Shown here one piece after another: positions 1 to 45,446 of a DNA stretch of 45,446 bases (within the stretch, counting starts at the first letter, position 1; the number at the start of each line of letters is the position of its first letter). The DNA comes from a virus. A model generated the notes under the pieces. The model was given only the letters and a program-made list of their open reading frames with translations. It was not told the DNA's origin and made no database searches. The DNA is taken from the IMG/VR virus record IMGVR_UViG_3300027805_000022, positions 1-45,446 of that record, one strand, 5' to 3'. Both the position numbers and the translations under genes were made by a program.

Positions 1-122
1 TTATCAGCATTCTCTACTAGCTCTCTAACTCCGTCATTATTGCCAGAAATACAAAACATATTGATCTTGTGCAGGAAAGCCTCATATTGGGCCACTTTTT
101 GCTTAAGCGTCGGATTTTTCAT
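1..122 (-). CDS. partial CDS, unknown phage protein (3' end outside window)
   Basis: An open frame of 40 codons starts with ATG (MKNPTLKQKVAQYEAFL...) and runs off the left edge without a stop. It begins just 1 nt past the stop of the next gene upstream, as expected for the last visible member of this minus-strand operon. The visible part is a charged, probably helical segment. I do not recognise it. Confidence 0.6.
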   Translation of the reverse strand, partial: MKNPTLKQKVAQYEAFLHKINMFCISGNNDGVRELVENAD

Positions 123-123
123 A

Positions 124-456
124 TTATCGATTATAGCGGTCTTTTCGTACAATGTCAAGCCTATCTTTTAGCCAGGCGTACAATGCCCAATGGTAATGTG
201 TATAATTCGGATCCCCCTCGTAATGAAAGAAAGCGTGCCCAATGTCAAAATAAACATCAGCCGCGATTTTATTCTTTAATCCTTTTATATTTTTTACATT
301 AAAATTATTTAAATTTACAGCGCCATCCATGCCGAAATCCCAAGTATAATACGCAACTTTAGCTTTTCGGTCTACATAATATACGTCAACATATATTGGC
401 TCTTTGCAGGTCACTAATCCAATTTCGACAAAGTGCTTTTTAAGATAGAGTTTCAC
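124..456 (-). CDS. conserved phage protein, paralogue of 17335-17682
   Basis: A 110-residue protein of unknown function. Its C-terminal half (HAFFHYEGDPNY, then HWAL, AWL and DR) is nearly the same as in the gene at 17335-17682, so the two are paralogues. The start is GTG, preceded by AAGGAG about 11 nt upstream, and overlaps the end of the YopX gene by 17 nt. The conserved His, Asp and Tyr residues suggest a compact globular domain, but no catalytic site can be named. Confidence 0.85.
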   Translation of the reverse strand: MKLYLKKHFVEIGLVTCKEPIYVDVYYVDRKAKVAYYTWDFGMDGAVNLNNFNVKNIKGLKNKIAADVYFDIGHAFFHYEGDPNYTHYHWALYAWLKDRLDIVRKDRYNR

Positions 457-808
457 GTTTTACAAGTTCTCCTTTTTCGTTATACATATAATCTTCAATC
501 AAATTACCAACAACTTCTAAAGAGTCAAATGAAATATCAGCAAATAAATCATAGCCTTCTTGTACTTCTACTACATATGAACAATAATCGTTCATATACC
601 TGACAATTCCTATATCTTCTTTGGTGTCTGTTTTAAATGTAACAACATCGTCCTCGTATATTTCTTTCATGTTCTTATCCCAAATACCAATAAACTGATA
701 AATGCGTTCGTAAGCGAGTTTATAATCGGATACTGTAATATTCCAAAGATCAAAGTAATCAAACTTCTTTTCTTTATAGTCCCAAACTCTAAATTTTTTA
801 TTATTCAT
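440..808 (-). CDS. YopX-family protein (copy 1 of 4)
   Basis: A 122-residue YopX-type phage protein. The family pattern is clear: an N-terminal F-R-V-W-D, a central Q-F-I-G-I-W-D-K-N-x-K-E-I-Y-E-D-D-V block, and a terminal L-E-V-V-G-N strand. YopX proteins are small beta-rich proteins common in phage accessory regions, with no settled function. Three more copies lie at 3296, 3763 and 9381. The gene sits 2 nt from its upstream neighbour and overlaps its downstream neighbour by 17 nt, so it is read as part of an operon. Confidence 0.92.
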   Translation of the reverse strand: MNNKKFRVWDYKEKKFDYFDLWNITVSDYKLAYERIYQFIGIWDKNMKEIYEDDVVTFKTDTKEDIGIVRYMNDYCSYVVEVQEGYDLFADISFDSLEVVGNLIEDYMYNEKGELVKRETLS

Positions 809-809
809 T

Positions 810-1088
810 TTAATTATTGATTTTTTTTAGCAACCTGTCAACTTCTTTAGTTCGTTCAATCTTAATCTTTTGCAGTTGTTCGATAAGATAGTCAGCGCCT
901 TGAATTTCTCTATACAAATCGTTCAAGTCCAGGACTTTTTCATGATGATCAGAGTTAATAAAAAATTTAGGCTCTGTATAGTTATCGTTTGCAATTTCGT
1001 GAAGGGTCGTGTCGAGCAGGTCGAGTATGCCTACTTTTGTCTCTTTTGAAATTTTGATTTTGCCAGGTTGCTTATATGCTGTATTCAT
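810..1088 (-). CDS. hypothetical protein, charged helical
   Basis: I do not recognise this protein. It is about 92 residues, begins MNTAYKQPGKIK, and has a C-terminal helical stretch rich in Lys and Glu that could form a coiled coil. A longer frame with a TTG start at 1127 exists, but that extension is the promoter itself (TTGACG at 1122-1127 and TAATAT at 1099-1104). I therefore take the ATG at 1088, 10 nt after the -10 box. Confidence 0.75.
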   Translation of the reverse strand: MNTAYKQPGKIKISKETKVGILDLLDTTLHEIANDNYTEPKFFINSDHHEKVLDLNDLYREIQGADYLIEQLQKIKIERTKEVDRLLKKINN

Positions 1089-1098
1089 TGTGGTACTA

Positions 1099-1127
1099 AT
1101 ATTAAAGAATATTTCTGGAAACGTCAA
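1099..1127 (-). promoter_or_regulatory. early-type promoter for the 810-1088 gene
   Basis: TTGACG (1122-1127) and TAATAT (1099-1104) are separated by 17 nt on the minus strand. The start codon follows 10 nt after the -10 box, so the leader would be at most a few bases. It belongs to the repeated promoter type described under findings. Confidence 0.75.
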
Positions 1128-1402
1128 TCTTTTTTTACATCTTCTCCAAAAATTAATTTGTGCAATTTATCCAAACCCTCTTGATGAACATCCCATTCTT
1201 TTTTAAGACCCAAGCAATAGCAAATCTTTTCTGCTAGAGGATAAAGAAAGTCTTGTTCGTATTTCAAGTATACATAAAGATAATGAGGCTTTCTAGTCTT
1301 AAACAATCTCATTGCCCACATGATTATATTTGCAATAAATTCAGAAAGTCTGAATAAACCACCTACAATTACAATACTAACTATTTTTTGTTTGAGTGTC
1401 AT
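1124..1402 (-). CDS. small membrane-associated protein, unknown
   Basis: A 92-residue protein. Residues about 8-32 are hydrophobic (IVSIVIVGGLFRL, then FIANIIMWAM) and look like one membrane segment or amphipathic hairpin. The rest is soluble and basic, with two Cys in EKICYCLGLKK. The ATG follows directly after the previous gene's stop. Its own 3' end runs into the promoter of the next gene. Function unknown. Confidence 0.8.
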   Translation of the reverse strand: MTLKQKIVSIVIVGGLFRLSEFIANIIMWAMRLFKTRKPHYLYVYLKYEQDFLYPLAEKICYCLGLKKEWDVHQEGLDKLHKLIFGEDVKKD

Positions 1403-1657
1403 TTAGATATCCCTTATAGACATTCCAACAATCGTTCCATCCTTATTATATTCTGGAAATGTCGGTGCTTTCATTCCTGGTTCGTAATTTAAATTTTCAA
1501 ACATATCTATTTCTTTCTTTCCTAATTCATTCCAAAATTCCAATACTTTTGTGAGCGTTTTATAATCAACCCCGTATATCATTTTATACCTGTGGGATAA
1601 TTCATAAAATGCACAAAATACTTCATCTATTTCCGTTTGTGAAGGGATTTTATACAT
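1403..1657 (-). CDS. hypothetical protein
   Basis: An 84-residue soluble protein beginning MYKIPSQTEIDEVFCAF, with no recognisable domain. It is acidic and mostly helical by composition, with a loop-rich C-terminus containing several Pro and Gly. It ends exactly where the next gene begins (cattta on the plus strand), which supports operon translation. Confidence 0.82.
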   Translation of the reverse strand: MYKIPSQTEIDEVFCAFYELSHRYKMIYGVDYKTLTKVLEFWNELGKKEIDMFENLNYEPGMKAPTFPEYNKDGTIVGMSIRDI

Positions 1658-1658
1658 A

Positions 1659-2198
1659 TTAAGGACTTGTTGTGTTTGGAATTGGATTGCTGGTGCTTAG
1701 AGGTTTTTGCCACATTGGATCTCTTCGTATACCAATTTTTGCAAAATCTTCATCAAACTTAGCTTTCTTTTCTCTCCATTTTTTCTGTTTTAGCCATTCG
1801 TTATTTTCTGGACTGAGATGATATTCTCCAAAAGAATTCCAATCTTCTTCTGTCATTTTTTGATCAACTTCATCAAAGAAGATCATTTCATCTTCGCTTG
1901 TGGTTTTTAAAGGCACTGCTTCATCTGGATAGTTATATTTTGCGGTAACTTCAATATTATTAGAAGCAAGTGTTCTTAAAAAGTCATCATATTTTTTAAG
2001 AATTAGAAATGAATTACCACCAGCATTCATAAGAGCTTCACCAAGTTGCATGAAGTTTTTTAGATAAAGATCTGAGTTTTCTTGTTTTGTTAGTATAGGT
2101 TTGATATCAGGAATAAAAGGACGTGGAGGCGGAACGGGACTAGTAGGAGGAACATAACTTCCATTCGATGGGTTTAATGGCTTAATAATGTTATTCAT
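1659..2198 (-). CDS. hypothetical protein with proline-rich N-terminus
   Basis: 179 residues. The first 35 are proline-rich and probably disordered (PPTSPVPPPRPFIP). The middle is helical, and the C-terminus (about 155-179) is again rich in Pro, Ser, Asn and Thr. Such disordered ends around a helical core often mark binding proteins, but no partner can be named. The ATG is separated by 8 nt from the preceding stop. Confidence 0.85.
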   Translation of the reverse strand: MNNIIKPLNPSNGSYVPPTSPVPPPRPFIPDIKPILTKQENSDLYLKNFMQLGEALMNAGGNSFLILKKYDDFLRTLASNNIEVTAKYNYPDEAVPLKTTSEDEMIFFDEVDQKMTEEDWNSFGEYHLSPENNEWLKQKKWREKKAKFDEDFAKIGIRRDPMWQKPLSTSNPIPNTTSP

Positions 2199-2206
2199 TT
2201 GTTATA

Positions 2207-2845
2207 TTATTCCTCCCACTTTCCAAGTGTTTTTAGAAATGCCTCTGCGCGTTGACGGGCGGTTGCTCGGTTCATCTTCCATGTATCGTTATACATGCTA
2301 TCTGGGTTGCAAACGGAGTAGAGGTTATCTAAATATTTTTCCTGTAAAGATTCCGCAAGCGTTTCCTCTGCTTCGCGCATCGCGTTGAGGTCGTTGCAGT
2401 AATCGGGAATGACTTTAACTGTAGCGGAGGACGGCCATGAAATTCGGCGTTGTTTTGCTGCTTTAGGAGTAAAGAAGCCAGTCTTCCACGCCTCTGGACG
2501 ATCTTTGTAGCCGTGCGGGTTTTGAATTACATCCAACCCACAGGCTTCTGCAATAGCGATATTCATTTTTAAAATTTGAGGTTTCGCGTGAACTGAGTCT
2601 TTTGCTTTGCGTTTTCCCACAAAACAGTTGAAGTAATGCGTGATTATTTCACATTGTTCTGCTGTTAATTTTCGTTCGAAGGGTGTGTGAGAGATAATGC
2701 TTTTTGTGGCTACATGATACCGAAAACTCATTCTTCGCTTCTTGTTATCAAAGCGAATGTGAAAGATATACTCTGTTATCGTTCGTTCATCATCAGCAAA
2801 AACGGGAGTTGCGCTGCCAAAGGCAATCTTGTTTCTTTTCTTCAT
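2207..2845 (-). CDS. hypothetical protein, ends like phage ABA-sandwich-type proteins
   Basis: About 212 residues from the ATG at 2845 (MKKRNKIAFGSA). The C-terminal pattern D-L-N-A-M-x-E-A-E-x-x-L, then a spacer, then A-T-A-R-Q-R-A-E-A-F-L-K-T-L-G-K-W resembles the ends of many small phage and prophage proteins. Codon use is visibly more GC-rich than in its neighbours, which suggests recent arrival. The start is set by an ATGA overlap with a tiny upstream ORF carrying GGAGAAGGG just before this ATG. A longer frame from 2869 ignores that signal. Confidence 0.85.
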   Translation of the reverse strand: MKKRNKIAFGSATPVFADDERTITEYIFHIRFDNKKRRMSFRYHVATKSIISHTPFERKLTAEQCEIITHYFNCFVGKRKAKDSVHAKPQILKMNIAIAEACGLDVIQNPHGYKDRPEAWKTGFFTPKAAKQRRISWPSSATVKVIPDYCNDLNAMREAEETLAESLQEKYLDNLYSVCNPDSMYNDTWKMNRATARQRAEAFLKTLGKWEE

Positions 2846-2898
2846 AAGATTTTCCCTTCTCCAAGGCATTTTGCATTTATTAGTTTTTCGTTTGTCAT
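2842..2898 (-). CDS. 18-residue leader ORF coupled to the next gene
   Basis: The ORF starts MTNEKLINAK and ends TGA inside the ATGA shared with the 2207-2845 gene. Its ATG lies 7 nt after a good -10 box, so it would be translated from a leaderless mRNA. Its last codons include GGAGAAGGG, a Shine-Dalgarno for the following gene. This looks like a device to bring ribosomes onto the downstream start. It may also act as a regulatory peptide, but nothing shows that. Confidence 0.5.
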   Translation of the reverse strand: MTNEKLINAKCLGEGKIL

Positions 2899-2905
2899 GT
2901 GATAG

Positions 2906-2934
2906 ATATTAGAGATTGTTTGAGGGAACGTCAA
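2906..2934 (-). promoter_or_regulatory. early-type promoter upstream of the 18-residue leader ORF
   Basis: TTGACG (2929-2934), 17 nt spacer, TAATAT (2906-2911), then 7 nt to ATG at 2898. It overlaps the 3' end of the preceding gene (stop at 2909). Confidence 0.8.
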
Positions 2935-3115
2935 GATTTTTCTTAGCAAAAGCCATAGTAGAACCATCAGAATGTTTTACTAAAAATTTTCCGTTCTTGT
3001 ATTGCTTCTGTACAGTACAAACCTGTCCAATATATTTTCTATATTCTTTAGTCATATATAAATCATTATTTCGATTAACAATAACATCTTGTTGTTCTGT
3101 AATAATTTTTTCCAT
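2909..3115 (-). CDS. small basic beta-rich protein, unknown
   Basis: 68 residues. The central part (IGQVCTVQKQYKNGKFLVKH followed by DGST) has the alternating pattern of a small beta barrel or KOW/SH3-like fold, which often binds nucleic acid or protein. That is an inference from pattern only. Its 3' end is used by the promoter for the next transcript. Confidence 0.8.
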   Translation of the reverse strand: MEKIITEQQDVIVNRNNDLYMTKEYRKYIGQVCTVQKQYKNGKFLVKHSDGSTMAFAKKNLDVPSNNL

Positions 3116-3120
3116 TTTGC

Positions 3121-3312
3121 TTATCTAATCCAATCAGAAATATCCCAATAACTTTCAAACCCCATAAAATATTCTCCTCTGTTCCAAAATTGAAATTGTA
3201 AACAACCAACCATGATAATAAAACAACATCCATTTAATTTTGGCGAAAGTATCTCAAACCCTAGTCCAAAACTTCTAACAAGCTTAAATGTAAATTTATA
3301 CGTCTTTATCAT
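3121..3312 (-). CDS. small membrane-associated protein
   Basis: 63 residues with a hydrophobic middle (CCFIIMVGCLQFQFW). The start ATG overlaps the upstream YopX gene by 17 nt, an arrangement seen elsewhere in this operon. No known function. The overlap and spacing support it being real despite its size. Confidence 0.65.
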   Translation of the reverse strand: MIKTYKFTFKLVRSFGLGFEILSPKLNGCCFIIMVGCLQFQFWNRGEYFMGFESYWDISDWIR

Positions 3313-3766
3313 TAGTTTTTTTATTCAAAAATTCACAATCACTCAACCAACAATCACAAACCAAACATTCTCCATTGTGATCTGGATTACAAGGCAATTG
3401 AAAAATATTTCCAACTACTTCAAAGTATTTCATATAATCCATTAGGTCTTCAAATGTTTCAAAAGCATTCTTAGTTCTAACTCCAAATGATGCTCTGTCT
3501 TCAAGCCATATAACTTCACCAAAAAAGTCTACTTTTCCAGTATAGCTAGATCTTACTCTGTCACCTTCATAGATTGGTTTTTTATTCTTATCGTAGAGTT
3601 CGGTAAATTGCTGAAAGACTATCTCATCAAATTTAGCAACATCATAATAATGAGCTTCTCTATAAGCATCATAACCAATTTTCTCTAACTCAAAATCAAT
3701 GCTTCTCAAATCCACAAAACGTTTTTCAATTTTGTGCCAGACTCTATAATTTGGGATTCTGTTCAT
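3296..3766 (-). CDS. YopX-family protein with a Cys-rich tail (copy 2 of 4)
   Basis: 156 residues. The YopX pattern is present: YRVWHK at the start, Q-F-T-E-L-Y-D-K-N-K-K-P-I-Y-E-G-D in the middle, and F-E-V-V-G-N-I-F. Unlike the other copies it carries about 35 extra C-terminal residues with five cysteines (C-N-P-D-H-N-G-E-C-L-V-C-D-C-W-L-S-D-C), plus His, which could bind a metal. It overlaps the upstream YopX copy by 4 nt (ATGA-type). Confidence 0.9.
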   Translation of the reverse strand: MNRIPNYRVWHKIEKRFVDLRSIDFELEKIGYDAYREAHYYDVAKFDEIVFQQFTELYDKNKKPIYEGDRVRSSYTGKVDFFGEVIWLEDRASFGVRTKNAFETFEDLMDYMKYFEVVGNIFQLPCNPDHNGECLVCDCWLSDCEFLNKKTNDKDV

Positions 3767-4164
3767 TGTTTTAAAAGTTCACTATTTTCGAAAACATTTC
3801 CGATTACTTTAATTTTCATTTTATAGACGTAATTGACAAGATCATGCAAATATGCATAAACGAACGTTCCTTCCTCGGAATTACCAGTAACTACAAAAGC
3901 ATCGTGATAAAATATATTCGCAATGCATTTTTTGTCATTTCTTTCAAATTCTATAATATCACCCTCCCAAATTTCGTTTCGGTCTATGTCTTTTATACCA
4001 GTATATTGCTGAACAACATATTCGTCGCCACCAGAACCATTCTGAAGGTTTTGAAATTGTCCATTCAAAGTAAGAACATAATGTCCTTGATATCCTTTGT
4101 CTGGATAGGTGAATTGTTTTGCTAGTTTGTCCCAAGCTCGGAATTTAAGAATTCTGTTGTTCAT
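3763..4164 (-). CDS. YopX-family protein (copy 3 of 4)
   Basis: 133 residues with the standard YopX signature: LKFRAWDK at the N-terminus, V-Q-Q-Y-T-G-I-K-D-I-D-R-N-E-I-W-E-G-D-I-I-E-F in the middle, and the terminal I-K-V-I-G-N-V-F-E-N. This is the most canonical of the four copies. Its start lies inside the end of a 55-residue upstream ORF. Tandem YopX copies suggest local duplication. Confidence 0.93.
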   Translation of the reverse strand: MNNRILKFRAWDKLAKQFTYPDKGYQGHYVLTLNGQFQNLQNGSGGDEYVVQQYTGIKDIDRNEIWEGDIIEFERNDKKCIANIFYHDAFVVTGNSEEGTFVYAYLHDLVNYVYKMKIKVIGNVFENSELLKQ

Positions 4165-4312
4165 TTAAAAATTTCTTTCTGTCTTCTCTTTCTTTAATAG
4201 CTTTTTCCACTACTTCTTTAAGTTGAGGATTTGTTTTCAAAAACTTTTCTTTATTAAACTCTGGATGATTCACTATAAGATCAATAGCACTTTGCACAAA
4301 TTCTGGATTCAT
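4145..4312 (-). CDS. 55-residue hypothetical helical protein
   Basis: A short gene fills the gap between two larger ones: MNPEFVQSAIDLIVNH, then a helical Lys/Glu-rich C-terminus ending NEQQNS. Its ATG forms an ATGA overlap with the upstream gene's stop, and its end overlaps the YopX start by 20 nt. The two links make it a credible operon member. Function unknown. Confidence 0.75.
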   Translation of the reverse strand: MNPEFVQSAIDLIVNHPEFNKEKFLKTNPQLKEVVEKAIKEREDRKKFLNEQQNS

Positions 4313-4575
4313 TGTTTGTATTTTTTTCTCTCTAGTCTAACTTCTTTTCTCTCCATGTCAAGCTTTTTGATTTGTTCTTCAATTTTTTTGTTTCTACGCT
4401 TTCCAAAATCAAAACTATAAGCTCCGAAAGGAATTGCTGTATTTTGTAACTTTGTAATCTCTCTATCCAACTTTTGCAATTTTTTAAAAATGGTCGAAGA
4501 AGCACGACTCGAACGTGCGCCACTCATGCGTCCATGGTTGTTCTTTCCTCCTAAACTATTCTTCGAAATTTTCAT
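4309..4575 (-). CDS. basic coiled-coil protein whose 5' codons contain a tRNA-like element
   Basis: 88 residues, very basic. The C-terminal half is a likely coiled coil of Lys/Glu/Arg repeats. The ATG at 4575 forms an ATGA overlap with the upstream gene, and the stop forms another with the downstream gene, so the frame from 4575 is well supported. Yet codons from about 4 to 28 coincide with the tRNA-like sequence at 4491-4565. Either this is dual-use sequence, or translation begins later (a TTG inside) and the tRNA was inserted here. Confidence 0.6.
   Translation of the reverse strand: MKISKNSLGGKNNHGRMSGARSSRASSTIFKKLQKLDREITKLQNTAIPFGAYSFDFGKRRNKKIEEQIKKLDMERKEVRLERKKYKQ
4491..4565 (-). 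tRNA. tRNA-like element, CCA encoded, aberrant anticodon arm
   Basis: The minus strand folds as a tRNA. The acceptor CGAAGAA pairs fully with TTCTTCG, the D stem is GTTT/GAAC with a GG-containing loop, and the T arm is GCACG-TTCGAGT-CGTGC with five pairs. It ends in A-CCA. The region between D and T arms is about 21 nt, with a weak CCAT/GTGG stem and an oversized loop, and I cannot assign an anticodon. It could be a decayed tRNA, a tRNA mimic, or a tRNA with an unusual anticodon arm. It lies in frame inside a coding sequence. Confidence 0.5.
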
Positions 4576-4856
4576 CTTAGTCTCAACTTACAAATTTCTT
4601 CTAAAGCCACATCATACAACATGTTTTTTGCTGCTAAAGCTGATAATACGTATTCCTTTTCCTTTTTAAGTTCATTCACACTTTCGCACAACGTATCCAC
4701 AATATCTTTAATAGTTTGAAAACTACCAATAGAATCTTCTTTTATTTCAATTTCTGGTAATGTGGTTTCTGCTTTTTCTTTAATATAAACAAACGTCAAA
4801 GCTGCGTCCTTTAAAAGAGCATTAAAATTATTTTTTTCTTGTATTTTGTTATTCAT
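4572..4856 (-). CDS. hypothetical helical protein
   Basis: About 94 residues from ATG at 4856 (MNNKIQEKNN). The in-frame GTG at 4871, which directly follows the upstream stop, would add five residues and is an alternative start. Helical and charged, with a heptad-like segment in the C-terminal half (VNELKKEKEYVLSALAAK). No family recognised. Its end forms an ATGA overlap with the next gene. Confidence 0.75.
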   Translation of the reverse strand: MNNKIQEKNNFNALLKDAALTFVYIKEKAETTLPEIEIKEDSIGSFQTIKDIVDTLCESVNELKKEKEYVLSALAAKNMLYDVALEEICKLRLR

Positions 4857-4871
4857 AGTACATTTTTTCAC

Positions 4872-5159
4872 TTAAAGTTTAAATTGCTTATCGTTTCCAA
4901 AATGTATTGAACAAAGAATATCTACGCAACCATGAATTTCTGTCATCATATTTGGGTGCGGGAAACTGGATATTGAAGATGACCTAAAGAAACTTTCTGG
5001 CCAATCTGAACCAGTAGAAATAGTACGAATTGGTTCCAATGTTTCAGAGTCTTTTATTGTAATTTCAACAAAGTATCTTTTTTCTTTCACGATATTTTTT
5101 TTAATAATATTAAAATTTTCTTCATCCCAAACATACTTTGTGTCTTCTGGATTTCTCAT
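4872..5159 (-). CDS. hypothetical protein
   Basis: 95 residues, start MRNPEDTKYVWDEEN, mixed alpha/beta composition, with a Ser/Pro-rich loop near residue 60 and a Cys/His-containing end (HGCVDILCSIHFG). Not recognised. The spacing of 3 nt from the upstream gene fits operon expression. Confidence 0.8.
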   Translation of the reverse strand: MRNPEDTKYVWDEENFNIIKKNIVKEKRYFVEITIKDSETLEPIRTISTGSDWPESFFRSSSISSFPHPNMMTEIHGCVDILCSIHFGNDKQFKL

Positions 5160-5162
5160 ATT

Positions 5163-5558
5163 TTACAATGACAATATACAATAAATAAAACCAACAGTCA
5201 AGAACAAAGTGATAACCATATAAGAAACCAATGCTTTTTTAATTTCATGAATTTCTTTCTTAGACTCCTGATCGTTTTTTGTAATTTTTTCAAGTAAAAC
5301 AAGCGAGTCTTCGTCAATCTTTCTGCATCTTGCTAGCATTGTTTCGAGTAGAGTATTATTACGAATTTCTGCTTCTGTTCTCAACTCAGCTATATCTTGT
5401 TTTCTTGCATTAGTTTCTTGTCGAAACTTATCAATTGCTCCAGGTACACTTTCTATAGAAATTCCAGCATAACCAATTATATTGGTGTCAGTTGAAATAT
5501 AATTTGGATTATTGTTTATTTGGTCTGTAGTTTTGTTTAATTTGTCAATTAAGTCCAT
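5163..5558 (-). CDS. coiled-coil protein with C-terminal membrane anchor
   Basis: 131 residues. The central 60 residues are helical with heptad character. Residues about 110-131 (LVSYMVITLFLTVGFIYCILSL) form a single C-terminal membrane segment, so it is a tail-anchored protein with its bulk in the cytoplasm. Function unknown. Similar layouts occur in phage proteins that remodel or guard the inner membrane. Confidence 0.82.
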   Translation of the reverse strand: MDLIDKLNKTTDQINNNPNYISTDTNIIGYAGISIESVPGAIDKFRQETNARKQDIAELRTEAEIRNNTLLETMLARCRKIDEDSLVLLEKITKNDQESKKEIHEIKKALVSYMVITLFLTVGFIYCILSL

Positions 5559-5573
5559 ATAGTCAGTATAAAA

Positions 5574-5807
5574 TTATTCAAACATTCTAAGAACTGATTG
5601 TTTAAAATCAGCTACCGCTTCCTCTGAAACTGTTTTAACTTCTTTTGTAATCAGTTCAGCTAACCATGATGGTACTTTTACTTCCTTAATGTTTCTATCA
5701 TTGTATTCGTCTTTAGAATTGTCGTAATATGTAATTAAAGAATAACTATCATTGATAATTGCAGATACTGCTTTTTTTGGAAGTTCAATGAAATTTTTAT
5801 TTTTCAT
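5574..5807 (-). CDS. hypothetical protein, first gene of a leaderless transcript
   Basis: 77 residues starting MKNKNFIELPKKAV, a small soluble acidic protein with a helical C-terminus. Its ATG is 6 nt after the -10 box of the promoter at 5814-5843, so the mRNA should start at or next to the ATG. It shows no L-x-E tag like the late genes despite the similar MKNK start. Confidence 0.82.
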   Translation of the reverse strand: MKNKNFIELPKKAVSAIINDSYSLITYYDNSKDEYNDRNIKEVKVPSWLAELITKEVKTVSEEAVADFKQSVLRMFE

Positions 5808-5813
5808 ATAACC

Positions 5814-5843
5814 AATATAAAATTATTAGTAGGAAATGTCAAG
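5814..5843 (-). promoter_or_regulatory. early-type promoter for the 5574-5807 gene
   Basis: TTGACA (5838-5843) and TATATT (5814-5819), spacer 18 nt, then 6 nt to ATG at 5807. The -35 box lies inside the last codons of the upstream gene (stop at 5826-5828). Confidence 0.8.
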
Positions 5844-6158
5844 CCAATTTGTATCATCTGGCATTTTTTCTACATTTACTCCAGCTTCTTTGGATTTTTC
5901 TATAATGTTATGTAAAACTCCATAACCATATGTAGTAGAACCATAACGATTTTCGTTACAGGCATAAACAGAACCAGAATAACCTTCAAATAAATAGAAA
6001 TTTTCTTCTTTTGTAACTTTTGTAATTCCGCTATTTAGTTTCCATGAATCTCCGTCCAAATATCCACCGTGCCAACAAGCAAATACTTTATAGGTTAAAG
6101 GAAATTTTTCTCCTTCGATTTTAACAACTAGCCATTTATCGGGACAATACTGAGTCAT
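5826..6158 (-). CDS. conserved phage protein (GGYLDGDSWKLNSG motif)
   Basis: 110 residues. The block F-A-C-W-x-G-G-Y-L-D-G-D-S-W-K-L-N-S-G-I followed by F-E-G-Y-S-G-S-V-Y-A-C matches a family I know from many phage accessory regions, with no assigned role. The Trp, Gly and Asp pattern suggests a beta-rich compact fold. Its 3' end overlaps the next promoter. Confidence 0.85.
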   Translation of the reverse strand: MTQYCPDKWLVVKIEGEKFPLTYKVFACWHGGYLDGDSWKLNSGITKVTKEENFYLFEGYSGSVYACNENRYGSTTYGYGVLHNIIEKSKEAGVNVEKMPDDTNWLDISY

Positions 6159-6160
6159 AA

Positions 6161-6361
6161 TTAAAAATGGTCTGGAATGTTTCTAATAGCCTGATCAAGC
6201 TTCTTATATAAATTTGGAATTTTTGTTTCGTTTTGTTTTTCTTCGGTGTAAAGTTTACCATCAAACCAAATTTTACCAGTAGAGTCTTTTATTTCAATTT
6301 TATGAAATATAGTTTCATTTTGAAACATTCTGTAAATTTTTGTTGTTAGTTCGTCGTTCAT
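6161..6361 (-). CDS. hypothetical small protein
   Basis: 66 residues, beginning MNDELTTKIYRMFQ. The middle (IEIKDSTGKIWFDGKL) looks like a beta hairpin. Its start overlaps the upstream gene by an ATGA-type junction. Unknown function. Confidence 0.78.
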   Translation of the reverse strand: MNDELTTKIYRMFQNETIFHKIEIKDSTGKIWFDGKLYTEEKQNETKIPNLYKKLDQAIRNIPDHF

Positions 6362-6618
6362 AAAAGTGTTTTATAATCTTCAAAAATTTTAATTAAACCT
6401 ATTGCGCTTTCTCCAACTAGATTTTTCAAAGTTAAAATACTATCTCTACTAACTGGATTTGAAATGACCTTTGTATCTATTTCACATTTATTTTCTTTCC
6501 CGCTCTGTTCTTCAGTAACAATAACTTGAATTTTGTAATTAGATGTTAAAACTGAAGGAAAGTCTTCAAGCATGGCTTTAACTTCGTTTTTTGTTTTTTC
6601 TATTTGTTCTTCATTCAT
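6358..6618 (-). CDS. hypothetical small protein
   Basis: 86 residues starting MNEEQIEKTKNEVK, an acidic alpha/beta protein. It is one of a run of five short ORFs beginning with M-N or M-K that share beta-hairpin then helix layouts and may be distant paralogues (6161, 6358, 6624, 6839, 7027). That relation is an impression and not an alignment. Confidence 0.78.
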   Translation of the reverse strand: MNEEQIEKTKNEVKAMLEDFPSVLTSNYKIQVIVTEEQSGKENKCEIDTKVISNPVSRDSILTLKNLVGESAIGLIKIFEDYKTLL

Positions 6619-6623
6619 AAAAA

Positions 6624-6842
6624 TTAATTGTTCATTTTCTCATGTTTTCGATACACCTCTAAACAATATTGTTTTTTGTTATTATAATATTCGATTAAAA
6701 TCATACAAAGTGCTTGTTGAATATTCAGTCCTTTACTGGTAAAAGGTAGCAGCAATCTTTCAATATCTAGAAGATCATTTTCACATTTTTCTAGTTGATC
6801 TAATCTATTTTTTGTAACGTTTATGTTTATTGTATCATTCAT
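6624..6842 (-). CDS. hypothetical small helical protein
   Basis: 72 residues starting MNDTININVTKNRLDQLEKC, helical with several Cys. The first ten residues form a strand followed by a helix (KNRLDQLEKCENDLL), a shape seen in small DNA-binding or partner-binding phage proteins, but there is no firm motif. ATGA-type overlap with the upstream gene. Confidence 0.78.
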   Translation of the reverse strand: MNDTININVTKNRLDQLEKCENDLLDIERLLLPFTSKGLNIQQALCMILIEYYNNKKQYCLEVYRKHEKMNN

Positions 6843-7030
6843 AATTTTGATTCCTTTTTTATTTCTCTCAAACCGTTATTATAAAGTTCCACCAATGCAT
6901 TATCTCCAGTCATAGCACCAATGTCTTGAATTGTATTTGTATTTGTTTTTGCTTCGTGCAATTTAACTCCGACTTCATTAGAAATTGTCAGAGTTATATT
7001 ATAGTTTTCAGGTATTGTTTCTATTTTCAT
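6839..7030 (-). CDS. hypothetical protein, intact copy of a duplicated gene
   Basis: 63 residues starting MKIETIPENYNITLTI. The first 36 codons are repeated 280 bp upstream (7202-7310) with three base differences. There the copy is cut short after 37 residues. This copy is full length and continues GAMTGDNALVELYNNGLREIK. Unknown function. ATGA overlap with the gene upstream. Confidence 0.8.
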   Translation of the reverse strand: MKIETIPENYNITLTISNEVGVKLHEAKTNTNTIQDIGAMTGDNALVELYNNGLREIKKESKL

Positions 7031-7200
7031 TTTACTAATTGAATAAGTGGTGGTTTCTCTATTTCTTTTATAGTCGATTCTATAAGTTTTCTAAGAATAT
7101 CTATTTTGGATTCTTGAATCATATCAAAAGGTAAGGTTAAGACTGGGCCTTTTTGTGTATCAGTGTCAATTATTTTGATTTGAATATCGTATTTTTTCAT
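7027..7200 (-). CDS. 57-residue hypothetical protein inside the duplication
   Basis: MKKYDIQIKIIDTDTQKG followed by a helical end (KIDILRKLIESTIKEIEKPP). It lies between the two repeat copies and joins both through ATGA overlaps: its start with the truncated copy, its stop with the intact copy. Conserved coupling on both sides makes it a credible gene. Confidence 0.75.
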   Translation of the reverse strand: MKKYDIQIKIIDTDTQKGPVLTLPFDMIQESKIDILRKLIESTIKEIEKPPLIQLVK

Positions 7201-7310
7201 TTGTCTTGAATTGTATTTGTATTTGTTTTTGCTTCGTGCAATTTAACTCCGACTTCATTAGAAATTGTCAGAGTTATATTATAGTTTTCGTTTATTGTTT
7301 CTATTTTCAT
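7197..7310 (-). pseudogene. truncated copy of the 6839-7030 gene
   Basis: 37 codons starting MKIETINENYNITLTI are identical, except at one residue, to the start of the intact gene. They then end at a TGA created by fusion to the ATG of the 57-residue gene. It could be translated as a short peptide, but most likely it is a duplication remnant that keeps translational coupling in the operon. Confidence 0.8.
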
Positions 7311-7429
7311 TGTTTATTAAAAAGGGTTCTCACTAAATCACAAAGATAGGCAATAGGAGCAGTTATCAAAATTAAAGTTCCCAACCAAATCCAAAAAGAG
7401 GAGAATATAAATTGTAGTACTTGTAGCAT
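7307..7429 (-). CDS. 40-residue single-span membrane peptide
   Basis: MLQVLQFIFSSFWIWLG then LILITAPIAYLC forms one long hydrophobic segment, followed by a short basic end (VRTLFNKQ). Upstream, after the previous stop, only 1 nt intervenes, and the stop overlaps the next ATG. Short membrane peptides in phage early operons often inhibit host functions. No direct evidence here. Confidence 0.65.
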   Translation of the reverse strand: MLQVLQFIFSSFWIWLGTLILITAPIAYLCDLVRTLFNKQ

Positions 7430-7430
7430 A

Positions 7431-7751
7431 TTAATTTTCTATAATACATTCATCTTCTTTACATTTGTCTGGAGAAAGATATAAAGAAATTGTTTGATCT
7501 CCATTAACCCATTTCCCGAATAACACAGGAAATTCTAAACTGTTTTCATTATTTTCGACTTTAAATTTTGATGACATTTGAATGTACTTGTAAATTTTTA
7601 GACCGCAATACATAGTATGAAAATTTCCACCATATTTTTCATCAAAACTGTTTGTGATATACAAAAAATCATCAAGTTTCTTAATAATTTCACTAGGAGT
7701 TAGTGTAGATATATTTTCTATTATATTTTCTAGTTCGTATGTTATTTTCAT
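7431..7751 (-). CDS. hypothetical protein
   Basis: 106 residues starting MKITYELENIIENIST. The N-terminus is helical, then come strands with conserved-looking Tyr and Trp (FPVLFGKWVNGDQTISLYLSP). No recognised family. Confidence 0.8.
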   Translation of the reverse strand: MKITYELENIIENISTLTPSEIIKKLDDFLYITNSFDEKYGGNFHTMYCGLKIYKYIQMSSKFKVENNENSLEFPVLFGKWVNGDQTISLYLSPDKCKEDECIIEN

Positions 7752-7755
7752 AATT

Positions 7756-7989
7756 TTAATTTTCTATAATATCAAACCAAGTTAATTCTACTTCTTCGTT
7801 TGTTTCTTCCAGAATAACACCAGTTGAAGAAGATGCAACAGAGATTTGTTTAACTGTATAAACTTGTCCAGAGACTAGCTTCTTTGCATTCTCAATTCTA
7901 TTAGTAAACCAATGCATGGTAGATTCTCTAAACCTAATCTTGTCTCCAACTTTGGTGTTTTGGTATGTTGCGTATTTTTTAGGTATCAT
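7756..7989 (-). CDS. small beta-barrel-like conserved phage protein
   Basis: 77 residues. The pattern V-G-D-K-I-R-F-R-E-S, then G-Q-V-Y-T-V-K-Q-I-S-V, S-S-S-T-G-V-I-L-E-E and L-T-W-F-D is typical of a small SH3/KOW-like phage protein that I have seen in accessory regions, with no settled function. Start by ATGA overlap with the upstream gene. Confidence 0.82.
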   Translation of the reverse strand: MIPKKYATYQNTKVGDKIRFRESTMHWFTNRIENAKKLVSGQVYTVKQISVASSSTGVILEETNEEVELTWFDIIEN

Positions 7990-8456
7990 TCTAATATATG
8001 TCCTCTAAAAAAATAACGCAATTTTGGATTTTTTCCAATTCTATCTATTGGCGAAAAATTATCTTTAAATGTAATAAGAAGATCTCTTGTTTCTATTGGA
8101 CCAATAGGCTCAGAAACAACTCGACAGAGAATACAATAAACTATGTATTTTTTCCCATTTAAATGGTCTTTCAAATCTTTCAAAGAATTGTATTCAGATG
8201 TAGAGCAAACTTCCACTTTCCCGTTATAACTAAATACTGGGCCTAACCCAAATACTTCAGCGTTCTTGATGATTTCATAATCAAAAATATATTCACCCAC
8301 ATAATCAACTTGGGGTTCTTTTATAAATTCTAACCATTCTTCAACATTCTTTGTAACCATCGTATCTTCTAGTTCTTCTTTTGGAAGAAAGGTAGATTCA
8401 ATTTCTTCTAGTTCTTTTGTTACTATACCTGTTAGTGTTTCTATTTCTGTATTCAT
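7986..8456 (-). CDS. hypothetical protein
   Basis: 156 residues starting MNTEIETLTGIVTKELEE. An acidic helical N-terminus of about 50 residues leads into a beta-rich domain with the segment KYIVYCILCRVV. No recognised motif. Coupled by ATGA to the downstream gene. Confidence 0.82.
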   Translation of the reverse strand: MNTEIETLTGIVTKELEEIESTFLPKEELEDTMVTKNVEEWLEFIKEPQVDYVGEYIFDYEIIKNAEVFGLGPVFSYNGKVEVCSTSEYNSLKDLKDHLNGKKYIVYCILCRVVSEPIGPIETRDLLITFKDNFSPIDRIGKNPKLRYFFRGHILE

Positions 8457-8738
8457 TTAGTTTATTTCTTTTCTTAATTGTGCTATCTCTTCTTTGAGCT
8501 TTTTATTCTCAAGAATAAGATCTGTAATGACATCGTGTTGAGCTATAACAACAGGATTTTTAGTATGCTTTTTAAGCACACCTCTTTTCACATAGAAATC
8601 CAAAGTTTCTTCTGAATATTCATTAATCAAATGCCCTTTGTCTTTAAACTTTTTCATCTCTTGCGAATAGAATGTTTTGTTTTCTTCATCATAAACAAAA
8701 AGTTCTCCGTCATCAATTCTTTCGTAAAATGTATTCAT
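8457..8738 (-). CDS. hypothetical protein with C-terminal coiled coil
   Basis: 93 residues. The N-terminal half has Tyr/Phe-rich strands (YERIDDGELFVYDEENKTFY). The last 25 residues form a clear leucine-heptad coiled coil (LILENKKLKEEIAQLRKEIN), which suggests a dimer. Unknown role. Confidence 0.82.
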   Translation of the reverse strand: MNTFYERIDDGELFVYDEENKTFYSQEMKKFKDKGHLINEYSEETLDFYVKRGVLKKHTKNPVVIAQHDVITDLILENKKLKEEIAQLRKEIN

Positions 8739-8781
8739 GTTAATTCGGGATGTTCAAATTTGTTCAAAAGTTCTTGGATTT

Positions 8782-9321
8782 TTATAAAATTTTGTTATTC
8801 TTTTTAGAATTACAACTTCTACACATCGGTTGTATATTTTCAATAAAATCACTACCGCCCTTAGATAAAGGAATAATGTGATCTTTTGTCAAAGATACCA
8901 TATTTCCACAAGAAACGCAACAATTGTTATAAGAATTTTTTAAATCTTCCCATTCTTGTAGTGTGTGACTTCCGATAGCACCTTTCTCTCTAGCGTATCT
9001 TCTAGCCTTTAAATGCGCTATTACATCTGGATACTTATCACAATATCTTTTGTGATAAACTTGTCTACTTTCTCCTTCTTTTCTAATTCCTTTATATGCT
9101 GGATAATCATGGGGTTTATACCACTTTTTTTTATATAGAACAAAACAATTCATGCTACAAAAATGTCTTTTTTTTCTTTTATATGATGAAGGTTTATCAT
9201 GACAAACTTTTGAACAAAAGTCACATTCAAATTTTATTTTTTTACTTAATGCTTTTGATATTTTGTCTCTAGTTTCTTTGGATGGCACATGTCCTTTTTG
9301 AAATCCTTTTTTTCCTTTCAT
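8782..9321 (-). CDS. free-standing HNH homing endonuclease with NUMOD3-like N-terminus
   Basis: 179 residues. Residues 1-30 (KGFQKGHVPSKETRDKISKA) match the NUMOD3 DNA-binding module of homing endonucleases. Residues about 33-65 hold a Cys-rich zinc ribbon (CDFCSKVC, then CSMNC). The C-terminus carries an HNH nuclease: C-V-S-C-G, L-T-K-D-H-I-I-P-L-S-K-G-G, then C-R-S-C-N-S-K-K. It has its own late-type promoter and a strong GAGGAGAT ribosome site, unlike its neighbours, so it is an inserted unit within the early operon. Confidence 0.93.
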   Translation of the reverse strand: MKGKKGFQKGHVPSKETRDKISKALSKKIKFECDFCSKVCHDKPSSYKRKKRHFCSMNCFVLYKKKWYKPHDYPAYKGIRKEGESRQVYHKRYCDKYPDVIAHLKARRYAREKGAIGSHTLQEWEDLKNSYNNCCVSCGNMVSLTKDHIIPLSKGGSDFIENIQPMCRSCNSKKNNKIL

Positions 9322-9343
9322 TTTAATATCTCCTCGTTTTAAA

Positions 9344-9351
9344 TATTTATA
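9344..9351 (-). promoter_or_regulatory. late-type promoter (TATAAATA) for the HNH gene
   Basis: AAGTATAAATA on the minus strand, 22 nt before the ATG at 9321, with GAGGAGAT between. TATAAATA is the T4 late promoter -10 sequence. Confidence 0.65.
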
Positions 9352-9380
9352 CTTAAAACACGAAGATATTGAAATTATTT

Positions 9381-9743
9381 TTATAACATATTACTATTTT
9401 CGAATTTATTCCCAATTACCTTGACTTCACAATAGTCGTTCAAATGTGGCAACCAAAAAAAGCTAAGAGTTCCTTCGTGTTTAATAAATTTTGCCAAATA
9501 TGCTCCTTCAACAAATTGAATCTCTGCTCTATGCAAGCCTTCTCTGTCTTTTCTTTTTAATTCAATTATGTCGCCTTCCCATATTTCATTTCCAAAATCA
9601 TCCTTTAATCCTGTATATTGAGAAGGAACTAAAATCCTCCATTCTCTTTCATCAAACAATTCATCAACAAGTCCGTTATATTTGTATTGTTGCACAAATG
9701 CTTTTCCCTGCGGACTCCAGAAACGGAACTTTATGCTTCTCAT
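9381..9743 (-). CDS. YopX-family protein (copy 4 of 4)
   Basis: 120 residues with a canonical YopX layout: IKFRFWSPQGKAFV, then S-Q-Y-T-G-L-K-D-D-F-G-N-E-I-W-E-G-D-I-I-E-L, and V-K-V-I-G-N-K-F-E-N at the end. It overlaps the upstream membrane gene by ATGA. Function unknown, as for the other copies. Confidence 0.93.
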   Translation of the reverse strand: MRSIKFRFWSPQGKAFVQQYKYNGLVDELFDEREWRILVPSQYTGLKDDFGNEIWEGDIIELKRKDREGLHRAEIQFVEGAYLAKFIKHEGTLSFFWLPHLNDYCEVKVIGNKFENSNML

Positions 9744-9925
9744 CTTGCTTCTATAAGAACTCGGATTTGTTCTGGTGTCCAGTTCTTTTCAATAGCTTCC
9801 TTAATAAGTTCTGCTCTCTTGTTTTTGTTTTCGATTTCTGTTTTAATCAAAAAAGTAAAAAAAGCAAACGAGCAAACTATCATAAATATACAAGCCGCAA
9901 TAAATGGATCAATTTTTTGTAACAT
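9740..9925 (-). CDS. single-span membrane protein
   Basis: 61 residues. Residues about 7-27 (PFIAACIFMIVCSFAFFTFLI) span the membrane. The C-terminal 30 residues form a charged helix ending TPEQIRVLIEAR. Unknown function. Confidence 0.78.
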   Translation of the reverse strand: MLQKIDPFIAACIFMIVCSFAFFTFLIKTEIENKNKRAELIKEAIEKNWTPEQIRVLIEAR

Positions 9926-9927
9926 AA

Positions 9928-10194
9928 TTATTTTTGAATTAAAGTGTCATAATTTTTATTAATATTTTGTAGATAATCGAAAAAATCATCAACTCCATCG
10001 TTTTCGTTATCTACATTGTAGATGTAATCAAAAAGAAAGTCTTTACCTTCTTCTGTTAAGTTCAATCCTTTAGACAATCTTTCAAAGTAATCATCTTGTA
10101 CATCTTTAAGTTTATTAAAGAACATTTTTACTTCGTAAATTGCGTCTTCTGGATGTTTTCCTTCTGGTGTGTATGGTTGTGTATAATCACTCAT
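9928..10194 (-). CDS. hypothetical acidic protein
   Basis: 88 residues from the ATG at 10194 (MSDYTQPYTPEGKHPED). A TTG three codons upstream would overlap the previous gene further and is less likely. It is acidic, with Asp/Asn-rich middle (NVDNENDGVDDFFDYL). Not recognised. Confidence 0.75.
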   Translation of the reverse strand: MSDYTQPYTPEGKHPEDAIYEVKMFFNKLKDVQDDYFERLSKGLNLTEEGKDFLFDYIYNVDNENDGVDDFFDYLQNINKNYDTLIQK

Positions 10195-10459
10195 GATCTT
10201 CAATTGTATATGTTGTTTTTATTTTTACAATCTCAAATTCCAAAAAATTTTCTTTACCGTAATTTGGAGTGTTATTAAATACGCTTCTTTCTAATAAGCT
10301 TTCTAAATAATATCTATTTGATACAATTAAACAATCTTTAAAATATACTAATTTTATAATCGTTACAGTTAATTCTAAATCGTCGTTTTTTAAACTAACC
10401 CATTTTTGAGTAGGTTTGTGGTGAATTGCGTACTTGTATTCTTCAAATGTTTCATTCAT
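10187..10459 (-). CDS. hypothetical protein
   Basis: 90 residues starting MNETFEEYKYAIHHKPTQ, alternating strands with conserved-looking Trp and Tyr. It overlaps the upstream phosphoesterase gene by 8 nt and the downstream gene by 8 nt. No recognised family. Confidence 0.78.
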   Translation of the reverse strand: MNETFEEYKYAIHHKPTQKWVSLKNDDLELTVTIIKLVYFKDCLIVSNRYYLESLLERSVFNNTPNYGKENFLEFEIVKIKTTYTIEDHE

Positions 10460-11114
10460 AATTTTTTAATTCTATATTTCCTCTATCATCTATCAAAGCG
10501 TAGGTGATCGGTAAATCACATTGGGAACCTAAATTAACACATTCTATCCCACCAACATAATATTGTTTAGGGACGTGTGTATGACCAAAACAAACAGCAT
10601 CATATTTGTTATTATAGCAATATTGAGCAATTCTAACTGTCAAATCATGTGCCGCCCCATGCCATGTTTTGATCTTTGTTTTAAGTTTTCTTGTGAGTTT
10701 TTGTTTTTTATCTAGCTTTTGTAAGATATAATACACCCCTGAAGCTAGTTCAGTTAAGAAAGGTTTTGCTGTAATAAAGAAATCAAATTTGTCTCCATGA
10801 GTAAACAAAATTCTTTTCTTATTAATTTCTTGTGCATATTCATCTACAAATTCAAATCCAAGAAGTGCTGAAATGGTTTCCAAATCTTTATCGTGGTTTC
10901 CTTTAATGAAGATACACTTTTTATCTTTCGATATCTTTCTTAATGTAGAGAGAACCTTCCATTGTTTCTTACAAAGCCTATGAATATTGTAGCTGTCCAA
11001 TAAGTCTCCACATATTACCAGAGTATCATAAGTCTCATTTTCTAATAAATGTAGAGTTAAACTTGCTTGGCATATTGGACTTCCTAAGTGAATATCGGAT
11101 AGTGCTAAAATCAT
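10452..11114 (-). CDS. calcineurin-like metallophosphoesterase (LpxH-like)
   Basis: 220 residues with every metal-binding motif of the family in order: D-I-H-L-G at 6-10, G-D-L-L-D near 36, G-N-H-D near 71, H-G-D near 106 and G-H-T-H near 177. Two metal ions would cleave a phosphoester. The layout, including the DIHLG start, resembles UDP-2,3-diacylglucosamine hydrolases, but phage relatives are used on other substrates, so the substrate is open. It sits in the early operon next to a membrane transporter gene. Confidence 0.93.
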   Translation of the reverse strand: MILALSDIHLGSPICQASLTLHLLENETYDTLVICGDLLDSYNIHRLCKKQWKVLSTLRKISKDKKCIFIKGNHDKDLETISALLGFEFVDEYAQEINKKRILFTHGDKFDFFITAKPFLTELASGVYYILQKLDKKQKLTRKLKTKIKTWHGAAHDLTVRIAQYCYNNKYDAVCFGHTHVPKQYYVGGIECVNLGSQCDLPITYALIDDRGNIELKNYE

Positions 11115-11115
11115 A

Positions 11116-11388
11116 TTATTGTTTTCCGTATTTGCTCCAAAGAATTAACATGATGACAGACGATAACAAACCACCCAATGCACAAACAAAAACCCAAATG
11201 TTATTGCTTCCAAATGTTGCATATACTATAGAAAATATGTGACCTGAAACTACTAACCCCAAAGAACCAGCCGATATGTCTTTAGCTGATTTGGTTTTAT
11301 ACGTTTTAATTATTTGTGGTACTGTACAAATCAAATAACAAAAGGTCATTAACAATCCAGATACTTGGTATATTAGTTCTTTAATCAT
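11116..11388 (-). CDS. SemiSWEET/PQ-loop-like membrane transporter
   Basis: About 90 residues with three predicted membrane helices and the PQ-loop signature C-T-V-P-Q-I-I-K-T-Y-K-T-K-S-A-K-D-I-S at about residues 21-39. This is the size and shape of bacterial SemiSWEETs, which dimerise to move sugars. The PQ motif and the K-S-x-x-D-I-S continuation are strongly conserved in that family. The start at 11388 is set by an ATGA overlap; the frame could begin three codons earlier at a TTG. A sugar or small-metabolite transporter is unusual in a phage. Confidence 0.85.
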   Translation of the reverse strand: MIKELIYQVSGLLMTFCYLICTVPQIIKTYKTKSAKDISAGSLGLVVSGHIFSIVYATFGSNNIWVFVCALGGLLSSVIMLILWSKYGKQ

Positions 11389-11657
11389 ATATTCCAAGTT
11401 TTAGTAGAAATATTATCTCCGCAACTTTCACAACGATGATCATCATATTCCCAATCATCAGGTTGGAACAATTTCACCACATCAGGGAAGAGTATTGTAT
11501 TATCGTTAATACCTTCTTTTACCTTAACAAAAAGGTAATTTAGAATTTTATCAATTTCTTCATTTGATAATTCCGATACTGATTTATCATTTACCGAAAA
11601 ATCAAATGCGGTACATCCTGTTGTTTCTATAAATTTGTATTTAGTTTCGTTTTCCAT
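11385..11657 (-). CDS. hypothetical protein with C-terminal CxxC
   Basis: 90 residues, acidic, with a single C-E-S-C-G near the C-terminus that could be half a zinc site (perhaps completed in a dimer, with HRCESC also offering His). No recognised family. Confidence 0.8.
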   Translation of the reverse strand: MENETKYKFIETTGCTAFDFSVNDKSVSELSNEEIDKILNYLFVKVKEGINDNTILFPDVVKLFQPDDWEYDDHRCESCGDNISTKTWNI

Positions 11658-11817
11658 GAGTTTCTTGCATTTCCTTCTCTGTAATTTGTTCTAGTTCTTG
11701 CATGTCTAATTTACTTTGTTCTTGTATATAATAACTAAAAGCAAAAGCAGATAATACCAACGTAAGAATAACCAAAAAGAATAGAATTTTTTCAAGAATT
11801 TCATTCAAAATCTTCAT
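11641..11817 (-). CDS. 58-residue membrane protein
   Basis: MKILNEILEKILFFLVIL, then TLVLSAFAFSYY, forms one membrane segment after a short amphipathic start. The C-terminal part is a charged helix (EQSKLDMQELEQITEKEMQ). It fills the gap between two genes and overlaps both by 17 nt, the same overlap seen at other junctions of this operon, which supports it. Confidence 0.75.
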   Translation of the reverse strand: MKILNEILEKILFFLVILTLVLSAFAFSYYIQEQSKLDMQELEQITEKEMQETHGKRN

Positions 11818-12262
11818 ATTCTTTTGCTCCTTCAGCAGCTTCTTTATATAGAGAAGGGCCGATTACAACCAAGGGATCTACTTTAGCTAATTCATATACA
11901 TGAAGAACTGTACCGTAAAGTTTTCTAGCTAGTTTTTTTAGTTCATCATTTTTAACAAGAGTTTCTGCAAGTTTCATACGAAGCTCTACTGCGTTATTAT
12001 GTTCTTCTGTGCCATCTTCTTCAATTGCTATAAGTTGTTCTTCCAGCTTTTGATTAAGTATTCCAACAGGTTCGCATGTATAGCAACATCCTTGAAATCC
12101 GTTTATGAAGTTTTCTTTTTGTTTTTCTAAAAGAAATCTACCGTATCTTTTAATGGCTTCGTTTGTATAATAATCTAATTTTTCTAAACATCCATCAGCA
12201 GACAATCCACTTTCATAAAATGCAAACTCTTCAAGTTGTTCCAAGTTCTTCGTGGTCGTCAT
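11801..12262 (-). CDS. hypothetical helical protein
   Basis: 153 residues, mostly helical, with a C-C-Y-T-C motif near residue 60 that could bind metal or form a disulfide. Not recognised. It overlaps the upstream gene by 32 nt, one of the longest overlaps here. Confidence 0.82.
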   Translation of the reverse strand: MTTTKNLEQLEEFAFYESGLSADGCLEKLDYYTNEAIKRYGRFLLEKQKENFINGFQGCCYTCEPVGILNQKLEEQLIAIEEDGTEEHNNAVELRMKLAETLVKNDELKKLARKLYGTVLHVYELAKVDPLVVIGPSLYKEAAEGAKEYEDFE

Positions 12263-12743
12263 TTTTTTCTCCTTTTGCGTCTTTTTCTTTCCAGTAAGCT
12301 TCGGTTGATTCGTTACAAGCTACATATCCTAGCTTTCTTGCTTCTTCGTAACAGAGAGTTTTATACCAACCACCTCGTTTGCAAGATTCACCATATTTTC
12401 CTGACACTTCACATGTTCTAGCGGACTCTGCTTCTGCTTGATTAATAATGTCATCTATAATATCCCATTCTATTTTTGTTCCTCCCTCTCCACTATAATA
12501 AAAACGGAGCGTTGCGTATTTTGATTTTATTTGATTGGCAACAACTTGTACCTCTTCACCATTCTTAGAACAAATATCACAGAAGTATTGAAGTTTCTCC
12601 ATACATTTGTCTAGAAGATCATTCCAACCCTCACCATCTGTTTCAATTCCAAACGCCATGCATGTTTGCATAGGATCTCCTCTGTAATCTCTTAGAATTT
12701 TCGGATACTTTTTAACAAATTCAAGTTCTGTTTCATGTTTCAT
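12231..12743 (-). CDS. conserved phage protein with CxV..C zinc-like end
   Basis: About 170 residues from ATG at 12743. The pattern F-G-I-E-T-D-G-E-G-W-N-D-L-L, then K-S-K-Y-A-T-L-R-F-Y-Y-S-G, then A-E-x-E-S-A-R-T-C-E-V-S-G-K-Y-G and W-Y-K-T-L-C is that of a widespread phage family of unknown function, in which the paired Cys look like a zinc knuckle (here one Cys is replaced by Ser). A TTG three codons further upstream is inside the promoter's downstream region, so the ATG is preferred. Confidence 0.88.
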   Translation of the reverse strand: MKHETELEFVKKYPKILRDYRGDPMQTCMAFGIETDGEGWNDLLDKCMEKLQYFCDICSKNGEEVQVVANQIKSKYATLRFYYSGEGGTKIEWDIIDDIINQAEAESARTCEVSGKYGESCKRGGWYKTLCYEEARKLGYVACNESTEAYWKEKDAKGEKNDDHEELGTT

Positions 12744-12751
12744 ATAGCCCA

Positions 12752-12779
12752 ATATTAATATATTTTATACAAATGTCAA
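12752..12779 (-). promoter_or_regulatory. early-type promoter for the 12231-12743 gene
   Basis: TTGACA (12774-12779), 16 nt spacer, TAATAT (12752-12757), then 8 nt to the ATG at 12743. Confidence 0.82.
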
Positions 12780-12781
12780 TA

Positions 12782-13057
12782 TTATTTTTCCCAACACCAA
12801 TTCTCATTATCCCAATGTCGAGAATCATAAATTATAAATCCTGTGTCAAACCCCAAAAAAGTTAAATTCATACTCAATCCACCATGATCTCTTGTAATTG
12901 GAGAAAAATCTAATTGAAATTGAAAAATGTTATCTCCCGAATAAAATATTTCAAATTCTATATTTTTATATTTGGAAAGTTGTTTATAAAATGAAAAATA
13001 TTTCTTAAACTCTTTTCTTGGTTTGCAAAAGTTTCTTAATGTAAAATTGAAATACAT
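12782..13057 (-). CDS. conserved phage protein (RDHGG..YDSRHW family)
   Basis: 91 residues. The arrangement T-R-D-H-G-G-L-S-M-N-L-T-F-L-G, then F-I-I-Y-D-S-R-H-W-D-N-E-N, matches a family common in phage accessory regions; conserved His, Asp and Arg hint at a small enzyme or binding site. No function known to me. Confidence 0.85.
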   Translation of the reverse strand: MYFNFTLRNFCKPRKEFKKYFSFYKQLSKYKNIEFEIFYSGDNIFQFQLDFSPITRDHGGLSMNLTFLGFDTGFIIYDSRHWDNENWCWEK

Positions 13058-13058
13058 A

Positions 13059-13442
13059 TTATTTTAAAAATTCTGCATGTGAAACATAACGATCTTCCTG
13101 TCTTGCATTAACTGCTTTTTGTGCAATATCCACCGGATCATCCTTAAATGCTCTTACTCTATAACTTCCCCAATAATCATATGTCCATAATTGATTTTTT
13201 CCGGTTGGATACATATATGCTACAATAGCATGACCATTTAATTTGTTCTTCTTTGTATCTAGCCAATGGTAAACGACTACCTCTGACCAAACATTATATT
13301 TTTGTAATCCTTCTCTAAATGCGATTGCGGTTGGAAGACAAGCATTTTTTTGTAATTCCATCCATGATTCTGAGTTTTTAGGGGTATTCGTGCAGGATGT
13401 AAAAATAATACAGCCCATTAATGATAATAATATTTTTTTCAT
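13059..13442 (-). CDS. lipoprotein with papain-like Cys/His motif
   Basis: 127 residues. A type II signal peptide is visible (KKILLSLMGCIIFTSC; lipobox FTSC, lipidated Cys at 17). After it, N-A-C-L-P-T-A-I-A-F holds a Cys and G-H-A-I-V-A-Y-M-Y a His, followed by W-T-Y-D-Y-W-G-S with Asp. The order Cys, His, Asp with those surroundings resembles papain/transglutaminase-fold hydrolases. It would act at the outer membrane or periplasm. Catalysis is an inference from three motifs. Confidence 0.8.
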   Translation of the reverse strand: MKKILLSLMGCIIFTSCTNTPKNSESWMELQKNACLPTAIAFREGLQKYNVWSEVVVYHWLDTKKNKLNGHAIVAYMYPTGKNQLWTYDYWGSYRVRAFKDDPVDIAQKAVNARQEDRYVSHAEFLK

Positions 13443-13463
13443 ATTTATAAATTTTCTCAGGTT

Positions 13464-13673
13464 TCATCTTGGCAATAGAATTGCTTTTATTGCGTCTGGA
13501 TCTTCTTTCGGACATGTTTCATATTCACCATAATACCATTCGGCTTCCTGTTTTTTTACATAAAGTTGATGTGTTTTTCTTGGAGTTGTATAATCTCCTT
13601 CATAACCATCAACTATAACCAATGTTTCTGGATCTTCTTTTTGTAGTATTTTTAATATTTCTTTAACTTTCAT
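13464..13673 (-). CDS. conserved small phage protein (IVDGYEGDY family)
   Basis: 69 residues. The start M-K-V-K-E-I-L-K-I-L-Q-K-E-D-P-E-T-L-V-I, then V-D-G-Y-E-G-D-Y, is common in phage genomes as a small protein of unknown role with a helix-strand core. It overlaps the RNA ligase gene by 11 nt. Confidence 0.85.
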   Translation of the reverse strand: MKVKEILKILQKEDPETLVIVDGYEGDYTTPRKTHQLYVKKQEAEWYYGEYETCPKEDPDAIKAILLPR

Positions 13674-14748
13674 AATGTTTTTTAATCATTTTAAACCATT
13701 GTATTTTAGTTATTTCTTTATTATCTAATATAGAAAACGCATAAGCTGAATTATCACCACAATTTCTTTTTATCATTTCGGCTTGTTCTTTTCTGGTTTC
13801 TACCTTTCTTATATCATGAATTATTTCGAGTAAATGGTCAATATATTTTTTTGCCTTTTCTCCTGAATTGCAAATTTTTTCAATCTCATCTTTTAATTGA
13901 ACTGCTATTTCAAAATCAAATTCGGTTTCAATTACTTTACTAAAATTTTCAGCCGATGGCATTTCTTTTTCTATATAAAAATCAATTAAATTATCGGTAG
14001 AATTTAATTCGGATTTCACAGTATGAATGAATCTATACCAATCCGATTTCATTTTTATTCTATTTTGATTGTTATTGTAAGAAATTACAACTCCTTCTTT
14101 ACCTTTCCAATGTTTTATATTTTCTGCAATTTTAGAAATATCATTAGTATCTAGAAAATTGTAAAATTGTGGCATTGGAATCGGTCCAATCTTTCTCCAG
14201 ATGTCGGTTAAATCAGCAGAGGAAACTACTACCATTCCATTTTTGTTTATTGCTCCAATAAGATAAAACTCTAACTGTTGTGGTCTTATTACGATAACAT
14301 TACTTGGAGTTACTATTTCAAACAATAAAGTGATGTGTTGATTTTCTTTTAAGAACTCAACAACTTTAGGGTATCGTTCCGGAAGTAATTCAAAATCTTT
14401 TGCATTTTCTTGAGTTTTATAAGAAACGGTTCCTCTGGTTCTCATAGAAAATTGACCATTTACATAATCAGCAATTAAAAGGGAACCATCCTTTTTTTCT
14501 TCATATTTCAAATCATTAAAGTTTTTAGGATCCGGATAACAATCAGGTTTTTCTTCATAGTTAAAGAACTTTGGAAAACCAGAAGACAATACGTTTCCTT
14601 CTCTATCAACAATTAAAGATCTATAAAAAAGATTGTTTTTATTCCATTTTGCATCTCTCTCCGGAGTTATCAACCAACAATATAATCCACAGAATTCATC
14701 TGGAGTGATATTAAAATATCCCTCTTCTATAGGAAGACTAACTTTCAT
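13663..14748 (-). CDS. RNA ligase, T4 Rnl1-like
   Basis: 361 residues, close to the 374 of T4 RNA ligase 1. Motif I is E-E-K-K-D-G-S-L (Lys of K-D-G is the AMP-linked nucleophile, about residue 85). Later come R-T-R-G-T, F-E-I-V-T-P (motif III region), E-G-V-V-I (motif IV) and R-I-K-M-K-S-D-W-Y (motif V). The enzyme seals broken RNA using ATP; in T4 it repairs tRNA cut by a host anticodon nuclease. No polynucleotide kinase is visible nearby. It is the first gene of a leaderless transcript. Confidence 0.93.
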   Translation of the reverse strand: MKVSLPIEEGYFNITPDEFCGLYCWLITPERDAKWNKNNLFYRSLIVDREGNVLSSGFPKFFNYEEKPDCYPDPKNFNDLKYEEKKDGSLLIADYVNGQFSMRTRGTVSYKTQENAKDFELLPERYPKVVEFLKENQHITLLFEIVTPSNVIVIRPQQLEFYLIGAINKNGMVVVSSADLTDIWRKIGPIPMPQFYNFLDTNDISKIAENIKHWKGKEGVVISYNNNQNRIKMKSDWYRFIHTVKSELNSTDNLIDFYIEKEMPSAENFSKVIETEFDFEIAVQLKDEIEKICNSGEKAKKYIDHLLEIIHDIRKVETRKEQAEMIKRNCGDNSAYAFSILDNKEITKIQWFKMIKKHYES

Positions 14749-14754
14749 TATCTA

Positions 14755-14783
14755 ATGATACACTATTTTTTTGGAAACATCAA
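14755..14783 (-). promoter_or_regulatory. early-type promoter for the RNA ligase gene
   Basis: TTGATG (14778-14783), 17 nt spacer, TATCAT (14755-14760), then 6 nt to ATG at 14748. Confidence 0.78.
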
Positions 14784-14852
14784 CCAAAAATAAAAGAAAG
14801 ATACTAAAAAGAATGTTATTCCAGCTAAAATTGTTTTTGTACTAGATTTCAC
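14763..14852 (-). CDS. possible 29-residue membrane peptide
   Basis: A GTG-started ORF overlapping the previous stop encodes a hydrophobic segment (ILAGITFFLVSFFYFWLMF) flanked by Lys. Its end overlaps the ligase promoter spacer. It fits the pattern of tiny membrane genes in this operon but rests on size-independent evidence only weakly. Confidence 0.4.
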   Translation of the reverse strand: MKSSTKTILAGITFFLVSFFYFWLMFPKK

Positions 14853-15078
14853 TATTTTTACATTTCCTCCATTTAGTTCTATGCTTTATAATCCAATCAA
14901 TTAGGGCAGCACTATAACCAATATCATAGCCTTTCTTTTCGCTTTCCAGCCATTTATGTTTTAAAATTTCTTCTCTTTCTTCTAAAAATTCTCTGTAAAC
15001 GGAAGAATTATAAAAAAAACATTCCGTTGCCGATAATGCATCTGTCATAATACTACTTATTCTTTTTAGATTAAACAT
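14842..15078 (-). CDS. hypothetical helical protein
   Basis: 78 residues from the ATG at 15078, which has GGGGGA 6 nt upstream; the longer frame from 15099 lacks a ribosome site. Helical, with E-K-K-G-Y-D-I-G-Y-S-A-A-L-I-D-W-I-I-K-H-R-T-K-W-R at the C-terminus. Not recognised. Confidence 0.78.
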   Translation of the reverse strand: MFNLKRISSIMTDALSATECFFYNSSVYREFLEEREEILKHKWLESEKKGYDIGYSAALIDWIIKHRTKWRKCKNSEI

Positions 15079-15775
15079 ATGTATTCCCCCAAATTTCATT
15101 AATATCTAACAATTTATGTTTGCATCCATTAATCTCTTCTGTCCAAGAGCTATGGAAATGACCATAAAGATGAAGGTATGGTTTGCATAGTTTAAAAATT
15201 TCATCCATTACTGCTCTTTCATTACTAAGATCTCCGATAAGGTAAGCATCCTCCAATGCCCAACGATATACCATTTCATTAAACTGTTGTGGAAAACACC
15301 AAGATGGAGCAGTATGGGTTACAAGAATATCAACTTCTTTACATTTATCCCTATCTAATTTAACAGCTTCATCTGTCCAATAAGAAACACCTTCCTTTCT
15401 TGCGGTTCTGTCAATAGAGACAGCCCCGCCAATAAATTGAATAGATTTGCCATCATATTCTGCAACAGTATAATCTTCAAACAATTCAAAATTTTCATAG
15501 ACAATTCTATTTTTTCCTTCAAAAAAGAATCTATTATCATGGTTTCCAGCAATACCATAAAAGTTTATATTTTTCTCTTTGAACATGTTGCTGAGTTTTT
15601 CCGACTGAGAATATTCAGATTCTTTTTTATATTTAAACCCTATACCAAGATCTCCAACAGAAATAATATTACAATTTTCAATATTTTTTTCTCTGATGAT
15701 ATCAAAAAGAAATCGCCATTCTCCATGATGATCCCCCAAAAACAATAGAGGTTTGTTTTTATTTAGTGTTTTCAT
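15071..15775 (-). CDS. calcineurin-like metallophosphoesterase
   Basis: About 234 residues. Metal motifs in order: L-G-D-H-H-G-E-W near residue 14, V-G-D-L-G near 42, G-N-H-D near 77, T-H-T-A-P near 155 and Y-G-H-F-H near 210. Its resemblance is to small serine/threonine-phosphatase-like or ApaH-like enzymes; substrate unknown. It lies three genes from the RNA ligase, and in bacterial Pnkp systems this fold removes 2',3'-cyclic phosphate ends, so a part in RNA repair is possible but unproved. I prefer the ATG at 15775, 1 nt after the previous stop. Confidence 0.92.
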   Translation of the reverse strand: MKTLNKNKPLLFLGDHHGEWRFLFDIIREKNIENCNIISVGDLGIGFKYKKESEYSQSEKLSNMFKEKNINFYGIAGNHDNRFFFEGKNRIVYENFELFEDYTVAEYDGKSIQFIGGAVSIDRTARKEGVSYWTDEAVKLDRDKCKEVDILVTHTAPSWCFPQQFNEMVYRWALEDAYLIGDLSNERAVMDEIFKLCKPYLHLYGHFHSSWTEEINGCKHKLLDINEIWGNTYV

Positions 15776-15776
15776 A

Positions 15777-16061
15777 TTACCATCCATTTTCTTCGTTTTC
15801 TTTTTGTGATTGTTTCTCTTCTTCTATTTTTTCTTTTAAGGTGTCTCGTAAAACAGTCAATGCTTCTTCATAAGAATCACATTCTTCTTCGATTCTATCA
15901 AGAATATAACCATAATGGTGAACCGTATATACTGGAGGATGTCCGTAGCTCCATTTCGTTTCTATATACCAATGGCAGTCGTTGTCTTTATGATGATCTT
16001 TGCCTATCAAAAAGTACCATTCTTCTGTCAATGTTGTAATTTCTTCGATAATGTTTTCCAT
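15777..16061 (-). CDS. conserved phage protein (DHHKDxDCHWYI family)
   Basis: 94 residues. The core E-W-Y-F-L-I-G-K-D-H-H-K-D-N-D-C-H-W-Y-I, then W-S-Y-G-H-P-P-V-Y and H-H-Y-G-Y, is conserved in many phage proteins of unknown function. The His/Asp cluster may bind metal. The last 25 residues are an acidic, likely disordered tail. Confidence 0.85.
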   Translation of the reverse strand: MENIIEEITTLTEEWYFLIGKDHHKDNDCHWYIETKWSYGHPPVYTVHHYGYILDRIEEECDSYEEALTVLRDTLKEKIEEEKQSQKENEENGW

Positions 16062-16063
16062 AA

Positions 16064-16648
16064 TTAAATTGTATTTAAAAATAAATCCCAGTCTTGTATT
16101 TCATCTTTATTTCTAATATAAAAAGAGACTGGCATAAATCTAGGTGCAGCTGGTTTTTTTAAAAGTTTTAATCCTGCTTGTTCTGGTGTCTTATCTGCTT
16201 TTCTGGCGTTTATTTCTTTATGCGCCAATACACAATTTTCCCATGATGTTTTTCCTCCTTGTGATTTAGGAATAACATGGTCGATATTACCTGTCAATCT
16301 AGTTAATTTTTTACCAGTATATTGACAAGTAAAATTATCTCTTTCCCATAAATTTTTTTGTGTAAACTTTACGGTTTGTCTTGGAATTTTATCATAATGA
16401 TTTAAAACAATAACAGTTGGAATTTTAACAAATCCCCTTACGGTTTTTACTTTTCTATCTGTTTCATGAACTTTTAAAGAAACCCATTCATGCCACTCTA
16501 GCGGAACAACCTTATCTTCTTCTATCATTATTCCTTTTGCATTTTCCGAATACATTAAAGCAAAAGAATGTCTAGCTGTAGTTGTGTTAATCGGTATCCA
16601 ATGTTTGTTTAAAATTAAAACATTATGTCTATCTATAAATTTCATCAT
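16064..16648 (-). CDS. HNH endonuclease-like protein with lost zinc cysteines
   Basis: About 194 residues. It has the layout of the stand-alone bacterial HNH family: V-L-I-L-N-K-H-W-I-P-I-N at the start, P-R-Q-T-V-K-F-T-Q-K-N-L, then W-E-R-D-N-F-T-C-Q-Y, and I-D-H-V-I-P-K-S-Q-G-G-K-T-S-W-E-N. The second half of each zinc knuckle is altered: Cys-Gln-Tyr-Thr in place of Cys-x-x-Cys, and A-H-K-E-I-N-A-R-K lacking C-x-x-C. The catalytic D-H and N remain. It may be active with a changed fold, or recruited for another use. Confidence 0.88.
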   Translation of the reverse strand: MMKFIDRHNVLILNKHWIPINTTTARHSFALMYSENAKGIMIEEDKVVPLEWHEWVSLKVHETDRKVKTVRGFVKIPTVIVLNHYDKIPRQTVKFTQKNLWERDNFTCQYTGKKLTRLTGNIDHVIPKSQGGKTSWENCVLAHKEINARKADKTPEQAGLKLLKKPAAPRFMPVSFYIRNKDEIQDWDLFLNTI

Positions 16649-17295
16649 CAATCCATTTTGTATGGTTCTTTAACAATTACATAATATGTTCCTGCCACTT
16701 CTTGTACACTAGAACTAGAACCTTTCGGTAAACTATTCTTAAACGCTTTATCTACTAGTTCCCAAACTAAATTAAAGTCTTTATTCTTCATTGCTTTATC
16801 CACCCGATCTTGATATCTTTGTGGAATTCTAAATTCTTTTTGTGGTTTCCAATAAGCAAATTCCGACAACATACGAGAAGGTTCTATGATTTTTGGCATA
16901 GGAACATCAGAACTTTGAAATGCTCCGTTTCCCGAAACATCGCAAATTTGCCTATATCCATCATTTCTTTGGTAGTGTAGATATTGTTCAATAGTCTTTT
17001 TAATTTCCCATGCAACTGTTCCATCTTTCATTTTTTCGCAACCAATACCATAATATGAATTGCGATTTTTCATTAGTTCTTCTTCTTTATGGAAAACAAT
17101 AGTTCTCACCATGCTTTCAAGAACTTCTCCATCTTGATATGTTAGATCCTTATCCCAAAATGCGGTATCCATTGCCATTTTGATTTGACCAGAACGAAGA
17201 CGAGAATAAACTTCCAATGCTGTTGCGAGAGTACCAAGATGCTTTTCATCAAACTCTATGGATATTTTTTTAGATGGTTTAGTTTTCTTTTTCAT
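16648..17295 (-). CDS. conserved phage protein (DVSGNGAF motif)
   Basis: 215 residues with a basic disordered start (KKKTKPSKK). The block E-V-Y-S-R-L-R-S-G-Q near residue 28 and Y-Q-R-N-D-G-Y-R-Q-I-C-D-V-S-G-N-G near 110 recur in phage proteins of unknown role. It is the first gene of a leaderless transcript and leads directly into the HNH gene (TGATG overlap). Confidence 0.85.
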   Translation of the reverse strand: MKKKTKPSKKISIEFDEKHLGTLATALEVYSRLRSGQIKMAMDTAFWDKDLTYQDGEVLESMVRTIVFHKEEELMKNRNSYYGIGCEKMKDGTVAWEIKKTIEQYLHYQRNDGYRQICDVSGNGAFQSSDVPMPKIIEPSRMLSEFAYWKPQKEFRIPQRYQDRVDKAMKNKDFNLVWELVDKAFKNSLPKGSSSSVQEVAGTYYVIVKEPYKMD

Positions 17296-17302
17296 TTATT
17301 AA

Positions 17303-17331
17303 ATGGTAATGTAAAAATAATAAAATGTCAA
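17303..17331 (-). promoter_or_regulatory. early-type promoter for the 16648-17295 gene
   Basis: TTGACA (17326-17331), 17 nt spacer, TACCAT (17303-17308), then 7 nt to ATG at 17295. Confidence 0.8.
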
Positions 17332-17334
17332 TCA

Positions 17335-17682
17335 TTATTTGTAGTATGAATCTTGTCCAAAGTTTTCATCCAGATCAACTCTATCCCTTAGCCATGCCTT
17401 TAATGCCCAATGATAATACATATAGTTTGGATCTCCCTCATAATGAAAAAAAGCATGACCAAGATCATATTGAATTTGCATTAAAACTTTATTTTTAATT
17501 CCTTTTGGTGCTCTACTTTCCAGAATCCAAGAATCCAAAAATACCTTACAATCCATTCCAAAGTCCCATTCAAAATAAGCTAGATGATTATGACGATCTA
17601 CATGATATAGATCAATATAAATTGGTTCTTTGAATTTAATCAAACCAAGTTCATAAAACGATTTTGGAAGTTCTATTTTCAT
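17335..17682 (-). CDS. conserved phage protein, paralogue of 124-456
   Basis: About 115 residues from the ATG at 17682 (MKIELPKSFYELG), which overlaps the upstream stop as ATGA. A longer frame to 17721 lies inside the upstream gene and is unlikely. It shares K-E-P-I-Y-I-D-L-Y, F-G-M-D and the H-A-F-F-H-Y-E-G-D-P-N-Y...Y-H-W-A-L-K-A-W-L-R-D-R block with the gene at 124-456. Confidence 0.87.
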   Translation of the reverse strand: MKIELPKSFYELGLIKFKEPIYIDLYHVDRHNHLAYFEWDFGMDCKVFLDSWILESRAPKGIKNKVLMQIQYDLGHAFFHYEGDPNYMYYHWALKAWLRDRVDLDENFGQDSYYK

Positions 17683-17936
17683 AATCTTTCTAAAAATATT
17701 GGCGTGTTTTCTCCAACCCATGAACCTTCCACATTAAATTGGAAATATTCTTCTGCTTCTTCTTCAGACATTCCTTCCTTTATCAATAGTTCTATACATT
17801 CAAATCTATCATATACAGCAATAGGTCTACCGAATTGTCTACCGATACCAACAAACGCATCATCAAATCCATCCGCTAGTAAAACATTTTCTTCTTCACC
17901 TAATATATCTTCAACTTTTTCTTTTAGTGTTTTCAT
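17679..17936 (-). CDS. conserved phage protein (DGFDDAFVG/FNVEGSWVGE family)
   Basis: 85 residues. A-D-G-F-D-D-A-F-V-G-I-G near residue 21, I-A-V-Y-D near 39 and G-M-S-E-E-E-A-E-E-Y-F-Q-F-N-V-E-G near 55 are typical of a common small phage family without known role. Confidence 0.88.
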   Translation of the reverse strand: MKTLKEKVEDILGEEENVLLADGFDDAFVGIGRQFGRPIAVYDRFECIELLIKEGMSEEEAEEYFQFNVEGSWVGENTPIFLERL

Positions 17937-18040
17937 TTTATTAAAACTTCTAATATTTTATATGTTCCATATAAAGTGGAATACATAGTTGCTATTATTA
18001 TAGCAACCCAACAACAAATATCAAACCAATTCTTTTTCAT
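17933..18040 (-). CDS. 35-residue single-span membrane peptide
   Basis: MKKNWFDICCWVAIIIATMY is a membrane segment preceded by Lys. The C-terminus is short and basic. Its stop forms an ATGA overlap with the next gene and its start overlaps the upstream gene by 20 nt. A credible small membrane gene. Confidence 0.65.
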   Translation of the reverse strand: MKKNWFDICCWVAIIIATMYSTLYGTYKILEVLIK

Positions 18041-18329
18041 CTGTATATAGTATAGTATCTAAAATATTAAATTTTTGTTTTAATAAAACATCTACTTCGT
18101 CCAATGTAATATTAGCCTCAATAATATCAGATAAAGATAAATCACTTATTTTTTGTTTAATCAAATTATCAATTTCTATCATTCTTGATATTTCTTTTAA
18201 AATTTCTTTTTGTTCGGATTTTCCATTATAATTGTCTAATATATCATCACACAATTTTCTGGATTCTTCTATGGCACTTTCGCAATAGCCTACCATTTCC
18301 TGTGAAAGAATATTTTCATCTTTTTTCAT
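18021..18329 (-). CDS. hypothetical acidic helical protein
   Basis: 102 residues starting MKKDENILSQEMVGYCE, all-helical and acidic by composition. No motif. No clear early-type promoter is visible upstream, so it may be read from the operon above or from its own weaker promoter. Confidence 0.8.
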   Translation of the reverse strand: MKKDENILSQEMVGYCESAIEESRKLCDDILDNYNGKSEQKEILKEISRMIEIDNLIKQKISDLSLSDIIEANITLDEVDVLLKQKFNILDTILYTDEKELV

Positions 18330-18371
18330 CCTATATTGAATTTAACAGATTTAAAAAATTATGCAAGTATT

Positions 18372-18665
18372 TTAAAAATTATTATATTTGTCTAATGAAG
18401 CATCAAAATTTATATCACCATCGAAAGAAGTATCTCCACTATTCATAATTAAACAATCCCATAGCTTTCCAATATTAACTTCGTTTACTTCTATTTGATC
18501 CCATTCATTATCCGATAATTCTTCTAGTTCTGTTGGGTTTTGATTTAGCCAACTTAATATATTATATATCTGAACAACTGGTCTTTGGGTTGCAGAAGAA
18601 TATGAATTTTGTTTGAATTCAAATTGCGGATAGAGTTCTGATAGATTTTTAATTATTTCTTCCAT
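18372..18665 (-). CDS. hypothetical acidic protein
   Basis: 97 residues starting MEEIIKNLSELYPQFEF, very acidic, with W-L-N-Q-N-P-T-E-L-E-E-L-S-D-N-E-W-D as a striking helical cap. Not recognised. It lies 1 nt after the spanin-like gene and is probably co-transcribed with it. Confidence 0.8.
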   Translation of the reverse strand: MEEIIKNLSELYPQFEFKQNSYSSATQRPVVQIYNILSWLNQNPTELEELSDNEWDQIEVNEVNIGKLWDCLIMNSGDTSFDGDINFDASLDKYNNF

Positions 18666-18666
18666 G

Positions 18667-19266
18667 TTATAGTATTCCTTTTATCCTAAGATAAACTCCA
18701 CCACCTATGGATGCTAATAAAACAATTATTATAATATTTCTTTGTAAGATAGCCAAATCTTTTTCTACCAATTTTTTCTGCATTATATTCAAATCCTTAA
18801 TCATTTTATCATTGTATTCCATTTGACGAATTAATTCTTCATCAACCAACTTTTTAGTTTCAACCAAAGATGCATTGTCTTTTTCTATTTGTTCGTACGT
18901 TTCTTTATCTTTTAAAAGTTGTTGATATTCTTCTGAGCTAACGACAACAACAGTATCGTTCTTATATTTTTCTGGAATTATTAAAACTCTTTGTTTGTTT
19001 ATAATAGTCGGTTTAATCTTACTTTGACTCGAAATATTATCAATATTCTTTTTATAAACTGGTTTAATATCTATTCTTTGTTTGGGCGGTCTTACTATTC
19101 TGGTTGATTCATTTGCATATGTGTCGGCTAAATCTAAACGTGCATTGTCTAAAGAATCCTTAGTAGCATAAACCGAACGAGATAATGCCTCGGATTGTTT
19201 TTCTGTATAAACAGTGCAACTGTTTAAAAATAATAAAATAAAACAAGATAAAAATAATTTTTTCAT
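18667..19266 (-). CDS. candidate unimolecular spanin (lipoprotein plus C-terminal membrane anchor)
   Basis: 199 residues. The N-terminus is a lipoprotein signal (KKLFLSCFILLFLNSC; lipobox LNSC, Cys at 17, followed by Thr). The middle is a long charged region with coiled-coil character (about 100-175). Residues about 176-193 (IIIIVLLASIGGGVYL) form a membrane helix. A lipid anchor in the outer membrane and a helix in the inner membrane, joined by a coiled coil, is the layout of u-spanins such as T1 gp11, which fuse the two membranes at lysis. No lysis genes are visible beside it, so the role is inferred from layout alone. Confidence 0.75.
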   Translation of the reverse strand: MKKLFLSCFILLFLNSCTVYTEKQSEALSRSVYATKDSLDNARLDLADTYANESTRIVRPPKQRIDIKPVYKKNIDNISSQSKIKPTIINKQRVLIIPEKYKNDTVVVVSSEEYQQLLKDKETYEQIEKDNASLVETKKLVDEELIRQMEYNDKMIKDLNIMQKKLVEKDLAILQRNIIIIVLLASIGGGVYLRIKGIL

Positions 19267-19283
19267 ATAATGTACTTATCTTT

Positions 19284-19329
19284 ATTTTAAATAAATAAAC
19301 CCCTTTAGGTTGGTAGCCCAAAGGGGTTT
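19284..19329 (-). terminator. terminator of the RNA operon
   Basis: A 10-bp perfect inverted repeat (AAACCCCTTT / AAAGGGGTTT, arms 19297-19306 and 19320-19329) is followed on the minus strand by an A/T-rich tract with T runs. It sits just after tRNA-Glu and before the next gene, as expected for an intrinsic terminator. Confidence 0.8.
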
Positions 19330-19348
19330 GGTTCGACTCCGCAAAATA

Positions 19349-19423
19349 TGGCATCTCTAAACGGATTTGAACCGATACTAATACCGTGAAAGGGTACTGT
19401 GCTAACCGTTACACTATAGAGAC
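19349..19423 (-). tRNA. tRNA-Glu (UUC)
   Basis: Acceptor GTCTCTA pairs with TAGAGAT (G-U at the first pair), discriminator G, CCA encoded. The anticodon arm is GTACC-CTTTCAC-GGTAT, loop C-T-T-T-C-A-C, anticodon TTC. The T loop is TTCAAAT; the T stem has one T-T mismatch. It decodes GAA, a codon used very heavily in these AT-rich Lys/Glu-rich genes. Confidence 0.92.
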
Positions 19424-19430
19424 TTATAAA

Positions 19431-19518
19431 TGGTGGGCAGAGTCCGATTCGAACGGACAGGGTTAAAAATAACAATTGGTCTACAGCCAATTCTCGCCCC
19501 TTACGAGTCTATCTACCC
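19431..19518 (-). tRNA. tRNA-Tyr (GUA), long variable arm
   Basis: Acceptor GGGTAGA pairs fully (one G-U) with TCTGCCC, then A and encoded CCA. Anticodon arm ATTGG-CTGTAGA-CCAAT, anticodon GTA. The T arm is GTCCG-TTCGAAT-CGGAC. The variable arm GTTA-TTTT-TAAC is long, as in bacterial tRNA-Tyr. The D arm pairs as CTCG/CGAG, shifted by two bases from the usual position. Confidence 0.9.
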
Positions 19519-19523
19519 CAAAA

Positions 19524-19935
19524 TGGTGGAGGTGACGACATACGATAGTCGTGTCCATTAAAAGTTTACTTTCAGATCTACACATGCTTTAATGTATTTG
19601 ATTTACAAGGTATCTTGGCACATTAACCAACCTTGATGTTTTAAAGTTACAACAAACTCCGTAATATTTTTTACATGATTTCTAACAGATCGTCAAAACC
19701 TCTGCAATTCAAAACGGATTTAGAGGATTACCGTTAGGCTCTTAGGCGGCGAGTGCGTAGTCTTCAACGCCAGCGAGGAACTCGTCAGCATTGTTGAAGA
19801 TGTATTCAGCTTCGGCTAAAAGATCAGAAGTATTGTCTTCTGCATTTAGTTTTTTGATAGATTATTAAAGAGGCCAACTATCATCCTCCACATGCACTGA
19901 GAAGTTAGAATCCAATGTCGAATCCTTTCACCCCC
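19524..19935 (-). ncRNA. ssrA: tmRNA, phage-encoded, tag ending VEDYALAA
   Basis: About 412 nt. The 5' end GGGGGTG pairs with the 3' CACCTCC; A-CCA is encoded at the end. G3-U70 and the A discriminator are the alanine identity elements. The conserved 5' block GGATTCGAC is at 19918-19926, followed by GTGCATG and GGTTGGCCTC-like parts seen in bacterial tmRNAs. The tag frame probably resumes at GCA (19841-19843), begins A-E-D-N-T-S-D, and ends L-A-G-V-E-D-Y-A-L-A-A at TAA (19742-19744): about 33 residues, long for a tag, with the usual protease-recognition end. The T arm (ACGAC/GTCGT) has an 8-nt loop without the usual TTC. Confidence 0.93.
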
Positions 19936-20103
19936 ATAAATTTCAAAGATCAATTCCAGAAAGCTCTTCATTGGCTACCGTGTTTCTAACACGTTGGACG
20001 AAGATTGCTTGTTACCCTCTGCCTAATCGAGTCTGGTGATAGTCTGCAACGGTGAGCTTTTTAAGAACAGCACAGCACACTATTCCCGTCCGACTTATCA
20101 AAT
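19936..20103. other. 168-bp stretch with no gene seen, more GC-rich
   Basis: Between the tmRNA 5' end and the next ORF, no reading frame of note is present. On the minus strand there is a short hairpin (CGTGTT-AGA-AACACG) and a sequence that might belong to the tmRNA's precursor leader. I could not match it to any RNA family by eye. Confidence 0.4.
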
Positions 20104-20328
20104 TTAACTGGTGTGCTTTTTAAAGCTAAAGGGGTTACGAATTTCTTCGTCCTGTGAAACGCAATTCACGGTCATCTCCGCACCTATAAAATAGGATGTA
20201 TGGCTTATTTGAATTGTGTCCATACAAATTACCAGTTCTCCACGTCCAATCTCCCACTCCTTAGATGATGGTTTTCTAAACCAACATTCCAGTTTATAAT
20301 TATCACCAAGACCTCTCATTCTAATCAT
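20104..20328 (-). CDS. hypothetical protein in the RNA operon
   Basis: 74 residues. The ATG is preceded by TTGGAGGACTA, an excellent Shine-Dalgarno with 5-nt spacing, which makes translation likely. The protein (KLECWFRKPSSKEWEIGRG, then ELVICMDTIQIS) is beta-rich with higher-GC codons than its neighbours. Not recognised. It lies upstream of the tmRNA on the same strand, so it is likely in the same transcript. Confidence 0.65.
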   Translation of the reverse strand: MIRMRGLGDNYKLECWFRKPSSKEWEIGRGELVICMDTIQISHTSYFIGAEMTVNCVSQDEEIRNPFSFKKHTS

Positions 20329-20346
20329 TAGTCCTCCAAGTATCTT

Positions 20347-20577
20347 ATGGACGCATACATAATAATCGAAGAAGTTCCCTATGGGTTAAATGTTGTTTCC
20401 GGAAACATTGCATTGTCGCCCATCGCGGTAGAGCCTTGCGAGCATCTGCGCTTGGTAAAAGAACACCCGCCAAAGTGTGCATCAACTTACTTAGTTGCCG
20501 TGTACTTTAGAAACTACTCATTGCAAGTGAGAGGCATGGCGGGTCTACTAAACTTATTTGGCAAGAGGTTGCGATAA
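20347..20577 (+). CDS. possible plus-strand ORF, doubtful
   Basis: 76 codons from ATG without a clear ribosome site, head-to-head with the gene at 20104-20328 over 18 nt. The protein (DAYIIIEEVPYGLNVVSGN...) looks acceptable by composition. Against it, the same DNA holds an 8-bp inverted repeat (ACCCGCCA / TGGCGGGT) and smaller hairpins, so the region may instead be structured RNA read on the minus strand. I cannot decide. Confidence 0.3.
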   Translation: MDAYIIIEEVPYGLNVVSGNIALSPIAVEPCEHLRLVKEHPPKCASTYLVAVYFRNYSLQVRGMAGLLNLFGKRLR

Positions 20578-20635
20578 CACCGAAACGCATCATTAAGACC
20601 ACTCCTCTTTCGGATGCACAGGGATAGGTATTACT

Positions 20636-20664
20636 ACTCTATCTACCAAAAATTAAAATGTCAA
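20636..20664 (-). promoter_or_regulatory. second early-type promoter of the RNA operon
   Basis: TTGACA (20659-20664), 17 nt spacer, TAGAGT (20636-20641). No ATG follows at the usual 6-10 nt, so this promoter would give an RNA with a real leader running towards the 20104-20328 gene and tmRNA. A GAGGAG site and a 28-codon ORF lie downstream, of doubtful worth. Confidence 0.6.
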
Positions 20665-20735
20665 ATATCAATTTCCGATTTTGTGTTCGACCAAGTATTC
20701 CCAGTCCTGTTGGCTCATCGGGAACCAACTATCTA
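20665..20735 (-). ncRNA. candidate small structured RNA with H-type pseudoknot
   Basis: It begins about 7 nt after the -10 box of the promoter at 20742-20770 and ends near the next promoter. Near the 5' end GTTGG pairs with CCAAC (20725-20729 with 20709-20713), and TTCCC pairs with GGGAA (20720-20724 with 20698-20702), in the interleaved order of an H-type pseudoknot. A 16-codon ORF (20668-20718, MSQQDWEYLVEHKIGN) overlaps it and could be the tail of a decayed gene. Whether this is an RNA gene or a leader is open. Confidence 0.35.
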
Positions 20736-20741
20736 ATAAAA

Positions 20742-20770
20742 ACTATATATCAATTTTTCGAAAATGTCAA
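20742..20770 (-). promoter_or_regulatory. strong early-type promoter of the RNA operon
   Basis: TTGACA (20765-20770), 17 nt spacer, TATAGT (20742-20747). Unlike the other early promoters it is not followed by a start codon, and it lies at the head of the minus-strand RNA region (structured RNA, small ORF, tmRNA, two tRNAs). Confidence 0.82.
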
Positions 20771-20776
20771 TAGAAA

Positions 20777-20941
20777 TTATAAAGTATCTAACTTTAGATC
20801 TCCAATTGCCCAATTATAAACCCAATCTTGGATATCGGAAAGAGTTGGATTTGTTTCATTAGTAACATCAAAAACAAATAATTCTTCTTTTAGAATTTTG
20901 GAATATGCTTTTTTGAGTAGGATCTGGTCTTTGTTTTTCAT
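20777..20941 (-). CDS. 54-residue tagged protein (KDQILL N-terminus)
   Basis: A short gene beginning MKNKDQILLKKAYSKILKEE. It carries the shared N-terminal peptide of the late tagged genes, but with K-K in place of E-N at positions 10-11; an L-K-E triplet at 17-19 supplies the missing (L/I)-x-E. The rest is a single domain-sized helix-strand segment (SDIQDWVYNWAIGDLKLD). Its ATG is 4 nt after the upstream stop. Confidence 0.78.
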   Translation of the reverse strand: MKNKDQILLKKAYSKILKEELFVFDVTNETNPTLSDIQDWVYNWAIGDLKLDTL

Positions 20942-20945
20942 ATTA

Positions 20946-21458
20946 TTAATAATTATCTACTGCATTTTTTTCTGCTTGTTTTTCAAATTTATTAAGGTTT
21001 TCGTCTATATGTTCTTGAAGATGTTTTTCAATTGCTAAATTCATTTTTTCTTCTGCATTTTTATCTTCTGATGTAAAAACATTCTCTTCTTCTTGATCTC
21101 TAAATTGCCAACTGACTAAAATTATACCACTAACATATGTTTCACGGTGATGACGTATACTTGGACCGTGATATTGACCCCATTCATCACTATCAGTTTC
21201 AACATCTGCACCAAAACTAACATCATCAAAACTAACACCCTCAGATTGAATTTCTTCCATACTCCATCCGTATGATTTTGAATACTTTTCAAGAACATCT
21301 TGTGGAAAAAATTCAGCTGGAACCGTGAAATAATAACTATTAAGTTTTACTCCACCATCAAGAAAATTATTAAAATCAAGTCTGTTTGATTTAATATTTA
21401 AATTTTCATGAATTGAATTATATAAATTTTCCAATAATATTTGATCTTTGTTTTTCAT
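20946..21458 (-). CDS. tagged protein of unknown function
   Basis: 170 residues. The tag MKNKDQILLENLYNSI occupies residues 1-16, with L-L-E ending at residue 10. The remainder is acidic with a beta-rich middle (YYFTVPAEFFPQDVLEKYS, then GIILVSWQFRDQ) and a helical end (AEEKMNLAIEKHLQEHIDEN). No fold recognised. It is the first gene after a late-type AAGTAAAT box and would be packaged with the other tagged proteins if the head-targeting idea is right. Confidence 0.9.
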   Translation of the reverse strand: MKNKDQILLENLYNSIHENLNIKSNRLDFNNFLDGGVKLNSYYFTVPAEFFPQDVLEKYSKSYGWSMEEIQSEGVSFDDVSFGADVETDSDEWGQYHGPSIRHHRETYVSGIILVSWQFRDQEEENVFTSEDKNAEEKMNLAIEKHLQEHIDENLNKFEKQAEKNAVDNY

Positions 21459-21473
21459 ACTAATTTACTTATC

Positions 21474-21956
21474 TTACATCACATCAAAAAGTTTGCAAAG
21501 AGTTTCTAAAACTGACGAATTATTAGTAGTTTCGTTTTTATTTGATTGTTCATAAAAAACAGAACCGTATTCTCCATAAGGATCATTAAAATCGGAATCA
21601 TTGCCTTCTACTATAGAAACTTTTGGGTTCTCTTCTACTAATCCACCATTTAGTTCTAGTATAAGAATAAGAAGTTGATTTAAAACAATATCTTTCTCTG
21701 CACCAGAAACAAATTCTTCTATATCTTTTCTTTTAAATTTTCCCGAAAGTTCAGTGAATAGACATTCATAATGTGCAAAAACATAATGAGGGAGATATTT
21801 CATAGTTATGTTAGCACAGTCTTTGATTACATGATATGCAGATTTATTTTGAATCGTAATTCCAGTTTCTGGATTATTAGCAGCTTTTTTTGCAGCAGAA
21901 AATAATTTTGCTTCTTTAAGTTTACTATTTTCTAAAAGTATTTCTATAAATTTCAT
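21474..21956 (-). CDS. likely tagged protein (MKFIEILLEN variant), unknown function
   Basis: 160 residues. The start MKFIEILLENSKLKEAK has L-L-E at 7-9, a shortened form of the shared tag. The body is helical (AAKKAANNPETGITI, then VIKDCANITMKYLPHYVFAHY), with an acidic, Ser/Asn-rich linker near 120-150. No family recognised. It overlaps the upstream coiled-coil gene by 4 nt (ATGA). Confidence 0.82.
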   Translation of the reverse strand: MKFIEILLENSKLKEAKLFSAAKKAANNPETGITIQNKSAYHVIKDCANITMKYLPHYVFAHYECLFTELSGKFKRKDIEEFVSGAEKDIVLNQLLILILELNGGLVEENPKVSIVEGNDSDFNDPYGEYGSVFYEQSNKNETTNNSSVLETLCKLFDVM

Positions 21957-22135
21957 AGATATTTTGAAAATTCTTTATCCAATTCTTCTAATTCTTGATC
22001 TATCTTTGCTAATTCTTTCAAAAGTTTTTCACATTCTTTTGGATTTTTTTTATATGCATCCAAAATATTATCGGTCATACTTTTTAATTTAACTTGAGTA
22101 TATCCTACCTCTTCCAACTCTTTAAATACTTTCAT
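21953..22135 (-). CDS. small coiled-coil protein
   Basis: 60 residues. The C-terminal two-thirds (ECEKLLKELAKIDQELEELD) form a heptad-repeat coiled coil. Joined to both neighbours by ATGA overlaps. Function unknown. Confidence 0.75.
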   Translation of the reverse strand: MKVFKELEEVGYTQVKLKSMTDNILDAYKKNPKECEKLLKELAKIDQELEELDKEFSKYL

Positions 22136-22311
22136 CGAATAACTTTCATTCCACCAGATTCAAGGTTCGTTACTCTATACATTGTTTTTGTATTTGGATA
22201 ATATTTGCTGTACTTCGCATGATATGTTTTAATTTCTTCCTTTGTTTTAAAAGGAGAAAGCATTACTTCATACCACATTCCTTCGTTTTCTTTTCTTTCT
22301 AGTTTATACAT
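22132..22311 (-). CDS. 59-residue hypothetical protein
   Basis: MYKLERKENEGMWYEVMLS, then KEEIKTYHAKYSKYYPNTKT: a small basic strand-helix-strand protein. ATGA overlap with the next gene and 1 nt from the RNA ligase gene upstream, so it belongs to the ligase transcript. Function unknown. Confidence 0.78.
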   Translation of the reverse strand: MYKLERKENEGMWYEVMLSPFKTKEEIKTYHAKYSKYYPNTKTMYRVTNLESGGMKVIR

Positions 22312-22312
22312 A

Positions 22313-23326
22313 TTAGTCTTTATAGTTTCTGTTGATTAGTTTAAATCCAAGTGGGCGACGAGAAGAATAACCTTTTGGGTAAGATGATGGTCTTACTACT
22401 ATTCCTTCTCCTTCCAATCCACTAGGATATTTTTGTTTATCTGCTAATTCTTGTAATTTTTGTAGAGGGTTTGTCCACAACTTAACTGTGGCCGCTACTT
22501 CTAACTTTGATACTAAAGGAACAATATCGCAATGTAAAGAATTTTCGCAAAAATCTTTCATCTCTTCGTAGGTCATGTATTTTTTGTTTTCGCTAATCTG
22601 AAATACGAAAATCTTAACATCTTCTAGTTTAAGCTGATTTCGCTGAATTCCATTTCCACAAAGTTCCCCTTGAATTGTCCCTGTCCAATTTTCTGGAATG
22701 GTAAGTTTTCTTGCCGCTTTCCAAAGTGTATTGTTTTCGGTTTCTTTCTTGGAAAGATTTCTGGTACAAACTTGTGTAAGTACACCATCTTCAACAATTA
22801 AAGTTATTGAACTTCCGTCTAGTTTGCTTGTTACTGTAATATGAGAATCGTGATTGAGAACCTTTTCGACTAGATTTGGATCATTCAGTCCATTGTCTTC
22901 ATCGGTTTTAGAGATAATACTTGTTGGAAAATCACACAATGTTTCTCCAGAAAGATTAGCAGGAATTTCTTTAATGTATTTAGTAATACCTATTATCTCG
23001 GTTAGATCTGTACCTATATCATAATCTTTAAAAGGAGAAGCATCAAACTCATTGAGTGAAATTACCAAACCTGACGAAAATTCTCCACGCAATTTAATAT
23101 TTTTAATTCTAATTGGTTTGTTTGGATTTTTAGAGTCTTCTAAAAAAGCTGACCAAGTATATCGAGGAACAATAGTATCAATCGTAATAAAAACAACCTT
23201 ATCTCCCTCTTTGTGGATTCCTTTTTTTACTACTGTTTGCCAACCCAAAACTTCAGCGATTTCTAAAGAATCAGCATTGTTATGTTTTCTAATATTTTTT
23301 ATAACTTCTATTGATGCGAGTTTCAT
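22313..23326 (-). CDS. RNA ligase, Rnl5-like (OB fold then ligase domain)
   Basis: 337 residues. Residues 1-105 form an N-terminal OB-like domain (KLASIEVIKNIRKHNNADSL, then VFITIDTIVP). The nucleotidyltransferase domain follows: motif I is T-S-K-L-D-G-S-S near residue 167 (Lys nucleophile), then R-N-L-S, G-E-L-C-G-N-G-I-Q, motif IV E-G-E-G-I-V-V-R-P near 308, and motif V G-F-K-L-I-N-R-N-Y at the end. An OB fold before the ligase domain is the layout of Deinococcus Rnl (Rnl5), which seals nicks with an RNA 3' side. It is the second RNA ligase in this window, again leaderless. Confidence 0.92.
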   Translation of the reverse strand: MKLASIEVIKNIRKHNNADSLEIAEVLGWQTVVKKGIHKEGDKVVFITIDTIVPRYTWSAFLEDSKNPNKPIRIKNIKLRGEFSSGLVISLNEFDASPFKDYDIGTDLTEIIGITKYIKEIPANLSGETLCDFPTSIISKTDEDNGLNDPNLVEKVLNHDSHITVTSKLDGSSITLIVEDGVLTQVCTRNLSKKETENNTLWKAARKLTIPENWTGTIQGELCGNGIQRNQLKLEDVKIFVFQISENKKYMTYEEMKDFCENSLHCDIVPLVSKLEVAATVKLWTNPLQKLQELADKQKYPSGLEGEGIVVRPSSYPKGYSSRRPLGFKLINRNYKD

Positions 23327-23332
23327 AATACA

Positions 23333-23360
23333 AAAATATCAAAATTTTTATTATAGTCAA
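23333..23360 (-). promoter_or_regulatory. early-type promoter for the Rnl5-like ligase gene
   Basis: TTGACT (23355-23360), 16 nt spacer, TATTTT (23333-23338), then 6 nt to ATG at 23326. Confidence 0.72.
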
Positions 23361-23369
23361 TAAAAAAAA

Positions 23370-23777
23370 TCAAAATGATACATATTCACCAGATTCATTA
23401 GTCCATATTATTTTTTTAAAATTGTGATATTTTAATAAATTTTCACAAGAAGAACATGGTTTTGATAATGTTAATTTTTTATTTTTATCATATCTAAGAT
23501 TGACCAGTGTACACCTATCCGTTTGTATATTGGTTAATCTTTTCAATTTTAAAATTGCATTTAGTTCAGAACATACTTGTTTTTGATCCGAAAAATTTAA
23601 ACCATTTTCTTTTGAAAATTTTGGATTTAAAAGATTTATAGGATGTGTTTTATTACAATTCATTCCTATAGAAATTATTTTTCTCTTATATATAATAAAA
23701 GAAAAATGACGACATCTTGTTTTAAAAGAATTCTCGTCTATTAGAGACTTTGCAATTTCTTCTAATCTAGAAAACAT
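23370..23777 (-). CDS. cytidine/deoxycytidylate deaminase-fold protein
   Basis: 135 residues. A zinc-site pattern of the CDA fold is visible: Q-V-C-S-E-L-N-A-I-L near residue 67 (Cys in place of the usual His or Cys of (H/C)-A-E, followed by the catalytic Glu) and P-C-S-S-C-E-N-L-L near 107 (P-C-x-x-C). The N-terminus R-C-R-H-F-S-F-I-I-Y-K-R-K-I-I-S fits the first strands. Likely a nucleotide or nucleic-acid deaminase in nucleotide metabolism; substrate not decided. First gene of its own leaderless transcript. Confidence 0.88.
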   Translation of the reverse strand: MFSRLEEIAKSLIDENSFKTRCRHFSFIIYKRKIISIGMNCNKTHPINLLNPKFSKENGLNFSDQKQVCSELNAILKLKRLTNIQTDRCTLVNLRYDKNKKLTLSKPCSSCENLLKYHNFKKIIWTNESGEYVSF

Positions 23778-23783
23778 AGTAGT

Positions 23784-23813
23784 ATTCTAACTACAACTAT
23801 GTTTTTTTGTCAA
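23784..23813 (-). promoter_or_regulatory. early-type promoter for the deaminase-like gene
   Basis: TTGACA (23808-23813), 18 nt spacer, TAGAAT (23784-23789), then 6 nt to ATG at 23777. Confidence 0.8.
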
Positions 23814-23818
23814 TATTA

Positions 23819-24334
23819 TTATTTATTTAATTTTACTGCACCCTTACTTCCAGAACGAACCAATCCTGTTCCTGCTGCTTGAATTGTTCCAGATTGTTGT
23901 AAATGTTTTTTAAAGGTATTAAACAAATCTTGTTTTAATGCATCGGTGTCCTGTATACCTAATCCTAAATTTTTAACGTCTCTTGCGACACCTGTTAACA
24001 TACTATTTAAATATTGTGTCAATCTTTGTCCGGTATATTGACTATCTACTTCGTTTCGTTTTTTTGAAAGTTCACCTTGTTTTATTTGTTGGTCTTTATA
24101 TGATTGTAATGAACGAGGATCTTGTCCCTTTGCTCCTGCAACAGCACCGATTCCCATTTGTTTGGCTTTAGAAAATCCTTTTTGTGCGCCAATTACAGCT
24201 TTTTTAGCAGCACCACCAATTCCTCTGACAACATCACCACCCATGGTTTTAAAAAAAGAACCTAAATCTTCATCTAATTGTTGTTCAATTACTTTGTTAT
24301 AGGCTTCGTTCAATAAAATATCATCTTTTTTCAT
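23819..24334 (-). CDS. likely tagged internal head protein, Gly/Ala/Lys-rich
   Basis: 171 residues. The start MKKDDILLNEAYNKVIEQ is a looser form of the shared tag, with L-N-E ending at residue 10. Residues about 32-75 are rich in Gly, Ala and Lys (GGAAKKAVIGAQKGFSKAKQ), typical of basic internal or DNA-associated virion proteins. The rest is helical and ends with a basic Gly/Ser tail. It has a late-type promoter (TATAAATA at 24341-24348). A head protein role is inferred. Confidence 0.85.
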   Translation of the reverse strand: MKKDDILLNEAYNKVIEQQLDEDLGSFFKTMGGDVVRGIGGAAKKAVIGAQKGFSKAKQMGIGAVAGAKGQDPRSLQSYKDQQIKQGELSKKRNEVDSQYTGQRLTQYLNSMLTGVARDVKNLGLGIQDTDALKQDLFNTFKKHLQQSGTIQAAGTGLVRSGSKGAVKLNK

Positions 24335-24340
24335 AGTATG

Positions 24341-24348
24341 TATTTATA
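24341..24348 (-). promoter_or_regulatory. late-type promoter (TATAAATA)
   Basis: Minus strand TAAGTATAAATAC, 6 nt before ATG at 24334. Matches the T4 late -10 sequence. Confidence 0.72.
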
Positions 24349-24369
24349 CTTACTCTATACATTTACCAT

Positions 24370-24540
24370 TTATACAATTTTTATAAAATTTTTAGAAATT
24401 TTTTCTACAGGTGAAGCATAACATCTTCTAATTAAAAAATTTTCTCTATCTTCCGATACTATCTGTATCAACTCTCCCTCTTTTATTCCATTGTTGGTAT
24501 CTTTTATTATTATACCTTGACGATGAGACATTTTGTTCAT
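24370..24540 (-). CDS. 56-residue hypothetical protein
   Basis: MNKMSHRQGIIIKDTNNGIK, then IQIVSEDRENFLIRRCY: a small beta-rich protein. The start at 24540 gives an ATGA overlap with the upstream gene; a second ATG lies three codons in. Not recognised. Confidence 0.72.
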   Translation of the reverse strand: MNKMSHRQGIIIKDTNNGIKEGELIQIVSEDRENFLIRRCYASPVEKISKNFIKIV

Positions 24541-24908
24541 TTTTTTCTTTCCAAATATATTATTCTATCATTTAGTGAATCGATTTGTTTTTGATAAGAT
24601 GCGGTCAAAGTATTAAATGTTTTAAGTTGTTCGTTAAAAATTGTTTGTTGATTTATTATAGTTTCTAATTTTGTTTGTGTTATATCAAATCTGGATTTCA
24701 ATAATTCATCTTGTTGTTTATCAAATGCTAACTGTTTTTCTACATATGTGCTAAATTTATCTTGTCTAACATAGTTTGTAGATAACCACATGGTATAGTA
24801 TCCCATACTTAAAAAAGCAATTAATGTTAATAGTGGTTTTATTACTAAGTTTATAAATGCTCTATGTTTGTTTTCAAAGTCATTAAATTTATCCATTGAA
24901 TTTGGCAT
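24537..24908 (-). CDS. membrane-anchored coiled-coil protein
   Basis: 123 residues. Residues about 20-42 (LVIKPLLTLIAFLSMGYYTMW) form a membrane helix. The rest (about 50-120) is a long coiled coil, probably in the periplasm or cytoplasm as a rod. Upstream box GAGGTAAATATTT resembles the late promoters. Function unknown. Confidence 0.82.
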   Translation of the reverse strand: MPNSMDKFNDFENKHRAFINLVIKPLLTLIAFLSMGYYTMWLSTNYVRQDKFSTYVEKQLAFDKQQDELLKSRFDITQTKLETIINQQTIFNEQLKTFNTLTASYQKQIDSLNDRIIYLERKK

Positions 24909-24945
24909 ATTTTAGTATCAAATATTTACCTCTGAAAAATTATAT

Positions 24946-24973
24946 TTGACAATATTTTTTTATATAGTAATCT
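24946..24973 (+). promoter_or_regulatory. early-type promoter for the HTH-phosphoesterase gene
   Basis: TTGACA (24946-24951), 16 nt spacer, TAATCT (24968-24973), then 7 nt to ATG at 24981. Confidence 0.78.
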
Positions 24974-24980
24974 GAAGTAG

Positions 24981-26159
24981 ATGAGCATTAATACAAACTC
25001 AAAACAAACAAAACAAGAACAAGTATTGTCCCTACACAAAAAGGGAAAATCTAACACCGAAATCTCAGAAATTTTAGGTGTACCAAGGTCAACCGTTTTC
25101 GATTGGATTACTGGTAGAAAGCGAACCACCAAAGTAAAAACTACTATTATTGAAGAAGAATCTTCTTATGATGAGAATGATAATAGAGTAGATATTATCA
25201 CCGAACAAGAGTCTGATCAATTAGATACTTCTCTATTCGTTTCTAATTTTTCTAAATATGATGAACAAAAAATCAAAGAAATTTTAATGAATATCAAAGC
25301 TGTTCAATATCCTGCACCACCAAGACCGAGAACATATTTTGAACCAAATAAAATAGCTCTTGTTATTGGTGATACTCATTTTGGGGTTGAGTGTTGGAAT
25401 ACTCTAGATATTTTTCTACAGGTTGTAGATGAGCTTAAACCACAGAAGGTTATTCTAAATGGTGATACGGTTGATATGTTATCGATCAGTCGTTATTCAA
25501 AAGATCCTCGCCACACACATACTTTGAACGATGAGATTTTGGCATATCATAAATTTTTAAAAATTTTACATGATATTACAGAGCCATATCAAACAGAGAT
25601 TTTGGAAACTAATGGAAATCATTCGGGAAATGGCGTAGAAGGTCGCTGGTGGCGTTATATCTCTTCCAGTGACGATATTAAGCAATTACTATGTATTCCT
25701 GCTATTGCTAATAACCTTTCATATTCAAAGGTATTCCATCCACATGAAAGTTGGTCACGAATTAAATTGATTGACTCTAACGAAGACGAAGAATCTATTG
25801 TTGAACTTCCAGATGATTTGTTTGTTCTTCATGGAGATGTAGTGAGAAAAAATGGTGGATTTTCTGCGAGAGGAACATTCGAAAAACGCTATGCTTCAAC
25901 TATCACAAATCATACTCACAGAATTGGTTCTACCTGCCAAAGAATTCCGCGTATTGGATCTCGCCCAGATCAAATTATTAAGAATTATGAAAATGGTTGT
26001 GCTTGTAAGCTGAATCCTACTTATGTATCGGGTGCAAATTGGCAAAATGGATTTTCTATTGTTAATTACACAGAAGATGTAACAGGGGTGGAAACAGTTG
26101 TTGTTCATAACAAAAGAGCAACAGTTTGTTCTTTGAACAAGACGATTAGAGTGAGTTAG
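24981..26159 (+). CDS. HTH-metallophosphoesterase fusion protein
   Basis: 392 residues. Residues about 10-48 form a helix-turn-helix of the resolvase or transposase type (EQVLSLHKKGKSNTEISEI, then G-V-P-R-S-T-V-F-D-W). An acidic linker follows. The metallophosphoesterase begins near 128 with I-G-D-T-H-F-G, then L-N-G-D-T-V-D near 155, E-T-N-G-N-H near 213, L-H-G-D near 280 and N-H-T-H-R near 310: all metal ligands are present. The C-terminus has a Cys-bearing segment (YENGCACKLNP). A DNA-binding phosphoesterase could act as a nuclease or as a regulator. Confidence 0.92.
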   Translation: MSINTNSKQTKQEQVLSLHKKGKSNTEISEILGVPRSTVFDWITGRKRTTKVKTTIIEEESSYDENDNRVDIITEQESDQLDTSLFVSNFSKYDEQKIKEILMNIKAVQYPAPPRPRTYFEPNKIALVIGDTHFGVECWNTLDIFLQVVDELKPQKVILNGDTVDMLSISRYSKDPRHTHTLNDEILAYHKFLKILHDITEPYQTEILETNGNHSGNGVEGRWWRYISSSDDIKQLLCIPAIANNLSYSKVFHPHESWSRIKLIDSNEDEESIVELPDDLFVLHGDVVRKNGGFSARGTFEKRYASTITNHTHRIGSTCQRIPRIGSRPDQIIKNYENGCACKLNPTYVSGANWQNGFSIVNYTEDVTGVETVVVHNKRATVCSLNKTIRVS

Positions 26160-26177
26160 TTTTTACAAAATTGTTTA

Positions 26178-26217
26178 AAAAATTGCGAAGAAATTATAAC
26201 TTCTTCGCAATTTTTTT
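26178..26217. terminator. bidirectional terminator
   Basis: AAATTGCGAAGAA pairs with TTCTTCGCAATTT over 13 bp with an 8-nt loop, flanked by an A run on one side and a T run on the other. It lies at the end of the plus-strand gene (24981) and overlaps the end of a minus-strand ORF, so it can stop transcription from both directions. Confidence 0.9.
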
Positions 26218-26352
26218 ATACATACAAATTAACCATTCCCAAAATCTAACTAACCAATTTTTCTTTTTTGTTTTTTTATCTATTTTTTGCATTAATTTTT
26301 CAACTTCTTCATTTATAGTATCCCTATAAGATCTGTTTGAGGAATAACGCAT
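26194..26352 (-). CDS. 52-residue basic amphipathic protein
   Basis: MRYSSNRSYRDTINEEVEKL, then a Lys-rich stretch and W-L-V-R-F-W-E-W-L-I-C-M-Y-K. The Trp-rich hydrophobic patch with flanking Lys suggests membrane-surface binding. Its stop lies inside the terminator. A late-like AT-rich region precedes it. Unknown function. Confidence 0.65.
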   Translation of the reverse strand: MRYSSNRSYRDTINEEVEKLMQKIDKKTKKKNWLVRFWEWLICMYKKIAKKL

Positions 26353-26359
26353 AGATATA

Positions 26360-27208
26360 TTATTTATCTTTATATTTTACATTAAGAGGTGTGATATTTT
26401 TTTTAAAAAAATTAAATTTTTGTTTTGGTTCTTCTTCTTTATTTTCTTCGGTTGGTTCTTCCTTTTTGTATTTTCTTTCCACTATATTATTATAAGCAAG
26501 AACCAAAGACACCGCTAATGGATCGAAAACTAAAACTATTATAATAGTAAACCATTTAACAATAGTTTGAATATCTAAATTGAAAAGTTCAGAAACAAAT
26601 TTTAAAGTTCCTATGTCGGTTGATTTAGATTCTTCTGCTTTTAATTCCAACAAATTTGTTTCTATATTGTTTATTTCTAAAAAATAATTTTTGTTTTTTT
26701 CTTGTAATTCATTTAATTCAGAATTTGCTTTTTCTATTGCGGCATATGCTTGCTCTCTTGGTAATTTATAATTCCCTGCTTCTTTAACTCTTTGTTCTTG
26801 AGAGATTCTTATATCGTTTAAAACATCTATTCTTTTTTTGTTTACATCGATTTGTTCTGTAATTGATGTTTTTTTAGTTTCCAGCATTTGTTTTTTGGAA
26901 TCTACCATTTCAATTTTTACATGACTTTCTTGATAGGCAGATGTTAAAAAACCAAATATACCAAGAGATGTTATTGCCATCAAAGATATTACAGCAATTA
27001 TTAAATATGATTTTAATAAAAAACTAGTTTCTTTCCAATAACGATGCAAGTAACTTGCAGCAACTAATTTACCAAATTCCAATCCTCCTGCCATTATACA
27101 TACTGCTATAAATTGACCAGCATATAATGTGGCAAGACCTTGTACAGAAAAGAAAGCAGCACATCCAGCAACAACTAAAGCAGCAAATCCTACAATATAT
27201 TTAAACAT
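26360..27208 (-). CDS. multi-span membrane protein with long coiled-coil domain
   Basis: 282 residues. Three membrane helices at the N-terminus (about 4-20, 27-52, 68-92), then a coiled coil (about 95-200), then another helix near 220-245 (VKWFTIIIVLVFDPLAVSLVLA), and a basic/acidic tail. Such proteins with V-F-D-P-L-A-V-S-L occur in T4-like marine phages with no assigned role. A late-type AACTAAATATA precedes it. Confidence 0.85.
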   Translation of the reverse strand: MFKYIVGFAALVVAGCAAFFSVQGLATLYAGQFIAVCIMAGGLEFGKLVAASYLHRYWKETSFLLKSYLIIAVISLMAITSLGIFGFLTSAYQESHVKIEMVDSKKQMLETKKTSITEQIDVNKKRIDVLNDIRISQEQRVKEAGNYKLPREQAYAAIEKANSELNELQEKNKNYFLEINNIETNLLELKAEESKSTDIGTLKFVSELFNLDIQTIVKWFTIIIVLVFDPLAVSLVLAYNNIVERKYKKEEPTEENKEEEPKQKFNFFKKNITPLNVKYKDK

Positions 27209-27234
27209 ATATTATATTTAGTTTTTTTATTGTA

Positions 27235-29103
27235 TCAACGACTAACTTCTTCCCAATCCATAGAAGCAAACATACCAGATCCATTTACGGTATCTGTTGC
27301 AGCAACTAAAGTTAATTCAAAAGGAGTTTTTGTTAAATTATTTCGTTCTAATTGAAACTTAAACAAAGCTTCTTTTAAAACGTCTAAATTTGGTGAAGCT
27401 TGATTAGAAGCATTTAAAAATCCACTTGCTAAAATTCTTCCTCCTGCATAGCTTGTTCCTGTAATATCGTATTGAATTGCACTATCAACCCCTGCATCAA
27501 CCCAACTTCCTCCTGTTGTGACCCCACTTGCTCTAACCTGCCAGTTATAGTTTATGCCATTTCCTTGTCCAAGTATTGATAAAGCCGTTAAAATAATAAT
27601 TGCATCAAGTCTGTCTGGAGTTGTTTTTAAGCGAATTGAAATAATTGGATAAAACGTACCCGCTACCGCAAACGTTCTTGGTGCAGTTATTGGAATAGAG
27701 ACTGCTTGTTGTAATCCTCTTAATTCATAACCACCTTCGGAAATAACAGTAGAACATATTTGTTTTAATGTTTTAGATCCACCTGTTGTAGCTGCTTTAT
27801 TAATAATCTCATATCTTAAAGGCAATGAAGCGGTAGTAATATAAGTTGAATCTATAATATTAGCATGATGGAATGAGTGACAAACAATAAACTGTCCATT
27901 AATACAAAAACCAACTCTTACAGTTCCTACTCCCAACCATTCAATATCCGTCCAAATAATTTGAGCTTTGGTTATATCTAAAACCAGACCAGAAGAACCA
28001 GTTCCATCTAGCTTATCTCCATTCCAATTAGATCGAGAAATTACACTATCTACAATAGAACCAGTGACAATGGATCTTTTAACTATACTAATATTGCCAT
28101 CATCTAACTGAAAGTATATTCCATTCTGATCTCCAAAATATCCTACCCTCTGTCTTAAATTGGTAGCAGAAGAAGCCATGACGAATGTATTCATGACAAG
28201 CAAGGATTTACCGGGTTGATAGGAAAATACCTTTGTTGTTTCTCTTATCGCACTTGCTCCTGCCGTATTAGTAACATTTAATTCCATCAATCCCTGTGAT
28301 GCATTGAATGAAACCGAACCTCCATTCGCGGATAGGGTAGACCACAAATTATTATCCCTGTAACGATGAGAAGAATCGAACAAAGTCATAGGGGAAGACA
28401 CTCTTAATCTACCAAATGCATCCAGCTGAGTTGGTTGTGGTAACGTAGTAACTTGAGTAACTGGATTTAAAATGGTTATTCCTGTCAATTGATTAGTAAT
28501 ACTAATAGCAGTTAATTGTGTTGGAAAATTTAAAACATTAACCGATGTTATTGGATTTAAAATGGTTATTCCTGTCAATTGATTAGTAATACTAATAGCA
28601 GTTAATTGTGTTGGAAAATTTAAAACATTAACCGATGTTATTGGATTTAAAATGGTTACAGATCCAGATATTGGAAATGTATTAGATGCCTTTACTGTAA
28701 CAATATTTGTTATATCTACAGAAGATATAGGATTAGTATTATAAACTTTAAGTGCGCTTAAAGGAGCATATACCGATGCAAAATTTCCTAATCTATCACC
28801 AATGGTTACATCATCTTCGGAAGATTCTAAATCTTGACTTATAACTCTTAATGCACCAATTCCAATTCCAACTGGCACAACATCCGCTTTTAATCCAGTA
28901 TCGGAATCTAATATATGTACCGAACCTATGTCTAGGTCACTAGCAGATAAACTAATGTTTATATCTGAAAAATTAGTTATGTAAGATGCTTGCGCAAAAA
29001 GCTCTCTACCAGCATTATTATCAACATGAATCCAGCTGTTATTATAACCTACATTACAATTAAGTGGGGCAGAAGAAACATCGTTTTTTAAAGTATATGA
29101 CAT
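27235..29103 (-). CDS. virion protein, tail-fibre/capsid-decoration type
   Basis: 622 residues. The N-terminal 200 are beta-repeat rich, with 30-residue units (V-T-I-L-N-P-I-T-S-V-N-V-L-N) repeated from a 90-bp DNA repeat. Then D-A-F-G-R-L-R-V-S-S-P-M-T-L-F-D-S begins a domain known to me from structural proteins of T4-like and marine phages, with Y-Q-P-G-K-S-L-L and G-Y-F-G-D-Q-N-G. The C-terminal part (about 400-622) is strand-rich. Likely a surface-exposed virion protein. Confidence 0.85.
   Translation of the reverse strand: MSYTLKNDVSSAPLNCNVGYNNSWIHVDNNAGRELFAQASYITNFSDINISLSASDLDIGSVHILDSDTGLKADVVPVGIGIGALRVISQDLESSEDDVTIGDRLGNFASVYAPLSALKVYNTNPISSVDITNIVTVKASNTFPISGSVTILNPITSVNVLNFPTQLTAISITNQLTGITILNPITSVNVLNFPTQLTAISITNQLTGITILNPVTQVTTLPQPTQLDAFGRLRVSSPMTLFDSSHRYRDNNLWSTLSANGGSVSFNASQGLMELNVTNTAGASAIRETTKVFSYQPGKSLLVMNTFVMASSATNLRQRVGYFGDQNGIYFQLDDGNISIVKRSIVTGSIVDSVISRSNWNGDKLDGTGSSGLVLDITKAQIIWTDIEWLGVGTVRVGFCINGQFIVCHSFHHANIIDSTYITTASLPLRYEIINKAATTGGSKTLKQICSTVISEGGYELRGLQQAVSIPITAPRTFAVAGTFYPIISIRLKTTPDRLDAIIILTALSILGQGNGINYNWQVRASGVTTGGSWVDAGVDSAIQYDITGTSYAGGRILASGFLNASNQASPNLDVLKEALFKFQLERNNLTKTPFELTLVAATDTVNGSGMFASMDWEEVSR
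28463..28642. repeat. two perfect 90-bp tandem repeats inside the virion gene
   Basis: Units begin at 28463 and 28553 (GGATTTAAAATGG...), and a third partial unit starts at 28643. Each encodes 30 residues. The two copies are identical at every base, so they are recent or kept alike by recombination; copy number may vary between isolates. Confidence 0.95.
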
Positions 29104-29122
29104 TTCATATACTTACAAAAAA

Positions 29123-29326
29123 TTATTCTTTAATCCCAACAACAAGTTCTTTCCAAGAAAGAAAATTTTCCAAATCTTCTGGCTTATCCCAACCAAAAAA
29201 CCAAAATTTTTCTTTTCTATATTGAGCTATTTCTAAATGGTTATTTCCATCTTTATCTTTTTCACTAGTCTCTACTAGATATAAAAACTCTTCTTTTGGT
29301 ATAGGATTATCAATTCTCAATGACAT
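29123..29326 (-). CDS. hypothetical small protein
   Basis: About 67 residues from ATG at 29326 (MSLRIDNPIPKEEFLYL), with an aromatic cluster F-W-F-F-G-W-D-K-P-E-D. A GTG five codons upstream is a possible start, but TATAAATATG here overlaps it. Not recognised. Confidence 0.75.
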   Translation of the reverse strand: MSLRIDNPIPKEEFLYLVETSEKDKDGNNHLEIAQYRKEKFWFFGWDKPEDLENFLSWKELVVGIKE

Positions 29327-29328
29327 AT

Positions 29329-29508
29329 TTATATTATACACAACTCACAAACATTATCAACAATCTTTATAACTTTAGCAAAGTATTTTTGACCATTATG
29401 AGAAAATTTTATATTATCTCCTTTATATAAAACCACCTCTAAATTGGAATTGTTTAAATTTATATAAAATTTACCATTTTCTTTAAAAATTAAATTATCA
29501 AACATCAT
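29329..29508 (-). CDS. 59-residue small beta-rich protein
   Basis: MMFDNLIFKENGKFYINLNN, then VLYKGDNIKFSHNGQKYFAK: a compact strand-rich protein with a C-x-x-C end (CELC). It overlaps the upstream gene by 11 nt. Two ATGs (29508 and 29505) are possible starts. Function unknown. Confidence 0.68.
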   Translation of the reverse strand: MMFDNLIFKENGKFYINLNNSNLEVVLYKGDNIKFSHNGQKYFAKVIKIVDNVCELCII

Positions 29509-29695
29509 ATTTTTTTTCTAAAAATTTGCAAACAGAGAACACTACAATATTGTAAAAAATAATACCAAAACATAAACATAAAAAAAAATTAAAAACTAAA
29601 AATGTGAAATTTGAAAAAGATGTAACTAAACATAAAACTATAGTAGAAATAAGAGATAAAAAAAATATCATTAATATTAGTAGTATATATTTCAT
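29498..29695 (-). CDS. small membrane protein, two helices
   Basis: About 65 residues from ATG at 29695 (MKYILLILMIFFLSLIS); two hydrophobic segments (about 2-22 and 29-52) joined by a short polar loop. A GTG at 29731 would add 12 residues. Function unknown. Confidence 0.65.
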   Translation of the reverse strand: MKYILLILMIFFLSLISTIVLCLVTSFSNFTFLVFNFFLCLCFGIIFYNIVVFSVCKFLEKKYDV

Positions 29696-29742
29696 CTCAT
29701 GGAATAAATATTTTTTAATATTTACAATCACAACACAAATAA

Positions 29743-30429
29743 ATGAATAAATTAAATGAAAATATTTGGAAAAACAGTAAACGAATAGATTCGGATGTTA
29801 AAGAAAGACTATTAAATGTAGCTAAAATATTTTTAAAAAATATAGAAACTGCAATAGAAATTAAAAATATATTTTTCACTGGTTCTCTCGCAACTTATGT
29901 TTGGAATAATTTAAGTGACATAGATTTACATATAATAGTTGATGTATTAGATGAAAAATGTATGGATACGGTTTCGGATTATTTTGATACTAGAAGTAAA
30001 ATTTTTAATAAAGAACACGATATTTTTATTAGAGGTTATAAGGTTGAGGTGAATATTAAAACAGAAGAAACCGAACTAACCGGAAAAGCTATTTACGATT
30101 TAATAAAAGACGAATGGTATATAAAACCAATCAAACCTACCAGAACAATGGATGATCATGAAGTTTTAACATTGGTTTCCAGAATCCAATATGAAATAGA
30201 AGATGCTATAAATAACAAAAGAGATATAGATGTATTAAAGGATTTAAGAAAAAAAATTAAAAAAATTAGAGTCGATGGATTAAAAGAAGAAGGAGAATAT
30301 TCTGTTGGTAATCTTACATTTAAAAATTTAAGAAATAGTGGATATATTAAAAGATTAATGGATCACAATAAAGAAATACAAGATGATATGTTATCTTTGG
30401 AAAGTTTTAAAGATTATTTGTATAGATAA
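29743..30429 (+). CDS. nucleotidyltransferase-fold protein
   Basis: 228 residues. F-F-T-G-S-L-A-T-Y-V-W near residue 44, then S-D-I-D-L-H-I-I-V-D near 58, and V-E-V-N-I-K near 108 give the G-S...D-x-D...D/E pattern of the polymerase-beta nucleotidyltransferase fold. The C-terminus is helical. Relatives occur beside late genes in T4-like phages. The substrate could be tRNA, protein or small molecules. No tag. Preceded by an AAATAAATG late-like box. Confidence 0.85.
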   Translation: MNKLNENIWKNSKRIDSDVKERLLNVAKIFLKNIETAIEIKNIFFTGSLATYVWNNLSDIDLHIIVDVLDEKCMDTVSDYFDTRSKIFNKEHDIFIRGYKVEVNIKTEETELTGKAIYDLIKDEWYIKPIKPTRTMDDHEVLTLVSRIQYEIEDAINNKRDIDVLKDLRKKIKKIRVDGLKEEGEYSVGNLTFKNLRNSGYIKRLMDHNKEIQDDMLSLESFKDYLYR

Positions 30430-30557
30430 CTAACTTTTCCGTTTTTATTTTTTACTTCTTTTTTATCAATTACTTTTTTCCATGAAATTTCATCGAAGTT
30501 TTTATTAAACTTTTTTTTGTTTACTGGTCTTGGATCGTCACCTTTTCCTGCGCTCAT
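30414..30557 (-). CDS. 47-residue MSxGKGDxPRP-type small phage protein
   Basis: MSAGKGDDPRPVNKKKFNKN, then W-K-K-V-I: this start and basic short body match a widespread phage protein of unknown role. The ATG is 8 nt after a consensus TATAAT box. It overlaps the end of the plus-strand gene by 16 nt. Confidence 0.8.
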   Translation of the reverse strand: MSAGKGDDPRPVNKKKFNKNFDEISWKKVIDKKEVKNKNGKVSYLYK

Positions 30558-30565
30558 ATAAAAAA

Positions 30566-30593
30566 ATTATAATATATTTTTGAAAAAAATCAA
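30566..30593 (-). promoter_or_regulatory. early-type promoter with consensus TATAAT
   Basis: TTGATT (30588-30593), 16 nt spacer, TATAAT (30566-30571), then 8 nt to ATG at 30557. Confidence 0.75.
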
Positions 30594-30631
30594 TATTAAT
30601 GTATCAATAAATTTCTCATGATTTTTTATAT

Positions 30632-30877
30632 TTATTTTTTTAAATTCAAAATGTCGGTTAATTGTTTATTTAATTTTAAAGAATTTGCAACACTCAAATA
30701 AATCAAAATACCACCAAAAGAAAACTTAATAAGAGTGTCTTCTAAAACTTCTCCCGATTCATCCAAAACCTCCTCAACAGAAAAAGAAGGTGTGACAAAG
30801 CCTTCTCCCTTTTTTCTTCTCTTTCGGGTTTCTTCGGACTTTAACCTCTTGTTCCAATTTGTTTTTTTTGGCGACAT
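30632..30877 (-). CDS. hypothetical protein, basic N-terminus
   Basis: 81 residues. Residues 1-27 are very basic (KKTNWNKRLKSEETRKRRKK), like a nucleic-acid-binding tail; the rest is a strand-rich domain with a hydrophobic stretch (FSFGGILIYLSVANSL). A late-type AAGTATATATG lies upstream. Not recognised. Confidence 0.75.
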   Translation of the reverse strand: MSPKKTNWNKRLKSEETRKRRKKGEGFVTPSFSVEEVLDESGEVLEDTLIKFSFGGILIYLSVANSLKLNKQLTDILNLKK

Positions 30878-30915
30878 ATTATTATCATATATACTTATTT
30901 GTTTTTGATAATAAA

Positions 30916-31572
30916 TTAATTAACCTTATAAAAATCATCCCAAACTGACTCACTAAGACCAAAATCAACCAATACTACTGTTGGAACACCTTCTCTAATA
31001 ACTTCGCCGTAGGAATTTACCCTCCCAAAGTCACCCGGATACTTCATTCCAAAATTCATAATCATATCCGTTAATGAATTTAAAAATTCATTGTCATTTA
31101 CTTTCTGACTAAATTCGTCGTGTAATTCTTTTAATTGTTGAGAATTTAAATATTTTCTTCTGGAACTATTATTCAATGTTTCCATTACACGAAGAATATC
31201 TTGAACTTCATTTAAACTTATTCCGGTTAATTGTTTAAATCTATTTGGTGTTAATTTTTTAGCCAATTCCATTTCAACCCAAAAGTGATCATCGTTTGTA
31301 TCAAATATCTTTGCAACTATATCAGACATTCTTTGCAATCCCCAATCCGATTCTATTGAATTTTGACCGATTCCCTTTTTATTCTTGGCTATTTTTAAAA
31401 CTTTTTCTTCATCAACCTTATATACAACTCTGGCACTACCGGAAGATATTTTCTGCAATCTTTCATTAGCATATTTCAATTTACCATTATATGATTTAAT
31501 GTTATTAAATTCTTCAAAAGAAAAACTTACAGGATAAGCCATTTCCTTTATATATTGTTTAAAAGATTTCAT
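30916..31572 (-). CDS. tagged protein-kinase-like protein
   Basis: 218 residues. The start MKSFKQYIKEMAYPVSF has I-K-E ending at residue 10, the position of the cut in the main tag. The body shows kinase-like parts: a Gly-rich loop S-S-G-S-A-R-V-V-Y-K-V near 43-53, V-L-K-I-A-K near 58 (Lys), P-G-D-F-G-R-V-N near 180, and V-V-L-V-D-F-G-L-S-E near 204 (the D-F-G-like motif). It is short, ending soon after the D-F-G, so it may be a small-molecule or protein kinase fold of unusual size. ATGA overlap upstream. Confidence 0.82.
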   Translation of the reverse strand: MKSFKQYIKEMAYPVSFSFEEFNNIKSYNGKLKYANERLQKISSGSARVVYKVDEEKVLKIAKNKKGIGQNSIESDWGLQRMSDIVAKIFDTNDDHFWVEMELAKKLTPNRFKQLTGISLNEVQDILRVMETLNNSSRRKYLNSQQLKELHDEFSQKVNDNEFLNSLTDMIMNFGMKYPGDFGRVNSYGEVIREGVPTVVLVDFGLSESVWDDFYKVN

Positions 31573-32915
31573 ATAGAAGTTTTTGGTTTGTTTCTTTCGT
31601 AAAAATAATAATATATTTGTATTATAGGAAACATTTCTCTTAATAATTCATCATGAACATTATCGTTTTCACTATCGGAAGAATAACTTAAAATTAATTT
31701 ATTTGCTGTCATATCTATCTCATTTAATTTATCGTTTAAAACCGAAGTATTTGAAACAGCATTGAAAAATTTTGATATATCGCTATTTTTATTATTCAAT
31801 TCCTTTCTTATTTGTTCTTTATTAATACTATTGAAATATAATTTATCTTCAAATATATTCCCTAATGCATCGACTGGTATTTTAATGTTTACTGTTGAAT
31901 TAAAAATTAATATATTGTTTTTAACCTGCGCACTATACGATAAACTTGTAAAATTATCTGATATTGTTGCTCTTCTTAGAAAAGTTTTAAATTTATCTGT
32001 TACTTCTCTTGCTTTATCTAAAAACTCCAATCTTCTATCCTTTAACAAATCTTCTTCGGTTCTATCTAAATTTGGATATTCGGAATAATCTCCTGTATAT
32101 AAACCTTTTAAATAAACAAATCCTTTTTTATTTTTTACTTTTGAATTGAAGTTTTCGGTAGCCCAATCAGTAGCAAAGGTTTTAAATTTTTCTATTTTTG
32201 CGCCATATTTATTTGGTCCAACTGCATATGCCAACTCTTGCTCTTTATTAACCATTGGTCTTAATAAAATTCTAGATAGTGGTTTTTTCAATGCTATCTT
32301 ACCGTTTTCTCTTAATTCAGATTTAGGAACCAAATATAATACAATAGAACCTTTAGAAACATCCGCACTTAATGCACACTTCATTTCACCACCTTCTAAA
32401 TTCATACAAGATGTCCAACTTCTATCAGTAGATGCTCCATATATATCATATGGATGTCGAGAAACTACAACAACCATTTCGTTTGATGTTATGTTTTTTA
32501 TTGGATCAGATTTATACATTTCGACTTCTTCGGTGGTTTTTATTTTACCACCTTTTTTTGTGATCAGTTCTGTCTCTTGTCCAAATTTATTTAATATTTT
32601 TCCTATGTTATATACATTTTTATCATTTTGTTTATAACATATTCCTTTTATATAATCGGATATATTTTTAATATAATAGTTATACTGTTCTAATAATTCA
32701 TTTATTTTATAAAAAGTACTTGTTGGATCAGTCTTAATATTTGAATAATCTTTTTCTACATCTAAATCAAAATCATATATAAGTCTATCCTTATTACCAA
32801 AAACATCATTTACCTGTTTGTTTATATATGCCCCGCTTTTTTTTCGGGTCATATTTTTCTCTTTTGCAACAGAAAGAGAAATAGCTTCTAGAAAATAATC
32901 TTTAAAAGAGATCAT
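31569..32915 (-). CDS. tagged phage protein with TDRSWTSCMNL motif, unknown function
   Basis: About 448 residues from ATG at 32915 (MISFKDYFLEAISLSV), which overlaps the upstream stop as ATGA; the E at residue 10 fits the tag position, with F-L-E in place of L-L-E. Near residue 170, V-V-V-V-S-R-H-P-Y-D-I-Y-G-A-S-T-D-R-S-W then T-S-C-M-N-L is a conserved block that I have seen in T4-like phage proteins without known activity. It reads as an enzyme active site with His, Asp, Arg, Trp and Cys. The rest is helical. Confidence 0.82.
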   Translation of the reverse strand: MISFKDYFLEAISLSVAKEKNMTRKKSGAYINKQVNDVFGNKDRLIYDFDLDVEKDYSNIKTDPTSTFYKINELLEQYNYYIKNISDYIKGICYKQNDKNVYNIGKILNKFGQETELITKKGGKIKTTEEVEMYKSDPIKNITSNEMVVVVSRHPYDIYGASTDRSWTSCMNLEGGEMKCALSADVSKGSIVLYLVPKSELRENGKIALKKPLSRILLRPMVNKEQELAYAVGPNKYGAKIEKFKTFATDWATENFNSKVKNKKGFVYLKGLYTGDYSEYPNLDRTEEDLLKDRRLEFLDKAREVTDKFKTFLRRATISDNFTSLSYSAQVKNNILIFNSTVNIKIPVDALGNIFEDKLYFNSINKEQIRKELNNKNSDISKFFNAVSNTSVLNDKLNEIDMTANKLILSYSSDSENDNVHDELLREMFPIIQIYYYFYERNKPKTSI

Positions 32916-34069
32916 TTTTTCTTTTTCTTTTTTGGTACACAATTAGGAACCATTCTTTTTCCTTTTTTCTTCATCCCTTCTTGTTTATAGTTTTTCCAAC
33001 ATGCTTCGGTAAAAAATTTTTCAAATGATTCTCCGATTCTTTCCCTCGATTTAACAATAATATCGGAATGGTCTTTACTAACGTCTCTTGCATCAACCTT
33101 ACCCCCTAGCATATCAATATACTTATTTATAAGTTCTGTTGATTTTTTATCTTTTTGATAAGGCATGACTTGAGAAATAGATCCATCTGGTAGAGTAATA
33201 CCTATCGGCGTTCTTTCAATTTTACCACCAGCATAGTTTAATTTTTGTGCAACTATATCACACCAAACGTCCCATAGGTTTTTTGAAATATCCATAGAAG
33301 CAGCTTTTTCGAGATAATTTATAAATTGAATATATGCATTTGCTATTTTATAACCAGACTTATCCAACTCTTTTGTTTCTGGATTCTTCTTGGCAGTTTT
33401 CATCTTCAGTTCTATTTCTTTATCTTCATTTTCTTTCTTTGTGAAAAGTTCTTCCGGTGCAACTGCTTTATATACTGCTGAATTTATAGAGTCTATACAT
33501 CCTAGTTTTCCCATCATGAGTTGAACGCAGAAAGCAGCTTTTGTTGGTCCAAGTCCTGATATATTGTTTATTAAAACATACCATATTTCTATAGCTTTAT
33601 TTAAATAGTCTTCCTCTGATAATTTTTTATCTGATTTAGGATCGTAAATTGCAATAATTTTATCATAAATCATTTTCTTTTTTTGCCATAACGATTTAAT
33701 ATATATATTACTAGGTCCGGTAAATGGTGCGGGAACGTTTTCATCTGCAAAATAAGCACCTTTATCATATCTCCAATCTGTAGTTAATGGGCTTTTTTGA
33801 GCTTTCTTATCGGTAGTCATAACCCACATTAAAAAAGAATCAAATCTAAATTTAACATCCATCCATTTTTTCGCTATGGTGTAGAAAACAAAACTTATCA
33901 ATATAGCCATATTTACTTCATTATCAAAAGCAAATGGTTTAATCGATGGATTATGTAAACAGAATCCACTATCACTTGATTGTAAATTTTTTCTTGAATC
34001 TACAACTGCTGCATATGGTTTTCCCGTTGCATCTAAGATTTCTTCGATTAGTAGTTTTATTTTTTTCAT
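32912..34069 (-). CDS. HhH DNA-glycosylase-like protein with phage C-terminal tail
   Basis: 385 residues. Residues 170-192 read I-S-G-L-G-P-T-K-A-A-F-C-V-Q-L-M-M, then G-C-I-D-S: a helix-hairpin-helix followed by Cys-Ile-Asp, as in HhH-GPD base-excision glycosylases (Asp catalytic). The N-terminus MKKIKLLIEEILDATG has L-I-E at 7-9, tag-like. The C-terminus (about 345-385) has the F-T-E-A-C-W...G-M-K-K-K-G-K-R-M-V-P-N-C-V-P sequence found at the ends of varied T4-like and marine phage proteins. Late-type AATAAATA upstream. Confidence 0.82.
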   Translation of the reverse strand: MKKIKLLIEEILDATGKPYAAVVDSRKNLQSSDSGFCLHNPSIKPFAFDNEVNMAILISFVFYTIAKKWMDVKFRFDSFLMWVMTTDKKAQKSPLTTDWRYDKGAYFADENVPAPFTGPSNIYIKSLWQKKKMIYDKIIAIYDPKSDKKLSEEDYLNKAIEIWYVLINNISGLGPTKAAFCVQLMMGKLGCIDSINSAVYKAVAPEELFTKKENEDKEIELKMKTAKKNPETKELDKSGYKIANAYIQFINYLEKAASMDISKNLWDVWCDIVAQKLNYAGGKIERTPIGITLPDGSISQVMPYQKDKKSTELINKYIDMLGGKVDARDVSKDHSDIIVKSRERIGESFEKFFTEACWKNYKQEGMKKKGKRMVPNCVPKKKKKK

Positions 34070-34095
34070 TATATTATCTATCTATTTATTCTAAG

Positions 34096-34491
34096 TTATT
34101 CAGATTTCCAAATACTACGATAATCTTCGCTGTGCTCATCATCAAAATATATATCACTCATTCTGTTTTCTATAGCCAAATTCTTCAATTCTCTTAATTG
34201 TTTTTGATTCGGTTTCATTTTATTATTATGACAATATAATTCGCTTCCAATATATGTCAACCTCATCCAACCTTTTATAAAAAGTAAATCGTATACCTGA
34301 TTTGCAAACATCATATCTTTTGTCGGCATATTGTATCTATCCTGTAAAATTTTTTTACCGGATGAGAAATGACCCTCTCCTTTATTTGAAATTATTTCCC
34401 CTGATGGATTCATCCATGCATACAAAGAACCAGATTCATTTAGAATATCTAAATACAAATTCTCCAGTAGTATTTGGTCTTTGCTTCTCAT
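34096..34491 (-). CDS. tagged protein (LYAWMNPSGE...GWMRL family)
   Basis: 131 residues. Tag MRSKDQILLENLYLDILNES at 1-20 with L-L-E ending at 10. The body begins L-Y-A-W-M-N-P-S-G-E near 23 and has I-K-G-W-M-R-L near 72; this pattern appears in many T4-like phage proteins of unknown function, often alone and untagged. Here it is a fused second part behind the tag. Confidence 0.88.
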   Translation of the reverse strand: MRSKDQILLENLYLDILNESGSLYAWMNPSGEIISNKGEGHFSSGKKILQDRYNMPTKDMMFANQVYDLLFIKGWMRLTYIGSELYCHNNKMKPNQKQLRELKNLAIENRMSDIYFDDEHSEDYRSIWKSE

Positions 34492-34507
34492 TATATTATT
34501 TTAATAT

Positions 34508-35074
34508 TTATGCTTTAAAATTATAACCTTTTCTTTTAAGAATTGTAACAAGCTTACTACCTTCCCACCAACCATCAGGTTTAGCAGAACCAGATTTAAA
34601 ATAGTCTTCATCTTCCAATCCCTTATAATCTTTATCATGATACATTGATGATGGATCGTATGGTGAATATTTCCTCCAATCATATTCTGTATTTGTATCG
34701 TAAAAAACAAATATCACACCATCATTTCTTATTTCATTCCAAGTAACATCTTTTTGGTGTTTATTATTTTTTGATGCTAGACACCACAACATTGCATTTA
34801 CGGCTTTATCAAATGTTTTTTTATCAGCGGCAAAAACAGGAATCTCTCTTTCATCCTTGTATTCGGATTCATCGTCGAAATACCCTTCCTCATCATGAAA
34901 GGTATTTACAAGAGAATCGTCATCTTCCAAACCACCACCAAAAATATCAGAATCTTTTAATGAATATTTAAATTTACTTTTACATGTACCGTGATAAAGA
35001 GTTCTTCCAGTATTTTCTTTTAAAAGAATTCTTTCATAAATACCTTCCAGTAATATTTGGTCTTTGTTTCTCAT
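34508..35074 (-). CDS. tagged ADP-ribosyltransferase-like protein
   Basis: About 188 residues from ATG at 35074 (MRNKDQILLEGIYERILLKE), set by ATGA overlap with the upstream gene. After the tag, T-G-R-T-L-Y-H-G-T near residue 22 is the L-Y-H-G-T start of PARP/Tpt1-like ADP-ribosyltransferases. E-I-P-V-F-A-A-D-K-K-T-F-D-K-A-V near 78 fits the second strand and A-rich helix. The rest is acidic and ends with a basic strand. NAD use is inferred. T4 packages Alt, an ADP-ribosyltransferase, in its head, so this is a close functional parallel. Confidence 0.78.
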   Translation of the reverse strand: MRNKDQILLEGIYERILLKENTGRTLYHGTCKSKFKYSLKDSDIFGGGLEDDDSLVNTFHDEEGYFDDESEYKDEREIPVFAADKKTFDKAVNAMLWCLASKNNKHQKDVTWNEIRNDGVIFVFYDTNTEYDWRKYSPYDPSSMYHDKDYKGLEDEDYFKSGSAKPDGWWEGSKLVTILKRKGYNFKA

Positions 35075-35736
35075 TTTAATCCTTTTATCCACATATAATC
35101 TTCATTGCATGTTGGGTGTTGTTTTAGTATTGCTTCTTCAGAACTAAAAGAAGATATGTTTCCAGACTTTTGAGTGAGAGTTTTTATTGATTTAAAATCA
35201 TCCCTATTCATAACTTCTTTCATAGCATTTATTCTTGTTTTTGTAAAGTCTGGAGTTCCTTTATTATTACTTAATCTTTCATCTCCACACCACCAAGAAG
35301 GCAATCCTTTTTTATAAACATATTCTGGATGTTTGTGTGGGTTGTATGTTACAGATTCCCATGTTCCATTTGATAATTTATTTCTTATTTCATTAAAAGG
35401 AAAATTCACATCAATTAATTGACCATACAATTTTATATATGGTTGCTTGATACCTTTAACTTCACTTCTTATTGTTCTATCTATAAGAGAATGATTTATA
35501 ATACTTTTTACATTTTTAATATGTAAAGTCGAAACATCACCAACATAACCAGCACCATCAACACTTATAGACCATTTCATATAATCGGGATGGTTTTTAC
35601 CAACCTTTATAACAGGATGTATTTCAACCATTTTTCCTATAAATTCTTTACCATCTTCCAAATTTTTTCTTTGAAATTTTTCAAACAATATGAGTTCGTA
35701 TAAATTTTCTAAAATAATTTGGTCCTTATTTTTCAT
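35071..35736 (-). CDS. tagged protein of unknown function
   Basis: 221 residues. The tag MKNKDQIILENLYELILFEK has I-L-E ending at residue 10. The body is strand-rich with V-D-G-A-G-Y-V-G-D-V-S near 66 and W-E-S-V-T-Y-N-P-H-K-H-P near 127, then L-P-S-W-W-C-G-D-E-R. The His/Trp/Cys cluster may be an active site but has no family I know. ATGA overlap on both sides. Confidence 0.85.
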   Translation of the reverse strand: MKNKDQIILENLYELILFEKFQRKNLEDGKEFIGKMVEIHPVIKVGKNHPDYMKWSISVDGAGYVGDVSTLHIKNVKSIINHSLIDRTIRSEVKGIKQPYIKLYGQLIDVNFPFNEIRNKLSNGTWESVTYNPHKHPEYVYKKGLPSWWCGDERLSNNKGTPDFTKTRINAMKEVMNRDDFKSIKTLTQKSGNISSFSSEEAILKQHPTCNEDYMWIKGLK

Positions 35737-36269
35737 GGGGTAGGTGTTGGATATCCAGTATAATTTACATTTTTATCTATATCACTTTCTGCTTTTAAAC
35801 CATGTTCTCCAAATTTGTTCATTTTCAAATTAAAAACTTTTTTTCTTGCATTTATTGCAGATGGAGTAAGAGTATCACTATATATTTTTGATATTCCTAT
35901 TTTCTGACCATATTTCGCAATAAGTCTATACATTACCTGACCATACCCTTTATTTCTGTGTTCAGGTGAAATTGTTATGTTTTTTATAATAAATCTATCA
36001 TTATCTTTTTTAAATATAGTTTCTCCAATTAATTTTCTGGTTTTGGGATATGCTATATATAATGCATAATAGCTTTCGTCATTCCCTTCATAATCTTCAG
36101 ATTCGACATATTCTAGATTATAAATAATATCGGGTAATTTTTTATCTTCAATTTCTTTTTTTGTAGGAGATGGATGCTCTTCGAATTCATTAGAACTTGG
36201 AAAAACATTTTCTTCTAAAAGAATATTTTCGTATATACTTTCCAGTAATATTTGGTCTTTGTTTTTCAT
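35733..36269 (-). CDS. tagged GNAT acetyltransferase (1)
   Basis: About 178 residues from ATG at 36269 (MKNKDQILLESIYENILLEE), 10 nt after the upstream stop; a longer frame to 36308 includes the upstream gene's end and is unlikely. The GNAT fold is clear: I-T-I-S-P-E-H-R-N-K-G-Y-G near 100 (acetyl-CoA loop, R-x-x-G-x-G), then L-I-A-K-Y-G-Q-K. It would acetylate an amine on a protein, RNA or small molecule. Second tag-type site L-L-E near 18 could be a further cut. Confidence 0.9.
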   Translation of the reverse strand: MKNKDQILLESIYENILLEENVFPSSNEFEEHPSPTKKEIEDKKLPDIIYNLEYVESEDYEGNDESYYALYIAYPKTRKLIGETIFKKDNDRFIIKNITISPEHRNKGYGQVMYRLIAKYGQKIGISKIYSDTLTPSAINARKKVFNLKMNKFGEHGLKAESDIDKNVNYTGYPTPTP

Positions 36270-36279
36270 TACATTGTAA

Positions 36280-36672
36280 TTATCTAGATGACCATCCATC
36301 GATATCATCGGTCAATCTTGGTATATATCCACCAATACTTTGTGCAAACTGTTCTCCCTCATAACTTCTACGCGATGAATGTTCTGGTTCTGGTTGATTA
36401 TTTTCTTTAGCCCATTCCACAGCAGTTTCCCATATATAAGTCCCAACACCCTGTCTTCTGTAAGGATCTCCTACATATATTTTTTCGACTTCTCCATCGT
36501 CTTTACTCCATTCAATATAACCAACTGCTCCATTTTTATTAAAAAAATCCAAACGATTATTAACCTCATCTTCGGTATGTTTATAGTTCAAATTATCCCA
36601 ATCCAAATTATTTTCTTCTAAAAAAATTCTTTCATACAAATTCTCCAGTAATATTTGGTCTTTGTTTTTCAT
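36280..36672 (-). CDS. tagged GNAT acetyltransferase (2)
   Basis: 130 residues. Tag MKNKDQILLENLYERIFLEE. G-Y-I-E-W-S-K-D-D-G near 51, then V-G-D-P-Y-R-R-Q-G-V-G-T-Y near 66-78, is the GNAT motif A (R-x-x-G-x-G). It is a short, single-domain enzyme next to another GNAT gene but clearly different in sequence after the tag. It overlaps the next gene by ATGA. Confidence 0.9.
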   Translation of the reverse strand: MKNKDQILLENLYERIFLEENNLDWDNLNYKHTEDEVNNRLDFFNKNGAVGYIEWSKDDGEVEKIYVGDPYRRQGVGTYIWETAVEWAKENNQPEPEHSSRRSYEGEQFAQSIGGYIPRLTDDIDGWSSR

Positions 36673-38204
36673 ATTATATTAAAGTATTCTTTGAAACTAA
36701 AATTAACAAAAGATTCATTAAAAACGGAATCAATATATTTTTTTATTTCTTCATCGTTTGGTTCTTGATTTGAATTTAATAATTCCAAAACATGATCTTG
36801 TGCTTTTTTTAACAATATTCCGAGTTTTGGTTTTTGATATAATTCAGGATACCATTGTATAAGTTTACCACCATCAATATATTGCTTAATTCTTTTTCTC
36901 AGATCTTCACTATCACCACCCAAGTTGGAAACCTTTTCTTCGGCTCTTTTTATTTTTTCTTCGAATTGTTTTTTATTAAAATGTGAAAGTCCTCTTGATG
37001 CTTCGTCACAATAAGCAACAGATTTTACGATATTCCAAGATGGATCAAGTATAAGTCTAGACAATGTTTTTATATTAAGATTATCAAGATTATGAACAAG
37101 CATATGTTTTGCAACAGCTTGTAAAATATTTTTTTTATCTTCGGCTGATAAATTATTAAATACCAATCTTTTAAAAATATTTTCTACTATAGAAACACCC
37201 GCTTCTTCGTGTCCATGATATGTTGATTGTCCTTCTTTCTCACCCCTTGTTGTTGCTTTTCCGAAATCATGAAATAATATCGCAAGATTTATAACAGGAT
37301 CTGTAAATGGAGAAACAGACAAGCATTCATATATATGACCAAGAACTCTGGATTCTCCTTCGGGATGATGTTTAGGATTATGCATAAATCCTTCCATAGA
37401 AGTAAACTCCGGTAGAATATCATGTAATATTTTATTGTCTTGTAACATTTTTAAAAACTGCATCAATGTTTTACCACTCTTAGCGGATTTATAAAATTCT
37501 TTTGCAATACTTTCAGATGATATAAGTTCTGGATTAGAAAGAATACCCTTCAATTCAACAGCAGCATTTCTTGTTTGATCATCTAAATTAAACCCCATCT
37601 TTGCAGCAAATCTAAAAACTCTTAAAATTCTTGTAGCATCTTCCATGAATCTTTTCTTTGGATCACCAACAGCACGAACAATTTTGTTTTTTAAATCATC
37701 TAAGCCATTTTGATGGTCTATTATAGTTCCATTCTCATCTATACCAAATGAATTAATTGTTAAATCTCTTCTTTCTGTATCTTTTTGAAAAGAATCTGTT
37801 TCTGTTGATACGTTGTTTTGTCTTCCAATATTACCAGAATCGGTTCTAAACTTAGCCAAATCATAATGATAATCTCTCCATTTAATATCGTAAACAGGTT
37901 GTGAATCGTTTTTTGATATATTTCTTACTTCAAATTTATCTCCCAATTTTTCAAATGGTATATTTGTTGCAAGATCAACATCATCAACTTCATTACCCAT
38001 CAACAAATCCCTTGGAACACCGCCAACTATATATATTTCTCCTTGTGGGAAAATAGATTTAATATTCTTCATCAAATCAACAGCAACTCTTAATTCTTCG
38101 GAATTTTGAAGAGCATCATTCCATTTACCGGAAAAATCCTCATCTTGTTCTTTTATTATTTTTAAATAAAGATTTTCCAATAATATTTGATCTTTGCTTC
38201 TCAT
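36669..38204 (-). CDS. tagged tRNA nucleotidyltransferase/poly(A) polymerase with HD domain
   Basis: 511 residues. After the tag (MRSKDQILLENLYLKIIKEQ), G-E-I-Y-I-V-G-G-V-P-R-D-L-L near 55-69, then V-D-D-V-D-L-A-T at 73-80 (metal-binding D-x-D), R-R-D-L-T-I-N-S-F near 150 and A-T-R-I-L-R-V-F-R-F-A near 197 give the whole class II CCA-adding/poly(A) polymerase head. An HD domain follows: H-H-P-E-G-E-S near 283 and L-F-H-D-F-G-K near 320, with a later K-H-M-L-V-H. Because it is full length and tagged, the phage may inject a tRNA- or RNA-tailing enzyme. Confidence 0.92.
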   Translation of the reverse strand: MRSKDQILLENLYLKIIKEQDEDFSGKWNDALQNSEELRVAVDLMKNIKSIFPQGEIYIVGGVPRDLLMGNEVDDVDLATNIPFEKLGDKFEVRNISKNDSQPVYDIKWRDYHYDLAKFRTDSGNIGRQNNVSTETDSFQKDTERRDLTINSFGIDENGTIIDHQNGLDDLKNKIVRAVGDPKKRFMEDATRILRVFRFAAKMGFNLDDQTRNAAVELKGILSNPELISSESIAKEFYKSAKSGKTLMQFLKMLQDNKILHDILPEFTSMEGFMHNPKHHPEGESRVLGHIYECLSVSPFTDPVINLAILFHDFGKATTRGEKEGQSTYHGHEEAGVSIVENIFKRLVFNNLSAEDKKNILQAVAKHMLVHNLDNLNIKTLSRLILDPSWNIVKSVAYCDEASRGLSHFNKKQFEEKIKRAEEKVSNLGGDSEDLRKRIKQYIDGGKLIQWYPELYQKPKLGILLKKAQDHVLELLNSNQEPNDEEIKKYIDSVFNESFVNFSFKEYFNII

Positions 38205-38215
38205 TATATTATTTA

Positions 38216-39217
38216 TTATGTGCTTTCACCTTCTCCACTACCCTCTCCACCAAATCCATATCCAAAACCGACACCCCAGTATCCACCTATTCTATTACCA
38301 ATAAAAGTATCAATTGGTTTTTTTATACCACCAACTCTATTCTTTCTTTTCTTTTTTCTTTTTTTACTTTTAGATTTTTTAGACTCTGTAAAATATTTTT
38401 TAAATGTTATATAAGAATCTCCTAATTGTCCTTTATAAAAAGAAGGAGTTTGATCCACGTCCATCTGACGAACCTGTTGGGTTGCCGCTGATACTGGTTG
38501 TTCTATATCACTTCTTTCCAAACCTTCAACATTTCCGCTTTGCATATCTTCTAATTTTATTTCATATCTTTTTCCGGTATATGTGGAAATATTATATATA
38601 GATTGAGATGCACGTAAATCCTCTTCTTCCCCATAAACACCTTCTTGTTCCAATGCACGATTTATTCCACTAGCAACAATTTTTAATTGTCCAGATGTTA
38701 ATTCATTTACTTCTATATGGTTTTGGTGAACTCTTGACCATCCCCATTCCTTTATTGCAAATTCTCTACCATCTCCTCCTCTACCTCTAGCAAGATGAAC
38801 CATCTCATCAATCGGACCATTCATGGTAGTTTGTGTTTTAAGATAATTTATAAGAGCATCATAAGGATCATTTTCAATCTCTTCTCTTTTTTCATCATCG
38901 TCTCCAATACCAAGTTTTTCTATTATAATTCCAATAATTTCATCTATATGATTATCCAAATCTGCTGGTTGATCATCAGAATATATATCAAAATATCCTA
39001 AAACTTCTCCTGCACAACGATCTTGTACATACATCTCATGGTTCATATCTCCAATATCACCATCCGCATACATTGGATCTCCACTTTCATCAAACCAATA
39101 TTCTCCCTTTATATATAAAGGTTCCATTTCGTTTTCTTCTGTTTCATCATCTATATCATCGGAATACAATCCTTCTAGATATAAATTCTCCAGTAATATT
39201 TGATCTTTGCTTCTCAT
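38216..39217 (-). CDS. tagged protein with acidic linker and Gly-rich tail
   Basis: 333 residues. Tag MRSKDQILLENLYLEGL. Residues 18-36 are acidic. Near 150, E-W-G-W-S-R-V-H-Q-N-H-I-E-V-N-E-L and S-G-Q-L-K-I-V-A-S-G-I resemble parts of marine phage proteins with unknown role. Near 275 there is F-K-K-Y-F-T-E-S, then a very basic run of Lys and Arg, and the last 30 residues are Gly/Tyr-rich. The basic stretch could bind DNA in the head. Confidence 0.85.
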   Translation of the reverse strand: MRSKDQILLENLYLEGLYSDDIDDETEENEMEPLYIKGEYWFDESGDPMYADGDIGDMNHEMYVQDRCAGEVLGYFDIYSDDQPADLDNHIDEIIGIIIEKLGIGDDDEKREEIENDPYDALINYLKTQTTMNGPIDEMVHLARGRGGDGREFAIKEWGWSRVHQNHIEVNELTSGQLKIVASGINRALEQEGVYGEEEDLRASQSIYNISTYTGKRYEIKLEDMQSGNVEGLERSDIEQPVSAATQQVRQMDVDQTPSFYKGQLGDSYITFKKYFTESKKSKSKKRKKKRKNRVGGIKKPIDTFIGNRIGGYWGVGFGYGFGGEGSGEGEST

Positions 39218-39230
39218 TATATTATTTTAA

Positions 39231-39238
39231 TATTTATA
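39231..39238 (-). promoter_or_regulatory. late-type promoter (TATAAATA) of the tagged operon
   Basis: Minus strand CAAGTATAAATATT, 13 nt before ATG at 39217. The genes from 39217 down to at least 36280 follow on the same strand with short gaps or overlaps. The reverse-facing early promoter of the plus-strand gene starts 2 nt away. Confidence 0.75.
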
Positions 39239-39239
39239 C

Positions 39240-39268
39240 TTGACTGGAAAGTTTTCTCAATGTAATAT
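39240..39268 (+). promoter_or_regulatory. early-type promoter for the 39275-39748 gene
   Basis: TTGACT (39240-39245), 17 nt spacer, TAATAT (39263-39268), then 6 nt to ATG at 39275. Confidence 0.82.
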
Positions 39269-39274
39269 CATCGT

Positions 39275-39748
39275 ATGAATATTTTTATTCTTGATAACTG
39301 TCCAATCAAAGCTGCTCAATATCATTGTGATAAACACACAATAAAAATGATTCTGGAGCATACTCAGATGCTTTCCACTGCCATTCGTGTTCATTCAAAT
39401 GACACGGTGGAAGGAGTTTATAAGATGGCACATCTGAACCATCCTTGTTCCAAGTGGACACGACAAACTCGAAACAACTTTAATTGGTTGTGTGAAATGA
39501 CCGAGGAATTGTTTCAAGAATATACTCGTCGCTATGGAAAACAGCACAAGTCTTATCCTATTTTTCAAACATGCAGGAATCATGCCAATATGATTCCAGA
39601 AGGAGAATTAACACCCCATGCTCAGGCAATGCCCCCCGAATACAAAGACGCTGATCCAGTCAAGGCATATAGAACCTATTATATTAAAGACAAGAAAGAA
39701 TTTTCAAAATGGAAGATGGGTAATACTCCAGATTGGTTTATTGTTTAA
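39275..39748 (+). CDS. conserved phage protein (HCDKHTIKMILE family)
   Basis: 157 residues. I-F-I-L-D-N-C-P-I-K-A-A near the start, then Y-H-C-D-K-H-T-I-K-M-I-L-E near 18, H-P-C-S-K-W near 57 and W-L-C-E-M near 71 are the marks of a family widespread in phages and some bacteria, with no assigned role that I know. The His/Cys/Asp content suggests metal binding. The codon use is a little more GC-rich than the tagged genes around it, and it is the only gene here with an early promoter between late operons. Confidence 0.9.
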   Translation: MNIFILDNCPIKAAQYHCDKHTIKMILEHTQMLSTAIRVHSNDTVEGVYKMAHLNHPCSKWTRQTRNNFNWLCEMTEELFQEYTRRYGKQHKSYPIFQTCRNHANMIPEGELTPHAQAMPPEYKDADPVKAYRTYYIKDKKEFSKWKMGNTPDWFIV

Positions 39749-39751
39749 AGA

Positions 39752-40495
39752 TTATTCCAGTTCATTTTGTAACCAAGTTTTTGTTGGTGTTTTTTCCTGA
39801 GATCCTTTTTCTCTTTCAAAATAAATGTGTGGTCTTCCATCTAAATCAAATTTTTTTATAGAATTTAATAAATGTTTTACAATATTTTCTGCTTGTTTTG
39901 GGTTTTTTGCTTGATAGGAATCTATTAAATCATATTTATTTGGAAAATATCCACCTTCTTGATGCCCCATAAATAATTTTGTATTATCATATAATGAAAC
40001 AAATAACGGATAATTTTCTATACTTTCTACATCAGATGGATCGTTGTAAGTATTACGAATATTATTAATATCTTTCCATAAATTATCATATTGGTCTTGG
40101 TCCATTGATCTATATATGTGTTGCATAGTAAAATTATCAAAACCGTTATCAAGGATACCCTGTTCGAACTTATTGACTTTTAAAAGTTCCGCGAGTTTTG
40201 TATTATTAGGAAGGTATTTCTTTTTTAAAAGATCCAAACTTATTTTAGCTATTTTTCTATCGTTTTCTTCTGTATCAACATCTGCAATATAATTGTGGAC
40301 GATATCATCATATTTATCATATAAAAAAGAATTTGGATAACCTTGACCGTGTGGAAAATTTGTTTCCCCTAATTCAAGATCTCCCATTTCGTTTTCTTGA
40401 TTTTCTTCGTTTTCTTGATTTTCTTCGTTTTCTTTATTTTCTAAAATTTTTGATGTATACAAATTCTCCAATAATATCTGATCTTTGCTTCTCAT
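39752..40495 (-). CDS. tagged protein with Asn/Glu repeat linker
   Basis: 247 residues. Tag MRSKDQILLENLYTSKILEN, then a simple-sequence linker of N-E-E-N-Q-E repeats (residues about 20-38) encoded by a short tandem repeat near 40395-40440. The rest is a helical, acidic domain with H-I-Y-R-S-M-D-Q-D-Q near 128 and G-G-Y-F-P-N-K near 183. Not recognised. It carries a TATAAATA late promoter 9 nt upstream of its ATG. Confidence 0.87.
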   Translation of the reverse strand: MRSKDQILLENLYTSKILENKENEENQENEENQENEMGDLELGETNFPHGQGYPNSFLYDKYDDIVHNYIADVDTEENDRKIAKISLDLLKKKYLPNNTKLAELLKVNKFEQGILDNGFDNFTMQHIYRSMDQDQYDNLWKDINNIRNTYNDPSDVESIENYPLFVSLYDNTKLFMGHQEGGYFPNKYDLIDSYQAKNPKQAENIVKHLLNSIKKFDLDGRPHIYFEREKGSQEKTPTKTWLQNELE

Positions 40496-40504
40496 AGTTT
40501 TATA

Positions 40505-40512
40505 TATTTATA
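40505..40512 (-). promoter_or_regulatory. late-type promoter (TATAAATA)
   Basis: Minus strand TATAAATATATAAAAC, 9 nt before ATG at 40495. It lies in a divergent late promoter region with the plus-strand gene at 40536, which is preceded by TAAATATATAAA. Confidence 0.7.
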
Positions 40513-40535
40513 TTTATTGTGTGTAAATATATAAA

Positions 40536-41000
40536 ATGACAAATAAAGATATAATGTTATTAGAAAATGCTTATAAAAAAGTATCAGAAAGTGTTAGAAA
40601 TAAATTTACTCATGAAATGGGCTGTATTCAATATGAATATTATGCTACTATGGAAGATGGAGGTCCAGTGGAAAAATTTAATGAAATGTTTAAACAATAC
40701 GAACAAAATATATCTAAAAATGCAAATAGATCAAAATATATAAAAACCTCTATTTCTCTAATGATAGAAATGAAAACTATATTTAAAAATCTTGATTGTG
40801 TAAAAAAACTCATATCATTATATGAAAAATATCCAAATGTACTAGACGATAAAATATATTTTTATGTGTATAGAGCATTGAATGAATATTTTAATATAGA
40901 ACCGAGTGTTGAAAATATTGCTGCTAATGATATTCTCGATAGAAATTTTATAGAAGCATATGAAAATTTACAAGGAACTATTGGTAATTTTGGACTTTAA
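40536..41000 (+). CDS. tagged helical protein, unknown function
   Basis: 154 residues. The start MTNKDIMLLENAYKKVSES is a variant of the tag with L-L-E ending at residue 10. The remainder is all-helical and lysine-rich. Part of a plus-strand run of tagged genes. Not recognised. Confidence 0.85.
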   Translation: MTNKDIMLLENAYKKVSESVRNKFTHEMGCIQYEYYATMEDGGPVEKFNEMFKQYEQNISKNANRSKYIKTSISLMIEMKTIFKNLDCVKKLISLYEKYPNVLDDKIYFYVYRALNEYFNIEPSVENIAANDILDRNFIEAYENLQGTIGNFGL

Positions 41001-41002
41001 AT

Positions 41003-41010
41003 TATAAATA
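41003..41010 (+). promoter_or_regulatory. late-type promoter (TATAAATA)
   Basis: TATAAATA 6 nt before ATG at 41017, in the 16-nt gap after the previous stop. Confidence 0.7.
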
Positions 41011-41016
41011 TATAAA

Positions 41017-41388
41017 ATGAATAACAAAGATACCATGATGCTCGCAGAAGCATATTCCAATATTTTAAAAGAAGAAATTGCAGATTTTAACAATAACGGT
41101 TCACCATTGGACAACATGAGTCCAGAAAGATTTAGAACAGAAAGAATAGATTCCGATGAAGAAGACAGGGCAGAAGAAAATGATAAGTTTTCACAATTGG
41201 AAATAGGATTAGGAAGACCAAATCCTTCGGTAGAACAGGGAGATCTATTGCAGGGTTTATCAGAGAATGATGCCAGAGAACTATTAAACCATCTAAATCA
41301 AAAGGGAGAAGAAAACGAAGAGAATTGGGTATTGAAGGACAATCTTATTCTACAACTTTTCGATCTTCTAAGAAACCCAAATATTTAA
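41017..41388 (+). CDS. tagged acidic protein, unknown function
   Basis: 123 residues. MNNKDTMMLAEAYSNILKEE is the tag variant with L-A-E ending at residue 11. The body is acidic and Asn-rich, with D-N-M-S-P-E-R-F near 31 and a helical C-terminus. Unknown function. Confidence 0.82.
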   Translation: MNNKDTMMLAEAYSNILKEEIADFNNNGSPLDNMSPERFRTERIDSDEEDRAEENDKFSQLEIGLGRPNPSVEQGDLLQGLSENDARELLNHLNQKGEENEENWVLKDNLILQLFDLLRNPNI

Positions 41389-41431
41389 ATTTTTTTATAA
41401 CACACTTACCTTTTAGAAGTAAATATTAAAT

Positions 41432-41752
41432 ATGCACGATACTGATCAAAAAAATTTGCAAAACATATATATCAATCTATATGAAAATTTTGAACAAAAC
41501 GATAATAACATTATAAATGATATTGTTTCGTTTTTCGGAGAAGAAAACGGAATACCAGAATATATAGGAAAAACTTTTATTGCTACAATACAAAATAACG
41601 GAATAGAAAATATAAATGATACCTATGAATATGTGAATAGTTTTATTAAAAAGTTGGGTATGCTTAAAGCAGGAAGTGATGTTGTTAGAGATAACACTTT
41701 AAATGCCTGTATCAAAACAAAAGAATATATACAAAGATTACAAAATTCTTAA
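41432..41752 (+). CDS. distantly tagged small protein, unknown function
   Basis: 106 residues. The start MHDTDQKNLQNIYINLYENF keeps the D-Q and the I-Y of the tag but lacks L-x-E at 8-10; L-Y-E ends at 18 instead. The rest is helical. The change in the tag suggests a drifting copy. Upstream box AAGTAAATATTAAATATG resembles late promoters. Confidence 0.72.
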   Translation: MHDTDQKNLQNIYINLYENFEQNDNNIINDIVSFFGEENGIPEYIGKTFIATIQNNGIENINDTYEYVNSFIKKLGMLKAGSDVVRDNTLNACIKTKEYIQRLQNS

Positions 41753-41760
41753 AAAATATA

Positions 41761-41789
41761 TTGACGAGTTAGGGTGTTTCGGTTACTAT
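41761..41789 (+). promoter_or_regulatory. early-type promoter for the 41797-42138 gene
   Basis: TTGACG (41761-41766), 17 nt spacer, TACTAT (41784-41789), then 7 nt to ATG at 41797. Confidence 0.78.
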
Positions 41790-41796
41790 GGTGTGT

Positions 41797-42138
41797 ATGA
41801 ACTACCTCAAAATAGAAAAAAATAAAAATAACGTAATCAACGGAAAACTCACAAACGACAAGGGTTCTTTGAATATTCCCATTACCTTAATTGGAAGTGG
41901 AATCTTGAATATTTCAAAAGACAAAGAATTGAATTTGGATCCAGAAAAAATAAATGTATTCAAAAATAATAAATTTGAATATAGTATGAAAAACATCAAA
42001 TTGAGCAATTTCTTCGGAAAAAATGTTATTGAAGGTGTTAATGATAGCGATTCTTTTTCTGCGGTAATCGTTGATACGAGTGAAATTAAAAATATGTGGA
42101 CTAATGATTATAATGGAATTTGGAATATTGATGTTTAA
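41797..42138 (+). CDS. hypothetical beta-rich small protein
   Basis: About 113 residues from ATG at 41797 (MNYLKIEKNKNNVING). An ATG at 41788 overlaps the -10 box, so it is unlikely to be used. It is strand-rich (SLNIPITLIGSGILNIS, then FSAVIVDTSEIKNMW). No family recognised. It ends by overlapping the convergent metalloprotease gene by 4 nt, with the terminator lying inside that gene's 3' part. Confidence 0.78.
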   Translation: MNYLKIEKNKNNVINGKLTNDKGSLNIPITLIGSGILNISKDKELNLDPEKINVFKNNKFEYSMKNIKLSNFFGKNVIEGVNDSDSFSAVIVDTSEIKNMWTNDYNGIWNIDV

Positions 42139-42899
42139 ATTTCAATGTATTTATAAGTTTTAACACTTTCAGAAAAACTCTTAATGTAATCTTGGTAAAG
42201 ATCCATTAAGAGTTTTTCGTTTTTATCAAAACCAAGTCTTTCTAATAAATTCATAACAAAATTTTCTATATTCTTGGGATCGTTATTGTTCCGATAATTA
42301 TATTCCAATGCATATGCTTCCAATTCTGCGGGGTGCATGAAATATTCTTTAAATTGTTTCTTCCAGTATTCTATAGTTTTTTCTCCCCCTAATGTTAATG
42401 TTGGAGGGATCATTTCTTTATCTTCGTATATTTGTCTGACATGTACCATTTCATGAAATAGAACATATTTTATTTCATTTCTAAATTCGTCTATGTTTTT
42501 TACAATGTCATTTAGTGTTATTATAATCCTTACGAGTGATTGTTGATTATTATAAAAAGCACCTAGGTTGAAATTTTGATTTAAATTTGGATCAATCTGA
42601 ATATAAACTTCTATTTTTTGAAGATCAAATGGAATATCTTTAAGGTTATTTAAAAAATTACTATTTATAAAATTGTTTAAATCATTTTGTATCTTTGATT
42701 TATATTGTCTATATTTAACAGAATCTTCAAAATTGTTTATGAGCAAGTCTATCTCTTTTGATTTACTAAAAAGTCCCAATTTATTCATACCCTTTTCTAA
42801 AAGAATATAGAAATCATCTAGAAAACTTTTTTTTACAGATTCAGATAAAACATATCTTTGATAAAGATTCTCCAATAATATTTGATCTTTGCTTCGCAT
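42135..42899 (-). CDS. tagged HExxH metalloprotease-like protein
   Basis: 254 residues. The tag MRSKDQILLENLYQRYVLSE has L-L-E at 8-10. V-L-F-H-E-M-V-H-V-R-Q at 146-156 contains the zinc-binding H-E-x-x-H, and H-P-A-E-L-E-A-Y-A-L-E-Y near 189-200 could offer the third ligand Glu. The fold looks like a small zincin. Packaged with the DNA, it would be a protease delivered into the host. The codons for the last 28 residues contain a terminator hairpin. Confidence 0.85.
   Translation of the reverse strand: MRSKDQILLENLYQRYVLSESVKKSFLDDFYILLEKGMNKLGLFSKSKEIDLLINNFEDSVKYRQYKSKIQNDLNNFINSNFLNNLKDIPFDLQKIEVYIQIDPNLNQNFNLGAFYNNQQSLVRIIITLNDIVKNIDEFRNEIKYVLFHEMVHVRQIYEDKEMIPPTLTLGGEKTIEYWKKQFKEYFMHPAELEAYALEYNYRNNNDPKNIENFVMNLLERLGFDKNEKLLMDLYQDYIKSFSESVKTYKYIEI
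42173..42217. terminator. bidirectional terminator inside the metalloprotease 3' end
   Basis: AAAAACTCTTAATG pairs with CATTAAGAGTTTTT over 14 bp, loop 17 nt. T runs on both strands can stop transcription in either direction, so it can end the plus-strand gene at 41797. It is coding sequence on the minus strand. Confidence 0.8.
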
Positions 42900-42921
42900 T
42901 TGATATACTTATAAAAAACTT

Positions 42922-44175
42922 ATGGAACAACTAAATTTTTTTGAGAAGTTGGAAGAGGTTAAGAAACCTATTTGTCCGGTTTGTGGAGATTTTTTTAAAT
43001 ATAAATATAATAAAATATATTGTTCAGCAGAATGTTATTCTTCTATGCAAGGACATGGTAAAGAATATTGGGATTCTCTATTAAAAAAAGACAAGAAAGA
43101 ATTAACAAAAAAAGAAAAAAAAGCATTAAAAGATAAAAAATATAGAGAAACCCATGCAAAATGTTTAAAAATAAAAAAGAAAGAATATGCTAAAAAGGTT
43201 AATTCAATTATTTCAAATGAAAGAAAAAAGAAAGAAAAAGAAATATTTGATCTCTTATCTTTAAGAGAGGAAGAAAAGGAATGGATTCCACTAGAGGAAT
43301 GGGAAGACACTTATGATATAAGACATAATAAACAAACTGATGAAGTAGAATTAAGATATAAACACAATAAAAAAATATTATTTCCTTGTTTTTCTAAATG
43401 TAATGAAAATTATGTGTATTTTTTACAAAATAAAAATAAAAAGTCTAGTATAGCAGTTCATGTTTTAGCAGCAAAAATATTTTTAAAAAATTCAAATGAT
43501 CTTCCATTCGTTAAACATAAAGACGGAAATATTAAAAATAATAAAATATCAAATTTAACTTGGTCGGAAATCCCTAAAAGACTTGCAGAAAAATGTACTA
43601 GTTTTAAAGGAATAATAAACGTCTATAAAGATGGAATATTTTTATACTCACTTAGCGGTAAAAAAGAAATAAAAAATAAAGGGTTTTGTGATTCCTCTGT
43701 TTATAATTGTGTTTATGGTATAAGAGAATCACATAAGGGGTATACTTTTGAAAGACCAAGTTTATCAGAAGAAGAAAAACAAGAAAAACAAAAAATTCAT
43801 TTAGAAAAAAAGATTAAAGATAGACCAAAAAAAGTAAAATATATGTCAGATCGTTTGAAAAATGATCCAGAATTTAAACTTCTTACTATGTTGAGAAAAA
43901 GAATTCTCAATGTAATAAAAGGTAAAAAGCATTATAAATCAATAGATTTATTAGGATGCACAGTTTTGGATGCAAGAGTACATTTAGAAAAACAATTTAA
44001 AGAAGGAATGACATGGGATACTCATGGAAAATATGGTTGGCACATAGATCATATTATACCTTGTTCTTCATTCGACCTTACTGATCCAGAACAACAAAAG
44101 AAATGCTTTCATTATACAAATTTGCAACCATTATGGTGGAGAGAAAACATTTCCAAGGGAAATAAGATTATATGA
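42922..44175 (+). CDS. HNH homing endonuclease, multi-module
   Basis: 417 residues. A zinc ribbon C-P-V-C-G...C-S-A-E-C near 18-35, a long basic helical region, a NUMOD4-like core (EWIPLEEWEDTYDIRHNKQT) near 115, an HNH-3-like H-V-L-A-A-K-I-F...K-H-K-D-G-N-I-K-N-N near 175-205, a NUMOD1-like segment, and a C-terminal H-I-D-H-I-I-P-C...L-Q-P-L-W-W-R-E-N-I-S-K-G module. This is a mosaic of homing-endonuclease modules. It is divergent from the tagged metalloprotease and has a TATAAAAAACTT box upstream. Confidence 0.92.
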   Translation: MEQLNFFEKLEEVKKPICPVCGDFFKYKYNKIYCSAECYSSMQGHGKEYWDSLLKKDKKELTKKEKKALKDKKYRETHAKCLKIKKKEYAKKVNSIISNERKKKEKEIFDLLSLREEEKEWIPLEEWEDTYDIRHNKQTDEVELRYKHNKKILFPCFSKCNENYVYFLQNKNKKSSIAVHVLAAKIFLKNSNDLPFVKHKDGNIKNNKISNLTWSEIPKRLAEKCTSFKGIINVYKDGIFLYSLSGKKEIKNKGFCDSSVYNCVYGIRESHKGYTFERPSLSEEEKQEKQKIHLEKKIKDRPKKVKYMSDRLKNDPEFKLLTMLRKRILNVIKGKKHYKSIDLLGCTVLDARVHLEKQFKEGMTWDTHGKYGWHIDHIIPCSSFDLTDPEQQKKCFHYTNLQPLWWRENISKGNKII

Positions 44176-44789
44176 AAACTTATAGTAAAAATTGTATCAT
44201 ATGTAATAAAGAAATCACAGGTCTTCGGAAAAAAAAACTTTGTGACAATCAAGAATGTAAAAAACAAAATGTCAGAAACATTTCCAAAAGGATACAACAA
44301 AATAGAACATTGGAAGAGAGAAAAAAACATTACCTCAAAGTTAAAGAATGGAGAAAGAGGACAGGTTACAAAAATAAAAGAAAATACGGTAAAGGCACGG
44401 GTATAAAATATCAAATGATGCGTAATCTTAATGGGAGATACGTTCATGCATTAAAGGCTCAAAAAGTGAAAAAAAGTGAAAAGTCTTTAGAATTATTAGG
44501 ATGTTCTATAGAATACTTTATGGATTATTTGGAAAGTAGATTTAAACAAGGAATGGTGTGGATGAATTATGGTCAATATGGTTGGCATTTGGACCACATC
44601 AAACCTTGCATAGCTTTTGATCTATCAGATCCCAAACAACAAAAAGAGTGCTTTCACTACACAAACATACAACCGCTCTGGTGGTGGGAGAATATTTCAA
44701 AGAATGAAATGATTTCCCATCTTAAAAAATCTATAGAGTTTAAAAATATTTTTACAAAACCCAATCTACAACAATCTAAGAGCCAATGA
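44172..44789 (+). CDS. HNH endonuclease, short relative of the preceding gene
   Basis: 205 residues. A zinc ribbon near the start (C-I-I-C-N-K-E-I, then C-D-N-Q-E-C) leads to a basic region. The C-terminal half (L-L-G-C-S-I-E-Y-F-M, F-K-Q-G-M-V-W, Y-G-W-H-L-D-H-I-K-P-C, C-F-H-Y-T-N-I-Q-P-L-W-W) is the same module as in the previous gene, but the HNH-3 and NUMOD parts are absent. Its start overlaps the previous stop by 4 nt. Confidence 0.92.
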   Translation: MKTYSKNCIICNKEITGLRKKKLCDNQECKKQNVRNISKRIQQNRTLEERKKHYLKVKEWRKRTGYKNKRKYGKGTGIKYQMMRNLNGRYVHALKAQKVKKSEKSLELLGCSIEYFMDYLESRFKQGMVWMNYGQYGWHLDHIKPCIAFDLSDPKQQKECFHYTNIQPLWWWENISKNEMISHLKKSIEFKNIFTKPNLQQSKSQ

Positions 44790-44816
44790 AAACTTGTCCA
44801 AAGGAGCAAAAATATT

Positions 44817-45317
44817 ATGATACAGGTTGAAATTAAAAAAGAATGGGTGGAAAATGCCAAACAGAAGGCAAAGGAATTAGGAGTATTAAAACATTCATTC
44901 ATGAAAGGGCAGGGGAATATTATAGGATTCTTGGGAGAAATCATGGTTGCCGATTTTTTAAAGGCAAAAATAGAAAATACCTATGATTATGATTTAATAA
45001 AGGGAAATGTAAAAATTGATGTAAAATCTAAAAAATGTACCAGTAAACCAAAAGATTATTATGAATGTTCGGTTGCTGCATATAATACAAGACAAAAGTG
45101 TGACTTTTATGTTTTTGTAAGAATATTGGATAATTTGGAAACAGGATGGATATGTGGAATAATCAACAAGAAAAAGTTTTTTGAAAATGCCACACTATAT
45201 AAAAAGGGTTATACGGATACATCAAACATGATGACATTCAAGGAAGACACATATAATACAAAAATTAAAGATTTGGTAGATTTTAAAATACTTTTGGAAA
45301 ATAAGAGAGAGGGTTAA
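44817..45317 (+). CDS. PD-(D/E)XK-like nuclease
   Basis: 166 residues. G-F-L-G-E-I-M-V-A-D-F-L near 39 supplies a Glu; Y-D-Y-D-L-I-K-G near 59 and V-K-I-D-V-K-S-K-K near 69 give the D...(D/E)-x-K core; then Y-Y-E-C-S-V near 86. This is the pattern of small phage-encoded restriction-like nucleases. It may degrade host DNA or help homing. It follows the HNH pair with AAAGGAGC as its ribosome site. Confidence 0.82.
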   Translation: MIQVEIKKEWVENAKQKAKELGVLKHSFMKGQGNIIGFLGEIMVADFLKAKIENTYDYDLIKGNVKIDVKSKKCTSKPKDYYECSVAAYNTRQKCDFYVFVRILDNLETGWICGIINKKKFFENATLYKKGYTDTSNMMTFKEDTYNTKIKDLVDFKILLENKREG

Positions 45318-45405
45318 GGAGGGGGGGGTATATAGGGAAGTACCCCCTTATATGGCTTACCCCCTATATAGGGAGTACCCCCCATATATAGGTAGGGGGG
45401 GGGCA
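45318..45405. repeat. G/C-run palindromic block
   Basis: After the last gene, runs of 8 and 9 G and runs of 5-6 C alternate with TATATA-type segments. CCCTATATAGGG (45362-45373) is a perfect palindrome, and the segment TATATAGGGAAGTACCCCC recurs, with one base missing, as TATATAGGGAGTACCCCCC. It can fold into several hairpins and hold G-quadruplex-type runs. It is unlike any other part of the window and has no ORF. Confidence 0.8.
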
Positions 45406-45446
45406 TTGCCCAGAAACTTTTTTCTGTCAAGCTTTTTTTTGTCAGA

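What the first reader, a model, noticed from the sequence alone, without database searches (positions are those of the whole stretch)
34508..35074. Tagged ADP-ribosyltransferase-like protein, parallel to T4 Alt
T-G-R-T-L-Y-H-G-T followed by I-P-V-F-A-A-D...A matches the start of an ART fold, and it follows the tag. T4 Alt is the classical head-packaged ADP-ribosyltransferase. This one is much smaller and unrelated in sequence, which suggests the same strategy arose with a different enzyme.
Basis: inference. Interest (0 to 1): 0.7.

Follow-up and report, generated by a model that had tools for sequence, protein, structure and literature searches.

The report
Head-tagged small phage ADP-ribosyltransferase-like protein
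A phage gene fuses a short label, of the kind used to load proteins into virus heads, to a small domain folded like enzymes that attach ADP-ribose to other molecules, so the phage may inject it into its host as T4 does with Alt; it belongs to a phage protein family that the databases searched here do not name.

Summary
The ORF at 34508-35074 (-) is a 188-aa protein that starts with a tag, MRNKDQILLE, found ten times in the window (0 expected), followed by an LYHGT domain. Direct searches found no relative of the body. Degenerate DNA patterns then pulled out an unnamed phage family in IMG/VR (24 members besides the window). A profile of 23 of them hits the window protein at 87 bits; the best of 2000 shuffles scores 8.6. 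AlphaFold2 with this alignment gives pLDDT 79, pTM 0.72. The closest solved folds are ADP-ribosyltransferases (ARTs), Tpt1/KptA first. His28 and Glu154 are invariant and position 81 is Phe/Tyr, as in the H-Y-[EDQ] clade rather than Alt's R-S-E clade. The tag fits a T4-type capsid-targeting leader: 10 residues ending L-x-E, a second L-x-E near residue 20, leaders swapped between homologues exactly at the Glu, and gp21-type protease plus gp23-type capsid protein in all seven long tag-sharing contigs. A second ART-like family carries the same tag in sister phages. Virion packaging and NAD chemistry are inferred, not shown. Head-packaged ARTs are a known kind (T4 Alt; PMC9503650); this is a new family of that kind.

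The parts
34508..35074 (-). Tagged ART-like gene, 188 aa, including stop codon
   Evidence: ORF listing; family profile hit 87 bits
35080..35083 (-). AGGA ribosome-site-like stretch, 5 nt upstream of the ATG
   Evidence: Read from the sequence
35045..35074 (-). Tag residues 1-10, MRNKDQILLE, predicted capsid-targeting leader ending in the first L-x-E site
   Evidence: 10 copies in window, 0 expected; consensus from 101 tagged proteins; T4 rules from PMC9026906
35015..35044 (-). Tag residues 11-20, GIYERILLKE, ending in a second predicted L-x-E cleavage site five residues before LYHGT
   Evidence: L-x-E-type motif at residues 14-24 in 73 of 101 tagged proteins against 14% in control stretches; [LI]xE within 12 residues of LYHGT in 16 of 25 family members against 4.2% control
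34985..34999 (-). LYHGT, residues 26-30, strand 1 of the ART-like domain with invariant His28
   Evidence: Invariant in 23 aligned family members; strand 24-31 in the model
34823..34837 (-). VFAAD, residues 80-84; position 81 is Phe or Tyr in all members, candidate for the Tyr position of H-Y-[EDQ] ARTs
34613..34615 (-). Glu154, invariant, candidate catalytic Glu
   Evidence: 23 of 23 members
34511..35011 (-). ART-like domain, residues 22-188
   Evidence: AlphaFold2 pLDDT 79.4, pTM 0.72; best solved-structure alignments are ARTs
34096..34491 (-). Tagged protein of unknown function, next downstream
   Evidence: Tag match; no Pfam or PHROG hit
35071..35736 (-). Tagged protein of unknown function, next upstream, overlaps the ART-like gene by 4 nt
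   Evidence: homologues in other tagged clusters
35733..36269 (-). Tagged GNAT acetyltransferase
   Evidence: Pfam Acetyltransf_1 1.9e-7, tag
36280..36672 (-). Tagged GNAT acetyltransferase
   Evidence: Pfam Acetyltransf_1 1.3e-8, tag
36669..38204 (-). Tagged CCA/poly(A)-type nucleotidyltransferase with HD domain
   Evidence: Pfam PolyA_pol 6e-24 and HD 1.3e-6; PHROG tRNA nucleotidyltransferase 1.4e-59
38216..39217 (-). Tagged protein of unknown function
   Evidence: Tag; homologues beside the FHGT-type ART in L031 and L065
39752..40495 (-). Tagged protein of unknown function
   Evidence: Tag
42135..42899 (-). Tagged zincin-like protein with HEMVH motif
   Evidence: Pfam Peptidase_M91 0.0013, below cut-off; tag

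Best explanation
The gene encodes a head-loaded ADP-ribosyltransferase-like effector of a T4-type (gp21/gp23) phage. The N-terminal 10-20 residues act as a capsid-targeting leader that brings the protein into the prohead core. The gp21-type prohead protease then cuts after an L/I-x-E Glu (E10 and/or E20), leaving a compact ART-like domain whose first strand, LYHGT, begins about five residues after the second site. The mature protein leaves with the DNA and, using His28, Phe81 and Glu154 to hold and split NAD, would put ADP-ribose on a host (or defence) molecule at the very start of infection. Shown here: the tag and its recurrence, family membership, the predicted ART fold, conservation of His28 and Glu154, leader swapping at a Glu, and gp21/gp23-type genes in relatives. 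Inferred: packaging, cleavage, injection, NAD use and target.
For: Family: profile of 23 IMG/VR members finds the window protein at 87 bits, shuffles at most 8.6; invariant L26 Y27 H28 G29 T30 A82 E154. Fold: AlphaFold2 with the family alignment pLDDT 79.4, pTM 0.72 against 32.7 without it; VIA-align best rows Tpt1/KptA Z 6.8, rmsd 2.7-2.8 over 83 residues, then Arr, ART toxins, DarT, pierisin, with the proteasome row at Z 2.1. Sequence: the A4 profile's best solved-structure hits are Tpt1, E 1.4e-4; the Pfam families most often hit by members are Tpt1/KptA (8 of 23) and PARP (4 of 23), sub-threshold; PHROG RNA 2'-phosphotransferase 3.7e-4. Leader: T4 gp21 cuts after L/I-x-E and the first 10 residues of IPIII suffice for targeting, with residues 4 and 7 for targeting and 8 and 10 for processing (PMC9026906); the tag has K4, I7, L8, E10 nearly fixed; [LI]xE just before LYHGT in 16 of 25 members whose leaders differ, control 4.2%; homologues of window 30916-31572 are 88% identical from the Glu onward but carry different leaders; L101 and L104 neighbours share MIKLKxLLxE-type leaders. 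S77 protease and Gp23 in all seven tag-sharing contigs of 100 kb or more. A second ART-like family (ART-PolyVal 2e-6, PARP 1.5e-4) carries the same tag in sister phages.
Against: Foldseek alone gives no significant match (best PDB hit DarT, E 2.2; best viral E 0.04), and Z below 8 can reflect a common arrangement. Influenza haemagglutinins appear in the same profile search at E 0.003, so the 1.4e-4 Tpt1 hit is not decisive alone. The window protein is a divergent member: 13 of 39 conserved columns are changed, including two family-invariant Gly, and residues 48-62 are modelled poorly, so activity could be altered or lost. The distances between H28, F81 and E154 could not be measured. The window is a 45-kb fragment without head genes. 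Leader and S77 presence do not correlate significantly across long family contigs (5 of 7 against 1 of 5, Fisher p 0.24). The seven tag-sharing contigs carry only 1-4 tags each by the pattern used. No proteomics exists for this phage.
Confidence: 0.72

Rival explanations
1. Head-packaged, but the ART-like domain is no longer a transferase: it binds NAD, ADP-ribose or nucleic acid as a catalytically dead decoy or inhibitor of host defence.
For: Many conserved family positions are changed in the window protein, including two family-invariant Gly, and EPGDY became EDEDY.
Against: The residues expected to do chemistry (H28, F81, E154) are kept.
Confidence: 0.13
2. It is a Tpt1/KptA-like RNA-repair enzyme (2'-phosphotransferase) delivered together with the tagged CCA-type nucleotidyltransferase to mend host tRNAs cut by defence nucleases.
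For: Closest solved fold and best profile hit are Tpt1; the same window has a tagged CCA/HD enzyme and two RNA ligases.
Against: The match covers only the C-terminal ART half of Tpt1 (chain residues 89-177); the N-terminal RNA-binding lobe is missing, and the Arg residues near the HGT of Tpt1 are not kept in the family. Many members stand alone or in multidomain proteins without an evident repair context.
Confidence: 0.07
3. The tag is not a head-loading leader but another shared N-terminal element, such as a localisation signal in the infected cell or an assembly helix, and the ART-like protein acts late in infection.
For: The window itself shows no head gene; the tag is modelled as a helix, and conservation goes on past E10 to Y13.
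Against: L-x-E at fixed places, leader swaps at the Glu, and gp21/gp23-type genes in all long relatives.
Confidence: 0.13
4. The ART resemblance is superficial: a different fold that happens to share YHGT.
For: Foldseek finds no significant hit.
Against: ARTs fill nearly all VIA-align rows above the proteasome; the Pfam and PHROG families most often hit by members include Tpt1 and PARP; LYHGT sits on the predicted first strand.
Confidence: 0.07

Closest known systems
T4 Alt (head-packaged RNA polymerase ADP-ribosyltransferase)
   Same: ART superfamily domain; N-terminal propeptide with an L/I-x-E-type site; expected to ride in the head with the DNA
   Different: 683 against 188 aa; no sequence similarity; Alt is of the R-S-E clade (PMC9503650), this family has His in strand 1 and an H-[FY]-E pattern
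Tpt1/KptA RNA 2'-phosphotransferase, ART domain
   Same: Closest solved fold (Z 6.8) and best profile hit over the LYHGT..I..GL stretch
   Different: Lacks the N-terminal lobe; Arg residues around the motif are not conserved; an invariant Glu is present
T4 internal proteins IPI-IPIII with capsid targeting sequence
   Same: Short leader ending in L/I-x-E joined to unrelated cargo proteins
   Different: Leader sequence differs; here one tag is shared by at least ten proteins in a 45-kb fragment, several with recognisable enzyme domains
ART-PolyVal / PARP-like phage ARTs (H-Y-[EDQ] clade)
   Same: H-Y-E-like active-site pattern; the sister FHGT-type tagged family matches these models
   Different: The window family has its own conserved VFAADK and EPGDY motifs and no Pfam, PHROG or NCBIfam model above cut-off

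Membership tests
ART superfamily | Split-sheet ART fold | tested here: met
   AlphaFold2 pTM 0.72; VIA-align rows nearly all ARTs, best Z 6.8 against 2.1 for the proteasome; moderate strength, Foldseek alone not significant
ART superfamily | Conserved NAD-binding residue in strand 1 (His or Arg) and further active-site residues | tested here: met
   H28 and E154 invariant, F/Y at 81 in all 23 members; spatial arrangement not measured
ART superfamily | NAD-dependent ADP-ribosyl transfer | not testable with these tools
   Needs a biochemical assay
T4 Alt/VIP2 family (R-S-E clade) | Arg in strand 1 and detectable sequence similarity to Alt | tested here: not met
   His at that place; no HMM hit, best BLASTP E 0.9 against T4 Alt
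Tpt1/KptA | N-terminal lobe plus C-terminal ART lobe | tested here: not met
   Alignment covers Tpt1 residues 89-177 only; the window protein has only the 20-residue tag in front
Tpt1/KptA | Conserved Arg residues of the active site (assignment recalled, not looked up) | tested here: inconclusive
   Arg residues next to HGT and before YVHLS in Tpt1 face non-basic family consensus positions
T4-type capsid-targeting leader | Leader of about 10 residues ending in L/I-x-E at the N-terminus of otherwise unrelated proteins | tested here: met
   MRNKDQILLE-type tag on 10 window proteins and 101 aligned tagged proteins; leader swap at Glu
T4-type capsid-targeting leader | Genome encodes a gp21-type prohead protease and gp23-type capsid protein | tested here: inconclusive
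   S77 protease not in the 45-kb window fragment; both genes present in all seven tag-sharing contigs of 100 kb or more
T4-type capsid-targeting leader | Protein found processed inside the virion | not testable with these tools
   No proteomics available

The most novel reading that the evidence does not exclude
These phages keep an interchangeable, single-tag cargo system in which different ART-like families (the YHGT type here, the FHGT type in sisters) and other enzymes, including a tRNA-end-repair-type nucleotidyltransferase, GNATs and a zincin, are exchanged behind one head-loading leader, so each virion injects a variable enzyme set that includes an ART family not described before.
Probability: 0.4. 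Interest if true: 0.68.

Novelty: new member of a known kind. Interest (0 to 1): 0.52.

Why it matters
It adds a phage ART family with no model in Pfam, PHROGs or NCBIfam and no tblastn match in 50,697 phage records, and offers a sequence rule (leader ending in L/I-x-E just before the domain) that predicts which proteins of uncultured T4-type phages are carried in the head. That would turn a list of hypothetical proteins into candidate injected effectors acting in the first minutes of infection, where host takeover and defence evasion are decided.

Tried and rejected
Single-sequence AlphaFold2 was useless (pLDDT 32.7). tblastn of the whole protein and of the body against 50,697 phage records gave nothing, nor did four family members; the method works, as the tagged nucleotidyltransferase finds 438 records. 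Peptide-pattern scans of IMG/VR and GTDB with the body alone found no relative, and a search of 47 tag-sharing records with the body found none. A tag-plus-HGT pattern returned only the FHGT family plus chance hits. Three GTDB hits to the family pattern: the two that could be read are not convincing members (L165 a short chance frame, L167 a different ART-like frame), and L166 showed no readable frame. The haemagglutinin rows were judged chance. Membership in the Alt family was rejected (no similarity, His instead of Arg); KptA was rejected for the missing lobe. The leader/S77 association across family contigs was tested and is not significant (p 0.24).

Full report
What was checked. The ORF reported at 34508-35074 is real: minus strand, ATG at 35074, stop at 34508, 188 aa, AGGA five nucleotides upstream, overlapping the preceding tagged gene by four nucleotides. 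The window is an unnamed IMG/VR virus record of 45,446 bases. The tag pattern is present ten times (0 expected), mostly in a block of same-strand genes at 34096-42899 with one more copy at 20946-21458. Differences among the ten copies are mainly synonymous.

Finding the family. Whole-protein and body-only searches found nothing in phage records, GTDB genomes, IMG/VR peptide-pattern scans, Pfam, PHROGs or NCBIfam. Degenerate DNA patterns for YHGT followed by VFA-x-D, and for the YHGT..I..GL..VG core, recovered a clear family. Its consensus is TLYHGT..D...SI...GL.P.VG.FV..aY ... [VI]FAADK..L.KAV.AM ... [VI]T..DI..hG.L..I.D ... vEPGDYy ... D..LtG..L.rFL. A profile of 23 members, made without the window protein, hits it at 87 bits; the best of 2000 shuffles scores 8.6. 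Identity to single members is 18-34%. The window protein keeps 26 of 39 well-conserved columns, including H28, F81, A82, E154 and D157, but has lost others, including two family-invariant Gly.

Fold. With the family alignment AlphaFold2 gives pLDDT 79.4, pTM 0.72; LYHGT is on the first strand of the domain and the tag is a helix. VIA-align puts Tpt1/KptA first (Z 6.8, rmsd 2.7-2.8, 83 residues), followed by rifampicin ADP-ribosyltransferase, ART toxins, DarT and pierisin; CC0527 (Z 5.6), an Rhs toxin (Z 5.2) and the proteasome (Z 2.1) are the rows whose titles do not name an ART. Foldseek alone is not significant. Independent sequence evidence points the same way: Tpt1 tops the profile search of solved chains (E 1.4e-4), and Tpt1/KptA and PARP are the Pfam families most often hit by members, below threshold. 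I read the active site as H28, F/Y81, E154, an H-Y-[EDQ]-like pattern; this assignment is inference from motif order, because distances could not be measured.

The tag. T4 gp21 cuts after L/I-x-E, and the first ten residues of IPIII suffice for head targeting, with residues 4 and 7 important for targeting and 8 and 10 for processing (PMC9026906). The tag MRNKDQILLE is ten residues long, with nearly fixed K4, I7, L8 and E10 over 101 aligned tagged proteins; the search pattern itself demanded much of positions 4-13. A second L-x-E-type motif near residue 20, not selected by the search, occurs in 72% against 14% of control stretches. In the ART-like family, whose other members have quite different leaders, [LI]xE lies within 12 residues of LYHGT in 16 of 25 against a control rate of 4.2% (members are homologues, so the p-value overstates independence). 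A window neighbour (30916-31572, MKSFKQYIKE|MAYPV) and its L026 homologue (MKNKDQILLENLYTE|MAYPV) are 88% identical from the Glu on but carry unrelated leaders; a small KYKRM protein shows the same with several leaders. S77 protease and Gp23 capsid protein are found in all seven tag-sharing contigs of 100 kb or more. Across long contigs of the ART-like family the link between leader and S77 is only suggestive (p 0.24).

A second tagged ART. In at least seven sister contigs the same tag precedes a different 156-aa FHGT protein with sub-threshold ART-PolyVal (2e-6) and PARP (1.5e-4) matches, in clusters that share other tagged genes with the window. Profile comparison aligns only the first strand of the two families, so the phages appear to load at least two distinct ART-like families behind one tag.

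Most likely working. Inferred chain: synthesis, recruitment to the prohead core by the leader, cleavage after E10 and/or E20, ejection with the DNA, NAD-dependent modification of an unknown host or defence molecule. Steps shown are only the sequence, family, fold and leader anatomy.

Relation to the known. Head-packaged ARTs are known from T4 Alt, and a survey argues that about 44% of phage ARTs it recovered are in contexts suggesting head packaging, in several clades (PMC9503650). T-even internal proteins are diverse cargo behind one targeting sequence (PMC3012670). This protein is therefore a new family within a known kind; it is not an Alt homologue and not a KptA by architecture.

Noticed in passing
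36669-38204 (-): Tagged CCA/poly(A)-type nucleotidyltransferase with an HD domain; if head-loaded it could repair tRNA 3' ends right after injection. The window also has two RNA ligases (13663-14748, 22313-23326).
   Followed up: partly
30916-31572 (-) and locus L026: Natural leader swap: 88% identical bodies from the Glu on, with MKSFKQYIKE in the window and MKNKDQILLENLYTE in L026.
   Followed up: yes
L025 2852-3082, L012 2629-2859, L024 12759-13001, L049 13134-13400, L046 2224-2490: A small KYKRMSAGMD..DIAKK protein with different leaders, all ending in a Glu right before the same body; in L049 and L046 two leader types seem joined.
   Followed up: partly
L006, L007, L012, L025, L031, L049, L051, L065: A second, 156-aa FHGT ART-like family behind the same tag; no tblastn match in GenBank phages.
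   Followed up: partly
35733-36269 and 36280-36672 (-): Two adjacent tagged GNAT acetyltransferases just upstream in the same gene block.
   Followed up: no
42135-42899 (-): Tagged zincin-like protein with HEMVH, weak Peptidase_M91 match (0.0013).
   Followed up: no
23819-24334 (-), 40536-41000 (+), 41017-41388 (+): Tag variants such as MKKDDILLNEAYNKV, MTNKDIMLLENAYKKV and MNNKDTMMLAEAYSNIL; similar MRxxxKLLEEAYKKV leaders occur in L126.
   Followed up: no
L095, 850-aa ORF: A multidomain phage protein with three HGT/HAT-type ART-like motifs in one chain, one of them of the window's family.
   Followed up: no

What the first reader, a model, noticed from the sequence alone, without database searches (positions are those of the whole stretch)
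36669..38204. A full CCA-adding/poly(A) polymerase with HD domain that carries the tag
The catalytic GG...DxD head, RRD motif and HD domain are all present, and the N-terminus carries the tag. Phages rarely encode this whole enzyme, and the tRNA genes seen here already encode CCA, so maintenance of the phage's own tRNAs is not an obvious need. A packaged enzyme could instead modify host RNA right after infection (tailing, tRNA repair or capping of cut tRNAs).
Basis: partly seen in the sequence, partly recalled or inferred. Interest (0 to 1): 0.75.

Follow-up and report, generated by a model that had tools for sequence, protein, structure and literature searches.

The report
Virus-packaged tRNA-end repair enzyme
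A bacterial virus related to phage T4 encodes a tRNA 3'-end (CCA-adding) enzyme whose ends carry the kind of signal T4-like viruses use to pack proteins into the particle, so it is probably injected with the viral DNA, and several other virus lineages have tagged the same enzyme with different signals.

Summary
36669-38204(-) is an intact 511-aa class II tRNA nucleotidyltransferase with a complete HD domain, closer to CCA-adding enzymes than to poly(A) polymerase. Its N-terminus carries a tag, MRSKDQILLENLYLKIIKE, shared by at least 12 other ORFs in the window and by about 75 unrelated protein bodies in related viral contigs. One premise is wrong: phages often encode this enzyme (438 INPHARED records). 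The tag is best read as a T4-type capsid-targeting propeptide. It has the T4 geometry: ten residues ending in L-x-E, with a second L/I-x-E at 17-19. T4 IPII/IPIII have that site at 8-10 and IPI at 17-19. In at least three protein families it is swapped for T4-style tags (for example MKSFKQYIKE). Other tagged proteins include ADP-ribosyltransferases, acetyltransferases and a protease-like protein. About 200-kb relatives encode the gp21 prohead protease. Relatives of the enzyme in other phages carry unrelated tags (MRFKRYLAE|A), each shared with 10-23 ORFs of the same genome. The most likely role is a packaged, co-injected enzyme that restores tRNA 3' ends early in infection. Packaging, cleavage and activity were not tested. 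It is a new variant of a known kind, the T4 internal proteins.

The parts
36669..38204 (-). Tagged CCA-type tRNA nucleotidyltransferase with HD domain, 511 aa
38145..38204 (-). N-terminal tag MRSKDQILLE|NLYLKIIKE|Q (residues 1-20), predicted capsid-targeting propeptide; possible gp21-type cleavage after E10 (LLE) or E19 (IKE)
   Evidence: low model confidence over this stretch
37674..38036 (-). Nucleotidyltransferase head (GG..DxD, RRD), residues 57-177
   Evidence: PF01743 6e-24
37089..37289 (-). HD domain match (residues 306-372); the conserved HPE lies further upstream, at residue 280
   Evidence: PF01966 1.3e-6; catalytic residues conserved with E. coli Cca
36672..36716 (-). C-terminal extension ESFVNFSFKEYFNII (residues 497-511), T4-style tag-like
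   Evidence: pLDDT <50 at 501-511; compare T4 IPI MKTFKEF
38216..39217 (-). Tagged ORF 333 aa, first gene of the same run; NATAAATA late-promoter-like site 21 nt upstream
36280..36672 (-). Tagged GNAT acetyltransferase 130 aa
   Evidence: PF00583 1.3e-8
35733..36269 (-). Tagged GNAT acetyltransferase 178 aa (tag start at 36269)
   Evidence: PF00583 2e-7
35071..35736 (-). Tagged ORF 221 aa
34508..35074 (-). Tagged ORF 188 aa (LYHGT.. N-terminal region; ADP-ribosyltransferase-like by eye only)
34096..34491 (-). Tagged ORF 131 aa; NATAAATA at -21
39752..40495 (-). Tagged ORF 247 aa; TATAAATA at -17
42135..42899 (-). Tagged zinc-protease-like ORF 254 aa (HEMVH; PF14891 E 0.0013, below cut-off)
20949..21458 (-). 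Tagged ORF 170 aa
40536..41000 (+). Tag-variant ORF (MTNKDIMLLENAY)
41017..41388 (+). Tag-variant ORF (MNNKDTMMLAEAY)
23819..24334 (-). Tag-variant ORF (MKKDDILLNEAY)
30916..31572 (-). Kinase-like phrog_4301 protein with T4-style tag MKSFKQYIKE; its homologue in L105 carries MKNKDQILLENLYTE on the same body

Best explanation
The gene encodes a CCA-type tRNA nucleotidyltransferase with an intact HD phosphohydrolase domain, fused to removable capsid-targeting ends. Late in infection it is made with the other tagged proteins. The N-terminal tag (and perhaps the C-terminal FSFKEYF) docks it on the prohead core. The T4 gp21-type prohead protease trims the tag after L/I-x-E, and the enzyme is sealed in the head and injected with the DNA. 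In the new host it is active before any phage gene is expressed, and the most likely job is restoring 3'-CCA ends of damaged or attacked tRNAs, with the HD domain clearing 2',3'-cyclic or terminal phosphates. Shown by sequence: the enzyme family, the tag, its modularity, its T4 CTS geometry, tag swapping and recurrence in other phages. Inferred: packaging, cleavage, injection, and CCA repair as the role.
For: Enzyme: closest NCBIfam matches are CCA tRNA nucleotidyltransferases (144 and 135 bits) against 110 for PcnB. The top solved-structure match by fold is the Bacillus stearothermophilus CCA-adding enzyme (E 5e-17). It groups with CCA enzymes, away from E. coli PcnB, though on a long branch. 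HD catalytic residues are shared with E. coli Cca and lost in PcnB. Tag: 124 distinct tags on about 75 unrelated bodies; K4, D5, L9, E10 and Y13 over 92% conserved. A second L/I-x-E at 16-20 in 46 of 73 bodies against 2-8 of 73 in background windows. T4 IPII/IPIII have the site at 8-10 and IPI at 17-19; published T4 propeptides are 10-19 residues and are cut after L/I-X-E (PMC9026906). Swaps: MKSFKQYIKE|MAYPVSF against MKNKDQILLENLYTE|MAYPVSF (88% identical bodies) and two more families at 75-80%. Cargo: PARP/ART-PolyVal/DUF3990, GNAT and M91-like domains, as T4 packages the ADP-ribosyltransferase Alt. Machinery: gp21 family in all four tag-bearing records of about 200 kb and in 7 of 11 records with related enzymes. 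Recurrence: of 42 near viral relatives, 22 have [LI]xE in the first 12 residues against 7 of 70 bacterial enzymes. In G024, 23 ORFs including the enzyme share M[RK][FL]xx[YF][LI]xE. The other phage enzymes and E. coli Cca compared lack such a tag. Model: body confident; both ends (1-20, 501-511) poorly predicted.
Against: No virion proteomics and no cultured member: the exact tag has no match in INPHARED. The window is a 45-kb fragment and no gp21 or gp23 was seen in it. NCBIfam trusted cut-offs for CCA enzymes are not reached. Close relatives of the enzyme in L202-L207 (67-68% identical) do not carry this tag, and their N-terminus MKKFHKLYRQLMRE is not repeated in the part of G026 that was read. 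The late-promoter-like motif is only modestly enriched upstream of tagged genes (27% against 14%). Loci were found with a tag pattern, so conservation of residues 1-10 is partly by selection; Y13 and the second site are not.
Confidence: 0.62

Rival explanations
1. The tag is a shared docking or localisation signal for something other than the head core (host membrane, a phage compartment, a common phage partner protein), so the enzyme acts inside the cell that made it.
For: Packaging has not been shown; the tag residues KDQILLE are not homologous to T4 CTSs; an amphipathic helix could dock many things.
Against: Exchange with T4-style tags on 75-88% identical bodies, two L/I-x-E sites at the T4 positions, gp21 in relatives, and Alt-like and other effector-like cargo.
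Confidence: 0.17
2. An ordinary tRNA maintenance enzyme: it matures or repairs phage tRNAs and the phage tmRNA during infection, and the tag is incidental to its function.
For: 438 phage records carry such enzymes, and those compared have no tag; the window has tRNAs, a tmRNA and two RNA ligases; jumbo-phage surveys place CCA enzymes with RNA repair (PMC7824862).
Against: All phage tRNAs here and the tmRNA encode CCA; the RNA ligases of the window are untagged while this enzyme is tagged in at least two lineages with different tags.
Confidence: 0.13
3. It is a poly(A) polymerase-like tailing enzyme that adenylates host or phage RNA to alter stability, rather than a CCA enzyme.
For: The PolyA_pol head domain is shared by both; specificity cannot be read from sequence with certainty; long branch in the tree.
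Against: Better match to CCA models than to PcnB, HD residues intact where PcnB has lost them, and no GRRF signature; the best fold matches are CCA-adding enzymes.
Confidence: 0.08

Closest known systems
T4 internal proteins IPI, IPII, IPIII and their capsid-targeting sequence (CTS)
   Same: Short N-terminal propeptide shared by unrelated proteins, ending in L/I-x-E at residue 10 or 19; T4-like phage with gp21-type protease; non-essential, anti-defence or host-modifying cargo
   Different: Tag letters KDQILLENLY are new; more tagged genes per genome; cargo is a full tRNA enzyme; packaging not yet shown
T4 Alt, packaged ADP-ribosyltransferase
   Same: A packaged enzyme acting at the start of infection, trimmed at both ends (PMC9026906); tagged ADP-ribosyltransferases occur in the same tag family
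   Different: Different enzyme class: nucleotidyltransferase on tRNA
Phage CCA tRNA nucleotidyltransferases (PHROG 2244), e.g. in Vequintavirinae and Sinorhizobium phage phiN3
   Same: Same catalytic head and HD domain, about 30% identical
   Different: Those compared start directly at the catalytic head, without an N-terminal tag or the FSFKEYF tail
E. coli Cca (CCA addition plus HD phosphohydrolase)
   Same: Domain order and catalytic residues of head and HD
   Different: 30% identity; 55-residue N-terminal and short C-terminal extensions added

Membership tests
Class II CCA-adding tRNA nucleotidyltransferase | Head motifs GGxxRD...DxD, RRDxTxN, EDxxRxxR | tested here: met
   VGGVPRD..DDVD, RRDLTIN, EDATRILR
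Class II CCA-adding tRNA nucleotidyltransferase | Fold of CCA-adding enzymes | tested here: met
   AF2 pLDDT 86.5; Foldseek top hit 1miv E 5e-17
Class II CCA-adding tRNA nucleotidyltransferase | NCBIfam equivalog trusted cut-off | tested here: not met
   144 bits against cut-off 290: divergent member, exact specificity not assured
Class II CCA-adding tRNA nucleotidyltransferase | Adds C, C, A to tRNA 3' ends | not testable with these tools
   needs a biochemical assay
Bacterial poly(A) polymerase I (PcnB) | GRRF-type signature and degenerate HD | tested here: not met
   alignment with E. coli PcnB and Cca
T4-type internal (CTS-tagged) head protein | N-terminal propeptide of 10-19 residues ending L/I-x-E, shared by otherwise unrelated proteins | tested here: met
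T4-type internal (CTS-tagged) head protein | Tag exchangeable with a T4-style CTS on the same body | tested here: met
   three families by comparison
T4-type internal (CTS-tagged) head protein | Sequence homology of the N-terminal tag to T4 CTS (MK[TS][FY]..[FY]) | tested here: not met
   KDQILLENLY is a different sequence; only the C-terminal SFKEYF resembles IPI KTFKEF
T4-type internal (CTS-tagged) head protein | gp21-type prohead protease in the same phage | tested here: inconclusive
   not seen in this 45-kb fragment; present in all four tag-bearing records of about 200 kb
T4-type internal (CTS-tagged) head protein | Late expression | tested here: inconclusive
   NATAAATA upstream of 35/128 tagged against 93/656 other genes
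T4-type internal (CTS-tagged) head protein | Present in virions, trimmed by protease, injected | not testable with these tools
   needs proteomics

The most novel reading that the evidence does not exclude
T4-like environmental phages carry an injectome defined by lineage-specific, interchangeable head-packaging tags, and a ready-made tRNA 3'-end repair enzyme has been recruited into it more than once, so tRNA damage is being countered from the first moments of infection, before phage genes are expressed.
Probability: 0.5. Interest if true: 0.82.

Novelty: new variant of a known kind. Interest (0 to 1): 0.66.

Why it matters
Only a handful of packaged T4 effector proteins have known functions. 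A readable tag lets whole sets of injected proteins be listed from sequence in uncultured phages. A packaged CCA enzyme would mean that tRNA 3' ends are attacked very early in infection, which points to host defences acting on tRNA ends and makes that question directly testable. The tag may also serve as a portable signal for loading proteins into phage heads.

Tried and rejected
Exact-tag tblastn against cultured phages found nothing. Window 34096-34491 has no relative in INPHARED. Tag as a DNA-level repeat or translation element was rejected: codons vary freely at conserved residues (L9 codon differs in 77% of pairs, D5 in 43%). Poly(A) polymerase reading disfavoured. Literature searches found no packaged tRNA nucleotidyltransferase; in the one proteomics paper examined for this (Pectobacterium phage CB7, PMC7344957) the passages read mention the enzyme as a gene, not among the named virion proteins, but its full protein table was not read. 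XacN1 has a CCA enzyme, but the passages read do not say whether it is in virions. Promoter evidence is weak. G026, which carries a close relative of the window's enzyme, does not repeat that relative's N-terminal sequence. One literature query failed on syntax.

Full report
Observation. ORF 36669-38204(-) encodes 511 aa with a PolyA_pol head (E 6e-24) and an HD domain. It matches PHROG 2244, tRNA nucleotidyltransferase, at 1e-59. All head motifs are intact, and so are the HD residues that E. coli Cca has and E. coli PcnB has lost. NCBIfam CCA models score higher than PcnB but stay below trusted cut-offs. The AlphaFold2 model (pLDDT 86.5) matches the Bacillus CCA-adding enzyme best, and the tree puts it among CCA enzymes, on a long branch. 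It is therefore a divergent CCA-type enzyme. Such enzymes are not rare in phages: 438 INPHARED records match.

The extra ends. Enzymes from Sinorhizobium, Cronobacter, Klebsiella and Vibrio phages, and E. coli Cca, start within a few residues of the catalytic head, while this one has 55 residues in front. The first 20 are the tag MRSKDQILLENLYLKIIKEQ. The last 15, ESFVNFSFKEYFNII, are also extra. Both ends are the low-confidence parts of the model (1-20 and 501-511). The [ST]FKxYF motif occurs at protein termini in 25 of 28 cases across the loci read then, where about 31% is expected, and T4 IPI begins MKTFKEF.

The tag family. The degenerate tag pattern occurs 8 times in the window (0 in shuffles), and 13 ORFs carry it or a close variant. 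In viral contigs it gave 59 loci. From these and from tiles of ten related contigs I collected 124 distinct tags on about 75 unrelated bodies. The consensus is M[KR][NS]KDQILLE[NSEQ][LAI]Yxx[IV][LI]xE. Residues 1-10 were part of the search pattern, but Y13 (94%) and the second L/I-x-E at 16-20 (46 of 73 bodies against 2-8 in background windows) were not. Codons vary at conserved residues, so the selection is on protein.

Why this looks like head packaging. T4 internal proteins carry 10-19-residue propeptides that target them to the prohead core; gp21 removes them after L/I-X-E (PMC9026906). Read from the T4 record, the L/I-x-E starts at residue 8 in IPII and IPIII and at residue 17 in IPI; the new tag has its two sites starting at 8 and at 16-18. 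The two tag kinds replace each other on the same body. A phrog_4301 kinase-like protein has MKSFKQYIKE|MAYPVSF in this window and MKNKDQILLENLYTE|MAYPVSF in L105 (88% identical), with MATFSEYLFE in L067 (54%). An ADP-ribosyltransferase-like protein and a third family do the same with MTFKEYFFKE and MTFKEYFLE (75% and 80%). More distant homologues in an Alishewanella phage and in XacN1 begin MKIYNLYSTLLE|A and MKQVRLSQFLSE|A. Tagged bodies include PARP/ART-PolyVal/DUF3990, GNAT and M91-like domains; T4 packages the ADP-ribosyltransferase Alt. All four tag-bearing records of about 200 kb encode the gp21 family, and G002 also has gp20 and gp23. T-even ip genes were themselves first listed by their leader sequence (PMC12373910).

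Independent recurrence. A profile scan of viral contigs returned 80 relatives. Of 42 distinct near ones (L202-L249), 22 have [LI]xE within the first 12 residues, typically M[KR]Fxx[YF][LI]xE|A, against 1 of 29 more distant viral and 7 of 70 bacterial enzymes, the latter mostly P-E. In G024 (161 kb, gp21 present) 23 ORFs share this other tag, in two main clusters, and the CCA enzyme (MRFKRYLAE|AREMF) lies in one of them. In G021 ten do, the CCA enzyme among them. The [LI]xE peak at residue 7 in G024 is 29 against a background of 2.2 per residue. So at least two lineages put their own, unrelated tag on this enzyme.

Mechanism proposed. The enzyme is made late, packed by its tag, trimmed, injected, and then acts on tRNA 3' ends before phage genes are expressed. 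The window also encodes two RNA ligases, but these are untagged, which singles out the CCA enzyme as the part that is needed immediately. Jumbo-phage surveys interpret CCA enzymes as RNA repair against host RNases (PMC7824862). The phage tRNAs and tmRNA encode their CCA, so primary maturation of phage tRNAs is not the need. Steps shown: enzyme family, tag modularity, geometry and swapping, recurrence. Steps inferred: packaging, trimming, injection, substrate.

Limits. There is no cultured member, no proteomics, and the window is a fragment. Relatives of the enzyme at 67-68% identity (L202-L207) lack this tag; their N-terminus (MKKFHKLYRQLMRE) resembles the Alishewanella type by eye but is not repeated in the part of G026 read. 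The late-promoter signal is modest (27% against 14%). Gene calls in these loci were simple longest-ORF calls.

Noticed in passing
window 19524-19935 (-): A phage-encoded tmRNA (Rfam RF00023, 97.7 bits) missed by ARAGORN, with an unusually long tag frame AEDNTSDLLAEAEYIFNNADEFLAGVEDYALAA (33 aa, up to 35 in relatives) conserved in several related contigs; DLLAEAEY vaguely resembles the tag variant MMLAEAY.
   Followed up: partly
window 32912-34069 (-), C-terminal end: C-terminal module SFEKFFTEACWKNYKQEGMKKKGKRMVPNCVP matched by six different PHROGs, apparently another mobile terminal module next to a T4-style tag; a second such module (RDRCLKKADSVYGKKTSAYKSGAVVKCRQGKIWK) occurs on tagged proteins in L099, L082 and L078.
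   Followed up: no
window 42135-42899 (-): Tagged protein with HEMVH zinc-protease motif, weakly similar to the M91 effector peptidase family.
   Followed up: partly
L118 436-2136 (Alishewanella phage Slicko01): Three adjacent hypothetical proteins share N-termini MK[IF]xxLYxxLLxE, one with an ADP-ribosyltransferase-like start: another lineage-specific tag in a cultured phage, suitable for virion proteomics.
   Followed up: partly
G024 (L283, L288) and G021 (L291): 23 and 10 ORFs with the tag M[RK][FL]xx[YF][LI]xE in clusters, likely further sets of packaged proteins.
   Followed up: partly
L102 4597 (-), L041 2490 (-): Proteins with both tag kinds in tandem: MRSKDQILLDNISFKQYFLE and MKNKDQISTKNISFKDFFLE.
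   Followed up: no
window 20779-20943 (-): A 54-aa ORF that is little more than the tag (MKNKDQILLKKAYSKILKEE...), followed by about 450 bases without an obvious gene.
   Followed up: no
window 29743-30429 (+): Second nucleotidyltransferase (Pol-beta type, weak) ending SFKDYLYR, a possible C-terminal tag.
   Followed up: no
window 4491-4565 (-): tRNA-like gene with an unassigned four-base anticodon call (gacg) and encoded CCA.
   Followed up: no
window 6922-7031 and 7202-7311: 110-nt direct repeat, 97% identical, 280 nt apart.
   Followed up: no
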